From positions 498,606 through 562,605 of the forward strand of contig CP051234.1 of assembly GCA_017792465.1 (NCBI GenBank): DNA of 64,000 bases, written 5' to 3'. Below, in pieces: positions 1 through 64,000 of the stretch. Made by a program: the position numbers and the translations under genes. This DNA comes from Filomicrobium sp. GTDB taxonomy: Bacteria > Pseudomonadota > Alphaproteobacteria > Rhizobiales > Hyphomicrobiaceae. Numbering within the stretch: the first letter of the stretch is position 1; each line of letters opens with the position of its first letter. The notes beneath the pieces are model-generated. The model saw only the letters and a list, made by a program, of their open reading frames with translations. It was not told the DNA's origin and ran no database searches.

Positions 1-669
1 GGCGACGTCGACGTTTTCATGATCATCGTGCCAGCAATCGTAATCGGTGACCATGGCAAGCGTCGCGTAGCAGATCTCGGCCTCGCGGGCGAGTTTGGCT
101 TCGGGCATGTTGGTCATGCCGATGACGGCGCAGCCCCAGGAGCGATAGAGCTCGCTTTCGGCGCGGGTCGAGAATTGCGGGCCTTCCATCACGAGGTAAG
201 TTCCGCCGCGCGAGACGGAGACGTTTTCGGCCTTGGCGGCGGTCTCAAGGGCGTCGGCAAGCAGTGGGCTGACCGGCTCGGCAACTGAAACGTGGGCGAC
301 GCAGCCGGCACCGAAGAAGCTTTTCTCGCGGGCGAAGGTGCGGTCAATGAACTGGTCGACGACGACGAAATGGCCGGGTGGCAGTTCTTCTTTGAGCGAG
401 CCACAGGCCGAAATCGACAGCAAGTCGGTGACGCCGGCGCGTTTCAGGCAGTCGATGTTGGCGCGGAAGTTGATGCCGGAGGGCGGAACCTTGTGGCCGC
501 GGCCGTGGCGGGGCAGGAAGCGGACCGGCAGCCCGTCGATATCGGCGAACAGGATGTCGTCGGATGGGCGGCCCCAGGGGCTCTCGACGTGCTTCCATTC
601 GGCATTCTGGAGGCCGGGCAGATCGTAGAAACCGCTGCCGCCGATAATCCCGAGAACCGTGTCGGTCAT
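1..669 (-). CDS. mtnP: S-methyl-5'-thioadenosine phosphorylase (3' end outside window)
   Basis: Phosphorolysis of 5'-methylthioadenosine to adenine and methylthioribose-1-phosphate in methionine salvage. The first 223 residues are visible; the family is usually about 290, so roughly a quarter is missing beyond base 1. Seen: phosphate-site GGSGF (residues 10-14), PRHGRGH (53-59), MEGPQFSTRAE (161-171), GMTNMPEA (184-191) and TDYDCW (208-213). The Asp residues of the last motif are those that select adenine over hypoxanthine in this family. The ATG follows a GGAAGG Shine-Dalgarno. It lies downstream of petC on the same strand, separated by a terminator, an order common in Hyphomicrobiales. Confidence 0.93.
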   Translation of the reverse strand, partial: MTDTVLGIIGGSGFYDLPGLQNAEWKHVESPWGRPSDDILFADIDGLPVRFLPRHGRGHKVPPSGINFRANIDCLKRAGVTDLLSISACGSLKEELPPGHFVVVDQFIDRTFAREKSFFGAGCVAHVSVAEPVSPLLADALETAAKAENVSVSRGGTYLVMEGPQFSTRAESELYRSWGCAVIGMTNMPEAKLAREAEICYATLAMVTDYDCWHDDHENVDVA

Positions 670-705
670 GCTTGAACCTTCCCATAATTTTCTGCGCGCG
701 ATTTT

Positions 706-741
706 GATAAACACAAAAGGCCCCGCGTGCGAGGCCTTTTG
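706..741 (-). terminator. Intrinsic terminator after petC
   Basis: Perfect 9-bp inverted repeat CAAAAGGCC (714-722) / GGCCTTTTG (733-741) with a 10-base loop. Read on the minus strand, the stem is followed by a T-rich tail. It lies just downstream of petC and would separate the bc1 operon from mtnP. Confidence 0.75.
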
Positions 742-773
742 GTCGAGTTCTCATAGATTTGGGATGCTGCGCC

Positions 774-1682
774 TTAGTGTTTGACGCGGGCCCAGATCCG
801 CTTCTTGGCCAGCCACAAAAGGAGCGTGGTGATCGCAAGATAGATCAGCGCCGTCCAGCCGAGCTGCTTACGCTGGTCCATCGAAGGATCAGCCGCCCAG
901 GCGAGGAATGCCGTCACATCGGCCGCGTTCTGCGAGAGTGAAGCTTTGGCGCCAGCGTTTTCCTCATATTCGACGGCACCGCCTTCAGGCAGCGGCTGAA
1001 CCATCGCGATCTGGTTGCCTTCGAAGTATTTGTTGTAGTTCATCCCTTCGGCCAGATGGAAGCCTTCGGGTGGCTCTTCGTAGCCCGTCAGGATTGCGTA
1101 GAGATAGTCCGAACCGCCTTCGGCATAGCCCGTGATGACGTCCATGAGCATCATTGGGACGTGGATGTACCAGGCGGCATCGTTATGGACGCCGCGGGCG
1201 CGCGTGATGAGCGACAAGTCCGGAGGAAACGCACCGTTCTGGGCGGCGCGCGCTTCTTTCTCGTTCTTATACGGTCCGCGGATCGGGTCGGACAACTTGG
1301 CGGGACGCTCGAACATCTCGCCCTCGTCGTTGGGTCCGTCCATGATCTGGTTGGGCCATTCGGCTGCCAGGGCCTTGACGGCTTCTTCGTCGAATTCCGG
1401 ACCGCCCGGCTGGACGAGGTTTCGGAATTTCACCCGGTTCAGTCCATGGCAGGACGAGCAGACGTCCTTATAGACCTGAAAGCCGCGGCGGAGCTGCGGC
1501 CGGTCAAATTGACCGGCGATCCCGCTATAGCTCCAATCCTGACGCTCGATGTGGTGGCTACCGCCGCCATGTGCGCCTTCTTCGCCTTCGGCCGCCATGA
1601 CAGGTGCTGCCATGAAGCTGACCGCGGCAAGAGCCGAAGCAAACTGTCGGAGAAGGGCTGATTTAGAGTGTGACATATTCAT
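774..1682 (-). CDS. petC: Cytochrome c1 of the cytochrome bc1 complex
   Basis: Haem-c subunit of ubiquinol-cytochrome c reductase, passing electrons from the Rieske protein to soluble cytochrome c at the periplasmic face. I place the start at ATG 1682, giving 302 residues: it follows a GGGAGAAGGGAG ribosome site, and residues 10-30 look like a signal peptide ending PVMA. An in-frame ATG two codons later (1676) is equally possible. The haem-binding CSSCH is at 75-79, the likely axial Met about 227 (NQIAMVQPL), and a C-terminal membrane anchor lies near 275-297. It starts 13 bp after the petB stop, so it is co-transcribed with petA and petB. Confidence 0.95.
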   Translation of the reverse strand: MNMSHSKSALLRQFASALAAVSFMAAPVMAAEGEEGAHGGGSHHIERQDWSYSGIAGQFDRPQLRRGFQVYKDVCSSCHGLNRVKFRNLVQPGGPEFDEEAVKALAAEWPNQIMDGPNDEGEMFERPAKLSDPIRGPYKNEKEARAAQNGAFPPDLSLITRARGVHNDAAWYIHVPMMLMDVITGYAEGGSDYLYAILTGYEEPPEGFHLAEGMNYNKYFEGNQIAMVQPLPEGGAVEYEENAGAKASLSQNAADVTAFLAWAADPSMDQRKQLGWTALIYLAITTLLLWLAKKRIWARVKH

Positions 1683-1695
1683 TCTCCCTTCTCCC

Positions 1696-2994
1696 TCAGC
1701 GGTGCTCAGGAGCGGCTGCCGCCCCTGCTGGTACGCCCGCACCGGCGCCTGCTGCCTCGTCTTCGCCAAGGACCGCTTCGGTAATCGAGCGCGGTGTCTT
1801 GGTCGGAGTTTCGATGGAGCTGACGATCGGCATGACGATCAGGAAGTGCGCGAAGTAGTAAAGCGTGAAGATGCGTGCCCAGAAGACGTAGACACCTTCA
1901 GCCGGTTTCGACCCGAGATAGCCAAGTGCGAGGCACGAGATCAAGAACAGCCAGAAGAACCATTTGTAGATCGGGCGGTACTTGGCAGAACGGACCGGTG
2001 AGCGGTCAAGCCATGGAATGAAGGCCAGGATGGCGATCGAAGCAAACATTGCGATAACGCCGCCGAGCTTGTCGGGGATGGCGCGCAGGATCGCGTAGAA
2101 CGGCAGGAAGTACCATTCCGGAACGATGTGCGGTGGCGTCACCAACGGGTTGGCTTCGGTGAAGTTGTCGGGGTGTCCGAGATAATCGGGCAGGAACAGA
2201 ACGAACCAGGCGAACAGGATGACGAAGGCAAACAGGCCAACAGCATCCTTGGCGACGGCATAAGGATACATCGGCAGCGAGTCAGACTTGGTCTTGATCT
2301 CGATGCCCGTCGGGTTGTTCTGGCCGGCAACGTGAAGCGCCCAGATGTGCAGGATCACCAGACCGAAGATGACGAACGGCAGGAGATAGTGCAGCGAGAA
2401 GAAGCGGTTGAGGGTCGTGCCCGACACCGAGTAGCCACCCCACAGCCATTGCACGATCGCCGTGCCGAGGCCTGGGATCACCTGATCGAGCGATGAGAAC
2501 AGGTTGGTGATCACCGTGACGCCCCAGAAGCTCATCTGGCCCCAGGGGAGCGCGTAGCCCATGAAGGCGGTGGCCATCATCGCCAGGAAGATGAAGACGC
2601 CGAGGATCCAGAGAATTTCGCGCGGGGCTCGGTATGATCCGTAATAAAGACCGCGGAAGATGTGGATATAGACGGCGATGAAGAACATCGATGCGCCGAC
2701 GGCGTGCATCGCCTGGATGAGCCAACCGTAGTTGACGTCGCGGCGGATGTGATCAAGCGAGTTGAAGGCTTCAGCCGCACTTGGCTGATAATGCATGGCC
2801 AGCACGATGCCGGTCACGATCTGCGCAACGAGGCAGAACGTCAAGATGCCGCCGAAGGTCCACAGGTAGTTCAAGTTGCGTGGGGTTGGGAAATCGATGA
2901 ACTGGTCGTGCATCATGCGCGGCAGTGGCAGGCGCTCGTCCCACCATTTGGCCATCGCCGATTTCGCCTCAAAGGTTGATTCGTGATTGGACAT
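1696..2994 (-). CDS. petB: Cytochrome b of the cytochrome bc1 complex
   Basis: Integral-membrane core of complex III, carrying both b haems and the Qo and Qi quinone sites. 432 residues with eight or more hydrophobic segments. The four haem ligands appear as two pairs spaced 14 apart: His97/His111 and His202/His216. The Qo-site PEWY motif is at 292-295. The C-terminal tail is rich in Ala, Gly and Pro. It is a separate gene here; in Bradyrhizobium and Rhodopseudomonas relatives it is fused to cytochrome c1 (fbcH), which argues against that group as host. It starts 19 bp after petA. Confidence 0.97.
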
Positions 2995-3013
2995 GGTTTG
3001 TTTCTCTCACTCC

Positions 3014-3583
3014 TCAGCCGATGCGGATCTTGGTGTCCGAGAGGAAGGTGTAGGGTGGAATTTGCAGGTTGCGCGGCGCCGGGCCTTTGCGGATGCGGCC
3101 GGCGGTGTCGTAGTGCGAACCGTGGCACGGACAGAACCATCCACCGTAGTCGCCCTTGGAGTCCGACAGAGCCTGGCCTTTTGGAATGCAGCCCAAGTGG
3201 GTGCAGATCCCGACCATGACCAGCCACTGTTCGTGGCCCGCAATAGTCCGATTTTCGTCGGTGGCGGGCTGGCCAGGATTGTTGTCGTTGCGGTCGATCG
3301 GATCGGCGAGATCGCTGACCGGCGTTTTCTTGGCAGCCTCGATTTCCTCGGCGGTGCGGTGGCGGATGAAGACGGGCTTGCCGCGCCACATGACGGTGAT
3401 GGCCTGACCTTCGGCAACCGGCGAGATGTCAATCTCGGTGGAGGCCAATGCCTGAGCCCCGGCGTCGGGGTTCATCTGGTCAACGAAAGGCCAGATGAGC
3501 GATGCGGTTCCGACAGCGGCAAAAGCGCTGGCGGCCACAACGAGCACATCGCGGCGGTTTGGATCTTCGACGTCTGCGGTCAT
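3014..3583 (-). CDS. petA: Rieske iron-sulfur subunit of the bc1 complex
   Basis: Carries the [2Fe-2S] cluster that takes electrons from quinol at the Qo site and delivers them to cytochrome c1. 189 residues from the ATG at 3583, which has a GAGGGAGG ribosome site; the longer upstream reading has no such support. The N-terminus has Asn-Arg-Arg-Asp followed by a hydrophobic stretch (about 13-33), the uncleaved Tat signal anchor usual for Rieske proteins. Cluster-binding boxes are CTHLGC (127-132) and CPCHGS (151-156), with both cysteines and histidines intact. First gene of petABC. Confidence 0.96.
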   Translation of the reverse strand: MTADVEDPNRRDVLVVAASAFAAVGTASLIWPFVDQMNPDAGAQALASTEIDISPVAEGQAITVMWRGKPVFIRHRTAEEIEAAKKTPVSDLADPIDRNDNNPGQPATDENRTIAGHEQWLVMVGICTHLGCIPKGQALSDSKGDYGGWFCPCHGSHYDTAGRIRKGPAPRNLQIPPYTFLSDTKIRIG

Positions 3584-3884
3584 CCTTAGACCTCCCTCAC
3601 GTACCTGGCGTATCTTAGCTTGAGCCCCTGACGCGTCTCGCATATGCCGTGGTTAGTCATGGCTGGCGAGGTATTTGGCGCTCGAAAACGGACGAGATCC
3701 CTTGTCGAATACAGGCTGCCTTAGCGAATGGGAATAGGCGGGCACCGGTGATTCCGGATCTTTGTGAGATTTGTTCCTGGTTTGACACCGTTTGGCTCAG
3801 CCCTCAAGGCAGCTGATAGTATGTATCGTCGGGGCAATTTGGCGCACATCTCGCAGGATTCTCCAAATTTGAGAAAGCCTTCAC
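3584..3884. other. Divergent intergenic region petA / trmL
   Basis: About 300 bp between the divergent starts of petA (minus) and trmL (plus). It must hold promoters for both units. I see no convincing coding sequence, RNA gene or strong inverted repeat, and I could not assign -35/-10 elements with confidence. Confidence 0.6.
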
Positions 3885-4331
3885 ATGCGTCTTGCACTTT
3901 TTCAACCTGACATAGCTCAGAACACCGGGACAATCTTGCGGATGGGCGCTTGTCTTGGCGTTGCTGTGGATATCATCGGACCGGCGGGTTTCGACATGAG
4001 CGACCGGGCGTTGAAAAGGTCCGGGCTCGACTATCTCGAGGCGGTCGAGTTGTGTCGACACATCAGCTTTGCGGACTTCAACGCCTGGCGTTGCAAGAAC
4101 GGCTACCGGCTGGTGCTCGCGTCGACATCCGGGGCCGTGCCCTACTGCGATTTTTTGTTTTCAGACAATGACATATTGATGATGGGTCGGGAAAGCGCTG
4201 GAGTTCCCGATGATGTTCGTGGGGAGGCTGATGCGGCGGTCTATATCCCGATGCGCAATGGCATGCGGTCTTTGAACGTTGCTGTTTCGGCGGCGATGAT
4301 GGTCGGAGAGGCGCTGGGTCAGCTGAGATGA
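3885..4331 (+). CDS. trmL: tRNA (cytidine(34)-2'-O)-methyltransferase, SPOUT family
   Basis: Methylates the 2'-OH of the wobble base of certain leucine tRNAs using S-adenosylmethionine. 148 residues, close to the family length of about 155. SPOUT motifs: NTGTILRMGACLG (13-25), GRESAGVP near residue 100 in the trefoil-knot cofactor loop, and IPMRNGMRSLNVAVS near the C-terminus. ATG with an upstream GAGAAAG. Single gene, divergent from the bc1 operon and closed by a terminator at 4345-4374. Confidence 0.92.
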   Translation: MRLALFQPDIAQNTGTILRMGACLGVAVDIIGPAGFDMSDRALKRSGLDYLEAVELCRHISFADFNAWRCKNGYRLVLASTSGAVPYCDFLFSDNDILMMGRESAGVPDDVRGEADAAVYIPMRNGMRSLNVAVSAAMMVGEALGQLR

Positions 4332-4344
4332 TGAGGCAAAACGC

Positions 4345-4374
4345 AAAACGGGAGCGCCGAAGCACTCCCGTTTT
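4345..4374. terminator. Bidirectional terminator between trmL and ABC exporter
   Basis: Perfect 10-bp inverted repeat AAAACGGGAG (4345-4354) / CTCCCGTTTT (4365-4374) with a 10-base loop. It has A and T tracts on both sides, so it can end both convergent transcripts. Confidence 0.8.
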
Positions 4375-4397
4375 CGTCTTTCAATATTTTCGCCGAC

Positions 4398-6260
4398 TTA
4401 TTCGGCTGCCTCGCGCGCCAGGAAGCCGCCGGACTGACGAGCCCACAAATCAGCGTAGAGGCCGCCGCGATTGATGAGTTCGCTGTGGGTTCCATCTTCG
4501 GCGATTTCGCCTTGCTCCATAATGACAAGGCGGTCCATGGCGGCAATCGTCGACAGACGGTGGGCGATGGCAATCACGGTTTTGCCCTCCATCAACTGAT
4601 TCAGGCTTTCCTGGATCGCCGCCTCGACTTCTGAATCGAGAGCGCTGGTCGCTTCGTCCAGGATCAGGATCGGCGCGTTCTTGAGGAGTACGCGAGCGAT
4701 TGCAATCCGCTGGCGCTGTCCGCCCGAGAGCTTGACGCCACGCTCGCCGACATGGGCCTCGTAGCCGGTGCGGCCGTTCATATCTTCAAGCCCGAGGATG
4801 AAGTCATGAGCATGCGCCCGCTTGGCGGCTTCGATGGCTTGCTCCATCGTCGCTCCAGGCATGCCGTAGGCGATGTTGTCGAAGACCGAGCGGTGCAGCA
4901 GCGAGGTGTCCTGGGTCACCATGCCGATCTGCGCGCGCAGACTTTCCTGGGTCACCTTGGAGATATCCTGTCTGTCGATTTCGATGCGTCCTTTTTCAAG
5001 GTCGTAGAAGCGCAGCAGAAGATTGACGAGCGTCGACTTGCCGGCGCCAGAGCGCCCGACGAGGCCAACCTTTTCTCCAGCTTTGATGGTGAGCGACATG
5101 CCATCGATGACACCGCCTTCCTTGCCGTAGTGGAAGCCGATGTCGTTGAAATCGATGCGGCCGTTATCGACGACAAGCGGCTTGGCTTGCGGCGCATCGA
5201 GAACGGTCTGTTCCTTGCTGAGCGTCGCGATGCCGTCCTGGACGACGCCGATGTGCTCGAACAATCCGGCCACTTCCCACATGATCCAGTGCGACATCCC
5301 TTGCATGCGCATGACGAGGCCGACCGTCAGCGCCAAAGCGCCGGCCGTGACGTCGCCGTGCGACCATAGCCAGATGCCGAGCCCGGCGGTCGAGGTCAGC
5401 AACAAGGCATTGAGCGAATTGAGCGCAACCGTCAGCCAGGTCACCAGCCGCATCTGACGATGAACAGTCTTTAGGAACTGCCACATGCTATCGCGCGCAT
5501 AGCCGTCCTCGCGGTCGGCATGGGCGAACATTTTGACCGTCTGGATGTTGGTGTAGCTGTCGACGACACGTCCCGTCATGTTCGAGCGCGCGTCGGCCTG
5601 CTCCTTGGAGATCTCTCCCAGGCGCGGAATGAAATAGCGCATGGTTGCGAAGTAGCCGGTGAGCCACAGCAGCAAAGGTGCGGCCAGACGCAAGTCGGTC
5701 GCCGCGAACGCGATCAGCGCGCCGGTGAAATAGACGCTGACGTACAGGATCACTTCGGCCAGCGTCTGCACGAACTGGCGCACCGAGATCGACGTCTGCA
5801 TGACCTTGGTTGCGATACGGCCGGCAAAATCGTCCTGGAAGAAGCCGAGGGACTGACGCAGGACATAGCGGTGCGCCTGCCAGCGCGTGCGCATCGCCAT
5901 ATTGCCCATCAGGCCCTGGTGGTTGATGGCTTCGTAGAAGAACTTGAGGATCGGCAGGACGACCAGGACCAGAACGGCCATGGCCGTCAGGAACAGACCG
6001 TACTCGCTCCAGAAGGTTTCCGGGTTCGATTTTCCGAGCCAATCGACAAGGTTGCCGAGGACGGCAAACAGCGAGACCTCAATCAGGGCTACGATTGCCG
6101 CCAGCGACGAGGCTGCGAACAAAAGTTTCCAGAACGGGCGCACATAATGCACGACGAACGGGAAGAACCGGTCCGGCGGCTGAGTTGCAGGAGCTTGCGT
6201 CAGCGGATCGCAAGCGTTTTCCAGCCGGTCAAATATGGAATTTGCGGCGGCGCGTAACAT
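4398..6260 (-). CDS. ABC exporter, fused membrane and ATPase domains
   Basis: Half-transporter of the MsbA/multidrug-exporter type, expected to work as a homodimer in the inner membrane; substrate unknown. 620 residues from ATG 6260 (GGAG eight bases upstream). The membrane domain, with about six helices, spans residues 40-330. The ATPase domain has Walker A GRSGAGKST (402-410), signature LSGGQ (511-515), Walker B ILILDEATS (531-539) and the H-loop His567, all intact. The open reading frame extends about 100 codons further upstream, but that part is compositionally odd and overlaps the hemF promoter region. Convergent with trmL, divergent from hemF. Confidence 0.9.
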   Translation of the reverse strand: MLRAAANSIFDRLENACDPLTQAPATQPPDRFFPFVVHYVRPFWKLLFAASSLAAIVALIEVSLFAVLGNLVDWLGKSNPETFWSEYGLFLTAMAVLVLVVLPILKFFYEAINHQGLMGNMAMRTRWQAHRYVLRQSLGFFQDDFAGRIATKVMQTSISVRQFVQTLAEVILYVSVYFTGALIAFAATDLRLAAPLLLWLTGYFATMRYFIPRLGEISKEQADARSNMTGRVVDSYTNIQTVKMFAHADREDGYARDSMWQFLKTVHRQMRLVTWLTVALNSLNALLLTSTAGLGIWLWSHGDVTAGALALTVGLVMRMQGMSHWIMWEVAGLFEHIGVVQDGIATLSKEQTVLDAPQAKPLVVDNGRIDFNDIGFHYGKEGGVIDGMSLTIKAGEKVGLVGRSGAGKSTLVNLLLRFYDLEKGRIEIDRQDISKVTQESLRAQIGMVTQDTSLLHRSVFDNIAYGMPGATMEQAIEAAKRAHAHDFILGLEDMNGRTGYEAHVGERGVKLSGGQRQRIAIARVLLKNAPILILDEATSALDSEVEAAIQESLNQLMEGKTVIAIAHRLSTIAAMDRLVIMEQGEIAEDGTHSELINRGGLYADLWARQSGGFLAREAAE

Positions 6261-6528
6261 AATCAATCTCCGACCTTCGAGTTTCACCCGCGGTTTGGCC
6301 CTCACTCGGCAAAATTGGATGCCTGATGGCCACGAACCCGCGCGGCGTCGGGTCGCCTCATTCCTAAGGTGTGAACGCTTTGGAATTAAGACATAAAAGG
6401 CATAAACCCTGTTCCTCACGGCATTGCGAAACCGAAAGGGAACTGGGGGCGTTGTCGCCAGCACGCTGTTTTGTGCTAAGCCACCACAGATAGGAAGGCG
6501 ACACGCGAAGGGCAAGGGAAGGCAATTG

Positions 6529-7440
6529 ATGCAGGTTGGGAGTTCTGAACTCGAAGAGGCCAAAGGTCAGGCGCGCGCCTGGTTTGAAGATCTGCGCGAC
6601 CAAATCTGCGCCGCGTTCGAGTCGCTTGAAGACGAACTGCCGAAAGGCATGCCTTTTTCGCTTCGTCCGGCCGGCCGGTTCGAGCGCAAGCCCTGGGAGC
6701 GGACCGATCAGGCGACGGGTGCGGCTGGCGGCGGCGGCGTCATGAGCCTGATGCACGGGCGCGTCTTCGAGAAGGTGGGCGTCCATACATCGACCGTGCA
6801 TGGTGAGTTTGCGCCAGAGTTCCGCAAGCAGATCCCGGGCGCCGAAGACGACCCGCGGTTCTGGGCGTCGGGGATTTCCCTCATCGCGCACCTGCAGAAC
6901 CCGTATGTTCCGGCCGTACATATGAACACGCGCATGGTCGTCACCTCGAAATGGTGGTTTGGCGGTGGGGCGGATCTGACGCCGGTGCTTGAGAAGCGCA
7001 GGACGCAGGAAGATCCAGATTCTGTCGCCTTCCACGCCGCCATGAAGGAGGCCTGTGACGGGCACGCGATCGCCGACTACGAGCATTACAAGAAATGGTG
7101 CGATGAGTATTTTTATCTGCCGCACCGCAAGGAGATGCGCGGCATCGGTGGGATCTTCTACGATTACCTGACGCCATCCGAAGATGAAGGCGGTTTTGAT
7201 GCGGCGCTGGCTTTCACCAAAGACGTCGGAAAAGCTTTTTTGAAGACCTATCCGGAGATTGTGCGGCGCAACTTTACGACCGAGTGGACGGAGGCTGCGC
7301 GGGATGAGCAGCTTATTCGGCGCGGGCGCTATGTTGAGTTCAATCTCCTTTATGACAGGGGCACGGTGTTCGGTTTGAAGACCGGAGGGAATGTGGAATC
7401 CATTCTTTCGTCGATGCCGCCGATTGTACGCTGGCCGTAG
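6529..7440 (+). CDS. hemF: Oxygen-dependent coproporphyrinogen III oxidase
   Basis: Oxidative decarboxylation of coproporphyrinogen III to protoporphyrinogen IX in aerobic haem synthesis. 303 residues, the normal HemF length. Conserved blocks: [19 protein letters not shown] near 67-85, [17 protein letters not shown] near 131-147, and the C-terminal [20 protein letters not shown]. The ATG at 6529 has an AAGGGAAGG ribosome site; the reading frame open since 6424 lacks one. Haem supply fits the respiratory genes elsewhere in the window, but this is a separate transcription unit. Confidence 0.95.
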
Positions 7441-7790
7441 AGAGCTGGTCCTGGGCCGTTGAGATCGGGCTTTTGCGCCTGGGTTGTGCTCTGAAGCTCT
7501 TTTGGGGCGACAAATTTTCTCCGTTCCAGGCGGGTTTCTGACGCACGAGCGCCATACAATTTTTCTAGAAAAATTAACTGAAACTTAACCTCGAAGGCTC
7601 GGAATCAGGTGTGGCCCTCAATGGTCATATTGATGCCATTGGCAGGGCCCAGGTGAGTGTGATGATGCTTTCAATTGATCGACGCGCAGGTGTCGCTCGA
7701 TTGCAACGTTGGAGGGGTCCGAAAGCCAATTGCGGTTGGTTTCCCCCTTCCGAAAAATACAGGACAGGGACGTTGAAGCCCTCGAAACAT
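7441..7790. other. Intergenic region hemF / DUF2147 gene
   Basis: About 350 bp. It contains a full CtrA-type box at 7574-7589. The reading frame of the next gene is open from 7611, but its translation before 7791 does not look like protein of the family. No RNA gene recognised. Confidence 0.55.
7574..7589. promoter_or_regulatory. CtrA-type binding site TTAA-N7-TTAAC
   Basis: TTAACTGAAACTTAAC matches exactly the full consensus for the alphaproteobacterial cell-cycle regulator CtrA (TTAA, seven bases, TTAAC). It is intergenic, about 200 bp upstream of the DUF2147 gene start. Confidence 0.6.
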
Positions 7791-8594
7791 ATGACCCGGT
7801 TTGGCGTAGTTTCTGGTCTCGCAGTGGTATTTGCGGCTTCGATGGCGGCTGGACCAGGTTTTGCGAAGTCAGGCAATACCCCGATGGGCATCTGGATCGA
7901 TGCCAAAGGCCGCGGGGCTGTCGAGATTGCGCCGTGCGGACGCAATTCGGTGTGCGGTCGCATCGTCTGGGTTCGCGACAAGAGTGAAAGACACGGCTGC
8001 GGTCAGATGCTGCTCGGTGACGTTCGCGCTGTAGGTGGCGGCGAATGGGACAATGGCTGGATTATCGATCCGGACGACCGCAAGAAATATGACGTTGCGC
8101 TCAAGCGTATCAGCCGAACCAAACTGCAGGTCACCGGCTACATGGGCAGCAAATTCTTCAGCCGCGACTTGATCTGGAAGCTGGCGCCACGTGGTTTGAA
8201 ACGCTGCGATGGCGCTGACAATGAGGTCATCGAGGCAAAGAGCGACGCCAATCTCGAAATTGCCGCCGCCGGACCGAAAGATGCGCCGAATCCTGAGCGC
8301 AAACCGATGCTGCTGGGCGCCGCGAGCGTTGATATTATTCCGCCAGCTCCTGTTCTTGCGGCTCCGCCGCGGCTGGCGAAGCGTCGCACATTAACGGTTC
8401 TGGCACAGGATACGACGGCTCTCGACGGGTCCGAGCTTTCTGAAGGCGCGCGCGAGGCACTCGATGTTCTGACTGTGCCAGCGGATTCAGCGGACAATGA
8501 GATCCCGGTTCTGACACACCGTCAGTTGGCGTCCAACAAGACCTGCCTCATCTACGCACCGTTCGCGACCGTGACCTACCGCTGCCGTCGCTGA
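7791..8594 (+). CDS. Secreted DUF2147-family protein with extended C-terminus
   Basis: Function unknown. The start at ATG 7791 gives 267 residues with an N-terminal signal-like stretch (GLAVVFAASMAAGPGFA). An in-frame TTG at 7773, close to AGGACAGG, is an alternative. DUF2147 domain at about 25-140, recognisable by GIWIDAKGRGAVEIAPCG, CGRIVWVRD, GWIIDPDDRKKYD and VTGYMGSKFFSRD. Typical members end near here; this one has about 125 further residues rich in Pro, Ala and charged residues, closing with a Cys-containing TCLIYAPF...CRR tail. Single gene downstream of a CtrA-type box. Confidence 0.8.
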   Translation: MTRFGVVSGLAVVFAASMAAGPGFAKSGNTPMGIWIDAKGRGAVEIAPCGRNSVCGRIVWVRDKSERHGCGQMLLGDVRAVGGGEWDNGWIIDPDDRKKYDVALKRISRTKLQVTGYMGSKFFSRDLIWKLAPRGLKRCDGADNEVIEAKSDANLEIAAAGPKDAPNPERKPMLLGAASVDIIPPAPVLAAPPRLAKRRTLTVLAQDTTALDGSELSEGAREALDVLTVPADSADNEIPVLTHRQLASNKTCLIYAPFATVTYRCRR

Positions 8595-8753
8595 CCGCTG
8601 CGCTTGCGGACGAGCGTTTGACAACGACCGTCCGCGCTATCTCCAATTTATCTGATTGCTGCTGCGCTGGGCTTTGCTCTGCTCTGCGATCGGCTTGGCG
8701 ACCTGGCGAAGACTTGTGAACCGCCGAGCCGGTTGGTGTTTTCTTTTGATCAC

Positions 8754-9977
8754 TCAGCGCTGTGCGGCTTCCTTGAAGACGGCGTAGAACTCCTGAGCCC
8801 CGGAATTCTTGACGTTCTCGTCCATACGTTTTGACAGCTTTCTGAGAAGGTCTTTGGATGTGCCGTCGCGCACGATGGTGTTGCGCTCATAGCCGCGGCG
8901 GGAAAAGAAATTCACGGTCGGCATTCTCAGACCGACGGACGTCATCATTTCCAATCCCGTTCCAGGACCGGCGAGGTTCATGAGCTCAAGCTCGGTCGGA
9001 CCGATGTCGGGGCGACCGGCGCGCCTGGCGATATCGTGAATGCCTTTGAGTTTGATGACCTGCAGCCAAGGACCGATGTCCCCGTCGATGTTGATGGGGT
9101 GGATGCCCATCCCCGGTCCGGTTTTGGCAAAGGACTGATGCGCCGACCAGCGGTGCGGCACGCGCTTGACGCGGGCGATCATGCGTTTGAGTGCGGTGAT
9201 CTTTGTTTTTAGCCGGCTGCTGCGGGTTTTCGAGATCGATGGTTCGGCGGCCAGCTCTTCAAGTCGTTTGAGGAATTTGCGTCCGTGCTTTTGCAGTTCA
9301 TTGACGGAGTTTGCGGCCAGCAGCTGGGCATACCCCAACGCCGATGAAATGGGTCTACCTGTGCGGCGGATGGGATGAATTCCCGCCTGCATATCGGCGG
9401 TGCCGAGGCCGCTTGTTTCTAAGGCATAGACGCGAACGACCTGATCTGAGTTCATGCCCAGGCGCAAGGCTTCGGTGGCATAGCGTTTTTTGAACTCACG
9501 CTCGGAAATGCGCTCAGGAATGAACCCGTAATGCTTCTTGGCGGCCTTCATATAATCGTCGAGACCGGGGATGGTGTAGCGCTTGGTTTTCTTTTTTGTC
9601 TTTGGCTTGTCGGCGTTTAGGTAGGCATTCCAAGCTTTAGCAAGTGATTTCGGCAAGTATGGTCCGTCGTACTTGGGGGGATAGCCGTCGACGTAGTCTT
9701 TCTGGGTTATCACCTTGCCCTTTTTTCTCTTGGAGCGGCGTGTTCTGCGCTTCGATTCCACCTTGGCCCAGAAGGCATCGGCATCGGCTTCGTAGAAGGT
9801 ACGGGCTTTGAGATAGTCCTGGAAGGTCTGCTTGTCTTTGGCCGACAGGGTTTCCATGAAGCCGTTGGCGTCGCGGCGGGCTTCGGCGGAAATGGCGCTG
9901 AAGAGCAACGCGACAAGCGCGACGGCCAGAAGGAGGGATTGAGTTCGGAAAAGTGCGTTTGTATTTGGGATTATCAT
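8754..9977 (-). CDS. Secreted basic protein, possibly lysozyme-like
   Basis: 407 residues from ATG 9977, chosen because it directly precedes a signal peptide (LLLAVALVALLFSAISAEA, about 15-33). The mature protein is very basic, with Lys/Arg clusters around 60-75 and 115-125. The region with YALETSGLGTADMQAG followed by SALGYAQLLAANSV resembles the catalytic-Glu and Gly-Tyr/Gln blocks of lytic transglycosylases, so a peptidoglycan-acting enzyme is a reasonable guess but not established. Convergent with the DUF2147 gene and divergent from the Nudix gene. Confidence 0.6.
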   Translation of the reverse strand: MIIPNTNALFRTQSLLLAVALVALLFSAISAEARRDANGFMETLSAKDKQTFQDYLKARTFYEADADAFWAKVESKRRTRRSKRKKGKVITQKDYVDGYPPKYDGPYLPKSLAKAWNAYLNADKPKTKKKTKRYTIPGLDDYMKAAKKHYGFIPERISEREFKKRYATEALRLGMNSDQVVRVYALETSGLGTADMQAGIHPIRRTGRPISSALGYAQLLAANSVNELQKHGRKFLKRLEELAAEPSISKTRSSRLKTKITALKRMIARVKRVPHRWSAHQSFAKTGPGMGIHPINIDGDIGPWLQVIKLKGIHDIARRAGRPDIGPTELELMNLAGPGTGLEMMTSVGLRMPTVNFFSRRGYERNTIVRDGTSKDLLRKLSKRMDENVKNSGAQEFYAVFKEAAQR

Positions 9978-10221
9978 GCCGCCGGTCAGTCTTTCGTAAG
10001 TTGCTGCGTATGGCAAACGTCATACCTTGAACTTGTGACTTTGCGTCTGCGCCTTAATCTCAGATTGCGCACAAAGCCTCGAAGATGTGCGGAAATTTTG
10101 ACGATTACAGTTTGTTGGGCCACTTACTCTCGGTGCAAGTCCGCATGCCATGGTATTTGGGTCGCGCAGGCTATATCTAGCCTTTACTTGATATGGCAGA
10201 GAAGTATTGAGGTCCAAGCCC

Positions 10222-10869
10222 TTGGGAGCAGAGCCAACAAACGATTGGGCGCAGAACGAAGAGCAACTGCGGGGTCTGGCACGCGAAAAGCTTCATGCGC
10301 AGCCGCCGGTCCTTGAGAGCACGGGGGCGAGCGACTTCGATCTCAATCCTGGCAGTGAAACTGCTGATCCGGCTGTCCGGCGGCGCAAAGCTGCGGTTTT
10401 GATCCCGGTTGTTCTTGGCGAAACGCTTTCCGTCATTCTGACGATGCGCACCTCGCACCTGTCTTCGCATGCGGGACAAATCGCGTTTCCAGGCGGCAAG
10501 CTCGATCAGGGCGAAGGGGTTCTTGATACGGCACTGCGGGAAGCCGAGGAAGAGATTGGGCTATCGCGCTCATTCGTCGAGCCGATCGGCTATTTGGATT
10601 GGTACCGGACGCGGTCGGGTTTTCTCGTCAGCCCCGTTGTGGCGTTTATCCGGCCAGGCTTTGAGATCCGGGGCAATCCGGCGGAGGTGGACGACGTGTT
10701 CGAAGTGCCGCTGTCGTTCTTGATGGACGGGGCAAACCATGCCACTCACCAGCGTCAGGTGCGCGGCGAAGTCAGGTCGTTTTATGCCATGCCATATGGC
10801 GAGCGTTATATCTGGGGTGCGACGGCGGGTATGATCAAAAATTTCTACGATAAGCTGAGACCCGAATGA
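10222..10869 (+). CDS. Nudix hydrolase, CoA-pyrophosphatase type
   Basis: Expected to hydrolyse a nucleoside-diphosphate-linked compound such as CoA. The Nudix box runs from GGKLDQGEG through REAEEEIGL, about residues 91-114. It is preceded by RTSHLSSHAGQIAFPGGK, which matches the block specific to the NudL/YeaB CoA-diphosphatase group. There is no ATG: I choose the TTG at 10222 (215 residues), with GAGG eight bases upstream. A TTG at 10207 is also in frame. Its stop overlaps the next start (ATGA), so it is translationally coupled to the DUF6111 gene and then to the CCA enzyme. Confidence 0.87.
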   Translation: MGAEPTNDWAQNEEQLRGLAREKLHAQPPVLESTGASDFDLNPGSETADPAVRRRKAAVLIPVVLGETLSVILTMRTSHLSSHAGQIAFPGGKLDQGEGVLDTALREAEEEIGLSRSFVEPIGYLDWYRTRSGFLVSPVVAFIRPGFEIRGNPAEVDDVFEVPLSFLMDGANHATHQRQVRGEVRSFYAMPYGERYIWGATAGMIKNFYDKLRPE

Positions 10870-11165
10870 TCCGCATCGTATTGGAAAATCTGCTGCTGAT
10901 CCTGGCGCCGACGCTGGTTTATGTGGCTTATGTTTATCTGACGACGGATCCGCACGGAAAGCGCCAGGAAGCTCTTGATGAAACGCCCTTGCTATGGCTG
11001 TTCTTGATCGGTGTGATGCTCGCCATTGGCGTTCTTGCACTTTTCGGGACGACGGGGGGCGGAAAGCCCGGCGAAGCTTACCAGCCGCCTGTTTATCGCG
11101 ATGGCAAAATCGTTCCGGGCAAGATCAAACCTGGCTCTGCGTCTCCAGATGAACAAAAAGAGTGA
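10866..11165 (+). CDS. DUF6111-family small membrane protein
   Basis: 99 residues, function unknown. Two hydrophobic segments (about 4-26 and 42-62) are separated by a short charged loop with TTDPHGKRQEALDETP; the hydrophilic tail is rich in Gly, Lys and Pro. The start overlaps the Nudix stop by 4 bp, and the CCA-enzyme start lies inside its last codons, so all three are one operon. This small gene next to the CCA enzyme is a recurrent arrangement in Hyphomicrobiales. Confidence 0.75.
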   Translation: MIRIVLENLLLILAPTLVYVAYVYLTTDPHGKRQEALDETPLLWLFLIGVMLAIGVLALFGTTGGGKPGEAYQPPVYRDGKIVPGKIKPGSASPDEQKE

Positions 11166-12435
11166 CGAGATCCCCCGATCGGCTCCCAATGAGGCGTTGC
11201 CGCATGCGCTGAGGAACGCAGAGTGGCTAACAGCACCGTCGTGCCAGGCCGTGTTCGAGGCCTTGGAAGCAGGTGGCTATCCGGGCCGGGCTGTCGGTGG
11301 CTCTGTGCGCAATGCGCTCTTGGGGGTTCCGGTCGCCGATGTCGACATCGCAACGCCCGCGCGCCCTGAAATTGTTGCGAAACTTGCCAAAGAAGCCGGA
11401 CTTGGCGTTCATGAAACGGGTATCGATCATGGGACGCTGACGGTTGTCTCGGCGCATGTGCCTTACGAAGTGACGACGCTGAGGCGTGATGTTTCGACGG
11501 ACGGTCGTCGGGCGACGGTCGCCTTCACCGAAGATTGGGCCGAAGACGCTGCGCGGCGCGATTTCACGATCAACGCGCTTTATTGCGACCGTCACGGCAT
11601 GTTGTATGACCCTTTGGGTGGATTGCCGGACATTCCCAAGCGTAAGGTCCGGTTTATCGGTTCGGCTGATGAGCGCATTCGCGAGGATTTTTTGCGGATC
11701 TTGCGCTTTTTCCGTTTCTTCGCGGTGTTCGGCGAAGGGGACATCGACCCTGTCGGTCTTGCAGCTTGTATCGACGAGAAGCAGGGCCTGACACAGCTCT
11801 CAGGCGAGCGCATCCATCAGGAACTCATCAAGCTGGTGGTGGCTCCCAGGGCGGTCGAAGCCCTGCATGTCATGAACGAGACTGGGATATTGAGATTGGC
11901 CCTGGCGCAAGAGGTCAATATTTCCGTGCTGGATAAACTGGTGGAGCTCGAAACCCGGCTCGATATTGAACCTGATTCAATGAGGCGGCTTGGGGCGCTC
12001 ATCCAGCCAGCAATCTCCAATTGTGAAGCGCTCGCCCGCAAGTTGCGGCTCTCCAATGCTGAAACCAAGAAGCTAAAAAACGCCAACCGCGGAAATGCGC
12101 GGTCTTACTTCGATCTAATGCGCGCGAAAGAAGCCTTATTTCTCCGTGGTCGTGAAGCTTTTCGCGATGACAGCCTCATTTGCTGGGCCCGTTCACAAGA
12201 GTGTGTTGATGATCAGAAATGGCTGGATGTGCTGCGCCTGGGTCATGAATGGCCTGTTCCCAATATGCCGGTTAAAGGCGCGGATATTGTCAAGCTCGGC
12301 GTCCCCCCTGGCCCTGAAATCGGCGCGGTTTTAGAGGAATTCACCGCTTGGTGGATCGCAAATGATTTTGTGATGGCCGATGAAAAGATACGGGCCAAAC
12401 TTACCGAGCTTGTTGCAAAGGCGCTTCGAGACTAG
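11149..12435 (+). CDS. cca: CCA tRNA nucleotidyltransferase
   Basis: Adds or repairs the 3'-CCA end of tRNAs. 428 residues from ATG 11149, overlapping the previous gene by 17 bp; the longer frame lacks family similarity. Class II nucleotidyltransferase fold: GGSVRNALLG, the metal-binding DVDIATPA, RRDVSTDGRRA and RRDFTINALYCD, then the helical tRNA-binding region with REDFLRILRFFRFFAVFG and LSGERIHQELIKLV. The one tRNA gene in the window already encodes its CCA, so here the role may be repair. Confidence 0.93.
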   Translation: MNKKSDEIPRSAPNEALPHALRNAEWLTAPSCQAVFEALEAGGYPGRAVGGSVRNALLGVPVADVDIATPARPEIVAKLAKEAGLGVHETGIDHGTLTVVSAHVPYEVTTLRRDVSTDGRRATVAFTEDWAEDAARRDFTINALYCDRHGMLYDPLGGLPDIPKRKVRFIGSADERIREDFLRILRFFRFFAVFGEGDIDPVGLAACIDEKQGLTQLSGERIHQELIKLVVAPRAVEALHVMNETGILRLALAQEVNISVLDKLVELETRLDIEPDSMRRLGALIQPAISNCEALARKLRLSNAETKKLKNANRGNARSYFDLMRAKEALFLRGREAFRDDSLICWARSQECVDDQKWLDVLRLGHEWPVPNMPVKGADIVKLGVPPGPEIGAVLEEFTAWWIANDFVMADEKIRAKLTELVAKALRD

Positions 12436-12510
12436 AAAGCGACCAAATACCGCACGTTTGCTGGTTGCTAAAACGGCTCTATTCCCGGGTTGATATTGAT
12501 CTTAGCGCAT

Positions 12511-12542
12511 AAAAAACGCCAGCCGCGGCACGGCTGGCGTTT
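12511..12542 (-). terminator. Strong intrinsic terminator of the H-NS-like gene
   Basis: Perfect 12-bp stem AAACGCCAGCCG (12514-12525) / CGGCTGGCGTTT (12531-12542) with a 5-base loop. On the minus strand it is followed by six Ts. It lies between two convergent genes and may also end the cca transcript. Confidence 0.85.
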
Positions 12543-12627
12543 GGTCTATTTGTCTGAATATCAGGTCCAGGATGGTCGTTTGCAAGGAAGAGAAAAACAG
12601 ACTTCGAATGTCGGACGTGATGATCGC

Positions 12628-12954
12628 TTAAATCGCGAAGTCTTCGATATCAGCGCCTTTTTTCAGTTTCTCAACGAGCCAGTTTGGCTTGCGGCCACGA
12701 CCGGTCCAAGTTTCAGCGCGGTTGTCGGGATTGGCATATTTTGCCGCAGAAACCGTTGATTTTCCGCGTCCGCGGCCTTTGCTGCCGACCAGATCAGACA
12801 TCGTGAAACCGGCTTCCTGAGCCATTTCTTCCATTTTGGAAAGAACTTCATGGCGTTCGCGGGCACGTGCGTTTGCAATTTCTTGCTCAAGGTCGTCCTG
12901 CAGTGCAAGAAGGTCTTTGAGAGACATCTTTGTCAGATTGATTTTAGCGGCCAT
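12628..12954 (-). CDS. H-NS family nucleoid-associated protein
   Basis: Small DNA-binding protein expected to bridge or silence AT-rich DNA. 108 residues from ATG 12954; an in-frame ATG at 12981 overlaps the purine-rich AGGAAAGGAAG that I take as the ribosome site. The N-terminal half (about 10-55) is helical and charged, suited to oligomerisation. The C-terminal motif YANPDNRAETWTGRGRKPNW (73-92) is the conserved H-NS DNA-binding loop, with the core TWTGRGRKP intact. Similar in layout to HvrA-type regulators of alphaproteobacteria. Single gene with its own terminator. Confidence 0.88.
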   Translation of the reverse strand: MAAKINLTKMSLKDLLALQDDLEQEIANARARERHEVLSKMEEMAQEAGFTMSDLVGSKGRGRGKSTVSAAKYANPDNRAETWTGRGRKPNWLVEKLKKGADIEDFAI

Positions 12955-13803
12955 CCTGGCTGTTCTTCCTTTCCTAGTCATCGATTATTCTCTAGGCCTG
13001 AGTTTGTCATTAGGGCGAGAGGGTGATATCGCGCATTAAGCTATCTCGAGGTGAAGCAAACGCTAACGACATAAAAAAATCAATACGTCAATTGAGAAAA
13101 CATTCAAAGATGTTGATTGAGCTTGGTTTACAACAACCGGGCGCCGGTCATTCAAAGGCGAATTGTTTTGTTGCTTTTTCGGCCTGCTTTTATGCTGCTC
13201 CGCATGAGGAATGTTCCAATGTGACAGTTTGAAACAGCCGCAATATTGCGTTTTGGGACGCGCTATTGTGTTCACTATTGCGGTGTCAATGTTTCACTCC
13301 ACCCCCACGAATTGCCAATCTCAGAGCCGAAACTGCGTCGGTTTGGGGCCTGTCATGCCCGGCGATTTGGGCTCTGCATGGGTTCAGGGTTTCGTTCATC
13401 CTGCGTTCAACTGCGTTCATCAAGTATGCGTCATCCCTGGTGTGTCTAACCCCGGCGTGATCCGATTGGCGCGGTGTCCAGGGCACCGCGCCTTTTTATT
13501 GCAGCTTCGCTGGCTGTTTTTTTGTTTTTCTTGAAAGTTCTTATTGCGGGGAGGGCTTGGTGCGGTGGGGGGACTTGGCCGGCCGACGAGTGCTCCTGCT
13601 TTAAAATTCATGATCCGGAATATTTCTCGTCCCGGTGCTACAGGATTTCCCGTCTATCCAATCCGGTGCTAAGAAACATTTCAGGCGGTCGAGCGTTGAC
13701 GCCATAATATGTTGTGGCGCAATTGTCCGCAGTGCCATGCTCGTTCCATGTCGCACCGCGCCTATTCGGCCGAGACTCTAAATCCAATCAGAGGTCCTTA
13801 TCG
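12955..13803. other. Large gene-poor intergenic region
   Basis: About 850 bp between the divergent H-NS-like gene and sodB. The open frames here have unnatural composition and no family similarity. It contains a 12-bp palindrome CGCAATATTGCG (13239-13250) followed by four Ts, and a terminator-like hairpin at 13468-13497 with no gene upstream on that strand. No tRNA, tmRNA, SRP RNA or RNase P signature was recognised. Confidence 0.6.
13468..13497 (+). terminator. Orphan intrinsic terminator (possible sRNA 3' end)
   Basis: Perfect 9-bp stem GGCGCGGTG (13468-13476) / CACCGCGCC (13484-13492), 7-base loop, then TTTTT. No protein gene on the plus strand ends nearby, since cca stops 1 kb upstream and has its own hairpin. 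It may therefore end a short non-coding transcript beginning somewhere in 13200-13460. Confidence 0.6.
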
Positions 13804-14397
13804 ATGACATTCAAGCTTCCCGACCTGCCCTACGCCTACGATGCTTTGCAACCGTTCATGTCGGCTGAAACCCTGGAGTTTCATCACGACAAGCACCACA
13901 AGGCGTATGTCGACAAAGGCAACGAAATCGCCGGCGAAGGTTCGAAGTACGCTGGGATGTCGGTCGAAGACATTTGCAAAAAGGCGTTTACTGACGGCGA
14001 TCAAGCCGTCGTCAACCAGATCGGGCAGCACTTCAACCACATTCATTTCTGGCAGTGGATGAAGGCCGGCGGCGGTGGCTCGAAAGTGCCGGGCAAGCTG
14101 GAGCCATTGGTTTCGGCTTACGGTGGCTTCGATAAGCTGCGTTCGGACTTTATTGCGGCCGGGACTGGTCAGTTCGGGTCGGGATGGTGCTGGCTTGCCA
14201 TGAAGGATGGCAAGCTTGAGGTTATGAAAACGCCAAATGGCGAAAACCCGCTGATGCACGGCGCAACGCCAATTCTGGGCTGTGACGTCTGGGAACACAG
14301 CTATTACATCGACTACCGCAATGCCCGTCCGAAGTATCTGGAGGCATTCGTCGATAACCTGGTGAACTGGGAATACGTCGAGTCGCTGGTCGACTGA
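13804..14397 (+). CDS. sodB: Superoxide dismutase, iron type
   Basis: Cytoplasmic dismutation of superoxide to hydrogen peroxide and oxygen. 197 residues from ATG 13804, with AGAGG nine bases upstream. Metal ligands by family pattern: His27 (FHHDKHH), His79 (NHIHFW), Asp161 and His165 (DVWEHSYYIDYRN). Gln75, just before the second ligand, occupies the second-sphere position characteristic of Fe rather than Mn enzymes, so iron is the likely metal, though cambialism cannot be excluded. Single gene with its own terminator. Confidence 0.93.
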   Translation: MTFKLPDLPYAYDALQPFMSAETLEFHHDKHHKAYVDKGNEIAGEGSKYAGMSVEDICKKAFTDGDQAVVNQIGQHFNHIHFWQWMKAGGGGSKVPGKLEPLVSAYGGFDKLRSDFIAAGTGQFGSGWCWLAMKDGKLEVMKTPNGENPLMHGATPILGCDVWEHSYYIDYRNARPKYLEAFVDNLVNWEYVESLVD

Positions 14398-14460
14398 TCG
14401 GGTAGCGTTATAATTCCGACAGGCGACAGCCTTTGCGGTCTAAATACAAAATCAAATGAA

Positions 14461-14488
14461 GGCGTGGTCCGGTTGCCACGCCTTTTTT
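14461..14488 (+). terminator. Terminator of sodB
   Basis: Perfect 7-bp stem GGCGTGG (14461-14467) / CCACGCC (14476-14482), 8-base loop, followed by six Ts. It lies 64 bp after the sodB stop. Confidence 0.85.
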
Positions 14489-14505
14489 GCGGTCTATCGC
14501 AACGT

Positions 14506-14640
14506 TTAGCGGGAGCCAGGCTCCTGGCTTTCAGTCTTTTTCCCGGATTCGAAATAACCCGAGTACTCGATCGGTCCCACTGGTGAAAACGCCAGGGCCG
14601 CGAGCATCGCTGCTGCGATGAGAGAAAATGGGGTTTCCAT
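14506..14640 (-). CDS. Candidate 44-residue exported or membrane mini-protein
   Basis: Short frame supported by a textbook ribosome site: GGAG eight bases before the ATG at 14640. The peptide starts METPFSLIAAAMLAALAF, a short polar start followed by a hydrophobic run with small residues, like a signal peptide or single membrane segment. The tail is charged and polar, ending in Ser-Arg. No family recognised. It sits convergent to sodB and divergent from the patatin gene. A longer frame with a start at 14742 is less plausible. Confidence 0.45.
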   Translation of the reverse strand: METPFSLIAAAMLAALAFSPVGPIEYSGYFESGKKTESQEPGSR

Positions 14641-14891
14641 AGCAATTACTCCAAACACGCCATCGGCGCAGAAAGTATTATCGCGGCGAACGTGAATGCT
14701 GCCTGAAAGCTGACATGATCGCGGTGATTCCACCAGTTGCATTTGCTTATCAGGCTGTGGTCAACTTGAAAGCGGCGCTGTGGGCAGCGGCGTTGTGTTT
14801 GTGGCATGTCAATAATTTCATGCTATTAGGCGTCTTCGAGGGAATTCCTAAGGTTTGTTTGAACATTGTTGAGACCAACAAGGTTCGGTTC

Positions 14892-16115
14892 ATGAGTTTT
14901 GCGGTCCAAGTGCGCGCTGGCGCACCATTTAAAGGTCTTGCTGCGGTCTTGCTGACCGTTTGGCTTGCCGGTTGCGCTGTTGTTCCGCGCGACGGGATCG
15001 CTGACCCACATCTGGCGCAAATGGCGCATGTGTCTGCCGGTCCCGGAATTCGGTTCTGGGGCGACGAAATTCCTCATGACATCCATGCCGAAGTTCGCCG
15101 GCGATTGCCGCATATGCCAAGACTTGCGCAGGGCCTGAATCTGCATGAAGGCCGGCCGCGCGTGCAGATCCTCGGTCTGTCCGGCGGCGGTGGCGATGGG
15201 GCGTTCGGCGCCGGATTGCTGGCGGGCTGGACGGCGAGCGGCAATCGACCGGAATTTGAAGTCGTCACGGGTGTGAGTGCTGGCGCAATTATCGCCCCGT
15301 TTGCTTTTCTGGGCCCCGACTATGACGACGAACTGCAGGAAATCTGGACCAAGTATCGGACGTCGCAAATCGTGACAGCGCAAATCCTTCCTGGGTTGCT
15401 GGGTGGGGCATCTTTGGCTGACTCGCGGCCGATGGAAGCGCTGATCGCGCGTTATGTCGACAAGGCTTTGTTGCGGGCGGTCGCGCGCGAATACAAGAAG
15501 GGCCGCATTCTACTCATTGGGACGACGAACCTCGATGCCCAGCGGCCTGTCGTTTGGAACATGGGTGAGATCGCGCGCAGTGGACATAAGCATTCGCTGG
15601 AATTGTTCCGCAAAGTCATTCTTGCCTCTGCAGCGATCCCGGGGCTATTTCCGCCTGTAGAAATCCCTGTCCAAGTCGGCAATCGCACGTTTACCGAAAT
15701 GCATGTCGATGGCGGCACCACGCGCGAGCTGTTCGTTTCTCCAGTCGATGCCCCGTTTCGCGCCTTTGATGTGCTCTATCCGGCTCCGCCCATTCGGCAG
15801 ATTTATATCGTCTCGAATATGAAGGTCGGTTCGGAGCAGAAGGTCGTTCAATCGCAGACGCTGCCCATTGCGACGCGTGCGATCTCGACCCTGATCAAGA
15901 GCCAAAGCCGCGGCGAGGTCTACCGCATCTATCGCATGGCGCAAGATGCTGATGCCGACTTCAATTACATTGCCGTTCCGGAAAACTTCGATGGCAAGGC
16001 GGACGAATTCTTCGATCCGCAGTATCAGCGCGCGCTCTATGATGTCGGGTTTCAGTTGGGGCGTGACGGTGACGGCTGGTTAAAGCACCCCTATCGTCGC
16101 CCGAAGGTTCGCTAG
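14892..16115 (+). CDS. Patatin-like phospholipase lipoprotein
   Basis: Probable membrane-anchored lipid acyl hydrolase. 407 residues from ATG 14892; the frame is open further up but without a signal sequence. Residues 12-28 form a lipoprotein signal with lipobox Leu-Ala-Gly-Cys28. Patatin elements: oxyanion loop SGGGGDGAFGAG (about 97-108), nucleophile elbow GVSAG (Ser129) and the Asp of VDGG in the second half, which together complete the Ser-Asp dyad. About 30 residues longer at the C-terminus than the core domain. Single gene; the next gene is convergent. Confidence 0.88.
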   Translation: MSFAVQVRAGAPFKGLAAVLLTVWLAGCAVVPRDGIADPHLAQMAHVSAGPGIRFWGDEIPHDIHAEVRRRLPHMPRLAQGLNLHEGRPRVQILGLSGGGGDGAFGAGLLAGWTASGNRPEFEVVTGVSAGAIIAPFAFLGPDYDDELQEIWTKYRTSQIVTAQILPGLLGGASLADSRPMEALIARYVDKALLRAVAREYKKGRILLIGTTNLDAQRPVVWNMGEIARSGHKHSLELFRKVILASAAIPGLFPPVEIPVQVGNRTFTEMHVDGGTTRELFVSPVDAPFRAFDVLYPAPPIRQIYIVSNMKVGSEQKVVQSQTLPIATRAISTLIKSQSRGEVYRIYRMAQDADADFNYIAVPENFDGKADEFFDPQYQRALYDVGFQLGRDGDGWLKHPYRRPKVR

Positions 16116-16213
16116 CCGCAATTTATTCAAGGTTCTTTGACGGGAAGGGTCAGGCGTTCATTCGCTCTTCTCTTGGGTGGGCGTGAGACTCGCTTGAAAT
16201 CCTTCGCGCGCGA

Positions 16214-16483
16214 TCAGGTCGGGATGCCGGTATCGATCTGCATGAAATCGAGATCAATCCAATTGTAGACGATGATGCTCCAGACCAGAACGAAGATCAG
16301 GCTGGCGACCGCGGTGTTAATGAGGATGATCTTGAGGAACGCAGGTTTTGCCGGAGCGCTGGCTGGCGAGCCCGGCACAACCTCACCGGCCTCGTCCTGG
16401 GTGCGCCCATTAAAAGGGAGCACGGCGAAGAGCGTCATCCACCAGATAATGAAATAGATGGCGATTGCGAAGGTCAAACTCAT
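16214..16483 (-). CDS. DUF1467-family membrane protein
   Basis: 89 residues, function unknown. Two membrane helices (about 4-24 and 50-73) flank a polar loop rich in Pro and Ala. The start FAIAIYFIIWWMTLFAVLPF is typical of the family. It is the last gene of the minus-strand run birA-rnj-mce-DUF1467, a conserved order in Hyphomicrobiales, where proS often follows; here it is followed by a convergent gene. Confidence 0.8.
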   Translation of the reverse strand: MSLTFAIAIYFIIWWMTLFAVLPFNGRTQDEAGEVVPGSPASAPAKPAFLKIILINTAVASLIFVLVWSIIVYNWIDLDFMQIDTGIPT

Positions 16484-16558
16484 TGCTGATCTGGTTGCCT
16501 GATTATCTGGTTGGCGCTCTTTTGAGCTGGTGTCGCTGTTGCGTCGTCTGGACGTGCT

Positions 16559-16963
16559 TTAGGCCTGTTCAAGCTCGGTGAGCGTGCCGCAGAAATCTTT
16601 CGGATGAAGGAACAAGACCGGCTTGCCGTGCGCGCCGATTTTCGGCTCTCCATCGCCGAGCACGCGCGCGCCAGCTGCTTTCAGCTTATCGCGGGCTTCG
16701 ATGATGTTATCGACTTCATAGCACACATGATGAATGCCGCCGCCGGGGTTCTTTTCAAGAAATTTGGCGATCGGAGAGTCTTCACCGAGCGGCTCAAGAA
16801 ACTCGATCTTGGTGTTGGGGAGCTCAACGAATACGACCGTGACGCCGTGGTCGGGTTCGGCCTGGGGTTCTGAAACCTTGGCACCGAGTGTGTCGCGATA
16901 GTTGGCGACCGCTGCGGCCAAGTCGGAGACAGCGATAGCAACGTGGTTCAAGCGTCCGATCAT
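16559..16963 (-). CDS. mce: Methylmalonyl-CoA epimerase
   Basis: Interconverts (R)- and (S)-methylmalonyl-CoA in propionyl-CoA and ethylmalonyl-CoA metabolism. 134 residues, the usual length, made of two vicinal-oxygen-chelate modules. Metal ligands are visible as His7 in LNHVAIAV, His in GGGIHHVCYEV and Glu in the C-terminal GTLTELEQ. Between rnj and the DUF1467 gene, in the same transcription direction. Confidence 0.92.
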   Translation of the reverse strand: MIGRLNHVAIAVSDLAAAVANYRDTLGAKVSEPQAEPDHGVTVVFVELPNTKIEFLEPLGEDSPIAKFLEKNPGGGIHHVCYEVDNIIEARDKLKAAGARVLGDGEPKIGAHGKPVLFLHPKDFCGTLTELEQA

Positions 16964-17011
16964 CTTTTTGCAGAGCCTTTCATTATCTAATCTGGTTCTG
17001 ATTGCTGCGCG

Positions 17012-18688
17012 CTAGTCAACAACATGCAGGAGCACTTTGACGATGGGCTTTTTGCCCCACTCTTCGTTGAAGGCTGCTCTGACGGCGCGGCGGACGGCAT
17101 CGCGCACCATTTCGTGGTTCTTACGCCGTCCTTGCGGGATACTTTCCAGAGTTCCATCAATCGTGTCGAGGATGATCTCCTCCATCAACTCGTCATCGCG
17201 GGTGTTGATTGGAACGCCATCGAGTGCGACGAGCGGGTCGGACACGACTTCTCCGCGTCGCGTCATGGTCAATGATACGACGGCGATGCCGACGTGGGAG
17301 AGTTTGCGGCGCTCGCGGACCGGTCCATCCTGGCCGGAAATGATCAGGCGGCCGTCACGGTAGCGCCGGCCGACGGGTGCTTCGTCGACGATTTGGGGTT
17401 TGCCCGGCAGGAGCTTGACGATATCGCCGTCTTCGGGAACCACCGGCGCAGAAATTCCGCAGCGCTGAGCGAAGGCGGCGTGGGCGCGCAGGTGGCGGGC
17501 TTCGCCGTGCATTGGAATGAGGGCTTTGGGTTTTAGCCACTCGTACATCTGGCGCAGTTCGTCCTGGCGCGGGTGACCGGTGACGTGAACGAGGTCTTCG
17601 CGGTCGGTCAGGATCTCGCAACCCATGCGGCAGAGCGCATTTTGGACCTTGCTGATGGCCTTCTCGTTGCCGGGAATGTCGCGGGAGGAATAGATGATGA
17701 GGTCGCCCTTGGAGAACTTGATCTCGGGGTGGTCTCCTTCGGCAGCACGTGACATGGCGGCGCGTGGTTCGCCTTGGCTGCCGGTCATCAAGACGACGAT
17801 CTCGTTGCGGTCGAGGTTGGAGAATTCTTCCTGGCCGAGATAGCGGAAATCGGGCGGCAGGTATCCGGTATCCATGGCGACATCGATGACCCGATGCAGG
17901 GCGCGCCCGGCGACGACAAGATGGCGGCCGGCGGCATGGGCTGCGTTGGCGACGGCCAGAACCCGACCGACGTTGGAGGCAAACGTTGTGACGGCGACGC
18001 GCTTTTTGGCCTTCTTGATGATCTCGATGAGGGATTCTGCGACGTCAGTTTCGGATGGCGAAATGCCATCCCGCAAGACGTTGGTTGAATCGCAAACGAG
18101 GACGTCGACGCCTTCATCGCCAAGGCTTTGCATCTTGGCGGGGTCGATGGGTTTTCCCGCCATGGGGTCGGGATCGATCTTCCAGTCGGCCGAATGCATG
18201 ACGAGGCCCTGGCTCGTTCGGATGGCCAGTCCGGAGGTTTCTGGGATCGAGTGCGTCATTGAGACGAATTCGAGGTCGAAGGGGCCGACGTTGAAGCGAC
18301 CTCCGAGCGGGATTTCGTTGAGGTTGAGGCGCGTCTGGCGACCGAATTCGCTTTGTTTGGCTTTGAGCATGCCCATCGTGAAGGGCGTCGCGTAGATAGG
18401 GGCTTCGAGTTCGGGCCAGCATTCAACGATTGCACCGATGTGGTCTTCGTGAGCGTGGGTCACGACGATCCCAGCCAAGCTTTGCTTTTCGGCTTTGATG
18501 AAGCGCAGATCGGGCAGGACGACATCGACACCCGGCTCGTTAGGTCCGGGGAACGTGATGCCCAGGTCGACCATCAGCCACTGACGTTCTTTCGGCGGGC
18601 CTAATCCGTAAAGATAGACGTTCATGCCGATCTCGCCGAGACCCCCGAGCGCCAGGAATACGAGCTCATCGTTATTGTCGTTGGGCAT
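17012..18688 (-). CDS. rnj: Ribonuclease J
   Basis: Metallo-beta-lactamase/beta-CASP nuclease acting in rRNA maturation and mRNA decay. 558 residues, the standard length. Zinc motif THAHEDHIGA (77-86); beta-CASP features in the middle include the CDSTN region and VTGHPRQDELRQMYEWLKP, with IPMHGEARHLRAHA downstream. The ATG at 18688 begins the conserved LALGGLGEIGMNVYLYG region within 11 residues, so the start is well placed. It lies 138 bp after birA; an internal promoter is possible. Confidence 0.95.
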   Translation of the reverse strand: MPNDNNDELVFLALGGLGEIGMNVYLYGLGPPKERQWLMVDLGITFPGPNEPGVDVVLPDLRFIKAEKQSLAGIVVTHAHEDHIGAIVECWPELEAPIYATPFTMGMLKAKQSEFGRQTRLNLNEIPLGGRFNVGPFDLEFVSMTHSIPETSGLAIRTSQGLVMHSADWKIDPDPMAGKPIDPAKMQSLGDEGVDVLVCDSTNVLRDGISPSETDVAESLIEIIKKAKKRVAVTTFASNVGRVLAVANAAHAAGRHLVVAGRALHRVIDVAMDTGYLPPDFRYLGQEEFSNLDRNEIVVLMTGSQGEPRAAMSRAAEGDHPEIKFSKGDLIIYSSRDIPGNEKAISKVQNALCRMGCEILTDREDLVHVTGHPRQDELRQMYEWLKPKALIPMHGEARHLRAHAAFAQRCGISAPVVPEDGDIVKLLPGKPQIVDEAPVGRRYRDGRLIISGQDGPVRERRKLSHVGIAVVSLTMTRRGEVVSDPLVALDGVPINTRDDELMEEIILDTIDGTLESIPQGRRKNHEMVRDAVRRAVRAAFNEEWGKKPIVKVLLHVVD

Positions 18689-18826
18689 TTGTGCCTTTCA
18701 GGTCGTTTCAATGGGGCGCTTCGTCAGCGCCTATTGGGCCAGATGAGCCCTGCCGCTATGCGAATTTCAAAGATGGGCATTTAGCACGGAAATTCAAAGA
18801 AGACCGTCAATTGTCAGCCCCGCTTC

Positions 18827-19609
18827 TTATAGCATGAGCGGAGGGTCTGACACGTCTCCATGGGTGATGGTGAGTTGCCGGCCGTCTTGTTTCAACAAAA
18901 GCGCACCGTCGTCGGCTAATCCGGCAAATTGCCCTTCGATGATGCGGTTCGATGCTTTGACGGAAACGCCCGCGCCGATTGGCAATGCATGCTTTAGCCA
19001 TTGCGTCTTGATGGCAGCGAAACCGTTTGGGCCCGCTAGCTGCGCGAAGCCCTCGCGGATTTTCTGATCCAGACGTTCAAGGAGCGCCTCAGGTGTTATC
19101 GGGGCGTATCCTGCATCGCGAAGGCAGGCGGCCGGACGGTCATCGACCGATGGCGTGGCCTCGATATTCACGCCGATCCCGATGATGCAGGAAAGTGCGC
19201 CTGATGGGTTCCGTGTTGTCTCGACCAGGATGCCGCCGGCCTTGCCCGTTGGAAGGAGCAGGTCGTTGGGCCATTTGAGACACGGGGTTGCCGGCAAGGA
19301 TACGGATTGAAGCGGCAGGGCGGCGACCGTTTCTGCCAATGCGCTGCCAGCCAGGATTGAAAGCTGGCCGATCTCATTTGGCTCGCACCACAGATTGACG
19401 ATGAGGCTCGCAAAAAGGTTGCCGCGCGCCGGTTGCCAAACCCTTCCGTTGCGACCTCGGCCGGCGGTCTGGTGTTTGGCGGTGACCCAAATGGGGCCTT
19501 GTTCTCCAACCGCGATCAGACGTTCGGCTTCGCTGTTGGTCGAAGCCAACTCGTCATGGCGGAGGACGGGCGTCGGGTCGCGGCAGGTGAGAAATGGGTC
19601 CTGCATCAC
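18827..19609 (-). CDS. birA: Biotin-[acetyl-CoA-carboxylase] ligase
   Basis: Activates biotin with ATP and attaches it to carboxylase carrier lysines. 260 residues, lacking the N-terminal helix-turn-helix of E. coli BirA, so enzymatic only and not a repressor. Biotinyl-AMP loop GRGRNGRVW (50-58), followed by SLPATPCLKWPNDLLL with the catalytic Lys and GIGVNIEATP. Begins 6 bp after nuoN, the usual position in Hyphomicrobiales, so it is part of the same transcript. The adjacent ATG at 19606 is an equivalent start. Confidence 0.93.
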   Translation of the reverse strand: MMQDPFLTCRDPTPVLRHDELASTNSEAERLIAVGEQGPIWVTAKHQTAGRGRNGRVWQPARGNLFASLIVNLWCEPNEIGQLSILAGSALAETVAALPLQSVSLPATPCLKWPNDLLLPTGKAGGILVETTRNPSGALSCIIGIGVNIEATPSVDDRPAACLRDAGYAPITPEALLERLDQKIREGFAQLAGPNGFAAIKTQWLKHALPIGAGVSVKASNRIIEGQFAGLADDGALLLKQDGRQLTITHGDVSDPPLML

Positions 19610-19615
19610 ATGGGC

Positions 19616-21070
19616 TCAAAGGCGCAGTGATTTGGCTGCCGCCTCAGCTGCAGAAACGATGGGACCGCCCAGCTGCGGAATCGCGAACGCGAAGATGAAG
19701 AAGAGCGATGCGCCCATGACAACGGCGAGGTTTGTCGAGATCGGTGCGAACTTCTCTTTGGGTTCGTCGAAGAACATGATCTTGACGATACGCAGGTAGT
19801 AGTAGGCGCCGATAACGCTGGCGACGACGCCAATGATGGCGAGCGGATAAAGCCCGGCTTTGACGGCGGGCCAGAAAACGTAAACCTTGGCCCAGAACCC
19901 GGCCAACGGCGGAATGCCAGCGAGAGAGAACATCAGCATTGCCAGGACAAAGGCCATGGGCAGATTGTTTTGGGCGAGGCCGGCGAGTTGGTCGATATCT
20001 TCGATCATGTCCTGGCCGCGCTGCATGGCGAGGATGCAGGCGAAGGTGCCGAGCGTCATGGCAAGGTAGATCGCAAGATAGACGAGGACGCCTTGCGCGC
20101 CTTCCTGGGTTCCGGCGGCGAGACCGACAAGCGCAAAGCCGACGTGTCCGATGGAGGAGTAAGCCATCAGGCGCTTGATGTTGTTTTGTCCAATGGCGGC
20201 AAAGGCACCGAGCAGCATCGAGGCGATTGAAACGAACCAGATGACTTGCTGCCATTGGGCTTCGAGGCCTGGGAAGGCGCTGCCGAGCGCGCGCATCATG
20301 AGGCCCATCGCGGCCATTTTCGGCGCGGCGGCAAAGAATGCCGTGACCGGTGTTGGGGCGCCTTGGTAGACGTCGGGTGTCCACATGTGGAACGGCACGG
20401 CGGAAATCTTGAACGCGAGGCCGACGAGCATGAAGACGAGGCCGACGATGAGGCCGATGTTGCCGGCAGCTGTTCCCGATTGTGCGATGTTGGCGATGAC
20501 CGAGAATTCCGTCGAGCCGGTGAAGCCGTAAACCAGCGACGCGCCATAAAGCAGCATGCCGGAGGACAGACCGCCGAGGACGAAGTACTTCAGGCCGGAT
20601 TCACTTGAGCGGACGTTTTCGCGGTGCATTGCGGCCAGAACATAGAGAGCCAAGCTCTGCAGTTCGAGGCCCATGTACAGTGAGATGAGGTCACTTGCCG
20701 AGACCATCATCATCATGCCGATGGTCGAGAGCAGGATGAGGATCGGGTATTCGAACTTCATCAGGCCTTTGGCGGTGAGATAGTCGAACGACAACAAAAT
20801 CGCGACGGCAGAGCCGCCGAGGATCAACAGCTTCATGAAGCGTGCGAACTGGTCGACGACGAAAGCGCCGTTGAATAGCGATTTGGTATCGGCCGGCTGC
20901 AGGACGATCAGTGCGCCGGCCGCGATCATCGCGGCGATGGCCAGCCAGCCGACGAACGCGCCGGTCTTATCATTGTCGTCGTTGAACGCTCCGAGCATCA
21001 AAAACAGCAATGCGGCAACGGCGAGCAATAGCTCGGGAAAGGCCGGGGCGTAGGTCATCAGTGTCGACAT
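19616..21070 (-). CDS. nuoN: NADH-quinone oxidoreductase subunit N
   Basis: Antiporter-like proton-pumping subunit of complex I. 484 residues with about 14 membrane helices. Recognised from the sequence [20 protein letters not shown] and the buried Lys/His line typical of Mrp-like subunits ([34 protein letters not shown]). 19 bp after nuoM, and the last nuo gene before birA. Confidence 0.96.
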
Positions 21071-21089
21071 CTTAATCAGCCTTTGAGGA

Positions 21090-22604
21090 TCACGGGACAG
21101 CGAGCGCGGTTGAATGCGCCACGGCGGCCTCGAAGTTCGTCACGAGTTGCTTCACTGATACGGCCATGACATCGAGGAGGAAGGCCGGGTAGAAGCCGAA
21201 GACAATGGTCAGGATCACGAGCGGGGCCATGATCGCGATTTCGCGTGGGGTCATGTCGGTGATCGACTTGAGGCTCGCTTTCTCAAGCGTGCCGAAGACG
21301 ACGCGACGATAGAGATAGAGCGCATAAGCTGCCGACAGGATGACGCCGGTGGTGGCGAAGAATGCGACCCAGGTATTGGCCTTGAAGGCGCCAAGCAGGG
21401 TGAGGAATTCACCGACAAAACCGGAGGTGCCGGGCAGGCCGACGTTGGCCATGGTGAAGATCATCAACACGGTGGCATAGATCGGCATGCGATCGGCCAG
21501 GCCGCCGTAGGCTGCGATCTCGCGGGTGTGCATGCGGTCGTAGACGATGCCGACGCAGAGGAAGAGCGCGGCGGAAACGATTCCGTGCGAGAGCATCTGG
21601 AAGATCGCGCCATCGACGCCTTGCTGCTGGAAGGTGAAGATCCCCATCGTCACGAAGCCCATGTGGGCGACCGACGAATAGGCGATGAGTTTCTTGATGT
21701 CTTCTTGCGCCAGCGCGACGAGCGAGGTGTAGATGATCGCGACGACCGACAGCGTGAAGACCATGGTCGCGAGATCCTGGCTCGCCAACGGGAACATCGG
21801 CAGCGAGAAGCGCAAGAAGCCGTAGCCGCCCATCTTCAGGAGAATACCGGCCAGAATGACCGAACCTGCGGTTGGGGCCTCGACGTGTGCATCCGGCAGC
21901 CAGGTGTGAACCGGCCACATCGGCATCTTGACGGCGAATGAAGCAAAGAAGGCGAGCCAGAGCCAGAACTGCAAATCTCGTGAGAACTTCGTCGGGCCGA
22001 TCTGCATCAGAGTTGGGATGTCGGCCGTGCCAGCCACCGAGAACATGGTGAACATGGCGAGCAGCATCAGCACCGAGCCGAGAAGCGTATAGAGGAAGAA
22101 CTTGAAGCTGGCGTAGACGCGGCGCTTGCCACCCCAGACGCCGATGATCAGGAACATCGGGATGAGGCCGGCTTCGAAGAACAGATAGAACAGCATCAGG
22201 TCGAGCGCGCAGAAGACGCCGATCATGAGCGTTTCCAGGACGAGGAACGCAATCATGTATTCCTTGACGCGGATCTTGACCGACTCCCAGCTTGCCAGAA
22301 TGCACAGCGGCATCAGGAAGGTCGTCAGGATGACGAACAGCATCGAGATGCCGTCGACGCCCATCTTGTATTTGAAGGGGCCGATCCAATCCATTTCCTC
22401 GACGAACTGGAAGTCCGCCGTGCGTGGATCGAAGTTGATCCAGATGATGAGGGAAATGGCGAAGGTGAAGAGGGTTGTATAGAGCGCGGTGTGGCGCGCG
22501 TTGCGATCGCCGCCGGCGTTGCGCGGCAGGAACGCAATGAAGGCCGCGCCCAGCAACGGTAGGAACGTAATGATCGACAGGATCGGGGAGGTCTCTACGT
22601 TCAT
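21090..22604 (-). CDS. nuoM: NADH-quinone oxidoreductase subunit M
   Basis: Second antiporter-like subunit of complex I. 504 residues from ATG 22604, whose ATGA overlaps the nuoL stop; the frame is open upstream, but that part is shadow coding of nuoL. Conserved [20 protein letters not shown], the [16 protein letters not shown] helix and [19 protein letters not shown] are present. Confidence 0.96.
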
Positions 22605-24562
22605 TGGCCAGCCCCTCCCATGAGAAGCGATCGCAGGAAGAAGGTGAGGATGGCCGCGACGCCGATCAGCATCGCGAAGGCGTAGTGGTAGACGTAGCCG
22701 GTCTGCAATTTGACGGCGCGGCCGGTCGTCCATTTGACGGTTGAGGCGGTGCCGTCGATGGCGCCATCGATGACGGCCCCGTCGCCGCCTTTCCAGAGGA
22801 AGCGTCCGATTGCCATCGTCGGCTTGACGAACAGCCAGTCATAAAGCTCGTCGAAATACCACTTGTTCAGGAGGAACAGGTAGATCGGCTTGAAGGCGCG
22901 GGCGGTTGCTTCGGGCAGCCAAGGCGCGGCGATGTAGTAGAGCCAGGCCAGGCCAAAGCCCGAGGCCATCGCAATGAATGGCGCCCAGAAGACCCACTCT
23001 TCGGTGATGGCGTGCATGTCGTGCATGATGTGGTTGTGCGGGCCTTCGTAGAGCGCGTGGCCCCAGAACTCTTTGTAGTGGTGGCCGACGAATTCAGGCG
23101 CGAAGACGAAACCGGCAGCGATGGCGCCCAGCGACAAGACGCCGAGCGGGATCAACATCGTATAGGGGCTCTCGTGGGCGTGTTTATAAACTTCCGGGGC
23201 CGCGCGCGTTTTGCCGTGGAAGGTCATGAAGATCAGACGCCAGGAATAAAACGAGGTCAGGAAGGCGGCGAAGGTCAGCGCCCAGAATACGATGTTGTGA
23301 GGCGTATGGCCGGCGAACGAGGCTTCGATGATGGCGTCTTTTGAGTGGAAGCCGGCGAAGCCGATCAAGTGCGGGATGCCGACACCGGTCAGCGCCATGG
23401 TGCCGATCAGCATGGCGAAGTAGGTCAGCCGGATTTTCGGAGCGAGACCGCCCATGTTGCGCATGTCCTGCTCGTGATGCATCGCGTGGATAACCGAGCC
23501 TGCACCAAGGAACAGGAGCGCCTTGAAGAAGGCGTGCGTGAAGAGGTGGAAGATCGCGGCGCCATAGGCGCCAACACCGCAGGCGGCGAACATGTAACCC
23601 AGCTGCGAACACGTCGAATAAGCGACGACGCGTTTGATGTCGTTTTGGACGAGGCCAATCGTTGCGGCGAAGAACGCCGTGATCGTACCGACATAGAGGA
23701 CGACGTCGCGAGCGACTTCGGCCTGTTCGAAGAGCGGCGAGAGACGCGCGACCATGAAGACGCCGGCGGTGACCATGGTGGCGGCGTGGATGAGGGCGGA
23801 GACCGGCGTCGGGCCTTCCATCGCGTCCGGCAGCCAGGTGTGCAGCAGGAACTGCGCCGACTTACCCATCGCGCCCATGAACAACAGGAGGCAAAGGGTG
23901 GTCAGGATGTCGACGTCCTGGCCGAGGAAGTTGAAGGTCTTGCCGTGGAAGCTTTCGGCGGCCTCGAAGATGACGTCATAGTTGATCGAGTTGAAGACGA
24001 AGAAGACGCCGAAGATGCCGAGTGCGAAGCCAAAGTCGCCGACGCGGTTGACGATGAACGCCTTCATGGCGGCGGCGTTGGCTTCGGGCTTGTGATACCA
24101 GAAGCCGATCAGCAGGTAGGAGGCGAGGCCGACGCCTTCCCAGCCAAAGAACATCTGCAGGAGATTGTCGCTTGTCACCAGCATCAACATGGCGAAGGTG
24201 AATAGCGACAGGTAACAGAAGAAGCGGTAGCGGGCTGGATCCTCGTGCATATAGCCGATGGAATAGAGGTGGACGAGGGCGGAGACCGTGGTGACGACGA
24301 CCAGCATCACAGAGGTCAGCGTGTCGATGCGCAACGACCATGAGGTGTCCAGTTCGCCCGAAGTGATCCAGCGCATGACCGGAACGCGGGCGGTTTCGTG
24401 ATCGAAGCCGACCTGGATGAAGACGATCCAGGAGAGGACGGCGGCGGCCATCAAGAACGCGGTCGTCACGATTTCCGTCGGCCGATCGCCGATGACGCGG
24501 CCGAAAAGCCCTGCGATCAGCGCGCCGATGAGCGGAAGGAAGACGATTGCCAGATAGATCAT
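22601..24562 (-). CDS. nuoL: NADH-quinone oxidoreductase subunit L
   Basis: Distal proton-pumping subunit with the long lateral helix. 653 residues and about 16 membrane segments. Conserved [40 protein letters not shown] and [21 protein letters not shown] His-rich stretch near 490-530 ([26 protein letters not shown]) precedes the C-terminal helix. 16 bp after nuoK. Confidence 0.97.
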
Positions 24563-24578
24563 TGTGCTCTGCCTACCC

Positions 24579-24887
24579 TCAACCCTTCATCATGTTGATA
24601 TCGTCAACGTCGATCGAGCCGCGGTTGCGGTAGTAGACGACGATGATCGCGAGGCCGATGGCCGCTTCGGCGGCGGCGACGGTCAGAATGAATAGCGCGA
24701 AGACCTGGCCGGTCAGATCCTGCAGGAAGTACGAGAACGCCACGAGGTTGATGTTGACGGCGAGCAGCATGAGCTCGACCGACATCAAAATAACGATGAC
24801 GTTCTTGCGGTTGAGAAAGATCCCGAAGATGCCGAGTGTGAATAAGCACGCGGCGACTGTCAGGTAATGTCCGAGGCCGATTTCCAT
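24579..24887 (-). CDS. nuoK: NADH-quinone oxidoreductase subunit K
   Basis: Small three-helix proton-channel subunit of complex I. 102 residues, the normal length. The two conserved membrane glutamates are in [15 protein letters not shown] and [19 protein letters not shown]. Between nuoJ (70 bp upstream) and nuoL. Confidence 0.96.
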
Positions 24888-24957
24888 TATGCTGCTTCCT
24901 CGATCTCAATTCGAACGTCTGCCCGGTGATGCATGGCCATGTGAGCTATGAAATTGC

Positions 24958-25596
24958 TCATCCCTTGCCCTCCGCGGTTGGAAGGATGGCGCCGCCGGAC
25001 GGAACCTGGATGACTTCGATCGCGGTCTTGGGATTGCGCGCGACCTGGGCGGGGATCGACTGGCGCTTGACGCCTTCCTTGTGGCGCAGCGTCAGCACAA
25101 TCGCGCCGATCATAGCCACCAGCAAAATGAGACCGGCTGCCTGGAAGAAATAGACGTACTTCGTATAGAGAACGAGGCCGAGGGCGGTGGTGTTATCGAG
25201 GCCCGAGCCTGTCGATGGGACGGCTGTCTGTACGGCGCCGGATGCGCCAATCTCAAATCCGTGGGCGATGAAGAGCGCGACGAGTTCGATGAGAACGACG
25301 CCGCCGATCAGCGCGCCGACGGGTGCGTTCTTGATGAAGCCCGCCTTCAATTCGGCGAAATCGACGTCAAGCATCATGACGACGAAGAGGAATAGCACCG
25401 CGACCGCGCCGACGTAGACGATGATGAGGAGGAGCGCCAGAAATTCGGCGCTCAGAAGAACGAAAAGGCCAGCGGCGTTAAAGAAGGTCAGGATCAAGAA
25501 GAGGACCGCATGGACCGGGTTGCGGGCCGAGATCACCATCACGGCAGAGATCACGCTCAGGATGGCGAACAGATAGAAAAAGATTGCAGCGATCAT
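24958..25596 (-). CDS. nuoJ: NADH-quinone oxidoreductase subunit J
   Basis: Membrane subunit of complex I with five helices; helix 3 contains the region that undergoes the pi-bulge transition. 212 residues from ATG 25596, where MIAAIFFYLFAILSVIS begins the family alignment; the open frame upstream to 25740 is shadow of the preceding gene. Conserved NPVHAVLFLILTFFNAAGLF and LLIIVYVGAVAVLFLFVVMM are seen. It starts 7 bp after the 115-residue extra gene. Confidence 0.95.
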   Translation of the reverse strand: MIAAIFFYLFAILSVISAVMVISARNPVHAVLFLILTFFNAAGLFVLLSAEFLALLLIIVYVGAVAVLFLFVVMMLDVDFAELKAGFIKNAPVGALIGGVVLIELVALFIAHGFEIGASGAVQTAVPSTGSGLDNTTALGLVLYTKYVYFFQAAGLILLVAMIGAIVLTLRHKEGVKRQSIPAQVARNPKTAIEVIQVPSGGAILPTAEGKG

Positions 25597-25603
25597 TCCA
25601 TCC

Positions 25604-25951
25604 TCATGCGTGGTTTTCGTCGCCCGTGTGGCGCCGATCCAGCTCCTGTTTGACCCGCTCATAATGACCGAGCCAAAGCTTCTTTGTTTTTGCGCTGCGC
25701 CACGGGAAATAGACGAAGACCCCCGCCAATCCGAGCGCAAGATAGACGAGCCAACCCGACTCGCCGACGTGATAAATAGTCCAGCCTGCCCATGCGATGA
25801 GCGCCAAGGCCGTCAGCAGCATCAGGAGGTTGAGAAGGGTACGGTTGGTTTCACGACGGACCTGGTCCATCGCCATCGAACCATACTGATTGAGTTCTTC
25901 CTCCGTCAGAACGCCGAGCAGTCCCCTCCAGTCCTCACCGGTATTTAGCAT
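25604..25951 (-). CDS. Extra membrane protein within the complex I cluster (115 aa)
   Basis: No family recognised. Start at ATG 25951 ([15 protein letters not shown]), 17 bp inside the end of nuoI, so translation is coupled. Residues 15-35 are acidic and helical ([19 protein letters not shown]), followed by two hydrophobic helices (about 42-60 and 68-85) and a basic, charged tail ([20 protein letters not shown]). The tight packing between nuoI and nuoJ suggests co-expression with complex I, for instance as an accessory or assembly factor, but this is inference. Confidence 0.72.
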
Positions 25952-26423
25952 CGAGCTCAAGATTCTTCGCGATCTCCCTCTCCCAGCGGTCGCCGTTCGC
26001 CAGCAATTTATCTTTGTTGTAGAACAGCTCCTCGCGCGTCTCGGTCGCGAACTCGAAATTCGGACCTTCGACAATCGCGTCCACCGGGCAGGCCTCCTGA
26101 CAGAGGCCGCAGTAAATGCATTTCGTCATATCGATGTCGTAGCGCGTGGTGCGGCGTGTGCCATCGTTGCGGCGCGGGCCGGCTTCGATGGTGATGGCTT
26201 GTGCCGGACAGATCGCTTCGCACAGCTTGCAGGCGATGCAGCGCTCTTCGCCATTGGGATAGCGGCGCAGTGCGTGCTCGCCGCGGAAGCGTGGCGACAA
26301 GGGCCCCTTCTCGAAGGGGTAATTGACGGTCGACTTTTCCTTGAAGAAATATCGCATCGTCAAAAAGAATGCCGATACGAATTCGGTCAGGAATAGCGAT
26401 TTAATGCCCTGGGCAACGCCCAT
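25935..26423 (-). CDS. nuoI: NADH-quinone oxidoreductase subunit I
   Basis: Peripheral-arm subunit carrying iron-sulfur clusters N6a and N6b. 162 residues with two ferredoxin-type boxes: Cys 62, 65, 68, 72 in [17 protein letters not shown] and Cys 102, 105, 108, 112 in [17 protein letters not shown]. The N-terminal amphipathic region contacts NuoH in known structures. Begins 10 bp after the 68-residue extra gene. Confidence 0.96.
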
Positions 26424-26433
26424 TTTCGACTCC

Positions 26434-26640
26434 CTAATTCAGTACGACCGGACCGACGATAAAACCGACGACGGGAAACAGGATCAAGTCTCCGAAAGCA
26501 ACGGCTCGCAATAGGTTGGCGGTGCGCTGCTTTTCCGGCGAACCCTCACGATCGAGGCGTGCTGCAACACTGCGGATCATGCCAAAGGCGATAAACCCGA
26601 GCACCGCTCCGGCCAAAGCTCCGATCATGGCGGTGCTCAT
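26434..26640 (-). CDS. Extra two-helix mini-protein in the complex I cluster (68 aa)
   Basis: No family recognised. ATG 26640 overlaps the nuoH stop (ATGA), giving a short hydrophobic protein. Helix 1 is at about 4-22 ([18 protein letters not shown]). A charged loop follows ([18 protein letters not shown]), then helix 2 at about 47-66 ([19 protein letters not shown]). The overlap with nuoH and the 10-bp gap to nuoI strongly suggest a genuine, coupled gene. A reading extended to 26796 would be shadow of nuoH. Confidence 0.7.
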
Positions 26641-27719
26641 GCGAGGCCTCCGTACTGGAGGACGCCGGCGACGACGACGACCATGATCAGCGACAGCGGT
26701 AGGAACACCTTCCAGCCCAGACGCATCAGCTGGTCGTAGCGATAGCGTGGCACCATCGCCTTGACCATGGCGAACATGAAGAACACGGCCACGCATTTGA
26801 TGATGAACCAGAAGATGCCTGGGACCCAGTTGAGCGGGGCGACATCAAGCGGTGGCAGCCAGCCGCCCAGGAACAGGATCGTCGTCAGCGCGCACATGGT
26901 GCAGATCGCGACGTACTCACCAAGCATGAACAGCAAATAGGGGGTCGAGGAATATTCGACCATGAAACCGGCAACGAGTTCGGATTCTGCTTCGGGGAGA
27001 TCGAACGGCGGGCGGTTGGTTTCTGCCAGCGCCGAGATGAAGAATACAACGAACATCGGGAAGAGCGGCAGCCAATACCAATCAAGAATTGAGTTCGGCA
27101 GGCCGGCGGTGGTGCCGAGCCCTGTCTGCTGGGCGTTGACGATCTCGGTCAGGTTCAACGAACCCGCGCACAGCAAGACCGTGATGATGACGAGGCCGAT
27201 CGAGACTTCGTATGACACCATCTGAGCCGCGGAGCGCAGGGAACCCATAAACGGGTATTTCGAGTTCGATGCCCAGCCACCCATGATGATGCCGTAGACA
27301 CCGAGCGACGAGATGGCGAGCAAGTATAGCACGCCGACGTTGAGATCCGAGATGACCCAGCGGCCATCGGCGATCCCGAAGAAGTCGCCTTCGGACATCG
27401 GGATGACGGCCCAGGACGCCAGGGCAAAAGTTGCCGTTGCGACCGGTGCTAGCAGAAACACGGTCTTGTCGGCGCCGGCGGGAATGACGGGTTCCTTGAA
27501 GACGAACTTCAAAAGGTCGGCGAAGGATTGGAACAATCCAAATGGGCCGACGACGTTGGGACCCTTGCGCATCTGCACGGCGGCCCAAACCTTGCGGTCC
27601 ATGAGGAGAAGGAAGGCGATAATCACCAGGAGCACGACCATCACCACCGCGCTCAAGACCGCGTAGGTCAAGAACCAGATGACGTATTCAAGCAGTAGGT
27701 TTTGCGTTTCCTGGCTCAT
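26637..27719 (-). CDS. nuoH: NADH-quinone oxidoreductase subunit H
   Basis: Membrane subunit forming the quinone chamber and linking the two arms of complex I. 360 residues, about eight helices. Conserved [19 protein letters not shown] near the N-terminus, the acidic loop [20 protein letters not shown], and [19 protein letters not shown] near the C-terminus. 29 bp after nuoG. Confidence 0.97.
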
Positions 27720-27748
27720 GGTTCGCTCTGCTTCCCCGTCTTTAATTC

Positions 27749-29860
27749 TTATTCGGCTGCGCGAAGCTGGCCTGTCGCCTGCTTTTGAGCCTTCAGAGCG
27801 CTCAGTTCAGCCATGATAGCGGATGCGCGCGAGATTGGATTGGTCAGGTAGAAATCGGTGATGCGGTTGACGAATGGCTGATCGCCGGCGCTGCCCGGGA
27901 GGTTCGCGAGCTGGCCGAGGCAGTCATCGCCATGCGGGCCGATATCGTCAATGCGCTGAAGGTTGGGTGTGGCCTGGAAGAGCTTGGCGCGCAGCTGCTG
28001 CAGACTATCGAACGGCAGCGTTTTGCCGAGGCGCTGAGACAGGGCGCGAATGACGGTCCAATCTTCTTTGGCCTGACCCGGCGGGAAGATCGCCTTTTGC
28101 GTCATCTGTACGCGGCCTTCGGTGTTGGCGTAGATGGCGCTCTTCTCGGTGTAGGCGGCACCGGGCAGGATGACGTCGGCGCGATGGGCTCCGGCGTCGC
28201 CGTGGGTTCCTTGGTAGATGACGAAGGCGTTGCCGAGAGCCGACATGTCGATTTCATCGGCGCCCAAGAGATAGACGACGTCGAGGTTGTTGCTGCCGGC
28301 CGCGCTAATCATCGCGCTGGTATCGAGGCCGCCGCTTGTTGGCACGAAGCCGAGGTCGAGACCGGCGACGCGGGCGGCCGCAGTGTGCAAGACGTTGAAG
28401 ACGGCGTGGCCGGGCTCAATTCCGGACCCTGCAGCCTGGGCGATCTTGGCGGCCTGGGCGAGAAGTGCCGAAGCCCCCGGTCTGGCGTAAAGCGCGGAGC
28501 CGACGATGATCATCGGCGCTTTGGCCTGGCGCAGGATGCCAGCAAACATGTGCCGTCCCGAGGCCACTGATGCGAGGGCGTCCGGGCCGGCACCGATATA
28601 TTCATGGGCGTAGGTCAGGTCGGCAGCTTCCCCGATGAGTCCGACGGACAAGCCACCTGCGCGCCAGCGCTTGCGGATGCGGGCGTTGAGGACGGGGGCC
28701 TCAAGGCGCGGATTGGTGCCGATCAACAAAATGGCGTCGGCGCGATCGATGCCTTCTATCGTCGAGTTGAAGAGATAGCTGGAGCGGCCGTTCGAGGGAT
28801 CGAGAGCTTCATTCGGCGCGCGGCAATCGATGTTGTTGACGCCGAGGCTCGCCATCAACTCCTTGAGCGCGAACATCTCTTCAGCGCCTGCCAGGTCTCC
28901 GGCGATAGCGCCGATTTTGTCGCCGGATGCATTGGCGAGATTTTCGGCGACAGCACCGAGTGCTTCGTCCCAAGAGACGGGAACGAGGCGGCCATCCTTG
29001 CGCAGGTAGGGCTGATCGAGGCGCTGGGTTTTGAGGCCGTCGCAGACATGGCGGGTCTTGTCGGAGATCCACTCTTCGTTCACGGCGTCGTTGTTGCGCG
29101 GCAGGATGCGCATGACCTCGGCACCGCGAGTATCGACACGGATGTTGGAGCCGACGGCATCCATGACGTCGATCGATTCGGTCTTTTTCAGTTCCCACGG
29201 GCGGGCATGGTGGGCCCACGGACGGTGGGTGAGCGCGCCGACCGGGCAGAGGTCGATGACGTTGGCGCTCATCTCGGAGAGGATGCCGTTTTCCAGATAG
29301 GTGGTGATTTCGGCGTCTTCACCGCGGCCGGCGAGGCCCAATTCTTCGACGCCGGCGATTTCCGTCATGTAACGCACGCAGCGCGTGCAGTGGATGCAGC
29401 GCGTCATGATCGTCTTGATCAATGGGCCGATGTATTTGTCTTCGACGGCGCGTTTGTTCTCATGATAGCGCGAGCCGCCGATGCCATAGGCCATTGCCTG
29501 GTCCTGCAGATCGCATTCGCCGCCTTGGTCGCAGATCGGGCAATCGAGCGGGTGGTTGATGAGCAGGAATTCCATCACACCTTCGCGGGCCTTTTTGACC
29601 GTCGGCGATTTGGTGTGAATGACGTTGGGGCTGCCGTCGCGGTTAGGTCGGAGGTCGTTGACGGTCTGAGCGCAGGAGGCGACGGGCTTGGGTGCGCCCT
29701 CGACTTCGATGAGGCACATGCGGCAGTTACCGGCGATTGAAAGGCGCTCGTGGTAACAGAAGCGGGGGATTTCTGCGCCAGCCATTTCGCAGGCCTGCAG
29801 CAGGGTGATTCCGTCTTCGACTTCGATCTCGTTGCCGTCGACGATCAGCTTCTTCGGCAT
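27749..29860 (-). CDS. nuoG: NADH-quinone oxidoreductase subunit G
   Basis: Largest peripheral subunit, with clusters N1b, N4 and N5. 703 residues. The N-terminal ferredoxin domain has Cys motifs [19 protein letters not shown] and VASCAQTV; then His-Cys ligation in [19 protein letters not shown], and N4 cysteines in [17 protein letters not shown]. The C-terminal two thirds is a degenerate molybdopterin-oxidoreductase fold. Length is typical for alphaproteobacteria. Upstream there is no immediate gene: a 340-bp gap and an extra gene separate it from nuoF. Confidence 0.96.
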
Positions 29861-30202
29861 TGCCGCTCCTTAACAGAGATAGTCCGTTCGGCGTGGTCGC
29901 TTGGGATGTTTGTCAAATCTGCCGGGCGGCAGACTAAGCCATTGGCATGCCAGATGCCAATCGCAATGCACTCCCCTGTTCTCCTACCGCGTTGCACACC
30001 GTTAGGAAAGGGCGACATTTGGACTGTGCGGGGGATATTTCGCCTTCGGTCCGTCTTGCGGCTGATGAAAATGCTCTTGCGTTTTGACGATGGTCAGGCT
30101 GTGCGGTGCAAGTTGTTGATTTTGCGGTGATGAAGTGGCTCGTACGCAGAGCTGCTTCGTATTTCGGTAAGTTTGTACAGAGCGAGAACGTGCGATGCCG
30201 GC
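29861..30202. other. Intergenic segment inside the nuo cluster
   Basis: About 340 bp between nuoG and the 145-residue extra gene. A perfect 8-bp inverted repeat ATTGGCAT / ATGCCAAT (29941-29961) lies 80 bp upstream of the nuoG start. The frame at 29934-30257 has unnatural composition and is not counted as a gene. The segment could carry a secondary promoter for nuoG onward. Confidence 0.55.
29941..29961. repeat. Perfect inverted repeat upstream of nuoG
   Basis: ATTGGCAT-GCCAG-ATGCCAAT: 8-bp arms, 5-base loop. It is not followed by a T tract on either strand, so it is more likely an operator or RNA hairpin than a terminator. Confidence 0.55.
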
Positions 30203-30640
30203 TTATCCGGTCATGCCAGAATGCATGTTGGATATGATCATTCCTGGCCAAAAACACTTACCTTCACCGGCATTTCCGTTCGAAAGTCCCTCGGCGATCG
30301 GGCACGCGCCGTATAGGACCGCGTCCAAAAAAAGCATGACCGCAGCTCCATACCAAATGAAATTCGCAACGATGTTCCTATTGGGCTTAGCGTTCCAAAG
30401 ACTCAGCGGCACAACGAAAAAGGTCCATACACAGAAAAAGAAGATCCCCATAGCGAGCTGTGGGGGGACAGCCTTTAGTTGGTCTGATGGCGCATTGACT
30501 GCAATGAGCATTGCGAATGCGTAAAATGGTGCGAGAACCGCAGCGTTCATGAGCCCTAGCAATGCCAAGCCTTTTACGCTGGGCAATAGGGCCATTCCGA
30601 TAGCAATCGCCCAATAGACAAAAAAGCGATTGCTTGGCAT
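30203..30640 (-). CDS. Extra membrane protein between nuoF and nuoG (145 aa)
   Basis: No family recognised. The frame starts at ATG 30640, 7 bp after the nuoF stop. It encodes about four hydrophobic helices (roughly 5-25, 28-48, 63-82 and 90-112) and a polar C-terminal tail with two Cys. The ribosome site is weak. Base composition is visibly more AT-rich than that of the flanking nuo genes, and it comes with 340 bp of non-coding DNA, so this looks like a later insertion into the operon. A longer frame to 30910 is nuoF shadow and is discarded. Confidence 0.55.
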   Translation of the reverse strand: MPSNRFFVYWAIAIGMALLPSVKGLALLGLMNAAVLAPFYAFAMLIAVNAPSDQLKAVPPQLAMGIFFFCVWTFFVVPLSLWNAKPNRNIVANFIWYGAAVMLFLDAVLYGACPIAEGLSNGNAGEGKCFWPGMIISNMHSGMTG

Positions 30641-30647
30641 CCCAAAC

Positions 30648-31931
30648 CTATTCCGCGGCCTCGATGTGGGCGGCTTTGTAGGCATCGATACGAGCTTCGA
30701 GTTCGGGGCGGAAGTGGCGGATGAGGCCCTGAATCGGCCAGGCGGCGGCGTCGCCCAGCGCGCAAATCGTATGGCCTTCGACCTGCTTGGTGACATCCCA
30801 AAGCATATCGATTTCGCTCTTGTCGGCTTCGCCTTTGACGAGGCGTTCCATGACGCGCCACATCCAGCCGGTGCCTTCGCGGCAGGGCGTGCACTGGCCG
30901 CAGCTCTCATGTTTATAGAAGTACGAGATGCGGGAGATGGCTTTGACGATGTCGGTCGACTGATCCATGACGATGAGGGCCGCCGTGCCCAGGCCGGATT
31001 TCGCCTTGCTGAGCGTGTCGAAATCCATCGTCAGGTCGTCGCATTCGCTGGCCGGGATGCAGGGCACCGACGATCCGCCGGGAATGACGGCCTTGAGATT
31101 GTCCCAGCCGCCGCGGACGCCACCGGCGTGCTTTTCAATGAGCTCGCGCATCGGAATGCCCATTTCCTCTTCGACAACGCACGGATTTTCGACGTGGCCG
31201 GAGATCTGGAACAGCTTGGTTCCGGTGTTGTTAGGCTTGCCGAGGCCGGCGAACCAGGTCGCTCCGCGGCGCAGGATATCCGGCACGACGGCGATTGATT
31301 CGACGTTGTTGACGGTGGTCGGGGCGCCATAAAGCCCGCAACCTGCCGGGAATGGCGGCTTCAGGCGGGGCTGTCCCTTTTTGCCTTCGAGACTTTCCAG
31401 GAGGGCGGTTTCTTCGCCACAGATGTAGGCGCCGGCGCCGTGGTGGACGTAGAGGTCGAAGTCCCAGCCGTGGACGTTATTCTTGCCAATGAGCTTGGCG
31501 TCATAGGCCTGCTGAACGGCGGCCTGGAAGCGCTCGCGCTCGCGGATGAATTCGCCGCGGAAGTAGACGTAGCAAGTGTGCGCGCGCATCGCGAAGGAAG
31601 CGAGCAAGGCGCCTTCTACTAAGAGGTGCGGGTCGTGGCGGGTGATTTCGCGGTCCTTACATGAGCCCGGTTCCGATTCGTCGGCGTTGATGACGAGATA
31701 GGACGGGCGGGGATCGTCTTTGGGCATGAACGACCACTTGAGGCCGGTCGGGAAACCTGCGCCGCCGCGGCCGCGCAAGCCGGAGGCCTTGACCTGTTCG
31801 ATGATCCAATCGTGACCTTGGTCGATGAACGACTTGGTGTTGTCCCAAGCGCCGCGCGCTTTGGCTCCTGTCAGGCCCCAGTCCTGGAAGCCGTATACGT
31901 TCTTGAAGATGCGGTCTTGGTCAGCGAGCAT
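30648..31931 (-). CDS. nuoF: NADH-quinone oxidoreductase subunit F
   Basis: Binds NADH, FMN and cluster N3 and begins electron transfer in complex I. 427 residues. NADH/FMN-site [10 protein letters not shown] (54-63), [18 protein letters not shown], and the [4Fe-4S] box [15 protein letters not shown] near 350, with the fourth Cys in [14 protein letters not shown]. Start 6 bp after the 51-residue mini-gene. Confidence 0.97.
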
Positions 31932-31937
31932 TTCGCG

Positions 31938-32093
31938 TCAACTCCCGAAGGTCTGGCGGGCGATGTAGCCGGCGGCGATGGCGAACACCGCTCCGAATAT
32001 AAGCCACATCGGGTCTTTCATGTTCATCGCCATATAGATGCTGATCGCCAGGATGGTGATCGGGACAAGGTATATGGCGACGCTGTTCGACAT
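31938..32093 (-). CDS. Unannotated two-helix mini-protein between nuoE and nuoF (51 aa)
   Basis: Found by reading the gap between nuoE and nuoF: ATG at 32093, TGA at 31940-31938, 51 residues. Helix 1 (about 4-23) contains VAIYLVPITILAISIYMAM; the short loop NMKDP follows; helix 2 (about 29-46) contains WLIFGAVFAIAAGYIA; the end is RQTFGS. Gaps are only 4 bp from nuoE and 6 bp to nuoF, leaving no other use for the interval. No recognised family. Small proteins at this point of the operon are familiar in Hyphomicrobiales but usually unnamed. Confidence 0.7.
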   Translation of the reverse strand: MSNSVAIYLVPITILAISIYMAMNMKDPMWLIFGAVFAIAAGYIARQTFGS

Positions 32094-32097
32094 TCTA

Positions 32098-33039
32098 TTA
32101 CGACTCGTCGGCCAGTTTCTTGGCCTGTTCGATCCAGTTCTCTCGTTCGATGCGGCCCTTGAAACTCAAGTAGTTATCGACCCAGGCAACGGTCTCACGC
32201 GTCCAGGCGGCGACCTGGTCGAAGTGGTATATGCCGAGGCTGTGGAGCGTTTCTTCGAGTTTGGGCCCGACGCCGCTGATGCGCTTGAGGTCGTCGGCCT
32301 TGCCGTCGCGCGGAGCATCCAGGCCTTCGGGTTTGAACTCATCGCTGATTGTCGGGTCGGCCACGATTTCGGCAACGGCGACCGCGGCAGTGGGGGAGTT
32401 CACGGCGGGCATGACGGTCTGCGGTGGCAATTCGCCGGTATAGGCGTGCAAGACGGTCGGACCGCCGGCCGGACAGGACGCCTGACGGCCCGATTGCGAG
32501 CCTGGTGGCGGTGGGTTGCCGGCGGCAAAAGCCTGCAGGACATTCTCGAAGGTCTCGGGCGTCAGATCCTCATAGGTGTCTTTCCAGATCTGCACCATCG
32601 GTGCGTTGGCACAGGAGCCGAGACATTCAACTTCTTCCCACGAGAAATTGCCGTCAGCGGACAACTCATGTGGGTTTTTGCCAATCTTGCGCTTACAGAC
32701 CGAAATGAGGTCTTCGGAGCCGCGCAGCATGCACGGCGTGGTGCCGCAAACCTGGACGTGGGCGATTTTGCCGACGGGGGCGAGCTGGAACATCGTGTAG
32801 AAGGTCGCGACCTCATAGACACGGATGTAGGCCATGGCGAGCATCTCAGCGACATAGCGGATCGCAGGCTCAGGCAACCAGCCGTCGTGCTGTTCCTGGG
32901 CGCGCCAAAGGAGGGGAATGACCGCAGAGGCTTGCTGGCCGGGCGGATAATCTTTGATCTTCGCTTGGGCCCAGGAGAGATTTTCGGGCGTGAATTCGAA
33001 GCTGGCGGGCTGCTCGGGATGCAGGCGACGGACGGCCAT
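32098..33039 (-). CDS. nuoE: NADH-quinone oxidoreductase subunit E with C-terminal extension
   Basis: Thioredoxin-like [2Fe-2S] subunit (cluster N1a) of the NADH module. Cys98, Cys103, Cys139 and Cys143 (CGTTPC and CLGSC) are the ligands. The canonical protein ends near residue 175. Here it continues to 313 through a Pro/Gly/Ala linker and a domain at about 249-313 with [20 protein letters not shown], a helix-hairpin-helix-like motif, ending in [20 protein letters not shown]. Such extensions occur in Hyphomicrobiales NuoE; their role is unknown. First nuo gene of this cluster: nuoA-D are not upstream. Confidence 0.95.
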
Positions 33040-33166
33040 CGGGGCTCCTCGGTTCTTGACTGCTTGGCGCGTGGAGCACAGACAGCGGTCATGCCAGAGG
33101 CCTCAACCCATCGATTATGGGAGCAGCACCTGAACTAACGAACTTTCACCGCATACTTCGAGCCAC

Positions 33167-33178
33167 GCGCACGTGCGC
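33167..33178. promoter_or_regulatory. 12-bp palindrome upstream of nuoE
   Basis: GCGCACGTGCGC is a perfect palindrome about 130 bp upstream of the nuoE start, in the only sizeable gap before the nuo run. It may be an operator, but GC-rich palindromes also arise by chance. Confidence 0.3.
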
Positions 33179-33296
33179 ACTTCTCAACTACGGCGATCAT
33201 AGCTCAGAGGCAAGTGTTGGAACGATCGAGCATTGGTAGCAGACGGCATGATTTTGCCGGCAGATTGCCGCAAGGGGCGCTTGGCAATGACGAACG

Positions 33297-33728
33297 TCAG
33301 CGTTCGACGCTGCGCTCGACGGCGGTGTTGTCTTTTTTGAAGAGTTCACCCGGCGTCTTGGATTGCCAGCCCTGGATGCCGAAGCCCAGGGGAATCGCAA
33401 ACCAGCCGATGATCAGCAGGAATGCTGCGGCAGGGGCCAGGAAGAGTGAAATTTGCGAGCCGACGCGCAGGAACCCGGTCCAGAAAACGGCCAGCAGAAA
33501 TCCACAGCCAATGATGATCCAGCCGCCCAGATCTGCGCCGATGGCGACGGCGAAGCCGAGGCCGGCGAGGAACGAGACGATCCCGATCAGGATGGGGACG
33601 ACGGGAAGATCTGCGTGCAGAGCACCCATCGGCCAGTTGTATTGGCGCGCAAAGACGCGGTAGGTGGCGAGGCTGAGGCCCCAGCCGAAAGCGGCAATTG
33701 CGAGCAAAAACAGGTTGTTGATCATCAT
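33297..33728 (-). CDS. Hypothetical four-helix membrane protein
   Basis: 143 residues from ATG 33728, with AGAGACG eight bases upstream; a second Met follows directly. Hydrophobic helices at about 4-20, 37-60, 62-82 and 89-108, then a polar tail (GWQSKTPGELFKKDN). No family recognised. It is on the same strand as nuoE but 257 bp upstream and is not a NuoA-D subunit; NuoA and related subunits have different motifs. Confidence 0.65.
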   Translation of the reverse strand: MMINNLFLLAIAAFGWGLSLATYRVFARQYNWPMGALHADLPVVPILIGIVSFLAGLGFAVAIGADLGGWIIIGCGFLLAVFWTGFLRVGSQISLFLAPAAAFLLIIGWFAIPLGFGIQGWQSKTPGELFKKDNTAVERSVER

Positions 33729-33853
33729 GGTGGTCGTCTCTTTAGAAGGCGCGCGCAGGCTTGCTTGAAGAACCGGCGCGAAACGGGCTTGCGAATACAT
33801 GCCATCCAAGCGGGCGCAGGGCCAGGGGCAAAACGTGTAAGCGGTTAAATGCG

Positions 33854-34258
33854 TTAAGATTTTGCCCGGCGGCGCCAGGCTCCCCAGCCCAGGATGATGC
33901 AGAATACGCCCGATAGGACGTGGAACGCGATGGCTAGCGATGGGCCGTTATTGCTGGCGACGATCGTGGCATCCGCCCAGCACACCAGTGCGCCCATCAG
34001 CAGCCATAGGCCTAATGAACGCCAGTCACGCAGCACGGCGAAAATAATGGCGAGCGCGCCCAGCCATAGGTCGCGCAGGCCGATGACATAATGCAGGCCG
34101 GCGCTTTCCGGCTCGGCATTCGCGAGGCCGAACGTGAATTGCGCGCTTTCGGGCACCAGCAGAAAGCGCACGCCAATGATGAAAAGTAGCGCGCCCGCAA
34201 AGGCCCCGAGCCAAACGACATGCCGATGCTTTTTGCGGTCAATCGGGATCTCGGGCAC
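33854..34258 (-). CDS. DUF4267-like membrane protein
   Basis: 134 residues if started at GTG 34258, which follows AAGGAAG; the TTG at 34297 would add 13 residues and place it 4 bp after the SIMPL gene. Four hydrophobic helices. The central GLRDLWLGALAIIFAVLRDW resembles the DUF4267 hallmark (Gly-Leu-Arg-Asp-Leu). Function unknown. Downstream of, and probably co-transcribed with, the SIMPL-domain gene. Confidence 0.6.
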   Translation of the reverse strand: MPEIPIDRKKHRHVVWLGAFAGALLFIIGVRFLLVPESAQFTFGLANAEPESAGLHYVIGLRDLWLGALAIIFAVLRDWRSLGLWLLMGALVCWADATIVASNNGPSLAIAFHVLSGVFCIILGWGAWRRRAKS

Positions 34259-34301
34259 GGCGCTTCCTTGGTGGTTCACAGGCGGGAAGCGCCACAATGA
34301 G

Positions 34302-35012
34302 CTATTTGAGCTCCCAAGTCACCGTTACGGAAGCTGACAGCGCTTGCTCGCCGGGTTCGATGGGCGCTGCCATTCGGGAGGCTGCGGCTTCGAGCATCGG
34401 GCCGCGAGAGAAGCTTGGCGCACCGCCTTCGCGGATTTCCAAAACGTCCCCGACTTCGGCGTTGGCGGCCTTGGCGAAGAGTCCCGCACGGCGGCGGGCG
34501 TTGGCGACGGCTTCGCGGCGGGCCTCATCGGCCAGTTCCTCAGCCTTGGAGACGTCGAATTGCAGGCCATGGATCTGGTTCGCACCAAGCCCGACGAGCT
34601 TGTCGAGGACGCCGCCCATCGATTTGAGATCGCGGACCAGGACGTTGACCTCGTTGGTTGCCTGATAGCCGGTGATTTCGGGAGCCCGGCCGTCTCGATG
34701 GTGGGCGTATTTCGGACTGACGTTGAAGTTCGACGTCTGGATATCTTTGGCTTCGATGCCCATCGCTTTCAGGCCGTCGATCACATTGGTCATGTTCTGG
34801 GAGTTGGCGGCCAGTGCGTCGGCTGCGGTCTCTGCTTCGGAGCGCACGCCTGCGCGAATGCGCGCGATATCGGGGGCTGCATTGACCGATGCGCTGGCTT
34901 GGACGGTGACGCTGCGGGGCATTTTATTGTCTCCGGCGGCTGCGGATTGTGCCGCGAATACGAGGGCGGCGGCCAAAAGGGCAAATGTCTGGAGCAGTGT
35001 TTTGAGTTGCAT
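34302..35012 (-). CDS. SIMPL-domain (DUF541) periplasmic protein
   Basis: 236 residues. Signal peptide at 1-26 (LLQTFALLAAALVFAAQSAAA). The SIMPL domain covers the rest, with VTVQASASVNAAPDIARI, GYQATNEVNVLVRDL and EARREAVANARRRAGLFAKA. Members are periplasmic or surface proteins of uncertain role, several tied to oxidative or envelope stress. Lies next to the tRNA gene on the opposite strand and starts a short operon with the DUF4267-like gene. Confidence 0.85.
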   Translation of the reverse strand: MQLKTLLQTFALLAAALVFAAQSAAAGDNKMPRSVTVQASASVNAAPDIARIRAGVRSEAETAADALAANSQNMTNVIDGLKAMGIEAKDIQTSNFNVSPKYAHHRDGRAPEITGYQATNEVNVLVRDLKSMGGVLDKLVGLGANQIHGLQFDVSKAEELADEARREAVANARRRAGLFAKAANAEVGDVLEIREGGAPSFSRGPMLEAAASRMAAPIEPGEQALSASVTVTWELK

Positions 35013-35147
35013 TGGCGTTGTTTTTTTAAGCTTTCGATACGGTGGGTTCAGCTTTCGATGATGGCAAACAATCCTGGCGACTTTGTCGCGATGAGGTGTT
35101 CTTTCCTTAGCGATCGTCTGCTATAGCATCGCGTCTTTTCGGCAATG

Positions 35148-35224
35148 GGGGCCCGTAGCTCAATGGTTAGAGCTGACGGCTCATAACCGTCTGGTTGCAG
35201 GTTCGAGTCCTGCCGGGCCCACCA
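35148..35224 (+). tRNA. tRNA with CAU anticodon, probably tRNA-Ile2
   Basis: 77 bases with CCA encoded. Acceptor arms GGGCCCG / CGGGCCC, D-loop TAGCTCAATGGTTAGAGC, anticodon loop CTCATAA (CAT), T-arm GCAGGTTCGAGTCCTGC. The acceptor, D-arm and anticodon arm resemble E. coli tRNA-Ile2 far more than initiator or elongator Met. The CAU is therefore probably modified to lysidine and reads AUA. Automatic pipelines often label it tRNA-Met. Confidence 0.9.
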
Positions 35225-35714
35225 TCTTTCTTGGCGCCTTTGGATGCCCACACGGCAACCGGGCGCTGACAATTCTCCGCAGTCTGCGGATGCCCACTGT
35301 TTCTAGCTGGCGTACACTTCCTAAAGTCGTGTGCGGCTTCGCCTTGCGCATCCGGCGCCGTACTATTCTCCGCCCCCAAGCACGCTCCATGCACTTGCCT
35401 GAAAGACTCGGGAGCAAGGCGACCCGCCGCGAGCGTCGCCCCGTCGGAGTGGCCCGCGCTGAAAGCGCGGAATAGCCACGTGAGACATTCTGCTTGCCCA
35501 CTAGGCATCCGGCGCCTGACATTTTTAGTTGGCCCTTCGGATGCCCACATGGCAACCGGGCCATGACAATTCTCTGCGACCTGGCGTCGGAACTATGGCG
35601 CGAGTACGTGTTGAGCAGTGCGACCTGTTCCCAGCGGAAAAGACATTCGATGCTTCGCTATTCATTTTGCAGGGCAGGGATCAGGCCCGGCAAAACTTTA
35701 GCGGAGTTTGAAAA
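35225..35714. other. Non-coding repeat-bearing region after the tRNA
   Basis: About 490 bp without a credible gene. The minus-strand frames that run from here across the tRNA are the well-known artefact of translating the complement of a tRNA. It contains degenerate repeats (35231-35577). No integrase or attachment-site duplication of the tRNA end is visible. Confidence 0.6.
35231..35577 (+). repeat. Degenerate repeats of about 40-50 bp
   Basis: The best pair is 35231-35280 and 35529-35577, about 85% identical by eye, sharing GGATGCCCACA-(C/T)GGCAACCGGGC and TGACAATTCTC. Two weaker relatives, near 35337-35374 and 35492-35528, share GCATCCGGCGCC and an ending like ACTATTCTCC or GACATTTTT. The units are direct, unevenly spaced and diverged, so they are not a CRISPR. 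Confidence 0.6.
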
Positions 35715-35987
35715 ATGCTCAGCGCTCTTTGGACCACTTTGAAACGCTCAACGTTCGGTGAAAAGCTCAAGGTTGTTGGACGCGCGAGCGGTGAGTGGGG
35801 TGCGACGATTGACGTGGATATCCGTCGCGTCAGCGATGGCAGGGAGTTCATTACGATATCTGCGACTTCGAATTTCACCGTCGAGATCAACGGTCGGACG
35901 ACGACCTATGCCTATCTCAATGACGCCGAAGTTGAGAAGCTTTCGAAGGCACTTGCGCAAGCGGTCGCGGAGCGACGCGCTCTTTAA
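35715..35987 (+). CDS. Hypothetical protein (90 aa)
   Basis: Not recognised. A good ribosome site, GGAG eight bases before the ATG, and a natural composition support it. It reads as a small soluble alpha/beta protein: a basic start (LWTTLKRSTFGEKLKVVGRA), alternating beta-like stretches (WGATIDVDIRR, EFITISATSNFTVEING) and a C-terminal helix (DAEVEKLSKALAQAVAERRA). No signal peptide or membrane segment. Isolated single gene between the repeat region and the DUF2270 gene. Confidence 0.6.
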   Translation: MLSALWTTLKRSTFGEKLKVVGRASGEWGATIDVDIRRVSDGREFITISATSNFTVEINGRTTTYAYLNDAEVEKLSKALAQAVAERRAL

Positions 35988-36163
35988 GACTGATCTGTCG
36001 GGCTAACGAAGCATCTGATTTGGCGCCTTTTAATACGATTGGTCGACTTCTTGAGCTTTGTTTCTCTTGGCCAATTCGCCTAAGCTAAGCCCCGGCAATC
36101 GTGCTTTTGAAAAACAACGGTGGCGCTCATCGACAAACTGCGTCGCCGAAGAATGCGTGACCG

Positions 36164-36844
36164 ATGGCCAGGGAAACGAACGAGGACTTGGGGCGGAGCT
36201 TTTCTGCTGCCGAGCTTGGGGCTTTGGCGCACCTTTACCGGGCCGAGGTCTATCGCAGCACGTTATGGCGAACGCGGCTCGACACGACGACGAACTGGTC
36301 GGTCGTCACGCTTGGCATTGCGATCTCGGTTTCATTTTCGTCGCTTGATGCCCCATCCTTACCGCTGCTCTTGGTTGGCTTTCTGATCATCTTCTTTTTG
36401 ACGCTTGAAGCGCGCCGCTATCGTTATTTCAACGTGTGGCGTGCCCGCGCGCGCTGGTTCGAGACGCGGTTTTATGCGCCGATGCTGAAGCACGGGAAGC
36501 TCGATGACGGCTCCCAATGGCAGAATGTCCTGGCCCGCGATTACGAGTCGCCCAGGTATCACATTAGCTATCTGCGCGCGGTCGGCCGGCGTCTTCGCCG
36601 AAGCTATCTTTGGATCATTCTCATTCAGACCGTCGCCTACGTCGGCAAGATCGTTGCGCATCCAGGTCCTCCTGGAAACGTGGCCGAGTTTTTCAATCGC
36701 GCTGACGTTGGGCCGATCTCCGGAGAGGTCATGATGGCGTGTGCACTCTTGTATTTAGGTGCGGCGGTCGGGCTTGCATTGCTGACGCTTTATCTGGATC
36801 GTGTCACGCATGCTGGAGAAAAGACGACGGTCGCCGGCGGTTGA
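36164..36844 (+). CDS. DUF2270-family integral membrane protein
   Basis: 226 residues. The hallmark HLYRAEVYRSTLWRTRLDTT near the N-terminus is followed by two adjacent helices (about 46-60 and 66-82). A cytoplasmic middle part carries RYRYFNVWRARARWFE, and two further helices lie near 145-163 and 187-211. Function of the family is unknown. The stop is about 100 bp before the FkbM-type gene in the same direction. Confidence 0.8.
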   Translation: MARETNEDLGRSFSAAELGALAHLYRAEVYRSTLWRTRLDTTTNWSVVTLGIAISVSFSSLDAPSLPLLLVGFLIIFFLTLEARRYRYFNVWRARARWFETRFYAPMLKHGKLDDGSQWQNVLARDYESPRYHISYLRAVGRRLRRSYLWIILIQTVAYVGKIVAHPGPPGNVAEFFNRADVGPISGEVMMACALLYLGAAVGLALLTLYLDRVTHAGEKTTVAGG

Positions 36845-36945
36845 ACGCAGTGGATGCATGCGAACTTATTTCCTATAGGCTCTGGCGATTGAGTGCGAAA
36901 CAGGTTTCGCTTTGGTCGCGCTGCTTCTACGGCAAGGTTTTTGAT

Positions 36946-37686
36946 ATGAGCCAAGAGAGTTCCGATGGTGCACCATCTTTGCCGTTGAAGCCGTCTTTGT
37001 GGCGGCAGCCTGGTGCGTGGTTTGTCCGCAAACTCAAGCTGAAGCTTGCCGATCTGGTTGCGCCGTTTCGTTTGCGCGTCATTGACGGGGTGGACTTCTC
37101 AGCTCTGCGGATCGGCGATGAGTTGGCTCACGTTCTCGATGTCGGCGCAGCAGACGGAACGCCGGACTTGTATCAACGCTTGCCAACTGCGCGTCTTGAT
37201 CTCTTTGAGCCGCAACCTTGTCATCATGACACTTTGTGTCGGCGGGTCCTTTCGCAGCGCGCGGGCCAGTTACACCCCGTTGCGCTTGGTGAGCACGATG
37301 GCTCCGCGCAGCTCGCTCTCACCGGTCGCACCGGAGCGTCGCTGGTTGCGCGGACCAAACTCGATGGGTCGGTTGCCGAAACGATAGAAGTTCCGGTGCG
37401 TCGGCTGGACAGCATCATCAAGTCAGGTGACCTGCGCCGTCCTTGTCTCCTCAAGATCGATACGGAAGGATATGAGTTGGCGGTTCTGCGCGGCGCAACC
37501 GAGATTCTTGCCGAGATCGACATTGCGGTGGTCGAGGTGCATTTCGACAAGCCGCACTTGTACAAGCCCTATGAGATTATTGACCTGCTTGGCGAATACG
37601 GGCTCGAACTTGTCGACATGCTCGACCATCACGTGCGCTCGCATCATGTGGTTTGCGCTGATCTTGTGTTTGAGCGGCGCGCCTAA
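36946..37686 (+). CDS. FkbM-family SAM-dependent methyltransferase
   Basis: Probable O-methyltransferase; members often act on sugars of surface polysaccharides or on secondary metabolites. 246 residues from ATG 36946 (AAGG eight bases upstream). The SAM-binding motif I HVLDVGAADGT (62-72) is followed by the acidic LDLFEP (85-90). The FkbM signature LLKIDTEGYELAVLRGA lies in the second half, then VVEVHFDKPHLYKPYE. Convergent with a sulfotransferase gene 31 bp away. Confidence 0.85.
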   Translation: MSQESSDGAPSLPLKPSLWRQPGAWFVRKLKLKLADLVAPFRLRVIDGVDFSALRIGDELAHVLDVGAADGTPDLYQRLPTARLDLFEPQPCHHDTLCRRVLSQRAGQLHPVALGEHDGSAQLALTGRTGASLVARTKLDGSVAETIEVPVRRLDSIIKSGDLRRPCLLKIDTEGYELAVLRGATEILAEIDIAVVEVHFDKPHLYKPYEIIDLLGEYGLELVDMLDHHVRSHHVVCADLVFERRA

Positions 37687-37717
37687 CTGTGCAGCAGGTC
37701 AATTATTGCCTTCAGGC

Positions 37718-38644
37718 TCAAAGCCCGCGCAGCGCGGTTCTCAAATAGAGCGGCGCGAATGAAGCGTTGTTCGCGGCGGACGGTGGCGCGCCAGGCATTG
37801 TGATGAGCGCTGAGACGTCCTGCTCCTGGCGTGCAAGTTCCTCATCGCTAAAACTCATCGCGCGTTTTTCTGATTTTCGTTCGTTGGCCTTATTGCCGAT
37901 CTGTTGACGAAGCCGGGATTGGCTTTCCTCGCTCATGCTAATGCCGAGCTTGGTGCAGGCCGAGACAAAGCTGTCGAAGTTGTTCAGGTCCTCGACATCC
38001 AACACCGCGTTAGGCAGGCCCATGTTCGCGGCGACGGTTTGGTAATGGGAAATTCTCGCGGCCGTTTCCAATGAGTGCCAGTAACACAACTGGTAATCGG
38101 TCAGCTTGTCTTCAGCGCCAGTGGGAAGAACGGCATATGTCGGATCGTCCGGCGACAAGTACCATTTGAAGGCGCGGTTCGTGCGGCCGGGGATGTCGTT
38201 CAGGCGATACAATGAGACGGCCGTTTCCCGCGGGTCTCGGGTCAGGAAGACAAGGCTGGGTCTCAGGCCAGTATCCAGGAGAGATTCCAGGAAGCCTTTG
38301 CATAAAAGATGACTGGTCTCGACGTAAACAGGCGTCTTCAGCCGGTCGATGGCCGGTAGTTTTTCATGAAGCCAGAATTTGCGGGCCAAGTCTGGTCGGC
38401 CTTGCGCCCAACGCATCAAGAGATGGAATGAGGGGGCTGGCTCGTGCAGGCCCATGACGCCATCAATCGCATCGAACAGGCGCGCGAGCATGAGCGAGCC
38501 CGATCTGCCGTTCGTGACGGTAAAAATCAGCTTTTTTTGAGTGGCGATGCGGTCGATGAGCTCCTTTGGGGCGTCGGCATTTCCGAGCAGGTCCTGGAAT
38601 GTCAATTGGAGCTCATAGACTGCTGCACGGAGGGTGTTGCGCAT
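37718..38644 (-). CDS. Sulfotransferase-family protein
   Basis: Expected to transfer sulfate from PAPS to a carbohydrate or other acceptor. 308 residues from ATG 38644; the ribosome site is weak and the frame is open upstream, so the start is uncertain. The 5'-phosphosulfate loop is FTVTNGRSGSLMLARLFD (P-loop-like GRSGS at 46-50). The 3'-phosphate motif is FLTRDPRETAVSLYR (133-147), with the Arg and Ser in place. The C-terminal third is helical and charged. Convergent with the FkbM gene; a shared acceptor is possible but not shown. Confidence 0.78.
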   Translation of the reverse strand: MRNTLRAAVYELQLTFQDLLGNADAPKELIDRIATQKKLIFTVTNGRSGSLMLARLFDAIDGVMGLHEPAPSFHLLMRWAQGRPDLARKFWLHEKLPAIDRLKTPVYVETSHLLCKGFLESLLDTGLRPSLVFLTRDPRETAVSLYRLNDIPGRTNRAFKWYLSPDDPTYAVLPTGAEDKLTDYQLCYWHSLETAARISHYQTVAANMGLPNAVLDVEDLNNFDSFVSACTKLGISMSEESQSRLRQQIGNKANERKSEKRAMSFSDEELARQEQDVSALITMPGAPPSAANNASFAPLYLRTALRGL

Positions 38645-38808
38645 TGCTTCGGCTGGTTTGTTGCTGGGGTGGATTTCGCTCAGGGGCCGTTTTAATCGAT
38701 GGTTGGCGGTGTGACAATTTATGCGCGTAGACCGATGGAATTCCCTTTGCATCAGTGTCTTGCGGGTCTCGACTGACACTCGGGCCGGAAAATTTACGCC
38801 GCCCTCCT

Positions 38809-38834
38809 GGAACTCATGCCGGGCACAATCGGTT
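38809..38834 (+). promoter_or_regulatory. Possible EcfG-type general stress promoter
   Basis: GGAAC, 17 bases, then GGTT matches the alphaproteobacterial EcfG pattern (GGAAC-N16/17-cGTT) apart from the weak first base of the -10. It sits about 60 bp upstream of the PRC-barrel gene, at promoter distance. Confidence 0.45.
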
Positions 38835-38891
38835 TTAGCGGGCAAGACAGGGTTGGATGCCCTGTCGCTGTGAGAGAACTGGAGGAATACT

Positions 38892-39392
38892 ATGAAACGT
38901 TTTATCGGACCGAGTGTTCTGGCCCTGTCGATCGTTTGCGGCAGCTCGCTGGCAATGGCACAGTCGGCAACGCCTGAAAATTCGAATCCACCACCGGCTT
39001 CTAACGAAATGAATGCGACTGAGCCAGCCGCACCGTCGACGGCTCCCTCGGCTGAACCTTCTGCGACGCCTGAAGAGACCGCTCCGATGAGCAACCCGGC
39101 TGACTCGGCTGCCGTTGCGCCGATGGAGAAGACCTACGCCTATTCGGAAGCAAAAGACTGGGAAGGCAAGCGTCTCTACTCGGTCGAAGGTAACGATATC
39201 GGTGAAATCTCGGCCGTTGCAGAAGGTCCTGATGGCAACGTGAAGGAGTTCCATGCCGACATCGGCGGGTTCCTTGGTATCGGTGAAACGCAGGTCGTCG
39301 TCGAACCATCGCAGCTTTCGCTTATTGACGACAAGCTGACGATCTCGCTGACCGAGAAGGAAGCCAAAGAGCTTCCGAAGGTTTCGCAGTAA
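38892..39392 (+). CDS. Exported PRC-barrel domain protein
   Basis: 166 residues with a strong GGAGG ribosome site. Signal peptide at 1-23 (cut after AMA). The linker at 24-75 is almost wholly Pro, Ala, Ser, Thr and Glu (low complexity). The PRC-barrel is at about 85-160: WEGKRLYSVEGNDIGEISAV, HADIGGFLGIGETQVVVEP. PRC-barrel proteins of this type are often stress- or envelope-related; the possible EcfG promoter upstream fits. Confidence 0.85.
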   Translation: MKRFIGPSVLALSIVCGSSLAMAQSATPENSNPPPASNEMNATEPAAPSTAPSAEPSATPEETAPMSNPADSAAVAPMEKTYAYSEAKDWEGKRLYSVEGNDIGEISAVAEGPDGNVKEFHADIGGFLGIGETQVVVEPSQLSLIDDKLTISLTEKEAKELPKVSQ

Positions 39393-39704
39393 GCCTACAT
39401 AGCCAAAGTTGGCACTTCCGCGCTTAGCATCACGCTAGACAAAGCACATGTGGAAGCCGCTGGTCCCTTAATTGGGGCTGGCGGTTTTCTCTGTTTTTTA
39501 TGTGTTCTAGTGCACATAAGAATCGGTCCGGTCATTCAAATGACTGTGTCCGGAACCCCACGAGATGGGCTCCACCCAAAAGTTAGTCACAATGTCTCGC
39601 AAGAAGGTCCATCTGGCGCAGTTGCAGATGCGTCAGAGATATGACAGCCTTGGTGACTGATTTAAATGGGGTTAGGCGGAACCTGTGAACGAGGGGGGAC
39701 ACTC
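39393..39704. other. Intergenic region PRC-barrel gene / matrixin gene
   Basis: About 310 bp. The frame at 39450-39644 has no ribosome site and no family resemblance. No hairpin terminator or RNA gene was recognised. Confidence 0.5.
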
Positions 39705-40472
39705 GTGCGCACATTGGTGATTATCGCGCTGCTTGGAACGGCGCTTGCGAGCGCGGCGAAAGCGGCCGACGCACCCTACGACCTTCTGGAAATCGATAAC
39801 TGGATCGTCAAATGGGGTGACGAAGCATTGGGTTCCGGCGCGGTCGTGACTTATGCGTATGCTGACGCGAAACGTTCGTTTCCGAAGGCTCGGAACTGCC
39901 AGGACATCGCACCACTCAGCAAACTGCTGAAAGCGACTGGCTTTGACGAGGCGAGGTTCCGCCAGGAAACCGAACGCGCGTTAGCTGCCTGGGAGAAAGC
40001 TGCGAACATCAAATTTGTTCCCGCAAAAGTGGGGCAAGACGCAGATATTTTGATCGGCACGCAGGGGCGACCGCGGGGACGGGCCTTTGCGAACGTCAGT
40101 CTTCCCGAAAGCCGCCGTCTGGCAGCGATCCAGAAAAGCCGCCAACTGGCGTCCGCTCAAGAAAGCCGCCAGCTCAGCGCCATTGTCGACACCGGTTCAG
40201 CAAGGCGCCGTCACAAGCCGTTGGGGATCGCCCGCATCAAGAAATCGCTGGTTTGTCTCAATCCGTTGCAGAGATGGAAAATCGGCCGCGATGGCGACGG
40301 CGATGTCTACGATCTTAATTACACCTTGATGCACGAGATCGGTCACGCGATTGGGCTTGATCACGCCGGCTCAAGGGGACAGCTGATGTCGTTTCGCTAC
40401 CAGGACCATCTGATGGGCTTGCAGGCCGGAGATATCGCCGGCGTGCGACGGCTCTACGGTTCGGCGGAATAA
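39705..40472 (+). CDS. Secreted matrixin-like zinc metalloprotease
   Basis: 255 residues starting at GTG 39705, supported by GAGGGGGG seven bases upstream. Signal peptide about 1-20. The extended zinc site HEIGHAIGLDH gives His210, Glu211, His214 and His220; the Met-turn Leu-Met-Ser-Phe is at 227-230, placing it in the metzincin/matrixin group. Upstream, residues 136-162 hold three nine-residue repeats (SRRLAAIQK, SRQLASAQE, SRQLSAIVD) in an otherwise normal protein. Convergent with the CoA-transferase gene. Confidence 0.85.
   Translation: MRTLVIIALLGTALASAAKAADAPYDLLEIDNWIVKWGDEALGSGAVVTYAYADAKRSFPKARNCQDIAPLSKLLKATGFDEARFRQETERALAAWEKAANIKFVPAKVGQDADILIGTQGRPRGRAFANVSLPESRRLAAIQKSRQLASAQESRQLSAIVDTGSARRRHKPLGIARIKKSLVCLNPLQRWKIGRDGDGDVYDLNYTLMHEIGHAIGLDHAGSRGQLMSFRYQDHLMGLQAGDIAGVRRLYGSAE
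40110..40190 (+). repeat. Three tandem 27-bp units inside the protease gene
   Basis: Units start at 40110, 40137 and 40164, each beginning AGCCGCC and encoding Ser-Arg-(Arg/Gln)-Leu-(Ala/Ser). They keep the frame and have diverged at silent and replacement sites, so the duplication is not very recent. Confidence 0.75.
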
Positions 40473-40514
40473 TAGCGATCTGCTGATAGTTTCGCATGGC
40501 GTTGGTTTTGCGGC

Positions 40515-41714
40515 TCAGTCGGATGAAACCGCCGCGCCCGAAGTAAGCATCGTGTCGATTTCATCATTGCTGAAACCGGCTTGAGAGAGGACCTCGCGCG
40601 TGTGCTCGCCTTTGAGGGGAGCTGGGCGCGTAATGCCGCCGGGAGTTTCGGAGAACTTCACAGGCAGGCCGATGGTTTTAACTTCGCCCGCAACGGGGTG
40701 AGTGGTTGAAACGATCATCTCACGGGCGATGGCCTGAGGATCGGCATGCATTTCTGTAATCGAGAGCACCGGACCTGCCGGAACGCCGCCTTTTTCGAAA
40801 ATTTGCAGCCACTCGTCGGTGGATTTTTGGGTCGTGATCTCCGACAGGAGGTCGGCGAGGACTTCGCGGTTTTCTATTCGTGTCGCGTTTGAGGAGAAGC
40901 GCGGGTCATCGTTCAAATGTTCGGCGTTGAGCAAGGCCAGCATGGCCTCCCAGTTTTTCTGGTTTGCCGCACCGATATTGATCCAGCCGTCTTTGGTTTT
41001 GAAAGATTGGTAAGGGGCGTTGAGCGGATGGGCGGATCCCATCGCTTGCGGGGATTTGCCGGTCGCGAACGCAATGGCCGATTGCCAATAGGTCTGCGTG
41101 ATGGCGGCTTCGAAAAGGGACGTGTCGACCTTCTGCCCCTGACCCGTTTTGAGCTTGTTGGCATAGGCGGCAGCAATCCCCATAGCCGCGACGATCCCGG
41201 CGGTGATGTCGGAGACTGGCGCGCCGACCTTCACGGGTTCGCGGCCGTGGCCTTCCCCGGTGATCGACATTAGGCCGGACATGCCTTGGGCGATGAGATC
41301 GAAGCCGCCGCGATGCGCGTAGGGGCCTGTGCGACCGAAGCCTGAGACTTCGCAATAGATGAGGCCGGGGTTGACCTCGCGCAGGGTCTCGTATCCGAGG
41401 CCCAATTTCTCCATCGTGCCCATGCGGTAGTTTTCGATGAGAACGTCGGCGTCCTTGATGAGGCGCTTCAGGGCGTTCTTGCCGTCGTCGGTCTTGAGGT
41501 CGAGGACGATGCCACGCTTGTTGCGGTTCATCATCATGAAGGCGGCGCTCTCGCCTTCGATCGTCGGCGGAACGAAGCGGCGGGTGTCATCGCCGTTTAA
41601 CTTCTCGACCTTGATGACGTCAGCGCCCATATCGGCGAGCATCAAACCGGCGACGGGGCCGGCCATGATGTGAGCCAGTTCAATGACGCGGCATCCCTGC
41701 AGCGGTCCGGACAT
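40515..41714 (-). CDS. Class III (CaiB/BaiF) CoA-transferase
   Basis: Moves CoA between carboxylic acids; members include formyl-CoA:oxalate and succinyl-CoA:malate or citramalate transferases. 399 residues from ATG 41714 (GAGG eight bases upstream). RVIELAHIMAGPVAGLMLAD begins the family fold. The catalytic Asp139 is in HRGGFDLIAQGMSG. The acid specificity cannot be told from sequence. Last gene of the aminotransferase-TRAP run, 65 bp after dctM, so it probably serves the same substrate. Confidence 0.87.
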   Translation of the reverse strand: MSGPLQGCRVIELAHIMAGPVAGLMLADMGADVIKVEKLNGDDTRRFVPPTIEGESAAFMMMNRNKRGIVLDLKTDDGKNALKRLIKDADVLIENYRMGTMEKLGLGYETLREVNPGLIYCEVSGFGRTGPYAHRGGFDLIAQGMSGLMSITGEGHGREPVKVGAPVSDITAGIVAAMGIAAAYANKLKTGQGQKVDTSLFEAAITQTYWQSAIAFATGKSPQAMGSAHPLNAPYQSFKTKDGWINIGAANQKNWEAMLALLNAEHLNDDPRFSSNATRIENREVLADLLSEITTQKSTDEWLQIFEKGGVPAGPVLSITEMHADPQAIAREMIVSTTHPVAGEVKTIGLPVKFSETPGGITRPAPLKGEHTREVLSQAGFSNDEIDTMLTSGAAVSSD

Positions 41715-41779
41715 GGTTGGGTCCTCATTCAAGATGCCGCCGCGGCAATCGTTTTCAGCCAATCTCGGCGGCGAGGGTC

Positions 41780-43060
41780 CTAGCGGTAGAAGTATTCGAC
41801 CAGGAACATCGGGATGTCAGGCACGTAGGTGCACAGCAACAGGACGAACAGCAAGACGGCTACGAAGTAGACGTTGACCTTGGAGACTTCCCATATATTG
41901 GCTCTGGCTACTGCACATGACGTTATGAGCACACTGGCAACCGGCGGGGTCTGCTGGCCGATTGCGAGGTTCAGCGTCACGACGAGCCCGAAGTGAACAG
42001 GATCGATGCCGGAGGCCTGGATCAACGGAATGACGATTGGGATGACCAGGATGATGGCGGCGGCTGAGTGCAGGAAGAAGCCGATAATCAGGAAGAAGAC
42101 GTTGAGGATCGCGAGGATCACGTACTTGTTGGTCGTGAAGTCGAGGATGCCCTGAGCGAGCTGCTGAGGGACCTGCGCGCGCGTGAGGAATCCGCCCATC
42201 AGGACGCTGGCAGCGACCAGCAGCATAACAACAGCAGTCTGCATGCCGCCATCGAGCATGGCGCGGCGCAAATGGCTGAAGTTGAATTCCCGATACCACA
42301 GACCGATGAGCAGCGCGGCGATGACGGCGAGGCCTGCGGCTTCGGTTGCGGTGACCCAGCCGCCGAAGATGCCGCCCAGAATGATTACCGGAAGCGTGAA
42401 CGCCGGCAGGGCATCCATGAACGTCTCGAAGACGTGCTTAGTGTTGAAAGCTTCTTCGACGGGTAAGTTGTATTTCACGGCGAACAGGTAAGCGACGAGC
42501 ATCAGACCGGCCGCACCGATCAAGCCGGGGACGACGCCGGCGACGAAGAGCTGCTCAACGGAGGTGTTGGCAGATGTCGCGTAAAGGATCATCGGGATCG
42601 ACGGCGGGATGATGATGGCCAGCGATGCGGATGAGGATGTCACGGCGGCGGCCAATGGGGCGGAGTAGCCGCGCTTTTTCATCTGCGGAATGAGGATCGA
42701 GCCGAGAGCTGCCACGTCGGCGACGGCCGATCCGGAGATTTCCGCGAAGAACAGCGAGACGCCGATGTTGACCATGGCGAGACCGCCGCGGACGAAGCCG
42801 ATTAGCGCGGAGACGAAGTTGATCAGGCGGTCGGTGATGCCGCCGGCGTTCATCAAGGCTCCGGCCAGGACGAACATCGGAATGGCGATGAGCGAGAATT
42901 TCGTCGACCCGTCGTACATGTCGAGCGCGACGGTCACGAGGCTGTCGGGGCCTTCGGTCGCGAGCAGGCCGACGATCGCGGAAACAGCCAGCGCGACAGC
43001 GATCGGCACGTTGATGCAGATGAGGACGAGGAGGGCGACGAAGCAAAGCAGGATCAGCAT
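41780..43060 (-). CDS. dctM: TRAP transporter large permease, DctM type
   Basis: Na+-coupled 12-helix subunit of a tripartite ATP-independent periplasmic transporter. 426 residues, the usual size. Recognised from INVPIAVALAVSAIVGLL, SLIAIPMFVLAGALMNAGG, GSAVADVAALGSILIPQMKK and the C-terminal TPPVASVLITSCAVARANIW. Starts one base after the dctQ stop. Confidence 0.95.
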   Translation of the reverse strand: MLILLCFVALLVLICINVPIAVALAVSAIVGLLATEGPDSLVTVALDMYDGSTKFSLIAIPMFVLAGALMNAGGITDRLINFVSALIGFVRGGLAMVNIGVSLFFAEISGSAVADVAALGSILIPQMKKRGYSAPLAAAVTSSSASLAIIIPPSIPMILYATSANTSVEQLFVAGVVPGLIGAAGLMLVAYLFAVKYNLPVEEAFNTKHVFETFMDALPAFTLPVIILGGIFGGWVTATEAAGLAVIAALLIGLWYREFNFSHLRRAMLDGGMQTAVVMLLVAASVLMGGFLTRAQVPQQLAQGILDFTTNKYVILAILNVFFLIIGFFLHSAAAIILVIPIVIPLIQASGIDPVHFGLVVTLNLAIGQQTPPVASVLITSCAVARANIWEVSKVNVYFVAVLLFVLLLCTYVPDIPMFLVEYFYR

Positions 43061-43061
43061 G

Positions 43062-43604
43062 TCAGTTGGCTCCTGCCTTCTTCAGCTCGGTTTCGACTTC
43101 TTCTTCGATTTCGGCATGTTCGAGCGATTTGCCGTGGGCCGTCATGCGCCAGTATTCCGGCAGGCTCAAAAGCTCGCAGATAATGAACAGGACCGCGCCA
43201 ATGGGAATGACGGATTGCGTGAACTGGACAGGAACCCAGGTCAGCGAGACGAGATAGTCACCGGTGAGGACCTCGAGGACTTTCATGCCGGCCCAGGCCA
43301 TGATGACAAAGAAGCCGATGACTACGGTTTCAGCGATGATCAAGGCGATCATGCGCGGATAGACGGGCAATGCGAGCAGGACGGAATCAAAGCCTATATG
43401 GCGGCGCTTCAAGGCCGCCAGTGCTGCCCCGTAATAGGTGATCCACGACAAGCAGATGGCTGCGACCTCGTCGTACCAGGAAAGTGAATCGCCAGCGATA
43501 CGGAACAGAACGGCGACGATGACGATGACGGTCAAGAGCACCATCAGCAAAATCGTGACCCATTCGAGTACGACTTCGAAAAAGCTTCTCAGGCTGGCGA
43601 GCAT
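43062..43604 (-). CDS. dctQ: TRAP transporter small permease, DctQ type
   Basis: Four-helix subunit that pairs with DctM. 180 residues. Contains the family pattern LVWVT-like start (EVVLEWVTILLMVLLTVIVI), SLSWYDEVAAICLSWITYYG and HIGFD. The ribosome site is weak. It follows two hairpins in the gap after dctP. The C-terminus is unusually charged (HAEIEEEVETELKKAG). Confidence 0.92.
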   Translation of the reverse strand: MLASLRSFFEVVLEWVTILLMVLLTVIVIVAVLFRIAGDSLSWYDEVAAICLSWITYYGAALAALKRRHIGFDSVLLALPVYPRMIALIIAETVVIGFFVIMAWAGMKVLEVLTGDYLVSLTWVPVQFTQSVIPIGAVLFIICELLSLPEYWRMTAHGKSLEHAEIEEEVETELKKAGAN

Positions 43605-43642
43605 TTACTTGGGACTCGAGATTGTGGTGGAGGGTCGAGGCT

Positions 43643-43697
43643 GCCACCGATCTTGTCGGTGGCGGGAAGAACAGGCCGGCATCACACCGACCTGTTC
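43643..43697 (-). repeat. Two hairpins between dctP and dctQ
   Basis: Hairpin 1: GCCACCGA (43643-43650) / TCGGTGGC (43656-43663), 5-base loop. Hairpin 2: GAACAGG (43669-43675) / CCTGTTC (43691-43697). Neither is followed by a T tract. In transporter operons such elements commonly protect the binding-protein mRNA so that it outnumbers the permease messages. Confidence 0.65.
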
Positions 43698-43729
43698 CAG
43701 ACGCGAGTGCAGTTTCGCGATGGCGCGGG

Positions 43730-44707
43730 TTACTTTGCCAGGGACTGAACCGTATCGATCAGCTCCTTGCCGCCTTTAACTGACGAAGCGAATTCGTCAT
43801 AGATCGGCTTGGAAGCTTCGATGAAGGCTTCATTGTCTGCCTTGTTGACGGTAATGCCGCCCTTCTTGAGGTTTTCGAGAAGTTCGGTTTCAAGGCGGGC
43901 GGCTTCCTTGTAGACGAAGTCCTGACCGGACTTGCCGCACTGGCGCAGAGCCGCTTGGACGTCTTCTGGAAGTTTTGCGAAGTTTTTCTTCGAAACGAGC
44001 ACGTAAGCCGGTGTGTAAACGTGGCCCGTGATCGAGAGGTACTTCTGGACTTCCTGGAATTTCGCCGACCAGATCTGAGCGTATGGGTTTTCCTGGCCGT
44101 CAATCACCCCGGTTTTCAGCGCGGTGAAGACTTCCGAGAATGCCATCGGCGTCGGGTTGGCGCCGTAGAGCTTGAACATCTTGACGCGCCAGGCGCCTTT
44201 GGGCGTGCGCAGCTTCACGCCGGCCAGATCTTCAGGCTTGTTGATCGGGCGGGTGTTGTTGGTGATGTGACGGAAGCCGTTTTCGAACAATCCGATGATT
44301 TCGTAGCCCTTGGCGGCAACAGCCGGCTGCAGCACCTTATCCATCAGCGCTTCCTGGACGCGGCGCATGTGATCGCGATCCTTGATGATGTAAGGCATCT
44401 CGAAGACACCGAATTCATCGGCAACCGACGACATCACCGATGATGGCAGGGAGAATGTGATCTGCCCAAGCTTGAGCTTCTGCAGCATCTCCTTGTCTTT
44501 GCCAAGCTGAGACGAGCCGAAGTTCTGGACTTCGGCCTTGTCGCCGAGAGCTTCGTTGGCGCAGCGGGCAAATTCGTTGGCGCTTGTTTCGAACAGTGAG
44601 CCCGGCTTGCCGACGTGACCAAACTTCAAGATCAGTTTGTCGGCGAGGGCTGGAGTGGCAAGCGATGCCAGGACGGCAGCGGTTGCAAGCAGTGTCGTGC
44701 GTTTCAT
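43730..44707 (-). CDS. dctP: TRAP transporter periplasmic solute-binding protein, DctP type
   Basis: Captures the substrate in the periplasm. 325 residues with signal peptide 1-22 and a strong GGGAGG ribosome site. Arg167 in GVKLRTPKG matches the conserved arginine that grips the substrate carboxylate in DctP proteins, so the substrate is probably an organic acid. Other family blocks: KFGHVGKPGSLFETSANEFA, GVFEMPYIIKD and TALKTGVIDGQENPYAQIW. Confidence 0.94.
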   Translation of the reverse strand: MKRTTLLATAAVLASLATPALADKLILKFGHVGKPGSLFETSANEFARCANEALGDKAEVQNFGSSQLGKDKEMLQKLKLGQITFSLPSSVMSSVADEFGVFEMPYIIKDRDHMRRVQEALMDKVLQPAVAAKGYEIIGLFENGFRHITNNTRPINKPEDLAGVKLRTPKGAWRVKMFKLYGANPTPMAFSEVFTALKTGVIDGQENPYAQIWSAKFQEVQKYLSITGHVYTPAYVLVSKKNFAKLPEDVQAALRQCGKSGQDFVYKEAARLETELLENLKKGGITVNKADNEAFIEASKPIYDEFASSVKGGKELIDTVQSLAK

Positions 44708-44749
44708 CGTTTCCTCCCGATGTTATGGGCAGACCTTTTTAGGTCTTTA

Positions 44750-45940
44750 TTATTCTGCCGCGACCGCTGTGCCCGATCCGTTGCCGGTCAACACGTCGAT
44801 TGCAGCTTGCGCACCACCTGCCCGATGAGGCACGCCGGCTTTTCTTAGTCCCATTTCAACACCCGACAGCGTTCCCATCAACATGAGATCGTTGAAGTCG
44901 CCGAGATGGCCTATTCTGAACACGCGTCCGGCGAGCTTTGCCAGCCCGTTCCCCAGCGACATGTTGTAGTTTTCAAGAACTGTCTTACGGAATTCGTCAG
45001 CGTTATGACCTTCCGGCATAAGAACGGCCGTCAGGGAGCCTGAATAGTGGCGCGGGTCCTGGCACAGGACTTCGAGGCCCCAGGCTTCGACGGCGGCGCG
45101 GGTGGCAGCGCCGTGGTTTGCATGGCGCTTGAAGACGTTGTCGAGGCCTTCTTCATGCAGCATGGCGATGGCTTCAACGAGGCCGTAGAGCAGATTTGTT
45201 GCTGGCGTATAAGGGAAGATTGCCTTTTCGTTGGCCGAGATCATTTCGCCCCAGGCCCAATACGAGCGGGGCAATTTCGCGGACTTCGTGGCTTCGAGGG
45301 CTTTGTCGCTGACCGCGTTAAATGACAGGCCGGGCGGCAACAGGAGGCCCTTTTGCGAGCCGCCGACGGTGACATCGACGCCCCATTCATCGTGGCGATA
45401 GTCAATCGATCCGAGCGATGAGATCGTGTCGACCATCAAAAGGGCTGGGTGGCCGGTGGCGTCCATCGCCTTTCTGACGTCTTCGATGCGGGTCGCGCAA
45501 CCGGTCGAGGTTTCGTTATGGACGACGCAGACGGCTTTGATGTCTTTTGCGGTGTCGGCGCGCAAGCGTTCTTCGATCTTTTGCGGATCGGCGCCACTGC
45601 GCCAGTCGCCTTGGATGAACTCGGGCTGCAGGCCCAAACGTTCGGCCAGTCCCTTCCAAAGCGTCGAGAAATGGCCGGTCTCAAACATCAAGACGCGATC
45701 GCCGGGTGACAGCGTGTTGACGAGGGCGGCTTCCCAGGCGCCAGTGCCGGAGGCGGGAAAGATGACGACGGGATTTTTGGTCTTGAAGATGGTCTTGATG
45801 CCGTCGAGAGCCTTGCGGCTCATTTCAGCAAATGCCGGTCCGCGATGGTCGATCGTCGGCATGTCCATGGCGCGAAGAACGCGATCAGGGACGTTGGTCG
45901 GTCCGGGGATCTGCAGGAAATGACGTCCGGGCATGTGCAT
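44750..45940 (-). CDS. Serine-glyoxylate-type aminotransferase (class V)
   Basis: PLP enzyme expected to use glyoxylate as amino acceptor with serine, alanine or aspartate as donor. 396 residues from ATG 45940 (GGAGGG seven bases upstream); the frame is open to 46090 without a signal. PLP lysine Lys197 in GGSQKGLLLPPGLSF, the variant typical of serine-glyoxylate aminotransferases of methylotrophs; PASGTGAWEAAL near 62-73 binds the cofactor phosphate. No other serine-cycle genes are in the window. First gene of the run with dctPQM, divergent from the dehydrogenase. Confidence 0.88.
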   Translation of the reverse strand: MHMPGRHFLQIPGPTNVPDRVLRAMDMPTIDHRGPAFAEMSRKALDGIKTIFKTKNPVVIFPASGTGAWEAALVNTLSPGDRVLMFETGHFSTLWKGLAERLGLQPEFIQGDWRSGADPQKIEERLRADTAKDIKAVCVVHNETSTGCATRIEDVRKAMDATGHPALLMVDTISSLGSIDYRHDEWGVDVTVGGSQKGLLLPPGLSFNAVSDKALEATKSAKLPRSYWAWGEMISANEKAIFPYTPATNLLYGLVEAIAMLHEEGLDNVFKRHANHGAATRAAVEAWGLEVLCQDPRHYSGSLTAVLMPEGHNADEFRKTVLENYNMSLGNGLAKLAGRVFRIGHLGDFNDLMLMGTLSGVEMGLRKAGVPHRAGGAQAAIDVLTGNGSGTAVAAE

Positions 45941-46047
45941 GGGAACCCTCCAGCGCTGCTCGACGTGAAGCTTGCACGACGGCATTCTTCTTCTTGGAGC
46001 CAGAGCTTGAGGCGGCACCTCTTGCCTTCCTGGCGCATTCGTAATTA

Positions 46048-46062
46048 TGTATTTTGAATACA
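46048..46062. promoter_or_regulatory. Candidate GntR operator between divergent catabolic units
   Basis: TGTATT-TTG-AATACA is a perfect 6-bp inverted repeat with a 3-base spacer. It lies in the 140-bp gap between the aminotransferase and dehydrogenase starts. Size and symmetry suit the dimeric FCD-GntR regulator encoded downstream of the dehydrogenase. Confidence 0.5.
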
Positions 46063-46080
46063 AATATGAAAGGCTTGTCA

Positions 46081-49047
46081 ATGGCGGCAATCACTCCGGC
46101 TTCGAACCGGCGGCTCAAGGAACGCTTGGAGCGTGACGTCGAGGGCGAGGTTTTGTTCGATCGGTTCAGCCGGGGGCGGTACGCAACGGATGCTTCCGTC
46201 TACCAGATGATGCCGGATGCCGTCGTAATCCCGAAAACGTTTGCCGATGTCGAAGCGGTGCTGGGTATTGCGCGCGAAGAAGGCGTGCCGATTCTGGCGC
46301 GCGGGGGTGGGACATCGCAGTGCGGGCAGACGGTCAATGAAGCGATCGTCATCGATTTTTCGCGCCACCTGAACAAGGTCGTCGAGTTTGATGAAGAGGC
46401 GCAGACGGCGGTCGTCGAGCCCGGTCTCGTGCTCGATCATTTGAACGAGCAACTGAAGGCACATGGGCTTTGGTATCCGGTCGATGTATCGACCGGCTCG
46501 CGGGCGACGATCGGGGGCATGACCGCCAACAATTCATGCGGGTCGAGGTCGATCCGCTATGGCACATCGCGGGATAACGTGTTGGCGATTGATGCGCTGA
46601 TGGCCGATGGCGGCCGGGCGCACTTCGGCGTTCTTGGGCGCAATAACGGCAGTCCGCCCGTGCCGCCGGATCTGGTTAACGATCTTCTCGATCTAGGCCG
46701 TCGCGAGGCGGACGAGATCCGCGCGCGGTTCCCCGATATCATCCGGCGGGTCGGCGGCTATAACATCGACGCGCTGGTGCCGGGGGCGGGCGACATCAAC
46801 CTTGCCCACTTGCTGGTCGGCTCGGAGGGGACGCTGGCGATCAGCGAGAGGATCAAGCTGAAGCTCTCGCCGGTGTTGAAGCAAAAGGTTCTGGGCGTTT
46901 GCCATTTCCCGACCTTCTACGAAGCGATGGATGCGGCCCAGCACATCGTCAAGCTTGATCCGACAGCCGTTGAGCTGGTCGATAGCAACATCATCCGGCT
47001 CGGCCGTGAGATCGCGATGTTCCGGCCTGTCGTCGATGCGTTCGTCAAGGGCGATCCGGCAGCACTGCTGATCGTTGAATTCGCCGAGCCTGACCAGAAC
47101 GAGAATTTGCGCCGGCTGGAAGCGCTTGATGGTTTGATTGCCGATCTTGGGTTCCGCTGGGGCGATCTGGGCAAGAAGGACGGCGGGGTCGTCAAGGCGA
47201 CCGATCCGGCGTTCCAGGCCAAGATCATCGAGGTGCGCAAGCAGGGCCTCAACATCGTCATGTCGATGAAGTCGGAGGGCAAGCCGGTCTCTTTCGTCGA
47301 GGATTGTGCGGTTCAGCTTGAAGACCTTGCCGAATATACCGACCGGCTGACCAAGATCTTCCACAAGTACGGCACCGACGGCACCTGGTATGCGCACGCT
47401 TCGGTGGGGACGCTGCACGTTCGGCCGGTTCTCAATTTGAAGCTCGACACCGATCTCAACGCGATGCGCTCAATCGCCGAAGAAGCTTTCGAGATGGTGC
47501 GCGAGTACAAGGGTTCGCACTCGGGCGAGCATGGCGACGGCATCGCGCGCTCGGAATTCCACCGCGTGATGTTCGGCGACCGGATGGTGGAAGACTTCGA
47601 ATGGGTCAAAGACCGGTTCGATGCTGACGGTGTTCTTAATCCCGGCAAGATCGTGCGGCCGCCGCGGATGAACGATCGTATCGTTCTGCGTTACGGACCC
47701 GACTACCAGGTCGAAGACTTCGATAGCGCGTTTGTCTGGCCTGATCACTATGGCGCGGGCCGCGGGTTCCAGGGCGCGGTTGAGATGTGCAACAACAATG
47801 GCGCTTGTCGGAAGCTGCGCGACGGGGTGATGTGTCCCTCCTACCGGGTCACCCGCAATGAACGCGACAGTGTGCGCGGGCGGGCGAACTCGCTGCGTCT
47901 TGCGATGTCCGGACAGCTTGGCTCGCACGCATTCACATCCGATGCGATGGCCGAGACGCTCTCGCTTTGCGTTTCGTGCAAAGCCTGCCGACGAGAATGT
48001 CCGACCGGCGTCGACATGGCGAAGATGAAGATCGAGGTGCTGGCTCAGCGCGCGAAAAAGCGCGGTCTGTCGTTGCGGGATCGGTTCGTCGCCTACCTTC
48101 CGCATTATGCCGCGCGGGCCTCTCGCGTTCCGTTCCTGATGAATTTGCGGGATGTCATCCCGGGTGTGGCCCGGCTCTCTGACATGGCTCTGGGCCTGAG
48201 TGCCCAGCGCACGCTGCCGAAGTGGTCGGGGAAGCCTTATCAAGGTCGCGTGCAATCGGGATCATCCGAAAAGGCAGACGTTCTGCTATTTGCGGATACG
48301 TTCAATCGCTATTTCGAACCGGAAAACCTCGACGCTGCAGCCGCGGTTTTGGGCCGGGCCGGAATTAATTATGCGGATGCCCAGCCCGTCAGCGAAGATG
48401 GCAAGCGGCCGTTATGCTGCGGGCGAACGTTCCTCGCTGCTGGTCTTGTCGATCAGGCCCGCGCAGAGATGGCGCGGACAGTTGCGGCGATCCGGCCAAC
48501 GCTTGAACAAGGCGGCTACGTCGTCGGGCTTGAACCCTCCTGCGTCATGACATTCCGCGACGAAGCCTTGGGTCTTCTTGGAGAAGCCTGGAGTGAAGAC
48601 CTCGCCGGGCGCGTCTTGATGTTTGAAGAATACCTTGCCATGCGGCATGACGCTGGCGAGCTCGACCTGCCGCTTGGTCCGTTGGGTGGGGACAACAAGG
48701 CGTTGCTGCACGGGCATTGCCATCAAAAATCGTTCAATGCGGTTGGGCCGGTGCAAAAGTTGCTCGGGCTTGTTCCTGAACTTGAGACGGAACTGATCCA
48801 ATCGAGTTGCTGCGGGATGGCGGGTGCGTTCGGTTACCAGTCGGAGAGCTATGATGTCTCGATGGCTATGGCCGAGCTTTCGCTGCTGCCTAAAGTCCGG
48901 GATGCGAATTCCGATACGTTGATCGTTGCCGATGGCACGTCCTGCCGGCATCAGATTGCCGATGGCGCCGCGCGGCACGCACAGCATGTTGCAAAGGTCT
49001 TGCTGGCATCGTCTGATGCTGCACTAGGAAAAACTGATACTCGTTGA
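46081..49047 (+). CDS. FAD/Fe-S 2-hydroxyacid dehydrogenase, YdiJ-like
   Basis: Large fused flavin and iron-sulfur oxidoreductase. 988 residues from ATG 46081 (AAAGG nine bases upstream); ATG 46066 and TTG 46054 are in frame but overlap the candidate operator. The FAD-binding PCMH domain is at about 45-260 (ILARGGGTSQCGQ, GGMTANNSCGSRSIRYGTS). FAD-oxidase C-domain to about 540 with HSGEHGDGIARSEF. Fe-S region at about 570-650, with CNNNGACRKLRDGVMCPSY and CVSCKACRRECPTG. C-terminal cysteine-rich CCG modules (HGHCHQKS near 877, SSCCGMAGAFGY near 908). E. coli YdiJ has this architecture and oxidises D-2-hydroxyglutarate; glycolate and D-lactate are alternatives. Confidence 0.88.
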   Translation: MAAITPASNRRLKERLERDVEGEVLFDRFSRGRYATDASVYQMMPDAVVIPKTFADVEAVLGIAREEGVPILARGGGTSQCGQTVNEAIVIDFSRHLNKVVEFDEEAQTAVVEPGLVLDHLNEQLKAHGLWYPVDVSTGSRATIGGMTANNSCGSRSIRYGTSRDNVLAIDALMADGGRAHFGVLGRNNGSPPVPPDLVNDLLDLGRREADEIRARFPDIIRRVGGYNIDALVPGAGDINLAHLLVGSEGTLAISERIKLKLSPVLKQKVLGVCHFPTFYEAMDAAQHIVKLDPTAVELVDSNIIRLGREIAMFRPVVDAFVKGDPAALLIVEFAEPDQNENLRRLEALDGLIADLGFRWGDLGKKDGGVVKATDPAFQAKIIEVRKQGLNIVMSMKSEGKPVSFVEDCAVQLEDLAEYTDRLTKIFHKYGTDGTWYAHASVGTLHVRPVLNLKLDTDLNAMRSIAEEAFEMVREYKGSHSGEHGDGIARSEFHRVMFGDRMVEDFEWVKDRFDADGVLNPGKIVRPPRMNDRIVLRYGPDYQVEDFDSAFVWPDHYGAGRGFQGAVEMCNNNGACRKLRDGVMCPSYRVTRNERDSVRGRANSLRLAMSGQLGSHAFTSDAMAETLSLCVSCKACRRECPTGVDMAKMKIEVLAQRAKKRGLSLRDRFVAYLPHYAARASRVPFLMNLRDVIPGVARLSDMALGLSAQRTLPKWSGKPYQGRVQSGSSEKADVLLFADTFNRYFEPENLDAAAAVLGRAGINYADAQPVSEDGKRPLCCGRTFLAAGLVDQARAEMARTVAAIRPTLEQGGYVVGLEPSCVMTFRDEALGLLGEAWSEDLAGRVLMFEEYLAMRHDAGELDLPLGPLGGDNKALLHGHCHQKSFNAVGPVQKLLGLVPELETELIQSSCCGMAGAFGYQSESYDVSMAMAELSLLPKVRDANSDTLIVADGTSCRHQIADGAARHAQHVAKVLLASSDAALGKTDTR

Positions 49048-49058
49048 GGGATTTTTCG

Positions 49059-49721
49059 ATGGGCACACCGTCCATGGCTCCGATTGAGCGGCGCGCGCTG
49101 CATGAAGATCTAGCCGACCAGTTGCGCCGGGCCATCATCCACGGCGAGCTGCGCCCGGGGGCAAAGATCTCTGAGAAGGTTCTTTGCGAGCAGTTCGGCG
49201 TCTCGCGTACGCCCATTCGCGAGGCGTTGAAGATCCTGTCTACCGAAGGCCTCGTGCAACTGATGCAGAACCGTGGGGCATCGGTGACGGATGTCACCTG
49301 GGAAGATCTGCAGGACGCCTTTCCTGTGATGGGAGCCCTGGAGGCTCTTGCCGGCGAGCTGGCCTGCGCCAATGCCACCGATGCTCAAATCGAACGGGCC
49401 AAGGTTCTGCAGGCGCGCATGGTGTCGATGTTCAAAAAGGGCGATCTCAAAGGCTATTTCCGGGTCAATGAGGAGATCCACCAGCTCATTCTCGATGCGG
49501 CCGGGAATGCGATGTTGCCGCGGTTGATGCGGACGGTTTCGCTTCAAGTGCGCCGGGCGCGCTATATGGCGAACCTGTCGACCGAGCGCTGGCAGCAGGC
49601 GACCGAGGAGCATGAGGAGATTCTGGCTGCCTGGGTCGCGCGCGACAGCCAGCGGCTGGGTCAGCTCCTGAAGCAGCATCTGGCAAACAAGCTCATGGCG
49701 TTGGAGAAGAACTTCGCCTGA
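49059..49721 (+). CDS. GntR-family regulator, FCD subfamily
   Basis: Ligand-responsive transcription factor. 220 residues from ATG 49059 (GAGGG eight bases upstream), 11 bp after the dehydrogenase stop; a TTG at 49044 overlaps that stop. The winged helix at about 15-78 contains LHEDLADQLRRAIIHGELRPG and FGVSRTPIREALKILSTEGL. The FCD domain shows the metal-binding pattern NEEIHQLI, TEEHEEILAAW and LLKQHLANK. FCD members usually sense small carboxylates, fitting local control of the surrounding transport and oxidation genes. Confidence 0.9.
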   Translation: MGTPSMAPIERRALHEDLADQLRRAIIHGELRPGAKISEKVLCEQFGVSRTPIREALKILSTEGLVQLMQNRGASVTDVTWEDLQDAFPVMGALEALAGELACANATDAQIERAKVLQARMVSMFKKGDLKGYFRVNEEIHQLILDAAGNAMLPRLMRTVSLQVRRARYMANLSTERWQQATEEHEEILAAWVARDSQRLGQLLKQHLANKLMALEKNFA

Positions 49722-49826
49722 GGGCTGTGCCGGTGGCGTGTGGCTTAGGCCGGAAGGCTGATTGGGTTGCATAAGCCGCTCAGCCGGTGCTAGCGCCATT
49801 TGGCTGCGCATGGCAGAACGGCAGCG

Positions 49827-50876
49827 ATGACTGAAACTTCCAAGCTCCCTTTGTCGGTTCTCATTCTCTCCGATGGGCGGCCGGGGCACTTCGTCCTTTC
49901 CGAAGGCATTGTCGCTGCACTTGGCAGGTTGCGGCCGACCGATGTCGCGTGGCTTCAGGTCAAGCGTCCGGTCTGGCTGCCGGCACGGGTGTTATCGTGG
50001 CTCGTCAATATGGGGCTCGGCGCGGGGCCTATTTTGCGTTTCGTTTATGGTCTCGATGCCAATGCTCTGGGGCGCCCGGATTTGATCATTTCAGCGGGCG
50101 GCAATACGCTGGCTGCCAACATCGCCGCCGCTCGGCTGACCGGAGCTCCCAACATCTTTTACGGCTCGTTACGGCGCTACCGGGCTGAGGATTTTTCGCT
50201 CGTCATGACATCCTATGAGCGTGACGCCGATGCCCCCAACCGTCTCATGTGGTTGAAGCCGTCGCGACTCGATCCGGATGATAGTGCTGGGGCGAACACC
50301 CAGGCCGGCACCGATGGAACGAGCGGGTATCTCGGATTGATCATCGGCGGCGATAGCGGCACCGTGAAATACACGCGTAGCGATTGGGACAGACTCATTG
50401 ATTTTGTCACGGCAATGCACGCGGCGACGGGTCAGAAGTGGATCATCTCGAACGCGCCGCGGACGCCTGAAAATGTCTCTGAGCGCTTGAGCCGGCTGGC
50501 CAATGACGCGAATCCAGCAGTTGCAAAGTTCATCGATGTTCGCACGGCTGGGCCGGGAACGCTTGGAGCGCTGTTTGCACAATCGAGCGCCGTGCTGTGT
50601 ACGGCAGATTCCAGCACGATGTTGTCGGAGACGGTTTGGATGCGCAAACCGGTGATCGCCATCGAGCCCGACGCGTTCCGTCTCCCTGACAATGAGATGG
50701 GCTATCGGGCGTGGTTGGAACGAAACGGTTGGGCGCGGCGTCTGGCCATTGCTGAACTGTCCCCTTCGGCGCTCACGGAGGCGCTTTCGGAAATTGCGCC
50801 TCTTAGCGAGAATCCACTCGATGCGTTGGCCGCCGAACTGGCGCGGCGCTTTCCCGAGCTTGCCTCGTCGCCTTAG
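49827..50876 (+). CDS. ELM1-family (mitochondrial fission ELM1-like) protein
   Basis: 349 residues from ATG 49827. Bacterial members of this family look like GT-B glycosyltransferases; the name comes from a plant homologue and says little about bacterial function. Typical blocks: SVLILSDGRPGHFVLSEGIV, PDLIISAGGNTLAANIAAAR, YLGLIIGGDSGTVKYT and ADSSTMLSETVWMRKPVIAIEP. No signal peptide. The stop codon overlaps that of the next gene tail to tail by 3-4 bp. Confidence 0.82.
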   Translation: MTETSKLPLSVLILSDGRPGHFVLSEGIVAALGRLRPTDVAWLQVKRPVWLPARVLSWLVNMGLGAGPILRFVYGLDANALGRPDLIISAGGNTLAANIAAARLTGAPNIFYGSLRRYRAEDFSLVMTSYERDADAPNRLMWLKPSRLDPDDSAGANTQAGTDGTSGYLGLIIGGDSGTVKYTRSDWDRLIDFVTAMHAATGQKWIISNAPRTPENVSERLSRLANDANPAVAKFIDVRTAGPGTLGALFAQSSAVLCTADSSTMLSETVWMRKPVIAIEPDAFRLPDNEMGYRAWLERNGWARRLAIAELSPSALTEALSEIAPLSENPLDALAAELARRFPELASSP

Positions 50877-51250
50877 CTATCAGCCATGAGGACGGCGACT
50901 TCCTCGCCGTCTCGGACGCATGCGAATTTGCGGACGTCATCGACGGCGTGCGCCCAGACGTTGCATGGACTAACGAGGCGGATTTCGTCGCCGTGCGAGG
51001 CGGGTGTGCGTCCGAAGCCGATGGCGATGGCATTGCCGCCTGGCCAGAACGCGATTTCTCCTGCGTCCATCACATCCTTTGCACCGGGTTCTTCCGGACA
51101 ATCAAAATCGACGGTGAAGTAGATTTCGTCTCCCCAGGTGCGTGCCGTTGCGTAGATCGGCAATGCGGCGCGGACTTTTTCAGCGGTCGGCGTCTTGAGG
51201 AGTTCGGCGCGAACGGCAACATCGCCGGCGCGGATCAGGATTGCGGTCAT
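50873..51250 (-). CDS. Cyclophilin-like (TM1367-type) protein A
   Basis: 125 residues from ATG 51250 (GAGGGACG upstream). Small beta-barrel protein of the cyclophilin-like superfamily; members lack a demonstrated prolyl-isomerase activity. Blocks RAALPIYATARTWGDEIYF, GEIAFWPGGNAIAIGFGRTP and EIRLVSPCNVWAHA match its neighbour at 51382. Function unknown. Downstream of that paralogue with a 131-bp gap. Confidence 0.75.
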   Translation of the reverse strand: MTAILIRAGDVAVRAELLKTPTAEKVRAALPIYATARTWGDEIYFTVDFDCPEEPGAKDVMDAGEIAFWPGGNAIAIGFGRTPASHGDEIRLVSPCNVWAHAVDDVRKFACVRDGEEVAVLMADS

Positions 51251-51381
51251 ATCAGGCGTCCCTCGGCGGAATTTTCCAGGCTTTTTTTTGCGGGAAGGAT
51301 CGCGCCATCGCTGAGGCATTGCAAGGGTGCCGTGCGGGCGAGCTTTGGCAGCTCTCGGTGCCGGCGTGGGAGGTGTGAGGT

Positions 51382-51828
51382 TCAAAGCTTTGTGAGCGCA
51401 ACCTTCTGGCCTGGGTGGACCTTGCGCAAAATCGACAAATCGCCGTCGACGTGGCCGATCACGTTACAGGGGCGCGGCAGGCGGATCGGGCCGTTGCCGG
51501 ATATGGGCGTTGGGCCGTAAGTCAGAAGGATGCGGTTTTCTTCGGTCCAATAGTAGAGCCCGCCCGGTTCGGCGTTGATGCGCGCGGTGCGGTCGCGTCC
51601 GCCGGGGATCGGAATTTCGAAGTGGATGCAGTCGCCCCAGGTTTCGGCGTTCGAATAAAGCGGCAGGGCTTGATAAATGATCGCGGCCGATTGGGTGGCG
51701 TGGAACTGGGCCACGAGCTTATGTCCAGCGACCGTCAGCTCGACACTTCGCTCTGCGATCGGCGCATCCTGGCGCGAAACGGAAAGCGGCGAAGCCTTAG
51801 AGCTCCGCCGCAAGTAATTCGTAGGCAT
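51382..51828 (-). CDS. Cyclophilin-like (TM1367-type) protein B
   Basis: 148 residues. Same fold family as the neighbouring gene: YQALPLYSNAETWGDCIHFE, GGLYYWTEENRILLTYGPTP and PIRLPRPCNVIGHV align with it block for block, at a glance about one third identical. The N-terminus is about 25 residues longer and polar. The ribosome site is weak. It lies 22 bp after the ketosynthase stop, so it probably belongs to the same transcript. Confidence 0.72.
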   Translation of the reverse strand: MPTNYLRRSSKASPLSVSRQDAPIAERSVELTVAGHKLVAQFHATQSAAIIYQALPLYSNAETWGDCIHFEIPIPGGRDRTARINAEPGGLYYWTEENRILLTYGPTPISGNGPIRLPRPCNVIGHVDGDLSILRKVHPGQKVALTKL

Positions 51829-51850
51829 AAGATACCCGAATTTCTTAGTC

Positions 51851-53095
51851 TCAGGCCGGAGCGGGCCCGAAGACGAGCACGGTGTTCAACCCGCCGAAAG
51901 CGAACGAGTTCGACATCGTGTAGGTAACTTCGTGATCGCGGCCTTGGTTTGGCACGTAGTCCAAATCGCAATCAGGATCGGGTTCGTCCAGACCGATGGT
52001 CGGCGGGACCCAGTTTTCTTCCATGGCCTTAATGCACAAGGTGGCTTCGATACCACCACCGGCACCGAGCGGGTGGCCGTGCATTGATTTGGTGGACGAA
52101 ATCGCCAGCTTGTAGGCGTGATCGCCGAAGACTTCCTTGATGGCGTTGGTTTCGTTCTTGTCGTTGATCGCCGTCGCTGTGCCGTGGGCACTGAGGTAGT
52201 CGATCTGATGGGGTTCGATGGCGGCATCGTGAAGCGCCATCTTCATGGCTTCGCGTGGGCCTTCGACGCCTGGGTTGACCATGTCTCGGGCGTCCGAGGT
52301 CTGGCCGAAACCGCAGAGTTCAGCGAGGATATTGGCACCGCGCTTCTGAGCGCTCTCGAGGTCTTCGAGGATGAGAATGCCTGCACCTTCGCCAAGAACG
52401 GTGCCGTTGCGCTTCTTGTTGAACGGGAAGCAGCCTTCCGGCGACAGCACGTGGAGTGCCTGCCAGGCTTTCATGGTGCCGTAGTTGATGACGGATTCCG
52501 AAGCACCGGCGATCGCGCGATCGACCAATCCGTGGCGGATATAGTCGTAGGCGGTGCCGATGGCGTGGGTTGCCGTCGAGCAGGCCGAACAGGTTGCGAA
52601 GGTCGGGCCTTTGACGCCGAATTCGATCCCGACGTGGGCGGCAGCCGACGAACCGATGATGCGCAGCAGCGTCAGCGGGTGGGTTGCGCGCTTGTTGTGA
52701 ATGAACAGATCGCGATATGCGGTCTCGTATGTGACTAGGCCACCGGCGCCGGAGCCGACGATACAGGCCGCACGGTAAGGGTCTGCCATCGGGATTTCGA
52801 GGCCCGACTGGCGCATCGCTTCATCGGCTGCAGCCGCAGCAAACCAGGAATACCGGTCGGCGTGGATGACGATCTTATCGCGCTGGAAATGCTTGAGGCG
52901 GGCTTTATGGTCGAAATTCTTGATCTGGGCGGCGATCAGAACCTTAAGGTCTTCCACTGGGAAGCCTTCAAGCTCGCTCACACCGCATTTGGCTTGGCGG
53001 ACGCCTTCCCAAAGTTCAGGGACCGTCTCACCGATGGGCGTAACAGCCCCCATGCCGGTCACGACGACGCGGCGCGTACCGTCTCGTTTGGTCAT
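51851..53095 (-). CDS. Beta-ketoacyl-ACP synthase (KAS II-like)
   Basis: Claisen condensation of acyl and malonyl units in fatty-acid or polyketide-like synthesis. 414 residues from ATG 53095 (GGAAG nine bases upstream). Active-site Cys172 in CSACSTATHAIG, His in LSAHGTATAINDKNETNAI and His in STKSMHGHPLGAGGGIEA complete the Cys-His-His triad. The residue after Cys-Ser-Thr is Ala where FabF usually has Gly. A dedicated acyl carrier protein gene directly upstream suggests a specialised lipid rather than general fatty-acid synthesis. Confidence 0.9.
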   Translation of the reverse strand: MTKRDGTRRVVVTGMGAVTPIGETVPELWEGVRQAKCGVSELEGFPVEDLKVLIAAQIKNFDHKARLKHFQRDKIVIHADRYSWFAAAAADEAMRQSGLEIPMADPYRAACIVGSGAGGLVTYETAYRDLFIHNKRATHPLTLLRIIGSSAAAHVGIEFGVKGPTFATCSACSTATHAIGTAYDYIRHGLVDRAIAGASESVINYGTMKAWQALHVLSPEGCFPFNKKRNGTVLGEGAGILILEDLESAQKRGANILAELCGFGQTSDARDMVNPGVEGPREAMKMALHDAAIEPHQIDYLSAHGTATAINDKNETNAIKEVFGDHAYKLAISSTKSMHGHPLGAGGGIEATLCIKAMEENWVPPTIGLDEPDPDCDLDYVPNQGRDHEVTYTMSNSFAFGGLNTVLVFGPAPA

Positions 53096-53243
53096 ATTAT
53101 TTTCTTCCACGTATAGGTTAGGCGCGACCGCCCCGGTCCCCAACTAGAGACCGGACAGGGTACTGCACCATCGAATTTGATCGCCTACGCGTCAGCAAAA
53201 TTGCTGCGGCGCCGTCCGACGTGGCTGGCCTTGAAACGGGCCG

Positions 53244-53519
53244 TTAAGCGCCAGCTGCGGCAGCCGAGCCGTCTTTTGCCTGGATGAGCTCACGGACCTT
53301 GTCGACAACCGAGCCAACGGTCTTGAAGTCTTCAACTTCTTCATTCGCGTTGTAGGGAATCTCGATGCCGAAGCTGTCCTCGATGTCAAAGACGATCATG
53401 GCCAAATCCAAGGACTCGATCGACAGGTCCTGAAGCTCGGTTGAAAGAGCAATGTCATCGCGTGGCTCTTTCATGTGCTTTTTCAGGATTTCAACAATCT
53501 TGGTTGCGACTTCGTCCAT
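53244..53519 (-). CDS. Acyl carrier protein paired with the ketosynthase
   Basis: 91 residues from ATG 53519 (AGGAGAGGAG upstream). The phosphopantetheine serine is Ser36 in DLSIESLDLAMIVFDIEDSF; the usual Asp-Ser-Leu is replaced by Glu-Ser-Leu. Acidic four-helix bundle with an Ala-rich C-terminus. It differs from housekeeping AcpP and does not have the AcpXL pattern. 148 bp upstream of the ketosynthase, same strand, so probably a dedicated partner. Confidence 0.87.
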   Translation of the reverse strand: MDEVATKIVEILKKHMKEPRDDIALSTELQDLSIESLDLAMIVFDIEDSFGIEIPYNANEEVEDFKTVGSVVDKVRELIQAKDGSAAAAGA

Positions 53520-53944
53520 CTCGTTCTCCTCTCCTTGCTCTGCGCGGCAAAGAGGCCTCAAATAAGCAGCCATTCGTCCGAAAAAACGGCATAACAGGAT
53601 GTGGCTCACATAACGTTAAACCACAGTCAAGTCCAGCCGCTCGGTTGTTAGGACTTTGGCCAACACCGATAGCCTCGCGCAGACACTGCGTTTTCATACG
53701 GCAAGAAGCGTGCCGTTTCTGTTCCCAGGGTTACCCCGTAAATGGGCCGCCAGGTTGTGCAACAGCACAAATTTCACCAATACTTATGGAACCTGCAGCT
53801 CATAAGGTGTTGAATAGTCGCAGGCTTGCAAGTTGCAAGTCTGCGTTCGTGATAGGCTGCACAGCATAAGAAATGATTTGGTCACTTCGGCATAGGAATA
53901 TGTAATTTCAATAGCATAGCCCTTCTGCCTTTGGAGGATGCGGC
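53520..53944. other. Divergent intergenic region ACP / acyl-CoA ligase
   Basis: About 425 bp holding promoters of both units. Besides a symmetric element at 53825-53839, I see no coding or RNA gene. Confidence 0.55.
53825..53839. promoter_or_regulatory. Symmetric element upstream of acyl-CoA ligase
   Basis: CTTGCAA-G-TTGCAAG is a perfect inverted repeat; it is also two direct TTGCAAG copies. It lies about 105 bp before the ligase start, a position suiting an operator. Confidence 0.4.
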
Positions 53945-55687
53945 ATGAATACGCACAGCAGCGTCGATGCGGAAGAGGAGACCCTGTTGCAGCCGTGGAA
54001 GAAGATATATCCCAGTGAAATCGATTGGTCATTGCCGATCGAAAAAAGAGTTCTGCAAAGCCTGATTGACGATGCGGCAACCGCTTATCCCGACAATGCG
54101 TGCACGATTTTCCTTGGAAAAACACTGAGTTATAAGGATATTTCAAAGAAAATCGATGAGGCGGCAGCGGCTCTTCAAAAAATTGGGATTAAGAAGGGTG
54201 TACGAGTCGGATTGTTCCTGCCGAATTCACCGACCTACGTCATCTATTATTTTGCGATTTTAAAAGCCGGCGGCATCGTCGTTAACTTCAATCCGCTCTA
54301 TACGGTCGAAGAGCTTGCCTATCAGGTTCGCGATAGCGGCACCGACATGATGGTGACGCTCGATCTTAGGACACTTTTTGACAAAGTGGAGCAGCTGATC
54401 AGTGACGGTGTCCTAAAACGGGCATTGGTCTGCTCATTTCCTTCTTTGCTGCCGGGCACAAAAGCCGCCCTTTTCAAACTTTTTAAAGCCAAGGAATTGG
54501 CCCGGCCGCTAGCTTCGCCGGTGACCGATAAGTTGCTGATCGAATCCGATGTCCTTGAGGTGGGGGCTGTCCCAGAACCGGTTGCGATTGACCCAGAAAA
54601 AGATCTGGCTGTCCTACAATATACCGGCGGAACAACCGGCACGCCCAAAGGTGCGATGCTGACGCATTACAATGTCTACGCGAACGCCGAACAGGTTTCG
54701 CGCTGGTCGCCGCATCTCATTGTCGGCGAAGAGAGCTTCCTCGGCGTCCTGCCGTTCTTCCATGTGTTTGCGATGACGGTTGTCATGAATTTCGCGATCC
54801 GGAAGGCCTCCAGCATCGTGATCCTGCCGCGCTTCGATCTGACCGCGACCTTGAAGCTCATTCACACCGCGAAGCCGACGGTGATGCCGGCCGTGCCGAC
54901 GCTCTTTAATGCGATTTTGAACGAGCCGAAGGTTAGTAGCTATAATTTGGCGTCGCTGAAATACTGTATCTCGGGCGGGGCACCACTTCCGGTTGCGGTT
55001 AAGCAGAAGTTCGAAGCCCTGACCGGCTGCGCTATCGTCGAAGGTTATGGGTTATCGGAGGCTTCGCCGGTTGCGACGTGCAATATCCTCGACGGTCCAA
55101 CCCATGAGGGCACGATCGGCATCCCCCTGCCTCAGACACTGATCAGCCTGAGGGACCTTGAAGATTCATCGCGCGCGGTGCCGATCGGCGAAAAGGGTGA
55201 AGTCTGCATCAAAGGCCCGCAGGTGATGACGGGGTACTGGCAGAAGCCCGAAGAGACGGCGAATGTCTTCACGGCGGACGGCTGGCTGCGCACAGGTGAC
55301 GTCGCCCGCATGGATGAGAACGGCATGTTCCGGATCGAGGACCGGATCAAGGATCTCATTATTTGCTCGGGCTACAACGTTTATCCGCGGCAGATCGAAG
55401 AGGCGATCTATACCCACGATGCCGTGGCGGAGGTGACTGTTATCGGCGTCGACGACTCCTACCGCGGCGAGGTGCCGAAGGCCTTCATCAAGTTGAAAAG
55501 CGGGGTCGAGGCGACGCCGGAAGACATCCTGGCCCATCTTGAATCGAAACTGTCGCGTATTGAGATGCCGGCCTACATCGAATTTCGCGACGAGTTGCCC
55601 AAGACGATGATCGGCAAGCTTTCAAAGAAAGAGCTGCGTCAGGCTGAAGCTGAGGCGCAGACGTCAGCGGCCGGGTCGGCGGGATAG
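53945..55687 (+). CDS. Long-chain acyl-CoA ligase-like AMP-dependent synthetase
   Basis: Activates a carboxylic acid to acyl-AMP and then a thioester, CoA or possibly ACP. 580 residues, with GGAGG seven bases before the ATG. Motifs: P-loop YTGGTTGTPKGAML (about 224-237), GYGLSEASPVATC, the adenylate-binding GWLRTGDVARMDENG, the hinge region RIKDLIICSGYNVYPRQIE, and the C-terminal catalytic Lys in KTMIGKLSKKELR. Divergent from the ACP-ketosynthase pair, which makes a link in lipid metabolism plausible. Confidence 0.88.
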   Translation: MNTHSSVDAEEETLLQPWKKIYPSEIDWSLPIEKRVLQSLIDDAATAYPDNACTIFLGKTLSYKDISKKIDEAAAALQKIGIKKGVRVGLFLPNSPTYVIYYFAILKAGGIVVNFNPLYTVEELAYQVRDSGTDMMVTLDLRTLFDKVEQLISDGVLKRALVCSFPSLLPGTKAALFKLFKAKELARPLASPVTDKLLIESDVLEVGAVPEPVAIDPEKDLAVLQYTGGTTGTPKGAMLTHYNVYANAEQVSRWSPHLIVGEESFLGVLPFFHVFAMTVVMNFAIRKASSIVILPRFDLTATLKLIHTAKPTVMPAVPTLFNAILNEPKVSSYNLASLKYCISGGAPLPVAVKQKFEALTGCAIVEGYGLSEASPVATCNILDGPTHEGTIGIPLPQTLISLRDLEDSSRAVPIGEKGEVCIKGPQVMTGYWQKPEETANVFTADGWLRTGDVARMDENGMFRIEDRIKDLIICSGYNVYPRQIEEAIYTHDAVAEVTVIGVDDSYRGEVPKAFIKLKSGVEATPEDILAHLESKLSRIEMPAYIEFRDELPKTMIGKLSKKELRQAEAEAQTSAAGSAG

Positions 55688-55738
55688 CAGCAGCATCTCG
55701 CCAGCGCGCCTCGCGAACCAGGGCTGGCTCACACCCCC

Positions 55739-57139
55739 TCAGGCGTGCGGTCGGAACGGGCTGGGTGGTGGAAGCAGAATGCCGCCGGGTTCGGGCTCCA
55801 TTTCTTCGACGGCCTCGACGGGGAGTTCTTCGGGTAGGGCTGGCAAAGGCGGCGGCGGCCAGGAGAAATCATCGGCGCGGCCTGGTCGCGATTGAAGGCG
55901 TTCACCCTTCACGAGCACCCGGAAGAACGGTGTCTGCGCCAGCGATAATTTGCGTTCGGTGCCGATCGCAGCAGCGGCGCTTGGCGGCGTGACGGTGCTC
56001 ATGATGTTGAGACCGTTGGAGGTTTCGTCAACGAGCGTGTCGCCAAGACGGGCCGCGCGCGAGCGGTTCTTCTTACGCGTGACGAGGGCGACGACGGAAG
56101 CCGGGATCGCCGGCCTGACGATATCGAGAGATATGATCGTATCTTGGCCGTTGGCGCCTTTGGATTTCAAATTGATGCGGGCGTTATCGGCTTTTTGTTC
56201 GCCGCCGGCTGCGTTCAAGAAGAACTGCTTAGGCTCTTGGTTTGCGGCGACTTTCTGCTTTGCTTCATCGACGGAAGCCTTCCAGCCGGTGAGGGCTTTT
56301 TCCTGTTTTTCGTTATCGGCTTTGACGGCCGCGCGGATGGCCGCCTGTTCGGTTTCGCTGCCGGCCAGCGGGATGTTGCGCTCGGCTTTGGCCTGCGTGA
56401 TGTCCTTTTTGATTTCGCGCGCAACGTAATAGGCGACCTTGGCGTAACCGGACCCGGTGAAGTGGACGCCATCACGCCAGCGCAGGCGGGTAACGTTTCC
56501 CGTCGTATCCGGTCCGAAAGCGCTGTAGCCGCCCTGTTCGTCGACGAAGCTGGTGTAGATATCGATGAAGCGAACGGAGTTCAGGTAGGCGCGTTCGCGG
56601 ACGATTTCGTTGATGATCTGGGCGGCCGAGTCGGCATCTCTAGAGCGCATATTGGGGAGGCCGATCCAGTAGATCGAAATACCGGCACGCTTCAGCGCCT
56701 TCATCATTCGGTCAACGCGCTTGCCGTATTCGGCGCGCCATTCGGGCGTTCCCAACCAATAGCGGCGGCCGTCAGAAGCCCGGATGCGGCGTGCGTCCTG
56801 GGTGCCCAGAATAACAACAGCGATGTGGTCCTGACCTGCCAGCAGGTTTTGCTTCAGGTCTGCGAGCTTCTTGTTGAACGTATTGAACGTGACGCGGGAG
56901 AGATTCTGGACGTTTGCGGAGACGCTGACGCGTGGCTCGGTTTTCATCACGTCGCGCAGGCCGTAGATGAGGCCTTCAGCCAACGAATCTCCGACAACTT
57001 CGATGCGATAGGTGTCGCCCTGGGGAAAGGGTGTGATGTAGCTAGTGCCGTCGACTTGGGCATTGGCGGTTGCAGCGCCCGCAAGCAGGATTGCTGCGCC
57101 TGCCAGAACTGTCATTACTCGCTGAATGATAGTCCGCAT
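55739..57139 (-). CDS. Exported SGNH hydrolase-like protein (DUF459)
   Basis: 466 residues. Signal peptide 1-27 (VLAGAAILLAGAATANA). The SGNH fold starts at IEVVGDSLAEGLIYGL with Ser52 in the GDS block. The Asn and late Asp/His elements are in AVVILGTQDARRIR and WRDGVHFTGSGYAKVA. The C-terminal 200 residues are extra: a charged helix rich in Lys, Glu and Gln (about 250-310), then a Pro-rich end. Possible role in deacylating or deacetylating surface polymers. Same strand as the downstream-reading transglycosylase, 166 bp apart. Confidence 0.78.
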   Translation of the reverse strand: MRTIIQRVMTVLAGAAILLAGAATANAQVDGTSYITPFPQGDTYRIEVVGDSLAEGLIYGLRDVMKTEPRVSVSANVQNLSRVTFNTFNKKLADLKQNLLAGQDHIAVVILGTQDARRIRASDGRRYWLGTPEWRAEYGKRVDRMMKALKRAGISIYWIGLPNMRSRDADSAAQIINEIVRERAYLNSVRFIDIYTSFVDEQGGYSAFGPDTTGNVTRLRWRDGVHFTGSGYAKVAYYVAREIKKDITQAKAERNIPLAGSETEQAAIRAAVKADNEKQEKALTGWKASVDEAKQKVAANQEPKQFFLNAAGGEQKADNARINLKSKGANGQDTIISLDIVRPAIPASVVALVTRKKNRSRAARLGDTLVDETSNGLNIMSTVTPPSAAAAIGTERKLSLAQTPFFRVLVKGERLQSRPGRADDFSWPPPPLPALPEELPVEAVEEMEPEPGGILLPPPSPFRPHA

Positions 57140-57305
57140 ATGGATTGTCCGTTAGAAACCATCGTCATCGTCATCGTCGTCGCCCAGCCCAGGGCGAAAT
57201 GCTGCTGATTTGCTTTCTTATACTACTCCGGCCGTTTCCGCATCCGGCGTCAAGTCGGTTTGCACTGCCTATCGCGCCCAATCGACACCTACGGCTTTGC
57301 CTAGA

Positions 57306-58598
57306 TTATCGGATAGCGCCACTTTTGAGTTTGTCGGCGAGATGTGGCGTCGGCCAGCAATCGACTTTGAGGCCGGCGGCGCGTTGAAATTGTCCGGCTT
57401 CGCGGCGGGTATTGGAGCCGATAAAGCCATCGATCACCGTGATCGGATGGCCGGCATCCTTGAGCCCTTGCTGGACGGCGCGAATGATTGCCGTTCTCTG
57501 CGGGCCGATATCCTTCCAAGAGGTCACGAAATCGCCGCCGCCGCGGATACGGTCTGCGAGGTTGCCGACAAACGTGGCGTAGAGGTCTGACGTATTATAT
57601 TTGCGGATCGCCTTGAAGTTCTCGGTGACCAGAAATGACGGGCCGAAAGCCCCGGCGGGCGACATCAGATAGGCTTTTTGCTGCTCGATGCCTGCGGGCC
57701 AGGGCCGGCCGGAGGGGCGCTTGAAGCCCATGGCGATCCATTCTGCGAACGTTCGTTCGCCGACGGGGCCCTCTTCAGCGCAATCGGACGTCTTGGGAAT
57801 TACGACCTCGTAGCCCCATTCGACGTCCCGAAGCCAGCCGTGGTTGTGGAGTTGGCGGGCGGCCGAGGCCAGCGCGTCTGGGATCGAATCAAACAGATCG
57901 GCGTAGCCGTCTCCGCCCATGTCGTGGACGTGCTGGAAGAATTCAGACGGCAGGAATTGGGTGAGCCCCATCGCGCCAGCCCAGGAGGCGCGCATCTTTT
58001 TGCGGGGCACGCCTTTTTCCAACAGTTTCAACGCGCAGAGGAATTCGTCGCGGAACTTTTCCTTGCGCCGCCCGGTCCAGGCCTGGGTTGCCAGGACGCG
58101 AATTGCGTCATGCTTGGGGGTATAGGCGCCAAATGCGGTTTCGCGGCCGAAGATGGCCAGCGCTATTGCGCGGTCGACGCCGAAGCGGGCTTCGACTTCA
58201 TCGAGTTCCTTTTTGTATTTGCGGGCAATTCCGCGTCCGGTCTTCGATAAGCGACCGAGGTAGGCGGCGTCGAGGTAATCGGAGGGTGCGCGGGTAAATT
58301 CAGCTTGGCGGACTTTGCGGGTTTTGCCCGGAATGGCGAGATCGGGAAGTGACAGGTCTGGCTTCAGCCCTTTGGTCGCAGACTCGAATGTCGCGCGGGA
58401 CACACCGTATTTGTCACGGGCTTCCGGCCACAAGCTTGCGATGAACTCGTTGAAGCCGGGTTTGGCATCTGCCGGGTGAGCAATGGCGAATTGGAGTGCC
58501 GCCAGACATGCGACAGCCGCGAGCCAGAAGCTGGATCGCGCAGCGCGCACGTGAGGTGCGGCGTATTTTGAGCGATGCGTTGGAGGAAATATTCTCAC
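57306..58598 (-). CDS. Lytic murein transglycosylase, MltB family
   Basis: Cleaves peptidoglycan glycan strands, leaving 1,6-anhydromuramic ends. 430 residues with an N-terminal signal (about 21-46). Catalytic Glu153 in IFGRETAFGAYTP; substrate-groove block SWAGAMGLTQFLPSEF near 209-224; GGDGYADLFDSIPDALAS further on. The final 65 residues (GLKDAGHPITVIDGFIGSNT...) form a peptidoglycan-binding domain of the PG_binding_1 type. Typical length and order for the alphaproteobacterial form. Confidence 0.92.
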   Translation of the reverse strand: MRIFPPTHRSKYAAPHVRAARSSFWLAAVACLAALQFAIAHPADAKPGFNEFIASLWPEARDKYGVSRATFESATKGLKPDLSLPDLAIPGKTRKVRQAEFTRAPSDYLDAAYLGRLSKTGRGIARKYKKELDEVEARFGVDRAIALAIFGRETAFGAYTPKHDAIRVLATQAWTGRRKEKFRDEFLCALKLLEKGVPRKKMRASWAGAMGLTQFLPSEFFQHVHDMGGDGYADLFDSIPDALASAARQLHNHGWLRDVEWGYEVVIPKTSDCAEEGPVGERTFAEWIAMGFKRPSGRPWPAGIEQQKAYLMSPAGAFGPSFLVTENFKAIRKYNTSDLYATFVGNLADRIRGGGDFVTSWKDIGPQRTAIIRAVQQGLKDAGHPITVIDGFIGSNTRREAGQFQRAAGLKVDCWPTPHLADKLKSGAIR

Positions 58599-58720
58599 GT
58601 CGCCGCGTCTCCCTTATTCCCGTTATGCGCGAACTGGCACATAACGCGGGGATTCAGGGCCATTTTACGGCATCCAGGCCTGCTGCCGGAAGCGCCCGGC
58701 TGCTGGATCGGCGAGAAATC

Positions 58721-59713
58721 TCAAGAGGCTTGCTTGAGTTGGCTCAAATGCTTTTCCCAGGCGAGCGCGCTCTTGACGATGCCGTCGAGGTTATCGAGTT
58801 GCGGTTGCCAGCCCAAAGTGGAGCGGATTTTGTCATTCGATGCGACGATCGCGGCGGGATCGCCAGGGCGTCTGGGGCCCATCCGGACTTCGAAATCGAC
58901 GCCCGAAGCGCGCTTGACGGCGTCGATGACTTCGGTGACGGAAAAGCCCTTTGAATAGCCGCAATTGAAGACGTCGGACTTGCCGCCGTTGCGCAGATAC
59001 TCAAGTGCCGCGACGTGGGCTCTGGCGAGGTCTTTGACGTGGATATAATCGCGAATGCAGGTGCCGTCGGGGGTGTCATAGTCGGTGCCGAAGACCTGCA
59101 TGGATGGGCGGCGGCCGAGTGCTGTTTCGCAAGCGACCTTGATCAAGTGCGTGGCTTTGGGGGTCGACTGTCCCGAGCGGCCATCCGGATCAGCGCCTGC
59201 GACATTGAAATAGCGCAACGCGACGTAGTTGAAATCGTGAGCCGCAGCCGTATCGGCCATCATCAGTTCGCTCATCAGCTTGGATGTGCCGTAAGGCGAC
59301 ATGGGCTTCAAGGTGGCCGTTTCTGAGACTGGGATTTCTTCAGGGTTGCCATAGACGGCAGCGGTCGACGAAAAGATGAAACGGGGGACGCCAGCGGTGA
59401 CGGCAGCTTCCATGAGCGTGCGCGTATTGGCGGTGTTGTTGCGGTAATAAAGCAGCGGATTTTCAACAGATTCCGGAACGATAATCGAGCCAGCGAAATG
59501 GATAATCGCGTCAATGTTGTATTCGCCCAGGATGCGGCCGACCAGTTCGCTGTCGCCGACATCCCCGACGATCAGGGGGACGCCTTCCGGCACGGCCCAG
59601 GTGAAGCCGGTCGACAGGTTATCAAGGACGACGACTTCAGCGCCGGCGTCGCGCAGCTCCAAAACCATATGGCTGCCGATATAGCCTGCGCCTCCAGTGA
59701 CCAACACTGCCAT
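58721..59713 (-). CDS. galE: UDP-glucose 4-epimerase
   Basis: Interconverts UDP-glucose and UDP-galactose for surface polysaccharides and lipids. 330 residues. NAD-binding VTGGAGYIGSH (5-15), catalytic SST at 115-117 and YGTSK with Tyr141/Lys145. ATG with AAGGAAGG upstream. Divergent from galU, the enzyme that makes its substrate, across a 292-bp gap. Confidence 0.95.
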   Translation of the reverse strand: MAVLVTGGAGYIGSHMVLELRDAGAEVVVLDNLSTGFTWAVPEGVPLIVGDVGDSELVGRILGEYNIDAIIHFAGSIIVPESVENPLLYYRNNTANTRTLMEAAVTAGVPRFIFSSTAAVYGNPEEIPVSETATLKPMSPYGTSKLMSELMMADTAAAHDFNYVALRYFNVAGADPDGRSGQSTPKATHLIKVACETALGRRPSMQVFGTDYDTPDGTCIRDYIHVKDLARAHVAALEYLRNGGKSDVFNCGYSKGFSVTEVIDAVKRASGVDFEVRMGPRRPGDPAAIVASNDKIRSTLGWQPQLDNLDGIVKSALAWEKHLSQLKQAS

Positions 59714-59765
59714 GCTTAGACCTTCCTTCTTGGGGGTATGTCGTGGACGCCTTTTGATGCGGCAT

Positions 59766-59808
59766 TAGCCATTTTGGCTAGATTCGGCACAATTGCTCCG
59801 GTTAGCCA
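59766..59808. promoter_or_regulatory. TAGCCA repeats between galE and galU
   Basis: TAGCCA-TTT-TGGCTA (59766-59780) is a perfect 6-bp inverted repeat, and a further direct TAGCCA is at 59803-59808. It lies 53 bp upstream of the galE start, in the divergent gap, as expected of an operator. Confidence 0.4.
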
Positions 59809-60005
59809 AAGAGGATCAAAATCTGCCTTAGCATTAAGCTTATACAAATTGAGATCAAGTTTTACGCTTTGTCTGCGTAAACCATTCCACAACTTGGGCG
59901 TTATAGTGGGGCAAGTCGTTAAGAGATGATCAACACTTTCAAGGCTCGTTGAAATCCAATCTAAAATTGGCACGCGAAGCCTTGTAGATAAATGAAGAGC
60001 TTTCA

Positions 60006-60911
60006 ATGACCACAAAACCACGTCGTATCCGCAAAGCCGTGTTTCCTGTCGCTGGCCTTGGCACCCGCTTTTTGCCGGCGACGAAAGCCATGCCGAAAGA
60101 AATGCTGACCGTCGTCGATCGGCCGGTCATCCAGCACGTCGTCGATGAAGCGCGGGCGGCAGGGATCGAGCATTTCGTATTTGTGACCGGACGCAATAAA
60201 GGCGTCATCGAGGACCACTTCGACAAGCAGTTCGAACTGGAGCGTACGCTGGCCGAGCGCGGCAAGGAGAAGGAACTCGATTCTCTGCGCCGTGATTTGC
60301 CGGGAGCCGGGCAGACGAGCTTTACGCGTCAGCAGTCGGCCAACGGTCTGGGCCATGCGGTTTGGTGCGCGCGCGACCTCGTCGGCAATGAACCGTTCGC
60401 GCTGCTGTTGCCCGATATGTTGCACTTCTCCGAGCGGCCGTGTCTGGCTGACATGATGGATGCTTATTCCGAGACTGGCGGCAATTTGATCGGCGTGAAA
60501 GCGGTTCCAGAAGATCAGACGCAGAATTACGGTATCGTCGGTGTCGAGGACCCGTCCGACCAGGTCAGCAAGATCCATACGATGGTCGAGAAGCCAAAAC
60601 GCGGAACTGCGCCTTCCAACTTGCACATCACCGGCCGCTATATCCTCCAGCCGGAGATTTTCGGGCTCCTAGAAAAGCAGAAGCCAGGCGCAGGCAATGA
60701 GATCCAGCTGACCGATGCGATGCTCGGGCTGCTTGAGCAGTCGGAACAGACGTTCCATGCGGTACGCTTCGATGGCGACCTTTACGACTGCGGTTCGAAG
60801 CTTGGCTTCCTGATGGCGAACGTGGCCTACGGGTTGACGCGTGATGGGCTGGGCGACGAATTCCGCGAGGAATTGAAGAGCTATATCGACCGCGAAGGAT
60901 TGACGGGCTGA
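60006..60911 (+). CDS. galU: UTP-glucose-1-phosphate uridylyltransferase
   Basis: Makes UDP-glucose from UTP and glucose-1-phosphate. 301 residues, family length. Nucleotide-binding start VAGLGTRFLPATKAMPKEML (15-34), DEARAAGIEHFVFVTGRNKG, LGHAVWCARDLVGNEPFAL, and the Asp/Lys-containing MVEKPKRGTAPSN. Divergent from galE; together they supply UDP-glucose and UDP-galactose. Confidence 0.95.
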   Translation: MTTKPRRIRKAVFPVAGLGTRFLPATKAMPKEMLTVVDRPVIQHVVDEARAAGIEHFVFVTGRNKGVIEDHFDKQFELERTLAERGKEKELDSLRRDLPGAGQTSFTRQQSANGLGHAVWCARDLVGNEPFALLLPDMLHFSERPCLADMMDAYSETGGNLIGVKAVPEDQTQNYGIVGVEDPSDQVSKIHTMVEKPKRGTAPSNLHITGRYILQPEIFGLLEKQKPGAGNEIQLTDAMLGLLEQSEQTFHAVRFDGDLYDCGSKLGFLMANVAYGLTRDGLGDEFREELKSYIDREGLTG

Positions 60912-60962
60912 CGCCGGTGCGCCGGACGTGTCGTCGCCTCGTATTGCGCGGGATCGGAATGT

Positions 60963-62036
60963 TCAAGCGCGAAACAGCAGTGAGCTATCGCCGTAAGAAT
61001 AGAAGCGATAGCCGCTCGCGATCGCGTGGTCATAGGCGCGGTGCATGGTCTCAAGGCCGGCAAAGGCGGAGACCAACATGAAGAGCGTCGAGCGCGGGAG
61101 GTGGAAATTCGTCATCAAGGCATCGATGGCTTTGAAGCGATAGCCCGGCGTGATGAAGATATCGGTCTCGCCGGTCCAGGCGGGGATGGTGCCGTCTTCG
61201 TTTGCCGCGCTTTCCAGGAGGCGTAGAGATGTCGTGCCGACAGCGATGATGCGACCGCCGTTGGCTCTCGCCTGATTGAGGGCTTGGGCCGTTTCCTGGC
61301 TGATCGTCCCCCATTCGGCGTGCATGACATGGGCTTCAGTGTCGTCGACCTTGACCGGCAAGAAGGTTCCCGCACCGACGTGCAGCGTCACGAAGTGGCG
61401 CGAAACACCACGCTCGTCGAGTGCGCGAAACAGTTCGTCGGTGAAATGCAGACCGGCCGTCGGCGCTGCGACGGCGCCATCGTTCGCAGCGTAGATTGTC
61501 TGATAGTTTTTAGCGTCTTCTGTATCCGCGGGGCGGCGGGCGGCGATATAGGGTGGCAGCGGCATCTTGCCTGCGGCTGCGATGGCGATGTCGAGGTCCG
61601 GGCCTGCGAGGTCAAAGCGCAAGGTGACTTCGCCGCCCTGCTTTTCGGCGACTTCGGCATCAAGCTGACCCAGCAGGCAGGCGCTGCCTGTTTCACCGAA
61701 CTGGATGCGGTCACCGGGCTGCAGGCGCTTTGCGGGTCGGACGAACGCGCGCCAGCTCGAAGCATCGAGGCGGCGGTGCAGGTTGCATTCGATCGTCGAA
61801 ATGTTGCCGTTACGGTTGCGTCGGCCGGTCAATGCGGCGGGAATGACGCGCGTATCGTTGAAGACGAGGCAGTCGCCCGGTTGCAGCAGTGTGGGCAGAT
61901 CACGAACCGACGCGTCGCTGATTTCGGGATCTCCTCCTGGCTTAACGACGAGCATCTTTGCAGCGTCGCGCGGTTCGCAGGGAAGCAGGGCGATCCTGTC
62001 TTCGGGCAGATCGAAGTCGAAGAGGTCGGTCTTCAT
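60963..62036 (-). CDS. queA: S-adenosylmethionine:tRNA ribosyltransferase-isomerase
   Basis: Transfers the ribosyl part of SAM to preQ1 in tRNA, forming epoxyqueuosine. 357 residues. [19 protein letters not shown] at the N-terminus, [32 protein letters not shown] and [16 protein letters not shown] are all characteristic. ATG with GAGAGGG upstream. Convergent with galU. In Hyphomicrobiales it usually sits with cyclophilin genes and tgt, as partly seen here. Confidence 0.95.
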
Positions 62037-62078
62037 CGCAAAGACCCTCTCGCAGGCCGGTGCACACCGATCATTTGT

Positions 62079-62768
62079 TCAAAACGCATAGTTGGAGAAA
62101 ACCGTTTCGAGTCTTGGGTCAGCTGCGATGCTCGCCGGTGATACCAGTTTCTGCTTCAGGACGATTGAGAAACACTTTTCGAAGTCTTTAACACCGCGGC
62201 AAGGCGGATACTCTTTCCAACGCTCCTCAACCAATGCGCGCACGATGAAGTTGTCCATCGAAAGGTCTTTGAGTTCTTCGACCTTGCCGAGCGTCAGCCG
62301 CAAGGCATCTTGGAATGCGTAGTAGACGAGTTCACTGCAGTAGATTTTCGCTTTATCGAACAGGAAGTAGAAATCGTAGGGGCGACCATAATATTCGCGG
62401 GCTGCCTGCAAGACGTCGGCGGCTTGCTGCTCAGTCAGATTGTGCAAGCTTTTGACAGCGATACGTCCTTCGATGCCTTGCTCGATCCACTGGTCGAGCG
62501 GAATTTCACGCACCGGGCCAACCGCCTCAACCACATAAGGTTCACCGTCGACCATTTTTATGATGCCAACGTGGGTGTATGGGCTGAACGTTGCGATGGC
62601 AATTGCGGCAGTCTGTGGAGATTGGATCGACTGGAATACGATGTCGCCGTCTTTGAGCGGTGGCAGGTCTCCAGACGATACTCGCGACATAGCAAGCCAG
62701 CCGAAAACCGCCAATGTTGCAACGACCAGCGCGGTGGCCGTAATCCCTAGCCATTTCAGCAGGCGCAT
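62079..62768 (-). CDS. YiiX/YebB-like permuted papain-fold peptidase
   Basis: 229 residues from ATG 62768 (AGAGG seven bases upstream). N-terminal membrane anchor at 5-26. The permuted NlpC/P60-like order is seen: His66 in SPYTHVGIIK comes before the nucleophile Cys144 in KIYCSELVYYAF. Members are thought to act on cell-wall peptides or lipids; substrate unknown. The tail after residue 190 has a Cys pair in PPCRGVKDFEKCF. 42 bp upstream of queA on the same strand. Confidence 0.8.
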   Translation of the reverse strand: MRLLKWLGITATALVVATLAVFGWLAMSRVSSGDLPPLKDGDIVFQSIQSPQTAAIAIATFSPYTHVGIIKMVDGEPYVVEAVGPVREIPLDQWIEQGIEGRIAVKSLHNLTEQQAADVLQAAREYYGRPYDFYFLFDKAKIYCSELVYYAFQDALRLTLGKVEELKDLSMDNFIVRALVEERWKEYPPCRGVKDFEKCFSIVLKQKLVSPASIAADPRLETVFSNYAF

Positions 62769-62797
62769 TGATTTCCTCTGCACTGGCTCTGTCAGCT

Positions 62798-63175
62798 CTA
62801 GGGCTTGGAGCGTAGCCACTCCAGTAGCCCGGCCACGACGACTGCTAGCCAAGAGAGGATCGTCAACGATCCGCTGATTGGCGCCAAGGCTGGAAGCGGT
62901 CGGAAATCCGCCAGCACGCCTAGCGCGACCGTTCCTGTGAAGAGCGTGGCGCCGAGGGCCATCATGGCGGCGGCGATAGTCCAGTAAATCGGGCCTGTCG
63001 AATGGCGGCTCATGGCCAGAAGTCCGATCAAAGCCGCGGCGTGAACCATGGCGATCTCTGATGCGGCGCGCAAAGCCGTGCTGTCGGTGACGTGGGCTGC
63101 GGCTGCTGCCAAAGCAACGCCGCAGGCCCCAATCAGGCCTGCGACGATGACGAGTATAATTGCGCTATTGGGCAC
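62798..63175 (-). CDS. DUF423-like membrane protein
   Basis: 125 residues with four helices (about 5-25, 42-58, 64-85 and 100-120). The pattern GLIGACGVALAAAAAHV at the N-terminus, MVHAAALIGLLAM and the late GSLTILSWLAVVVAGLLEW is that of DUF423, function unknown. Seven base pairs separate it from the cyclophilin gene upstream, so it is probably co-transcribed. Confidence 0.72.
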   Translation of the reverse strand: MPNSAIILVIVAGLIGACGVALAAAAAHVTDSTALRAASEIAMVHAAALIGLLAMSRHSTGPIYWTIAAAMMALGATLFTGTVALGVLADFRPLPALAPISGSLTILSWLAVVVAGLLEWLRSKP

Positions 63176-63182
63176 GGGACTG

Positions 63183-63656
63183 TCAGAGATCTGCTGCGAC
63201 CTTGACGGAAATCATGCTGTCGGGATCGCGTACCGGCTCGCCGCGCTTGATCTTGTCGACGTTTTCCATGCCTTCGATGACCTTGCCCCAGGCGGTGTAC
63301 TGGCGATCGAGGAAGGTTGCATCGTCAAAGCAAATGAAGAACTGCGAGTTGGCTGAGTTCGGTGGGGTGGCGCGGGCCATCGAGCAGACGCCGCGGACGT
63401 GAGGCTCGGAATTGAATTCTGCCGGCAGGTTCGGGTAGTCGGAGCCGCCGGTGCCGGTGCCTTTCGGGCAGCCGGTCTGCGCCATGAAGCCGTCGATCAC
63501 ACGGTGGAAGACGATGCCGTCGTAGAAGCCTTCGCGGACGAGCTTCTTGATGCGCTCGACGTGCTGCGGCGCGAGGTCGGGGCGCATCTCAATGACGACC
63601 GGACCTTTCGTCGTTTCCATCACCAGGGTGTTTTCTGGATCTTTGTAGGTGGCCAT
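63183..63656 (-). CDS. Cyclophilin-type peptidyl-prolyl isomerase (cytoplasmic)
   Basis: Catalyses cis-trans isomerisation of Xaa-Pro bonds. 157 residues, no signal peptide. Active-site blocks FHRVIDGFMAQTG (50-62; Arg52), the GTGTGG loop, SMARATPPNSANSQFFI and YTAWGKVIEGMENVD. Human-type Trp121 is not in its usual form. Second of two adjacent cyclophilin genes. Confidence 0.93.
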   Translation of the reverse strand: MATYKDPENTLVMETTKGPVVIEMRPDLAPQHVERIKKLVREGFYDGIVFHRVIDGFMAQTGCPKGTGTGGSDYPNLPAEFNSEPHVRGVCSMARATPPNSANSQFFICFDDATFLDRQYTAWGKVIEGMENVDKIKRGEPVRDPDSMISVKVAADL

Positions 63657-63783
63657 CGGTGCCTTCTCCTATTCAGTTTGATTTCGCTTGTCCAAGGCAA
63701 CGACGACGCCATTTGGCTGGATTGTCGGATCCAGCGCCGCTCGGATCTTGGAATTTCAAGTTGCTGGCGGTCTTGCCGCCACT

Positions 63784-64000
63784 TCACCCCTGTTTTTTCT
63801 CGTCGGCCAGAACGTAGACCTTGAGCATCTTGTCGGGGTTATCGACCTTGCCGTTTTGGGCTTCGTCGCCTTTCTTGACCGCGTCGATGTTCTGCATCCC
63901 TTCGACGACCCTGCCGAACACGGTGTATTGGCCGTTCAAGTGCGGGACGCGCGTGAAGGTGATGAAGAACTGCGAGTTGGCCGAGTCGGGACTGGAACTG
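63784..64000 (-). CDS. Second cyclophilin-type peptidyl-prolyl isomerase (5' part outside window)
   Basis: Only the last 72 codons are visible, ending at TGA 63786-63784. The blocks SPDSANSQFFITFTRVPHLN and YTVFGRVVEGMQNIDAVKKG identify a cyclophilin. It ends with a Lys-rich tail. Many Hyphomicrobiales have such a pair, one exported and one cytoplasmic; the N-terminus that would show a signal peptide lies beyond the window. Confidence 0.88.
   Translation of the reverse strand, partial: SSSPDSANSQFFITFTRVPHLNGQYTVFGRVVEGMQNIDAVKKGDEAQNGKVDNPDKMLKVYVLADEKKQG

Follow-up and report, generated by a model that had tools for sequence, protein, structure and literature searches.

Gene content and layout of the island

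The region from 40515 to 49721 of the window (the whole stretch of 64,000 nucleotides from Filomicrobium sp. that was analyzed) raises the question which carboxylic acid its genes serve and whether they act together. In the original prediction, seven gene types were named at this place, and all of them were found there with Pfam and TIGRFAM scores above the cut-offs. Gene identities are based on profile scores of Pfam, TIGRFAM and NCBIfam, which are given in the following as bits/cut-off of each model.

The minus strand carries, in the order of reading, a class-V aminotransferase of a separate clade (44750..45940, likely start ATG 45940, PF00266 80/21.5), the TRAP solute-binding protein DctP with a signal-peptide-like N-terminus (43730..44707, TIGR00787 235.9/175.05), the small permease DctQ (43062..43604, PF04290 69.1/28.3), the large permease DctM (41780..43060, TIGR00786 380.1/268.45) and, last in the unit, a CoA-transferase of the CaiB/BaiF type (40515..41714). 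From the sequence reading, the latter starts with ATG 41714, and its open frame extends to 41762. The plus strand comprises a fused FAD/4Fe-4S 2-hydroxyacid dehydrogenase (46081..49047, likely start ATG 46081; PF02913, PF01565, PF13183, PF02754), which combines GlcD-like and GlcF/GlpC-like parts in a single chain, followed by an FCD-type GntR regulator (49044..49721, PF07729 89.5/24.3, PF00392 72.8/27), whose open frame begins within the dehydrogenase stop and whose first ATG is 49059.

The starts of aminotransferase and dehydrogenase are set 140 bp apart, and a purine-rich stretch can be read just 5' of both. Between these divergent genes lies the palindrome TGTATTTTGAATACA (46048-46062), a candidate GntR operator. 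Of 69 non-redundant divergent regions of relatives, 41 contain AT-rich palindromes, compared to 13 of 69 shuffled sequences and 8 of 69 control stretches. Since an operator motif was chosen from the same set of regions that served for its count, and each of them was shuffled just once, this neutral palindrome count is the safer figure. A promoter and terminator scan did not rise clearly above shuffled sequences, with 2 promoters compared to 2.7 and 14 terminators compared to 10.6 (sd 3.2).

Conservation across genomes

The island is a conserved, genuine unit, since the cluster is shared by many other bacteria. The gene order CoA-transferase–(crotonase)–DctM–DctQ–DctP–aminotransferase<>dehydrogenase–GntR was found again in other alphaproteobacteria and on plasmids, and is completely annotated on a Limimaricola plasmid. 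In the 1.2-Mb genome G403, dctPQM, crotonase, CoA-transferase, dehydrogenase and aminotransferase stand together in a different order and with no recognized gntR.

The co-occurrence in other genomes, proposed as a check together with the original prediction, was borne out: among the 43 other genomes of the same order with a dehydrogenase of about 50% identity or more, 39 carry the aminotransferase no further than 4 kb from it (40 of 44 with the own genome included). The 44 genomes, each represented by its best match with second copies ignored, were taken from 56 same-order genomes with a dehydrogenase; the twelve left out are G030, G073, G092, G129, G139, G149, G150, G183, G187, G190 and G198 (at most 41% identity) and G032, a contig-end fragment (56%).

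An aminotransferase of at least 50% identity within 12 kb of the dehydrogenase was present at 73 of the 80 named, 29 of the 33 order and 37 of the 60 class loci; DctP and DctM were there as well in 13 of 80, 14 of 33 and 6 of 60, respectively. The named counts are biased, since they cover 80 of at least 584 relatives, mostly Bradyrhizobium. In the remaining 23 of 60 class-level loci, a few of which end at a contig edge, an aminotransferase close to the dehydrogenase was not detected. The 33 order loci were taken from 38, the others (L144, L146, L153, L154, L155) being centered on the aminotransferase and holding no dehydrogenase; L125 was scored as lacking the aminotransferase, although it is there. 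The 60 class loci stem from 65 extra-order genomes, G295, G420, G429, G487 and G569 not being included. Some loci repeat a contig (L052/L122, L054/L128) or are near-identical (L069/L196).

Members of the aminotransferase clade are also present where the dehydrogenase is missing, e.g. in 6 of 6 genomes of the same family (63-66% identity; no dehydrogenase at 1e-100). In some variants the transporter is exchanged for a TTT or ABC system, and therefore not all variants need import one and the same compound. For two neighbors resembling a pentenoate hydratase, the Pfam scan gave no match. Altogether, the island is a widespread combination of known protein families. No description of this combination was found among titles and abstract openings, in a search with most subscription journals outside its coverage.

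The fused dehydrogenase and the TRAP transporter

The dehydrogenase had been regarded as a YdiJ-like 2-hydroxyacid oxidase. It retains the Arg/His/His/Glu-His set of the D-2-hydroxyacid dehydrogenase superfamily (LDHD, D2HGDH, GlcD, YdiJ); in the alignment with YdiJ and GlcD, this set appears as the motifs VRK, AHASVGTLH (His-x6-His) and GEHGDG. In this family, the set serves carboxylate, metal and hydroxyl, as described in PMC10589216 and PMC7801405. A second pocket contains an Arg (LHVRP) in the island enzyme and in YdiJ, whereas GlcD has a Leu; the Arg is present in every relative aligned. On the YdiJ model NF049975, the fused chain stayed below the cut-off (487/1350), as it did on the GlcD model TIGR00387 (198.9/567.9). 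Among the acids tested, which are not named as including glycolate, E. coli YdiJ was active only on D-2-hydroxyglutarate (PMC9504171).

With DctP, DctQ and DctM above their cut-offs and an Arg/Arg/Asn ligand set, the transporter is of the DctP-type TRAP family. R146, R167, N207, D71, W173 and R174 of DctP are invariant across 28 sequences, and alignment reading suggests that DctP retains an acidic residue contacting ligand hydroxyls. By sequence and fold, the nearest structures are PDB 4nq8 and 4pdd (35% identity), which belong to the DctP-type structures that contain larger acids; a literature search by PDB code returned nothing relevant. Acids of this kind, e.g. pantoate and erythronate, have been reported for solved DctP-type relatives, and roles of the Arg/Arg/Asn residues in carboxylate binding have been described (PMC11668362). 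The earlier view of DctP as a carboxylate binder with a conserved Arg is supported by this set. Pantoate and erythronate were also considered as substrates of the island, from the DctP relatives only.

The aminotransferase and the glyoxylate node

The aminotransferase, predicted to be of the serine-glyoxylate type, is indeed related to glyoxylate aminotransferases, but does not group with the copy of the serine cycle. In a tree built from 41 of the 176 sequences (a set reduced at 74% identity save chosen ones; rooted on the serine-cycle copy and two BhcA), it stands on a branch apart from serine-cycle SgaA and BhcA. On the BhcA model NF045640 it scored 464.9, below the cut-off of 650, and the other aminotransferase copies of the own genome scored 460 and 581.2. 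The tree and the separate Mcl/Mtk/Ppc-type neighborhood of the serine-cycle copy rule out that the island represents the serine cycle. That the island is the beta-hydroxyaspartate cycle is likewise ruled out, since in the own genome BhcA and BhcB stay under their cut-offs (best BhcB 247/550) and BhcC gave no match.

Genes of the beta-hydroxyaspartate cycle adjoin the island in three relatives: Tateyamaria, in which BhcA is retained alongside the island-type aminotransferase, a Filomicrobium MAG, and G169, whose island lacks the island-type aminotransferase and whose BhcA exceeds the cut-off (683.6/650). At the genome level, BhcB and the dehydrogenase co-occurred no more often than expected (BhcB in 13 of 385 genomes and in 2 of 69 with the dehydrogenase, adjacent in neither).

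Regarding glycolate, the own genome contains a separate glcDEF at about C1:94.4-98.8 kb, with GlcF above (458.7/333) and GlcE (263.1/284) and GlcD (472.5/567.9) below the cut-offs. At 1e-140, glcD was detected in 25 of 56 genomes with the dehydrogenase and in 67 of 143 others (Fisher p=0.87). With glcD about equally frequent in both groups, nothing suggests that the island takes the place of glcDEF. Genes of the HbpS family (PF03928) were found within 12 kb in 55 of the 80 named loci (80 of at least 584 relatives), in 4 of 33 order loci and in 1 of 60 class loci. This link is mostly seen in Bradyrhizobium and kin. E. coli glcG, annotated as heme-binding, is part of the glc operon and shows 34% identity to the HbpS-family neighbor in Tateyamaria, while the HbpS-family protein of L081 gave no match to GlcG at 1e-3.

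CoA-transferase and crotonase

PF02515 (450.5/23.3) places the CoA-transferase in class III; none of its seven NCBIfam matches exceeded the cut-off (e.g. NF052585 373.3/750, NF008511 296.4/522, NF041294 290.4/700). The crotonase, its usual partner in relatives, is absent from this island, and a lone crotonase relative is located at C1:2750275 of the own genome. Among 91 crotonase proteins of relatives, the main subtype lacks both catalytic glutamates and the ECHb subtype keeps only the first, the positions having been assigned by visual comparison with the rat enzyme and its residues around the catalytic glutamates. An ordinary enoyl-CoA hydratase is ruled out for these relatives by the loss of one or both glutamates, so that a conventional hydratase reaction should not be taken for granted.

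Function of the island and its substrate

The island probably functions as a single regulated unit in the catabolism of a small 2-hydroxycarboxylate. Due to the linkage, the shared order, the palindromes, the branch of the aminotransferase and the three neighboring sets of beta-hydroxyaspartate-cycle genes, a module leading from hydroxyacid to oxoacid to amino acid near the glyoxylate node is the best reading. Judging from the DctP residues, the TRAP transporter would import the hydroxyacid, which the fused enzyme would oxidize to a 2-oxoacid, passing electrons via its iron-sulfur half probably to quinone. The aminotransferase could form an amino acid from this oxoacid or from glyoxylate that arises from it, and the conservation of the palindrome suggests that GntR governs both divergent transcripts through it. 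The CoA-transferase, in relatives often together with the non-hydratase-type crotonase, may act on a CoA thioester, either of this acid or of one connected with it. Thus, the earlier sequence of import, oxidation and amination fits the conserved unit, the active-site and DctP residues, the kinship of the aminotransferase and the beta-hydroxyaspartate-cycle neighbors, while its choice of glycolate is opposed by the separate glcDEF, the missing association with glcD and the YdiJ-like pocket Arg.

As a single substrate, glycolate is still the best guess, although a tentative one. The same caution applies to a dedicated glycolate route, with TRAP import of glycolate, the fused enzyme doing the work of GlcDEF, the aminotransferase forming glycine from glyoxylate and, in some relatives, the beta-hydroxyaspartate cycle thereafter. 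Such a route would agree with the three relatives in which genes of the beta-hydroxyaspartate cycle adjoin the island, the BhcA of G169 where the island-type aminotransferase is lacking, the HbpS-family neighbors, the island genes in the 1.2-Mb genome and the 31 of 56 dehydrogenase genomes without a glcD match at 1e-140. It is less compatible with glcDEF in the own genome, the lack of an anti-correlation with glcD, the Arg at the position of GlcD's hydrophobic residue and the larger acids of the solved DctP-type relatives (PMC11668362). A polar or dicarboxylic 2-hydroxyacid is a serious possibility, and tartrate, D-malate, D-glycerate and tartronate taken together are about as likely as glycolate; the product would then be transaminated directly, with glyoxylate and glycine only downstream. 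Oxidation of tartrate yields oxaloglycolate, and that of glycerate hydroxypyruvate. The TTT transporters that adjoin the dehydrogenase/aminotransferase pair in L058, L231, L232 and L239 point to such acids, as known TTT ligands mostly carry two carboxylic or similar groups (PMC5812351). So do the additional invariant Arg174 in DctP, the two enzymes of the mandelate-racemase type encoded close to the pair in L243, the glcDEF elsewhere in the own genome and the LHVRP Arg common to the dehydrogenase and E. coli YdiJ, although this Arg, found in every relative aligned, may be a mere family trait. A route from tartrate to 3-hydroxyaspartate was considered; the stereochemistry speaks against it, since BhcB and BhcC act on the 2R,3S form and the L-amino product would be of the wrong configuration.

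It seems unlikely that the island is a scavenging or detoxifying operon for mixed hydroxyacids, next to which the CoA-transferase, with or without crotonase, often inserts as an independent module. Crotonase/CoA-transferase pairs without an adjacent dehydrogenase (L175-L181), the lone crotonase relative of the own genome and the two crotonase subtypes in the slot after dctM, with a third in Afipia-type loci, would be in accordance with such independence. However, dctM is immediately followed by a crotonase or CoA-transferase gene in 25 of 38 TRAP loci (window included, a few contigs twice), and in TRAP-less loci (L054, L127, L128, L149, L156) the pair can come straight after the aminotransferase. 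This placement is too regular for chance insertion.

Returning to the catabolic module, a rather speculative extension would be an undescribed route for an abundant environmental hydroxyacid, with TRAP import, a fused quinone-linked dehydrogenase, an aminotransferase of its own clade and carbon entry via the CoA-transferase and a non-hydratase crotonase, perhaps a retro-aldol or decarboxylating enzyme. This route would run parallel to the beta-hydroxyaspartate cycle and would be retained even in a streamlined 1.2-Mb alphaproteobacterium. Hydroxyacids such as glycolate represent a large share of the carbon released by algae and plants. A conserved, sometimes plasmid-borne hydroxyacid unit would complement glcDEF and the beta-hydroxyaspartate cycle with a further route and supply marker genes for it. 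The aminotransferase clade scores as a weak BhcA. Naming the island genes by the nearest model (YdiJ, BhcA, enoyl-CoA hydratase) would probably be wrong.

Comparison with known systems

AcuN is a class III CoA-transferase. The acrylate module AcuN/AcuK, whose chemistry was considered for the CoA branch of the island, pairs a CoA-transferase with a member of the enoyl-CoA hydratase family, as do many relatives of the island; the crotonases of these relatives, however, partly or wholly lack the two glutamates that are required in the hydratase AcuH/AcuK (PMC5651017). The serine-cycle serine-glyoxylate aminotransferase belongs to the same family as the island enzyme, with 50% identity to the serine-cycle copy of the own genome, but stands on a separate branch and neighbors Mcl-, Mtk- and Ppc-type genes. 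E. coli YdiJ, a D-2-hydroxyglutarate dehydrogenase, aligns with the island dehydrogenase over nearly its full length and shares the motifs LHVRP and KPxxFxED, whereas the identity is 27% and NF049975 remains under its cut-off. GlcDEF(G) comprises homologous FAD and Fe-S parts, and HbpS-family genes occur near the island in many named relatives; in contrast to GlcDEF(G), the island enzyme is a fused chain with 23% identity to E. coli GlcD and an Arg for Leu. With the beta-hydroxyaspartate cycle (bhcABCD) and glcDEF of Paracoccus denitrificans, the island shares hydroxyacid oxidation, a glyoxylate-type class-V aminotransferase and the adjacency in three relatives. A GntR-family regulator, as in the island, is also found there in GlcR (FadR subfamily), which controls the oxidation step (PMC11323563). 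Compared to this system, the island contains one fused dehydrogenase as well as a TRAP transporter and a CoA-transferase, and its aminotransferase is of another clade.

Gene order and conservation

All seven genes of the original prediction are present at window positions 40515-49721 and carry the right family names: a class III CoA-transferase, dctM, dctQ, dctP and a serine-glyoxylate-type class-V aminotransferase on the minus strand, and a fused FAD/4Fe-4S 2-hydroxyacid dehydrogenase and gntR on the plus strand. Both units are separated by a divergent region of 140 bp (45941-46080), bounded by likely starts. The minus-strand gaps amount to 42 bp from the aminotransferase to dctP, 125 bp from dctP to dctQ, 1 bp from dctQ to dctM. 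Between dctM and the CoA-transferase there are 17 or 65 bp, set by the start chosen for the latter, and gntR starts within the dehydrogenase stop or 11 bp past it. The GC content of 0.585-0.606 (2-kb steps) is similar to the remaining window. A reading frame directly flanking the island (39666-40472) contains HEIGHAIGLDH, a matrixin-like zinc-protease motif.

Own genome counted, relatives of the dehydrogenase (E<=1e-100) were found in 56 and relatives of the aminotransferase (1e-90) in 115 of the 199 same-order genomes. Linkage was counted in the 44 genomes whose best dehydrogenase match showed about 50% identity or more. In 40 of these, no more than 4 kb separate dehydrogenase and aminotransferase, so that the co-occurrence holds in 39 of the 43 genomes other than our own. 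Of the four exceptions, G157 and G161 carry both genes on separate contigs, a contig end cuts the locus in G002 with a partial aminotransferase still visible, and G169 has BhcA of the beta-hydroxyaspartate cycle (683.6 bits, cut-off 650) nearby in place of the island-clade aminotransferase. Within 12 kb, the aminotransferase accompanies the dehydrogenase in 73 of the 80 named loci listed and in 37 of 60 class-level loci. Altogether, the island is a true, conserved unit. Its distribution is patchy, since the six other same-family genomes in the sample gave no dehydrogenase match at 1e-100; in Limimaricola and Tateyamaria it is plasmid-borne.

The unit was also found in a small genome (G403; 1.2 Mb, 99% completeness, GC of 32% in the fetched stretch), where dctP-Q-M, a crotonase of the ECHb subtype and the CoA-transferase are consecutive, the dehydrogenase lies on the opposite strand and the aminotransferase is divergent from it. 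This locus (C1:538000-557900) contains no recognisable gntR. A SAR11- or HIMB59-like identity of this low-GC alphaproteobacterium is a guess. Two further genomes of its family (G295, G569) also have the dehydrogenase.

The divergent region of the window contains the palindrome TGTATTTTGAATACA (46048-46062), of which an identical copy occurs in a Filomicrobium MAG (L042). A non-redundant set of 69 divergent regions was compared with 69 shuffles and 69 control stretches. AT-rich palindromes of 14 bases, with one mismatch allowed, were detected in 41, 13 and 8 of them, respectively. With three mismatches allowed, the most frequent form, TTATGAATTCATAA, occurs in 27 divergent regions, one shuffle and no control; it was picked from the same data in which it was counted.

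Aminotransferase, crotonase and CoA-transferase

Against the BhcA model, the window aminotransferase scored 464.9 and did not reach the cut-off of 650; seven relatives of its clade scored 428-471, and the serine-cycle copy of the own genome 581.2. The BhcA of G169 reached 683.6 and that of Tateyamaria 729.3. In a FastTree tree of 41 of the 176 sequences, the window aminotransferase and a 64% paralogue from the own genome share one clade, with the serine-cycle copy and two BhcA on the opposite side. As the root was placed on those three, the tree gives separation only and not the order of descent. The clade is wider than the island, since genomes without the dehydrogenase also carry it, and not every member lies close to a dehydrogenase. 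All six same-family genomes showed an aminotransferase match (63-66% identity). The 64% paralogue (C1:4003000-4022900, at 9472-10752 of this stretch) adjoins a HAD phosphatase and faces a further, distinct TRAP system that comes with an amidase. The serine-cycle copy of the own genome (in the stretch C1:2537000-2556900) adjoins Mcl-, Mtk- and Ppc-type genes, a context that looks like the serine cycle and hence a methylotroph.

In many relatives, a crotonase of about 259 residues, absent from the window, lies between dctM and the CoA-transferase. Among 38 TRAP loci, including the window and a few contigs counted twice, dctM was followed by a crotonase in 17 and by the CoA-transferase in 8; an HbpS-family gene took this place in 3 loci, BhcB in 1 and another gene in 9. 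In five TRAP-less loci (L054, L127, L128, L149, L156), crotonase and CoA-transferase can directly succeed the aminotransferase. The crotonases comprise several subtypes. Matched by eye to E144/E164 of the rat enzyme and their residue context, the main subtype lacks both hydratase glutamates and ECHb keeps the first only. The own genome encodes a solitary 65% relative of the main subtype (C1:2750275; 9270-10046 in the stretch C1:2741000-2760900), in which both catalytic glutamates are missing and which has no adjoining CoA-transferase. Crotonase/CoA-transferase pairs away from the dehydrogenase occur in other genomes (L175-L181).

Substrate of the island

The original prediction proposed uptake, oxidation and transamination of a hydroxyacid such as glycolate. 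Its scheme stands as the best reading of this conserved unit, and import followed by oxidation and transamination is fairly probable; glycolate is one substrate candidate, though less likely than not, and any mechanism for the CoA branch is speculative. The own genome has a separate glcDEF at about C1:94.4-98.8 kb. Two of 14 control genomes reached the glcD model's own cut-off but no genome among the 199 did, so a threshold of 1e-140 was set ad hoc. It gave glcD matches in 25 of the 56 genomes with the dehydrogenase and in 67 of the remaining 143 (p=0.87). With the threshold so set, the dehydrogenase neither substitutes for glcD nor goes together with it. Weak support for glycolate comes from HbpS-family (PF03928) neighbours within 12 kb, found in 55 of the 80 named loci listed, mainly Bradyrhizobium and kin, and rare otherwise (4 of 33 order-level, 1 of 60 class-level loci). 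The glcG of the E. coli glc operon, heme-binding by annotation, shares 34% identity with the Tateyamaria neighbour; a Bradyrhizobium HbpS-family protein (L081) gave no match to it at 1e-3.

A link to glyoxylate is indicated by individual loci. In the Filomicrobium MAG, BhcB (598.4 bits, cut-off 550) lies immediately behind dctM, as does BhcC just under its cut-off (644.8 vs 690). In Tateyamaria omphalii, genes annotated as bhcA-B-C-D and bhcR adjoin the island, and in G169 BhcB and BhcA adjoin dehydrogenase, TRAP, crotonase and CoA-transferase. BhcC-like proteins occur in L058 (454.5, under the cut-off of 690) and L231 (46% identity), and an annotated DSD1-family enzyme on a Caballeronia plasmid. 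This link should not be over-read, because BhcB is no more frequent with the dehydrogenase (2 of 69 dehydrogenase genomes vs 13 of 385 overall) and is adjacent to it in neither of these two genomes.

Other surroundings of the aminotransferase-dehydrogenase pair were also observed. One locus (L243) has two mandelate racemase type (enolase-superfamily) enzymes and two TRAP systems nearby, an acid-sugar context. Another (L170) has an annotated 2-keto-4-pentenoate hydratase; L231, L202, L204 and L206 contain only weak relatives of it (35-39%), two of which gave no Pfam match.

Comparison with known binding sites

In DctP, R146, R167, N207, D71, W173 and R174 are invariant across 28 sequences. The predicted structure (mean pLDDT 82) is nearest to 4nq8 and 4pdd (35% identity), which presumably hold pantoate and erythronate. 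According to excerpts of PMC11668362, TRAP proteins bind the carboxylate by two Arg and Asn, a set kept here as R146, R167 and N207, and contact a hydroxyl by an acidic residue; in homologues of the isethionate protein, either pantoate or erythronate was bound. D71 was matched to the acidic residue by eye from the alignment.

The dehydrogenase carries motifs with Arg (VRK), two His (AHASVGTLH) and Glu-His (GEHGDG), whose equivalents in LDHD and D2HGDH bind C1-carboxylate, metal and hydroxyl (excerpts of PMC10589216 and PMC7801405). At the position of D2HGDH Asn443 and LDHD Ile407, the alignment places an Arg (LHVRP), which argues for a substrate with a polar side group, although this Arg could be a feature of the fused family as such. 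GlcD has Leu at this position, whereas YdiJ shares the Arg; in the excerpted part of PMC9504171, D-2-hydroxyglutarate is the sole YdiJ substrate among the acids named, which do not include glycolate.
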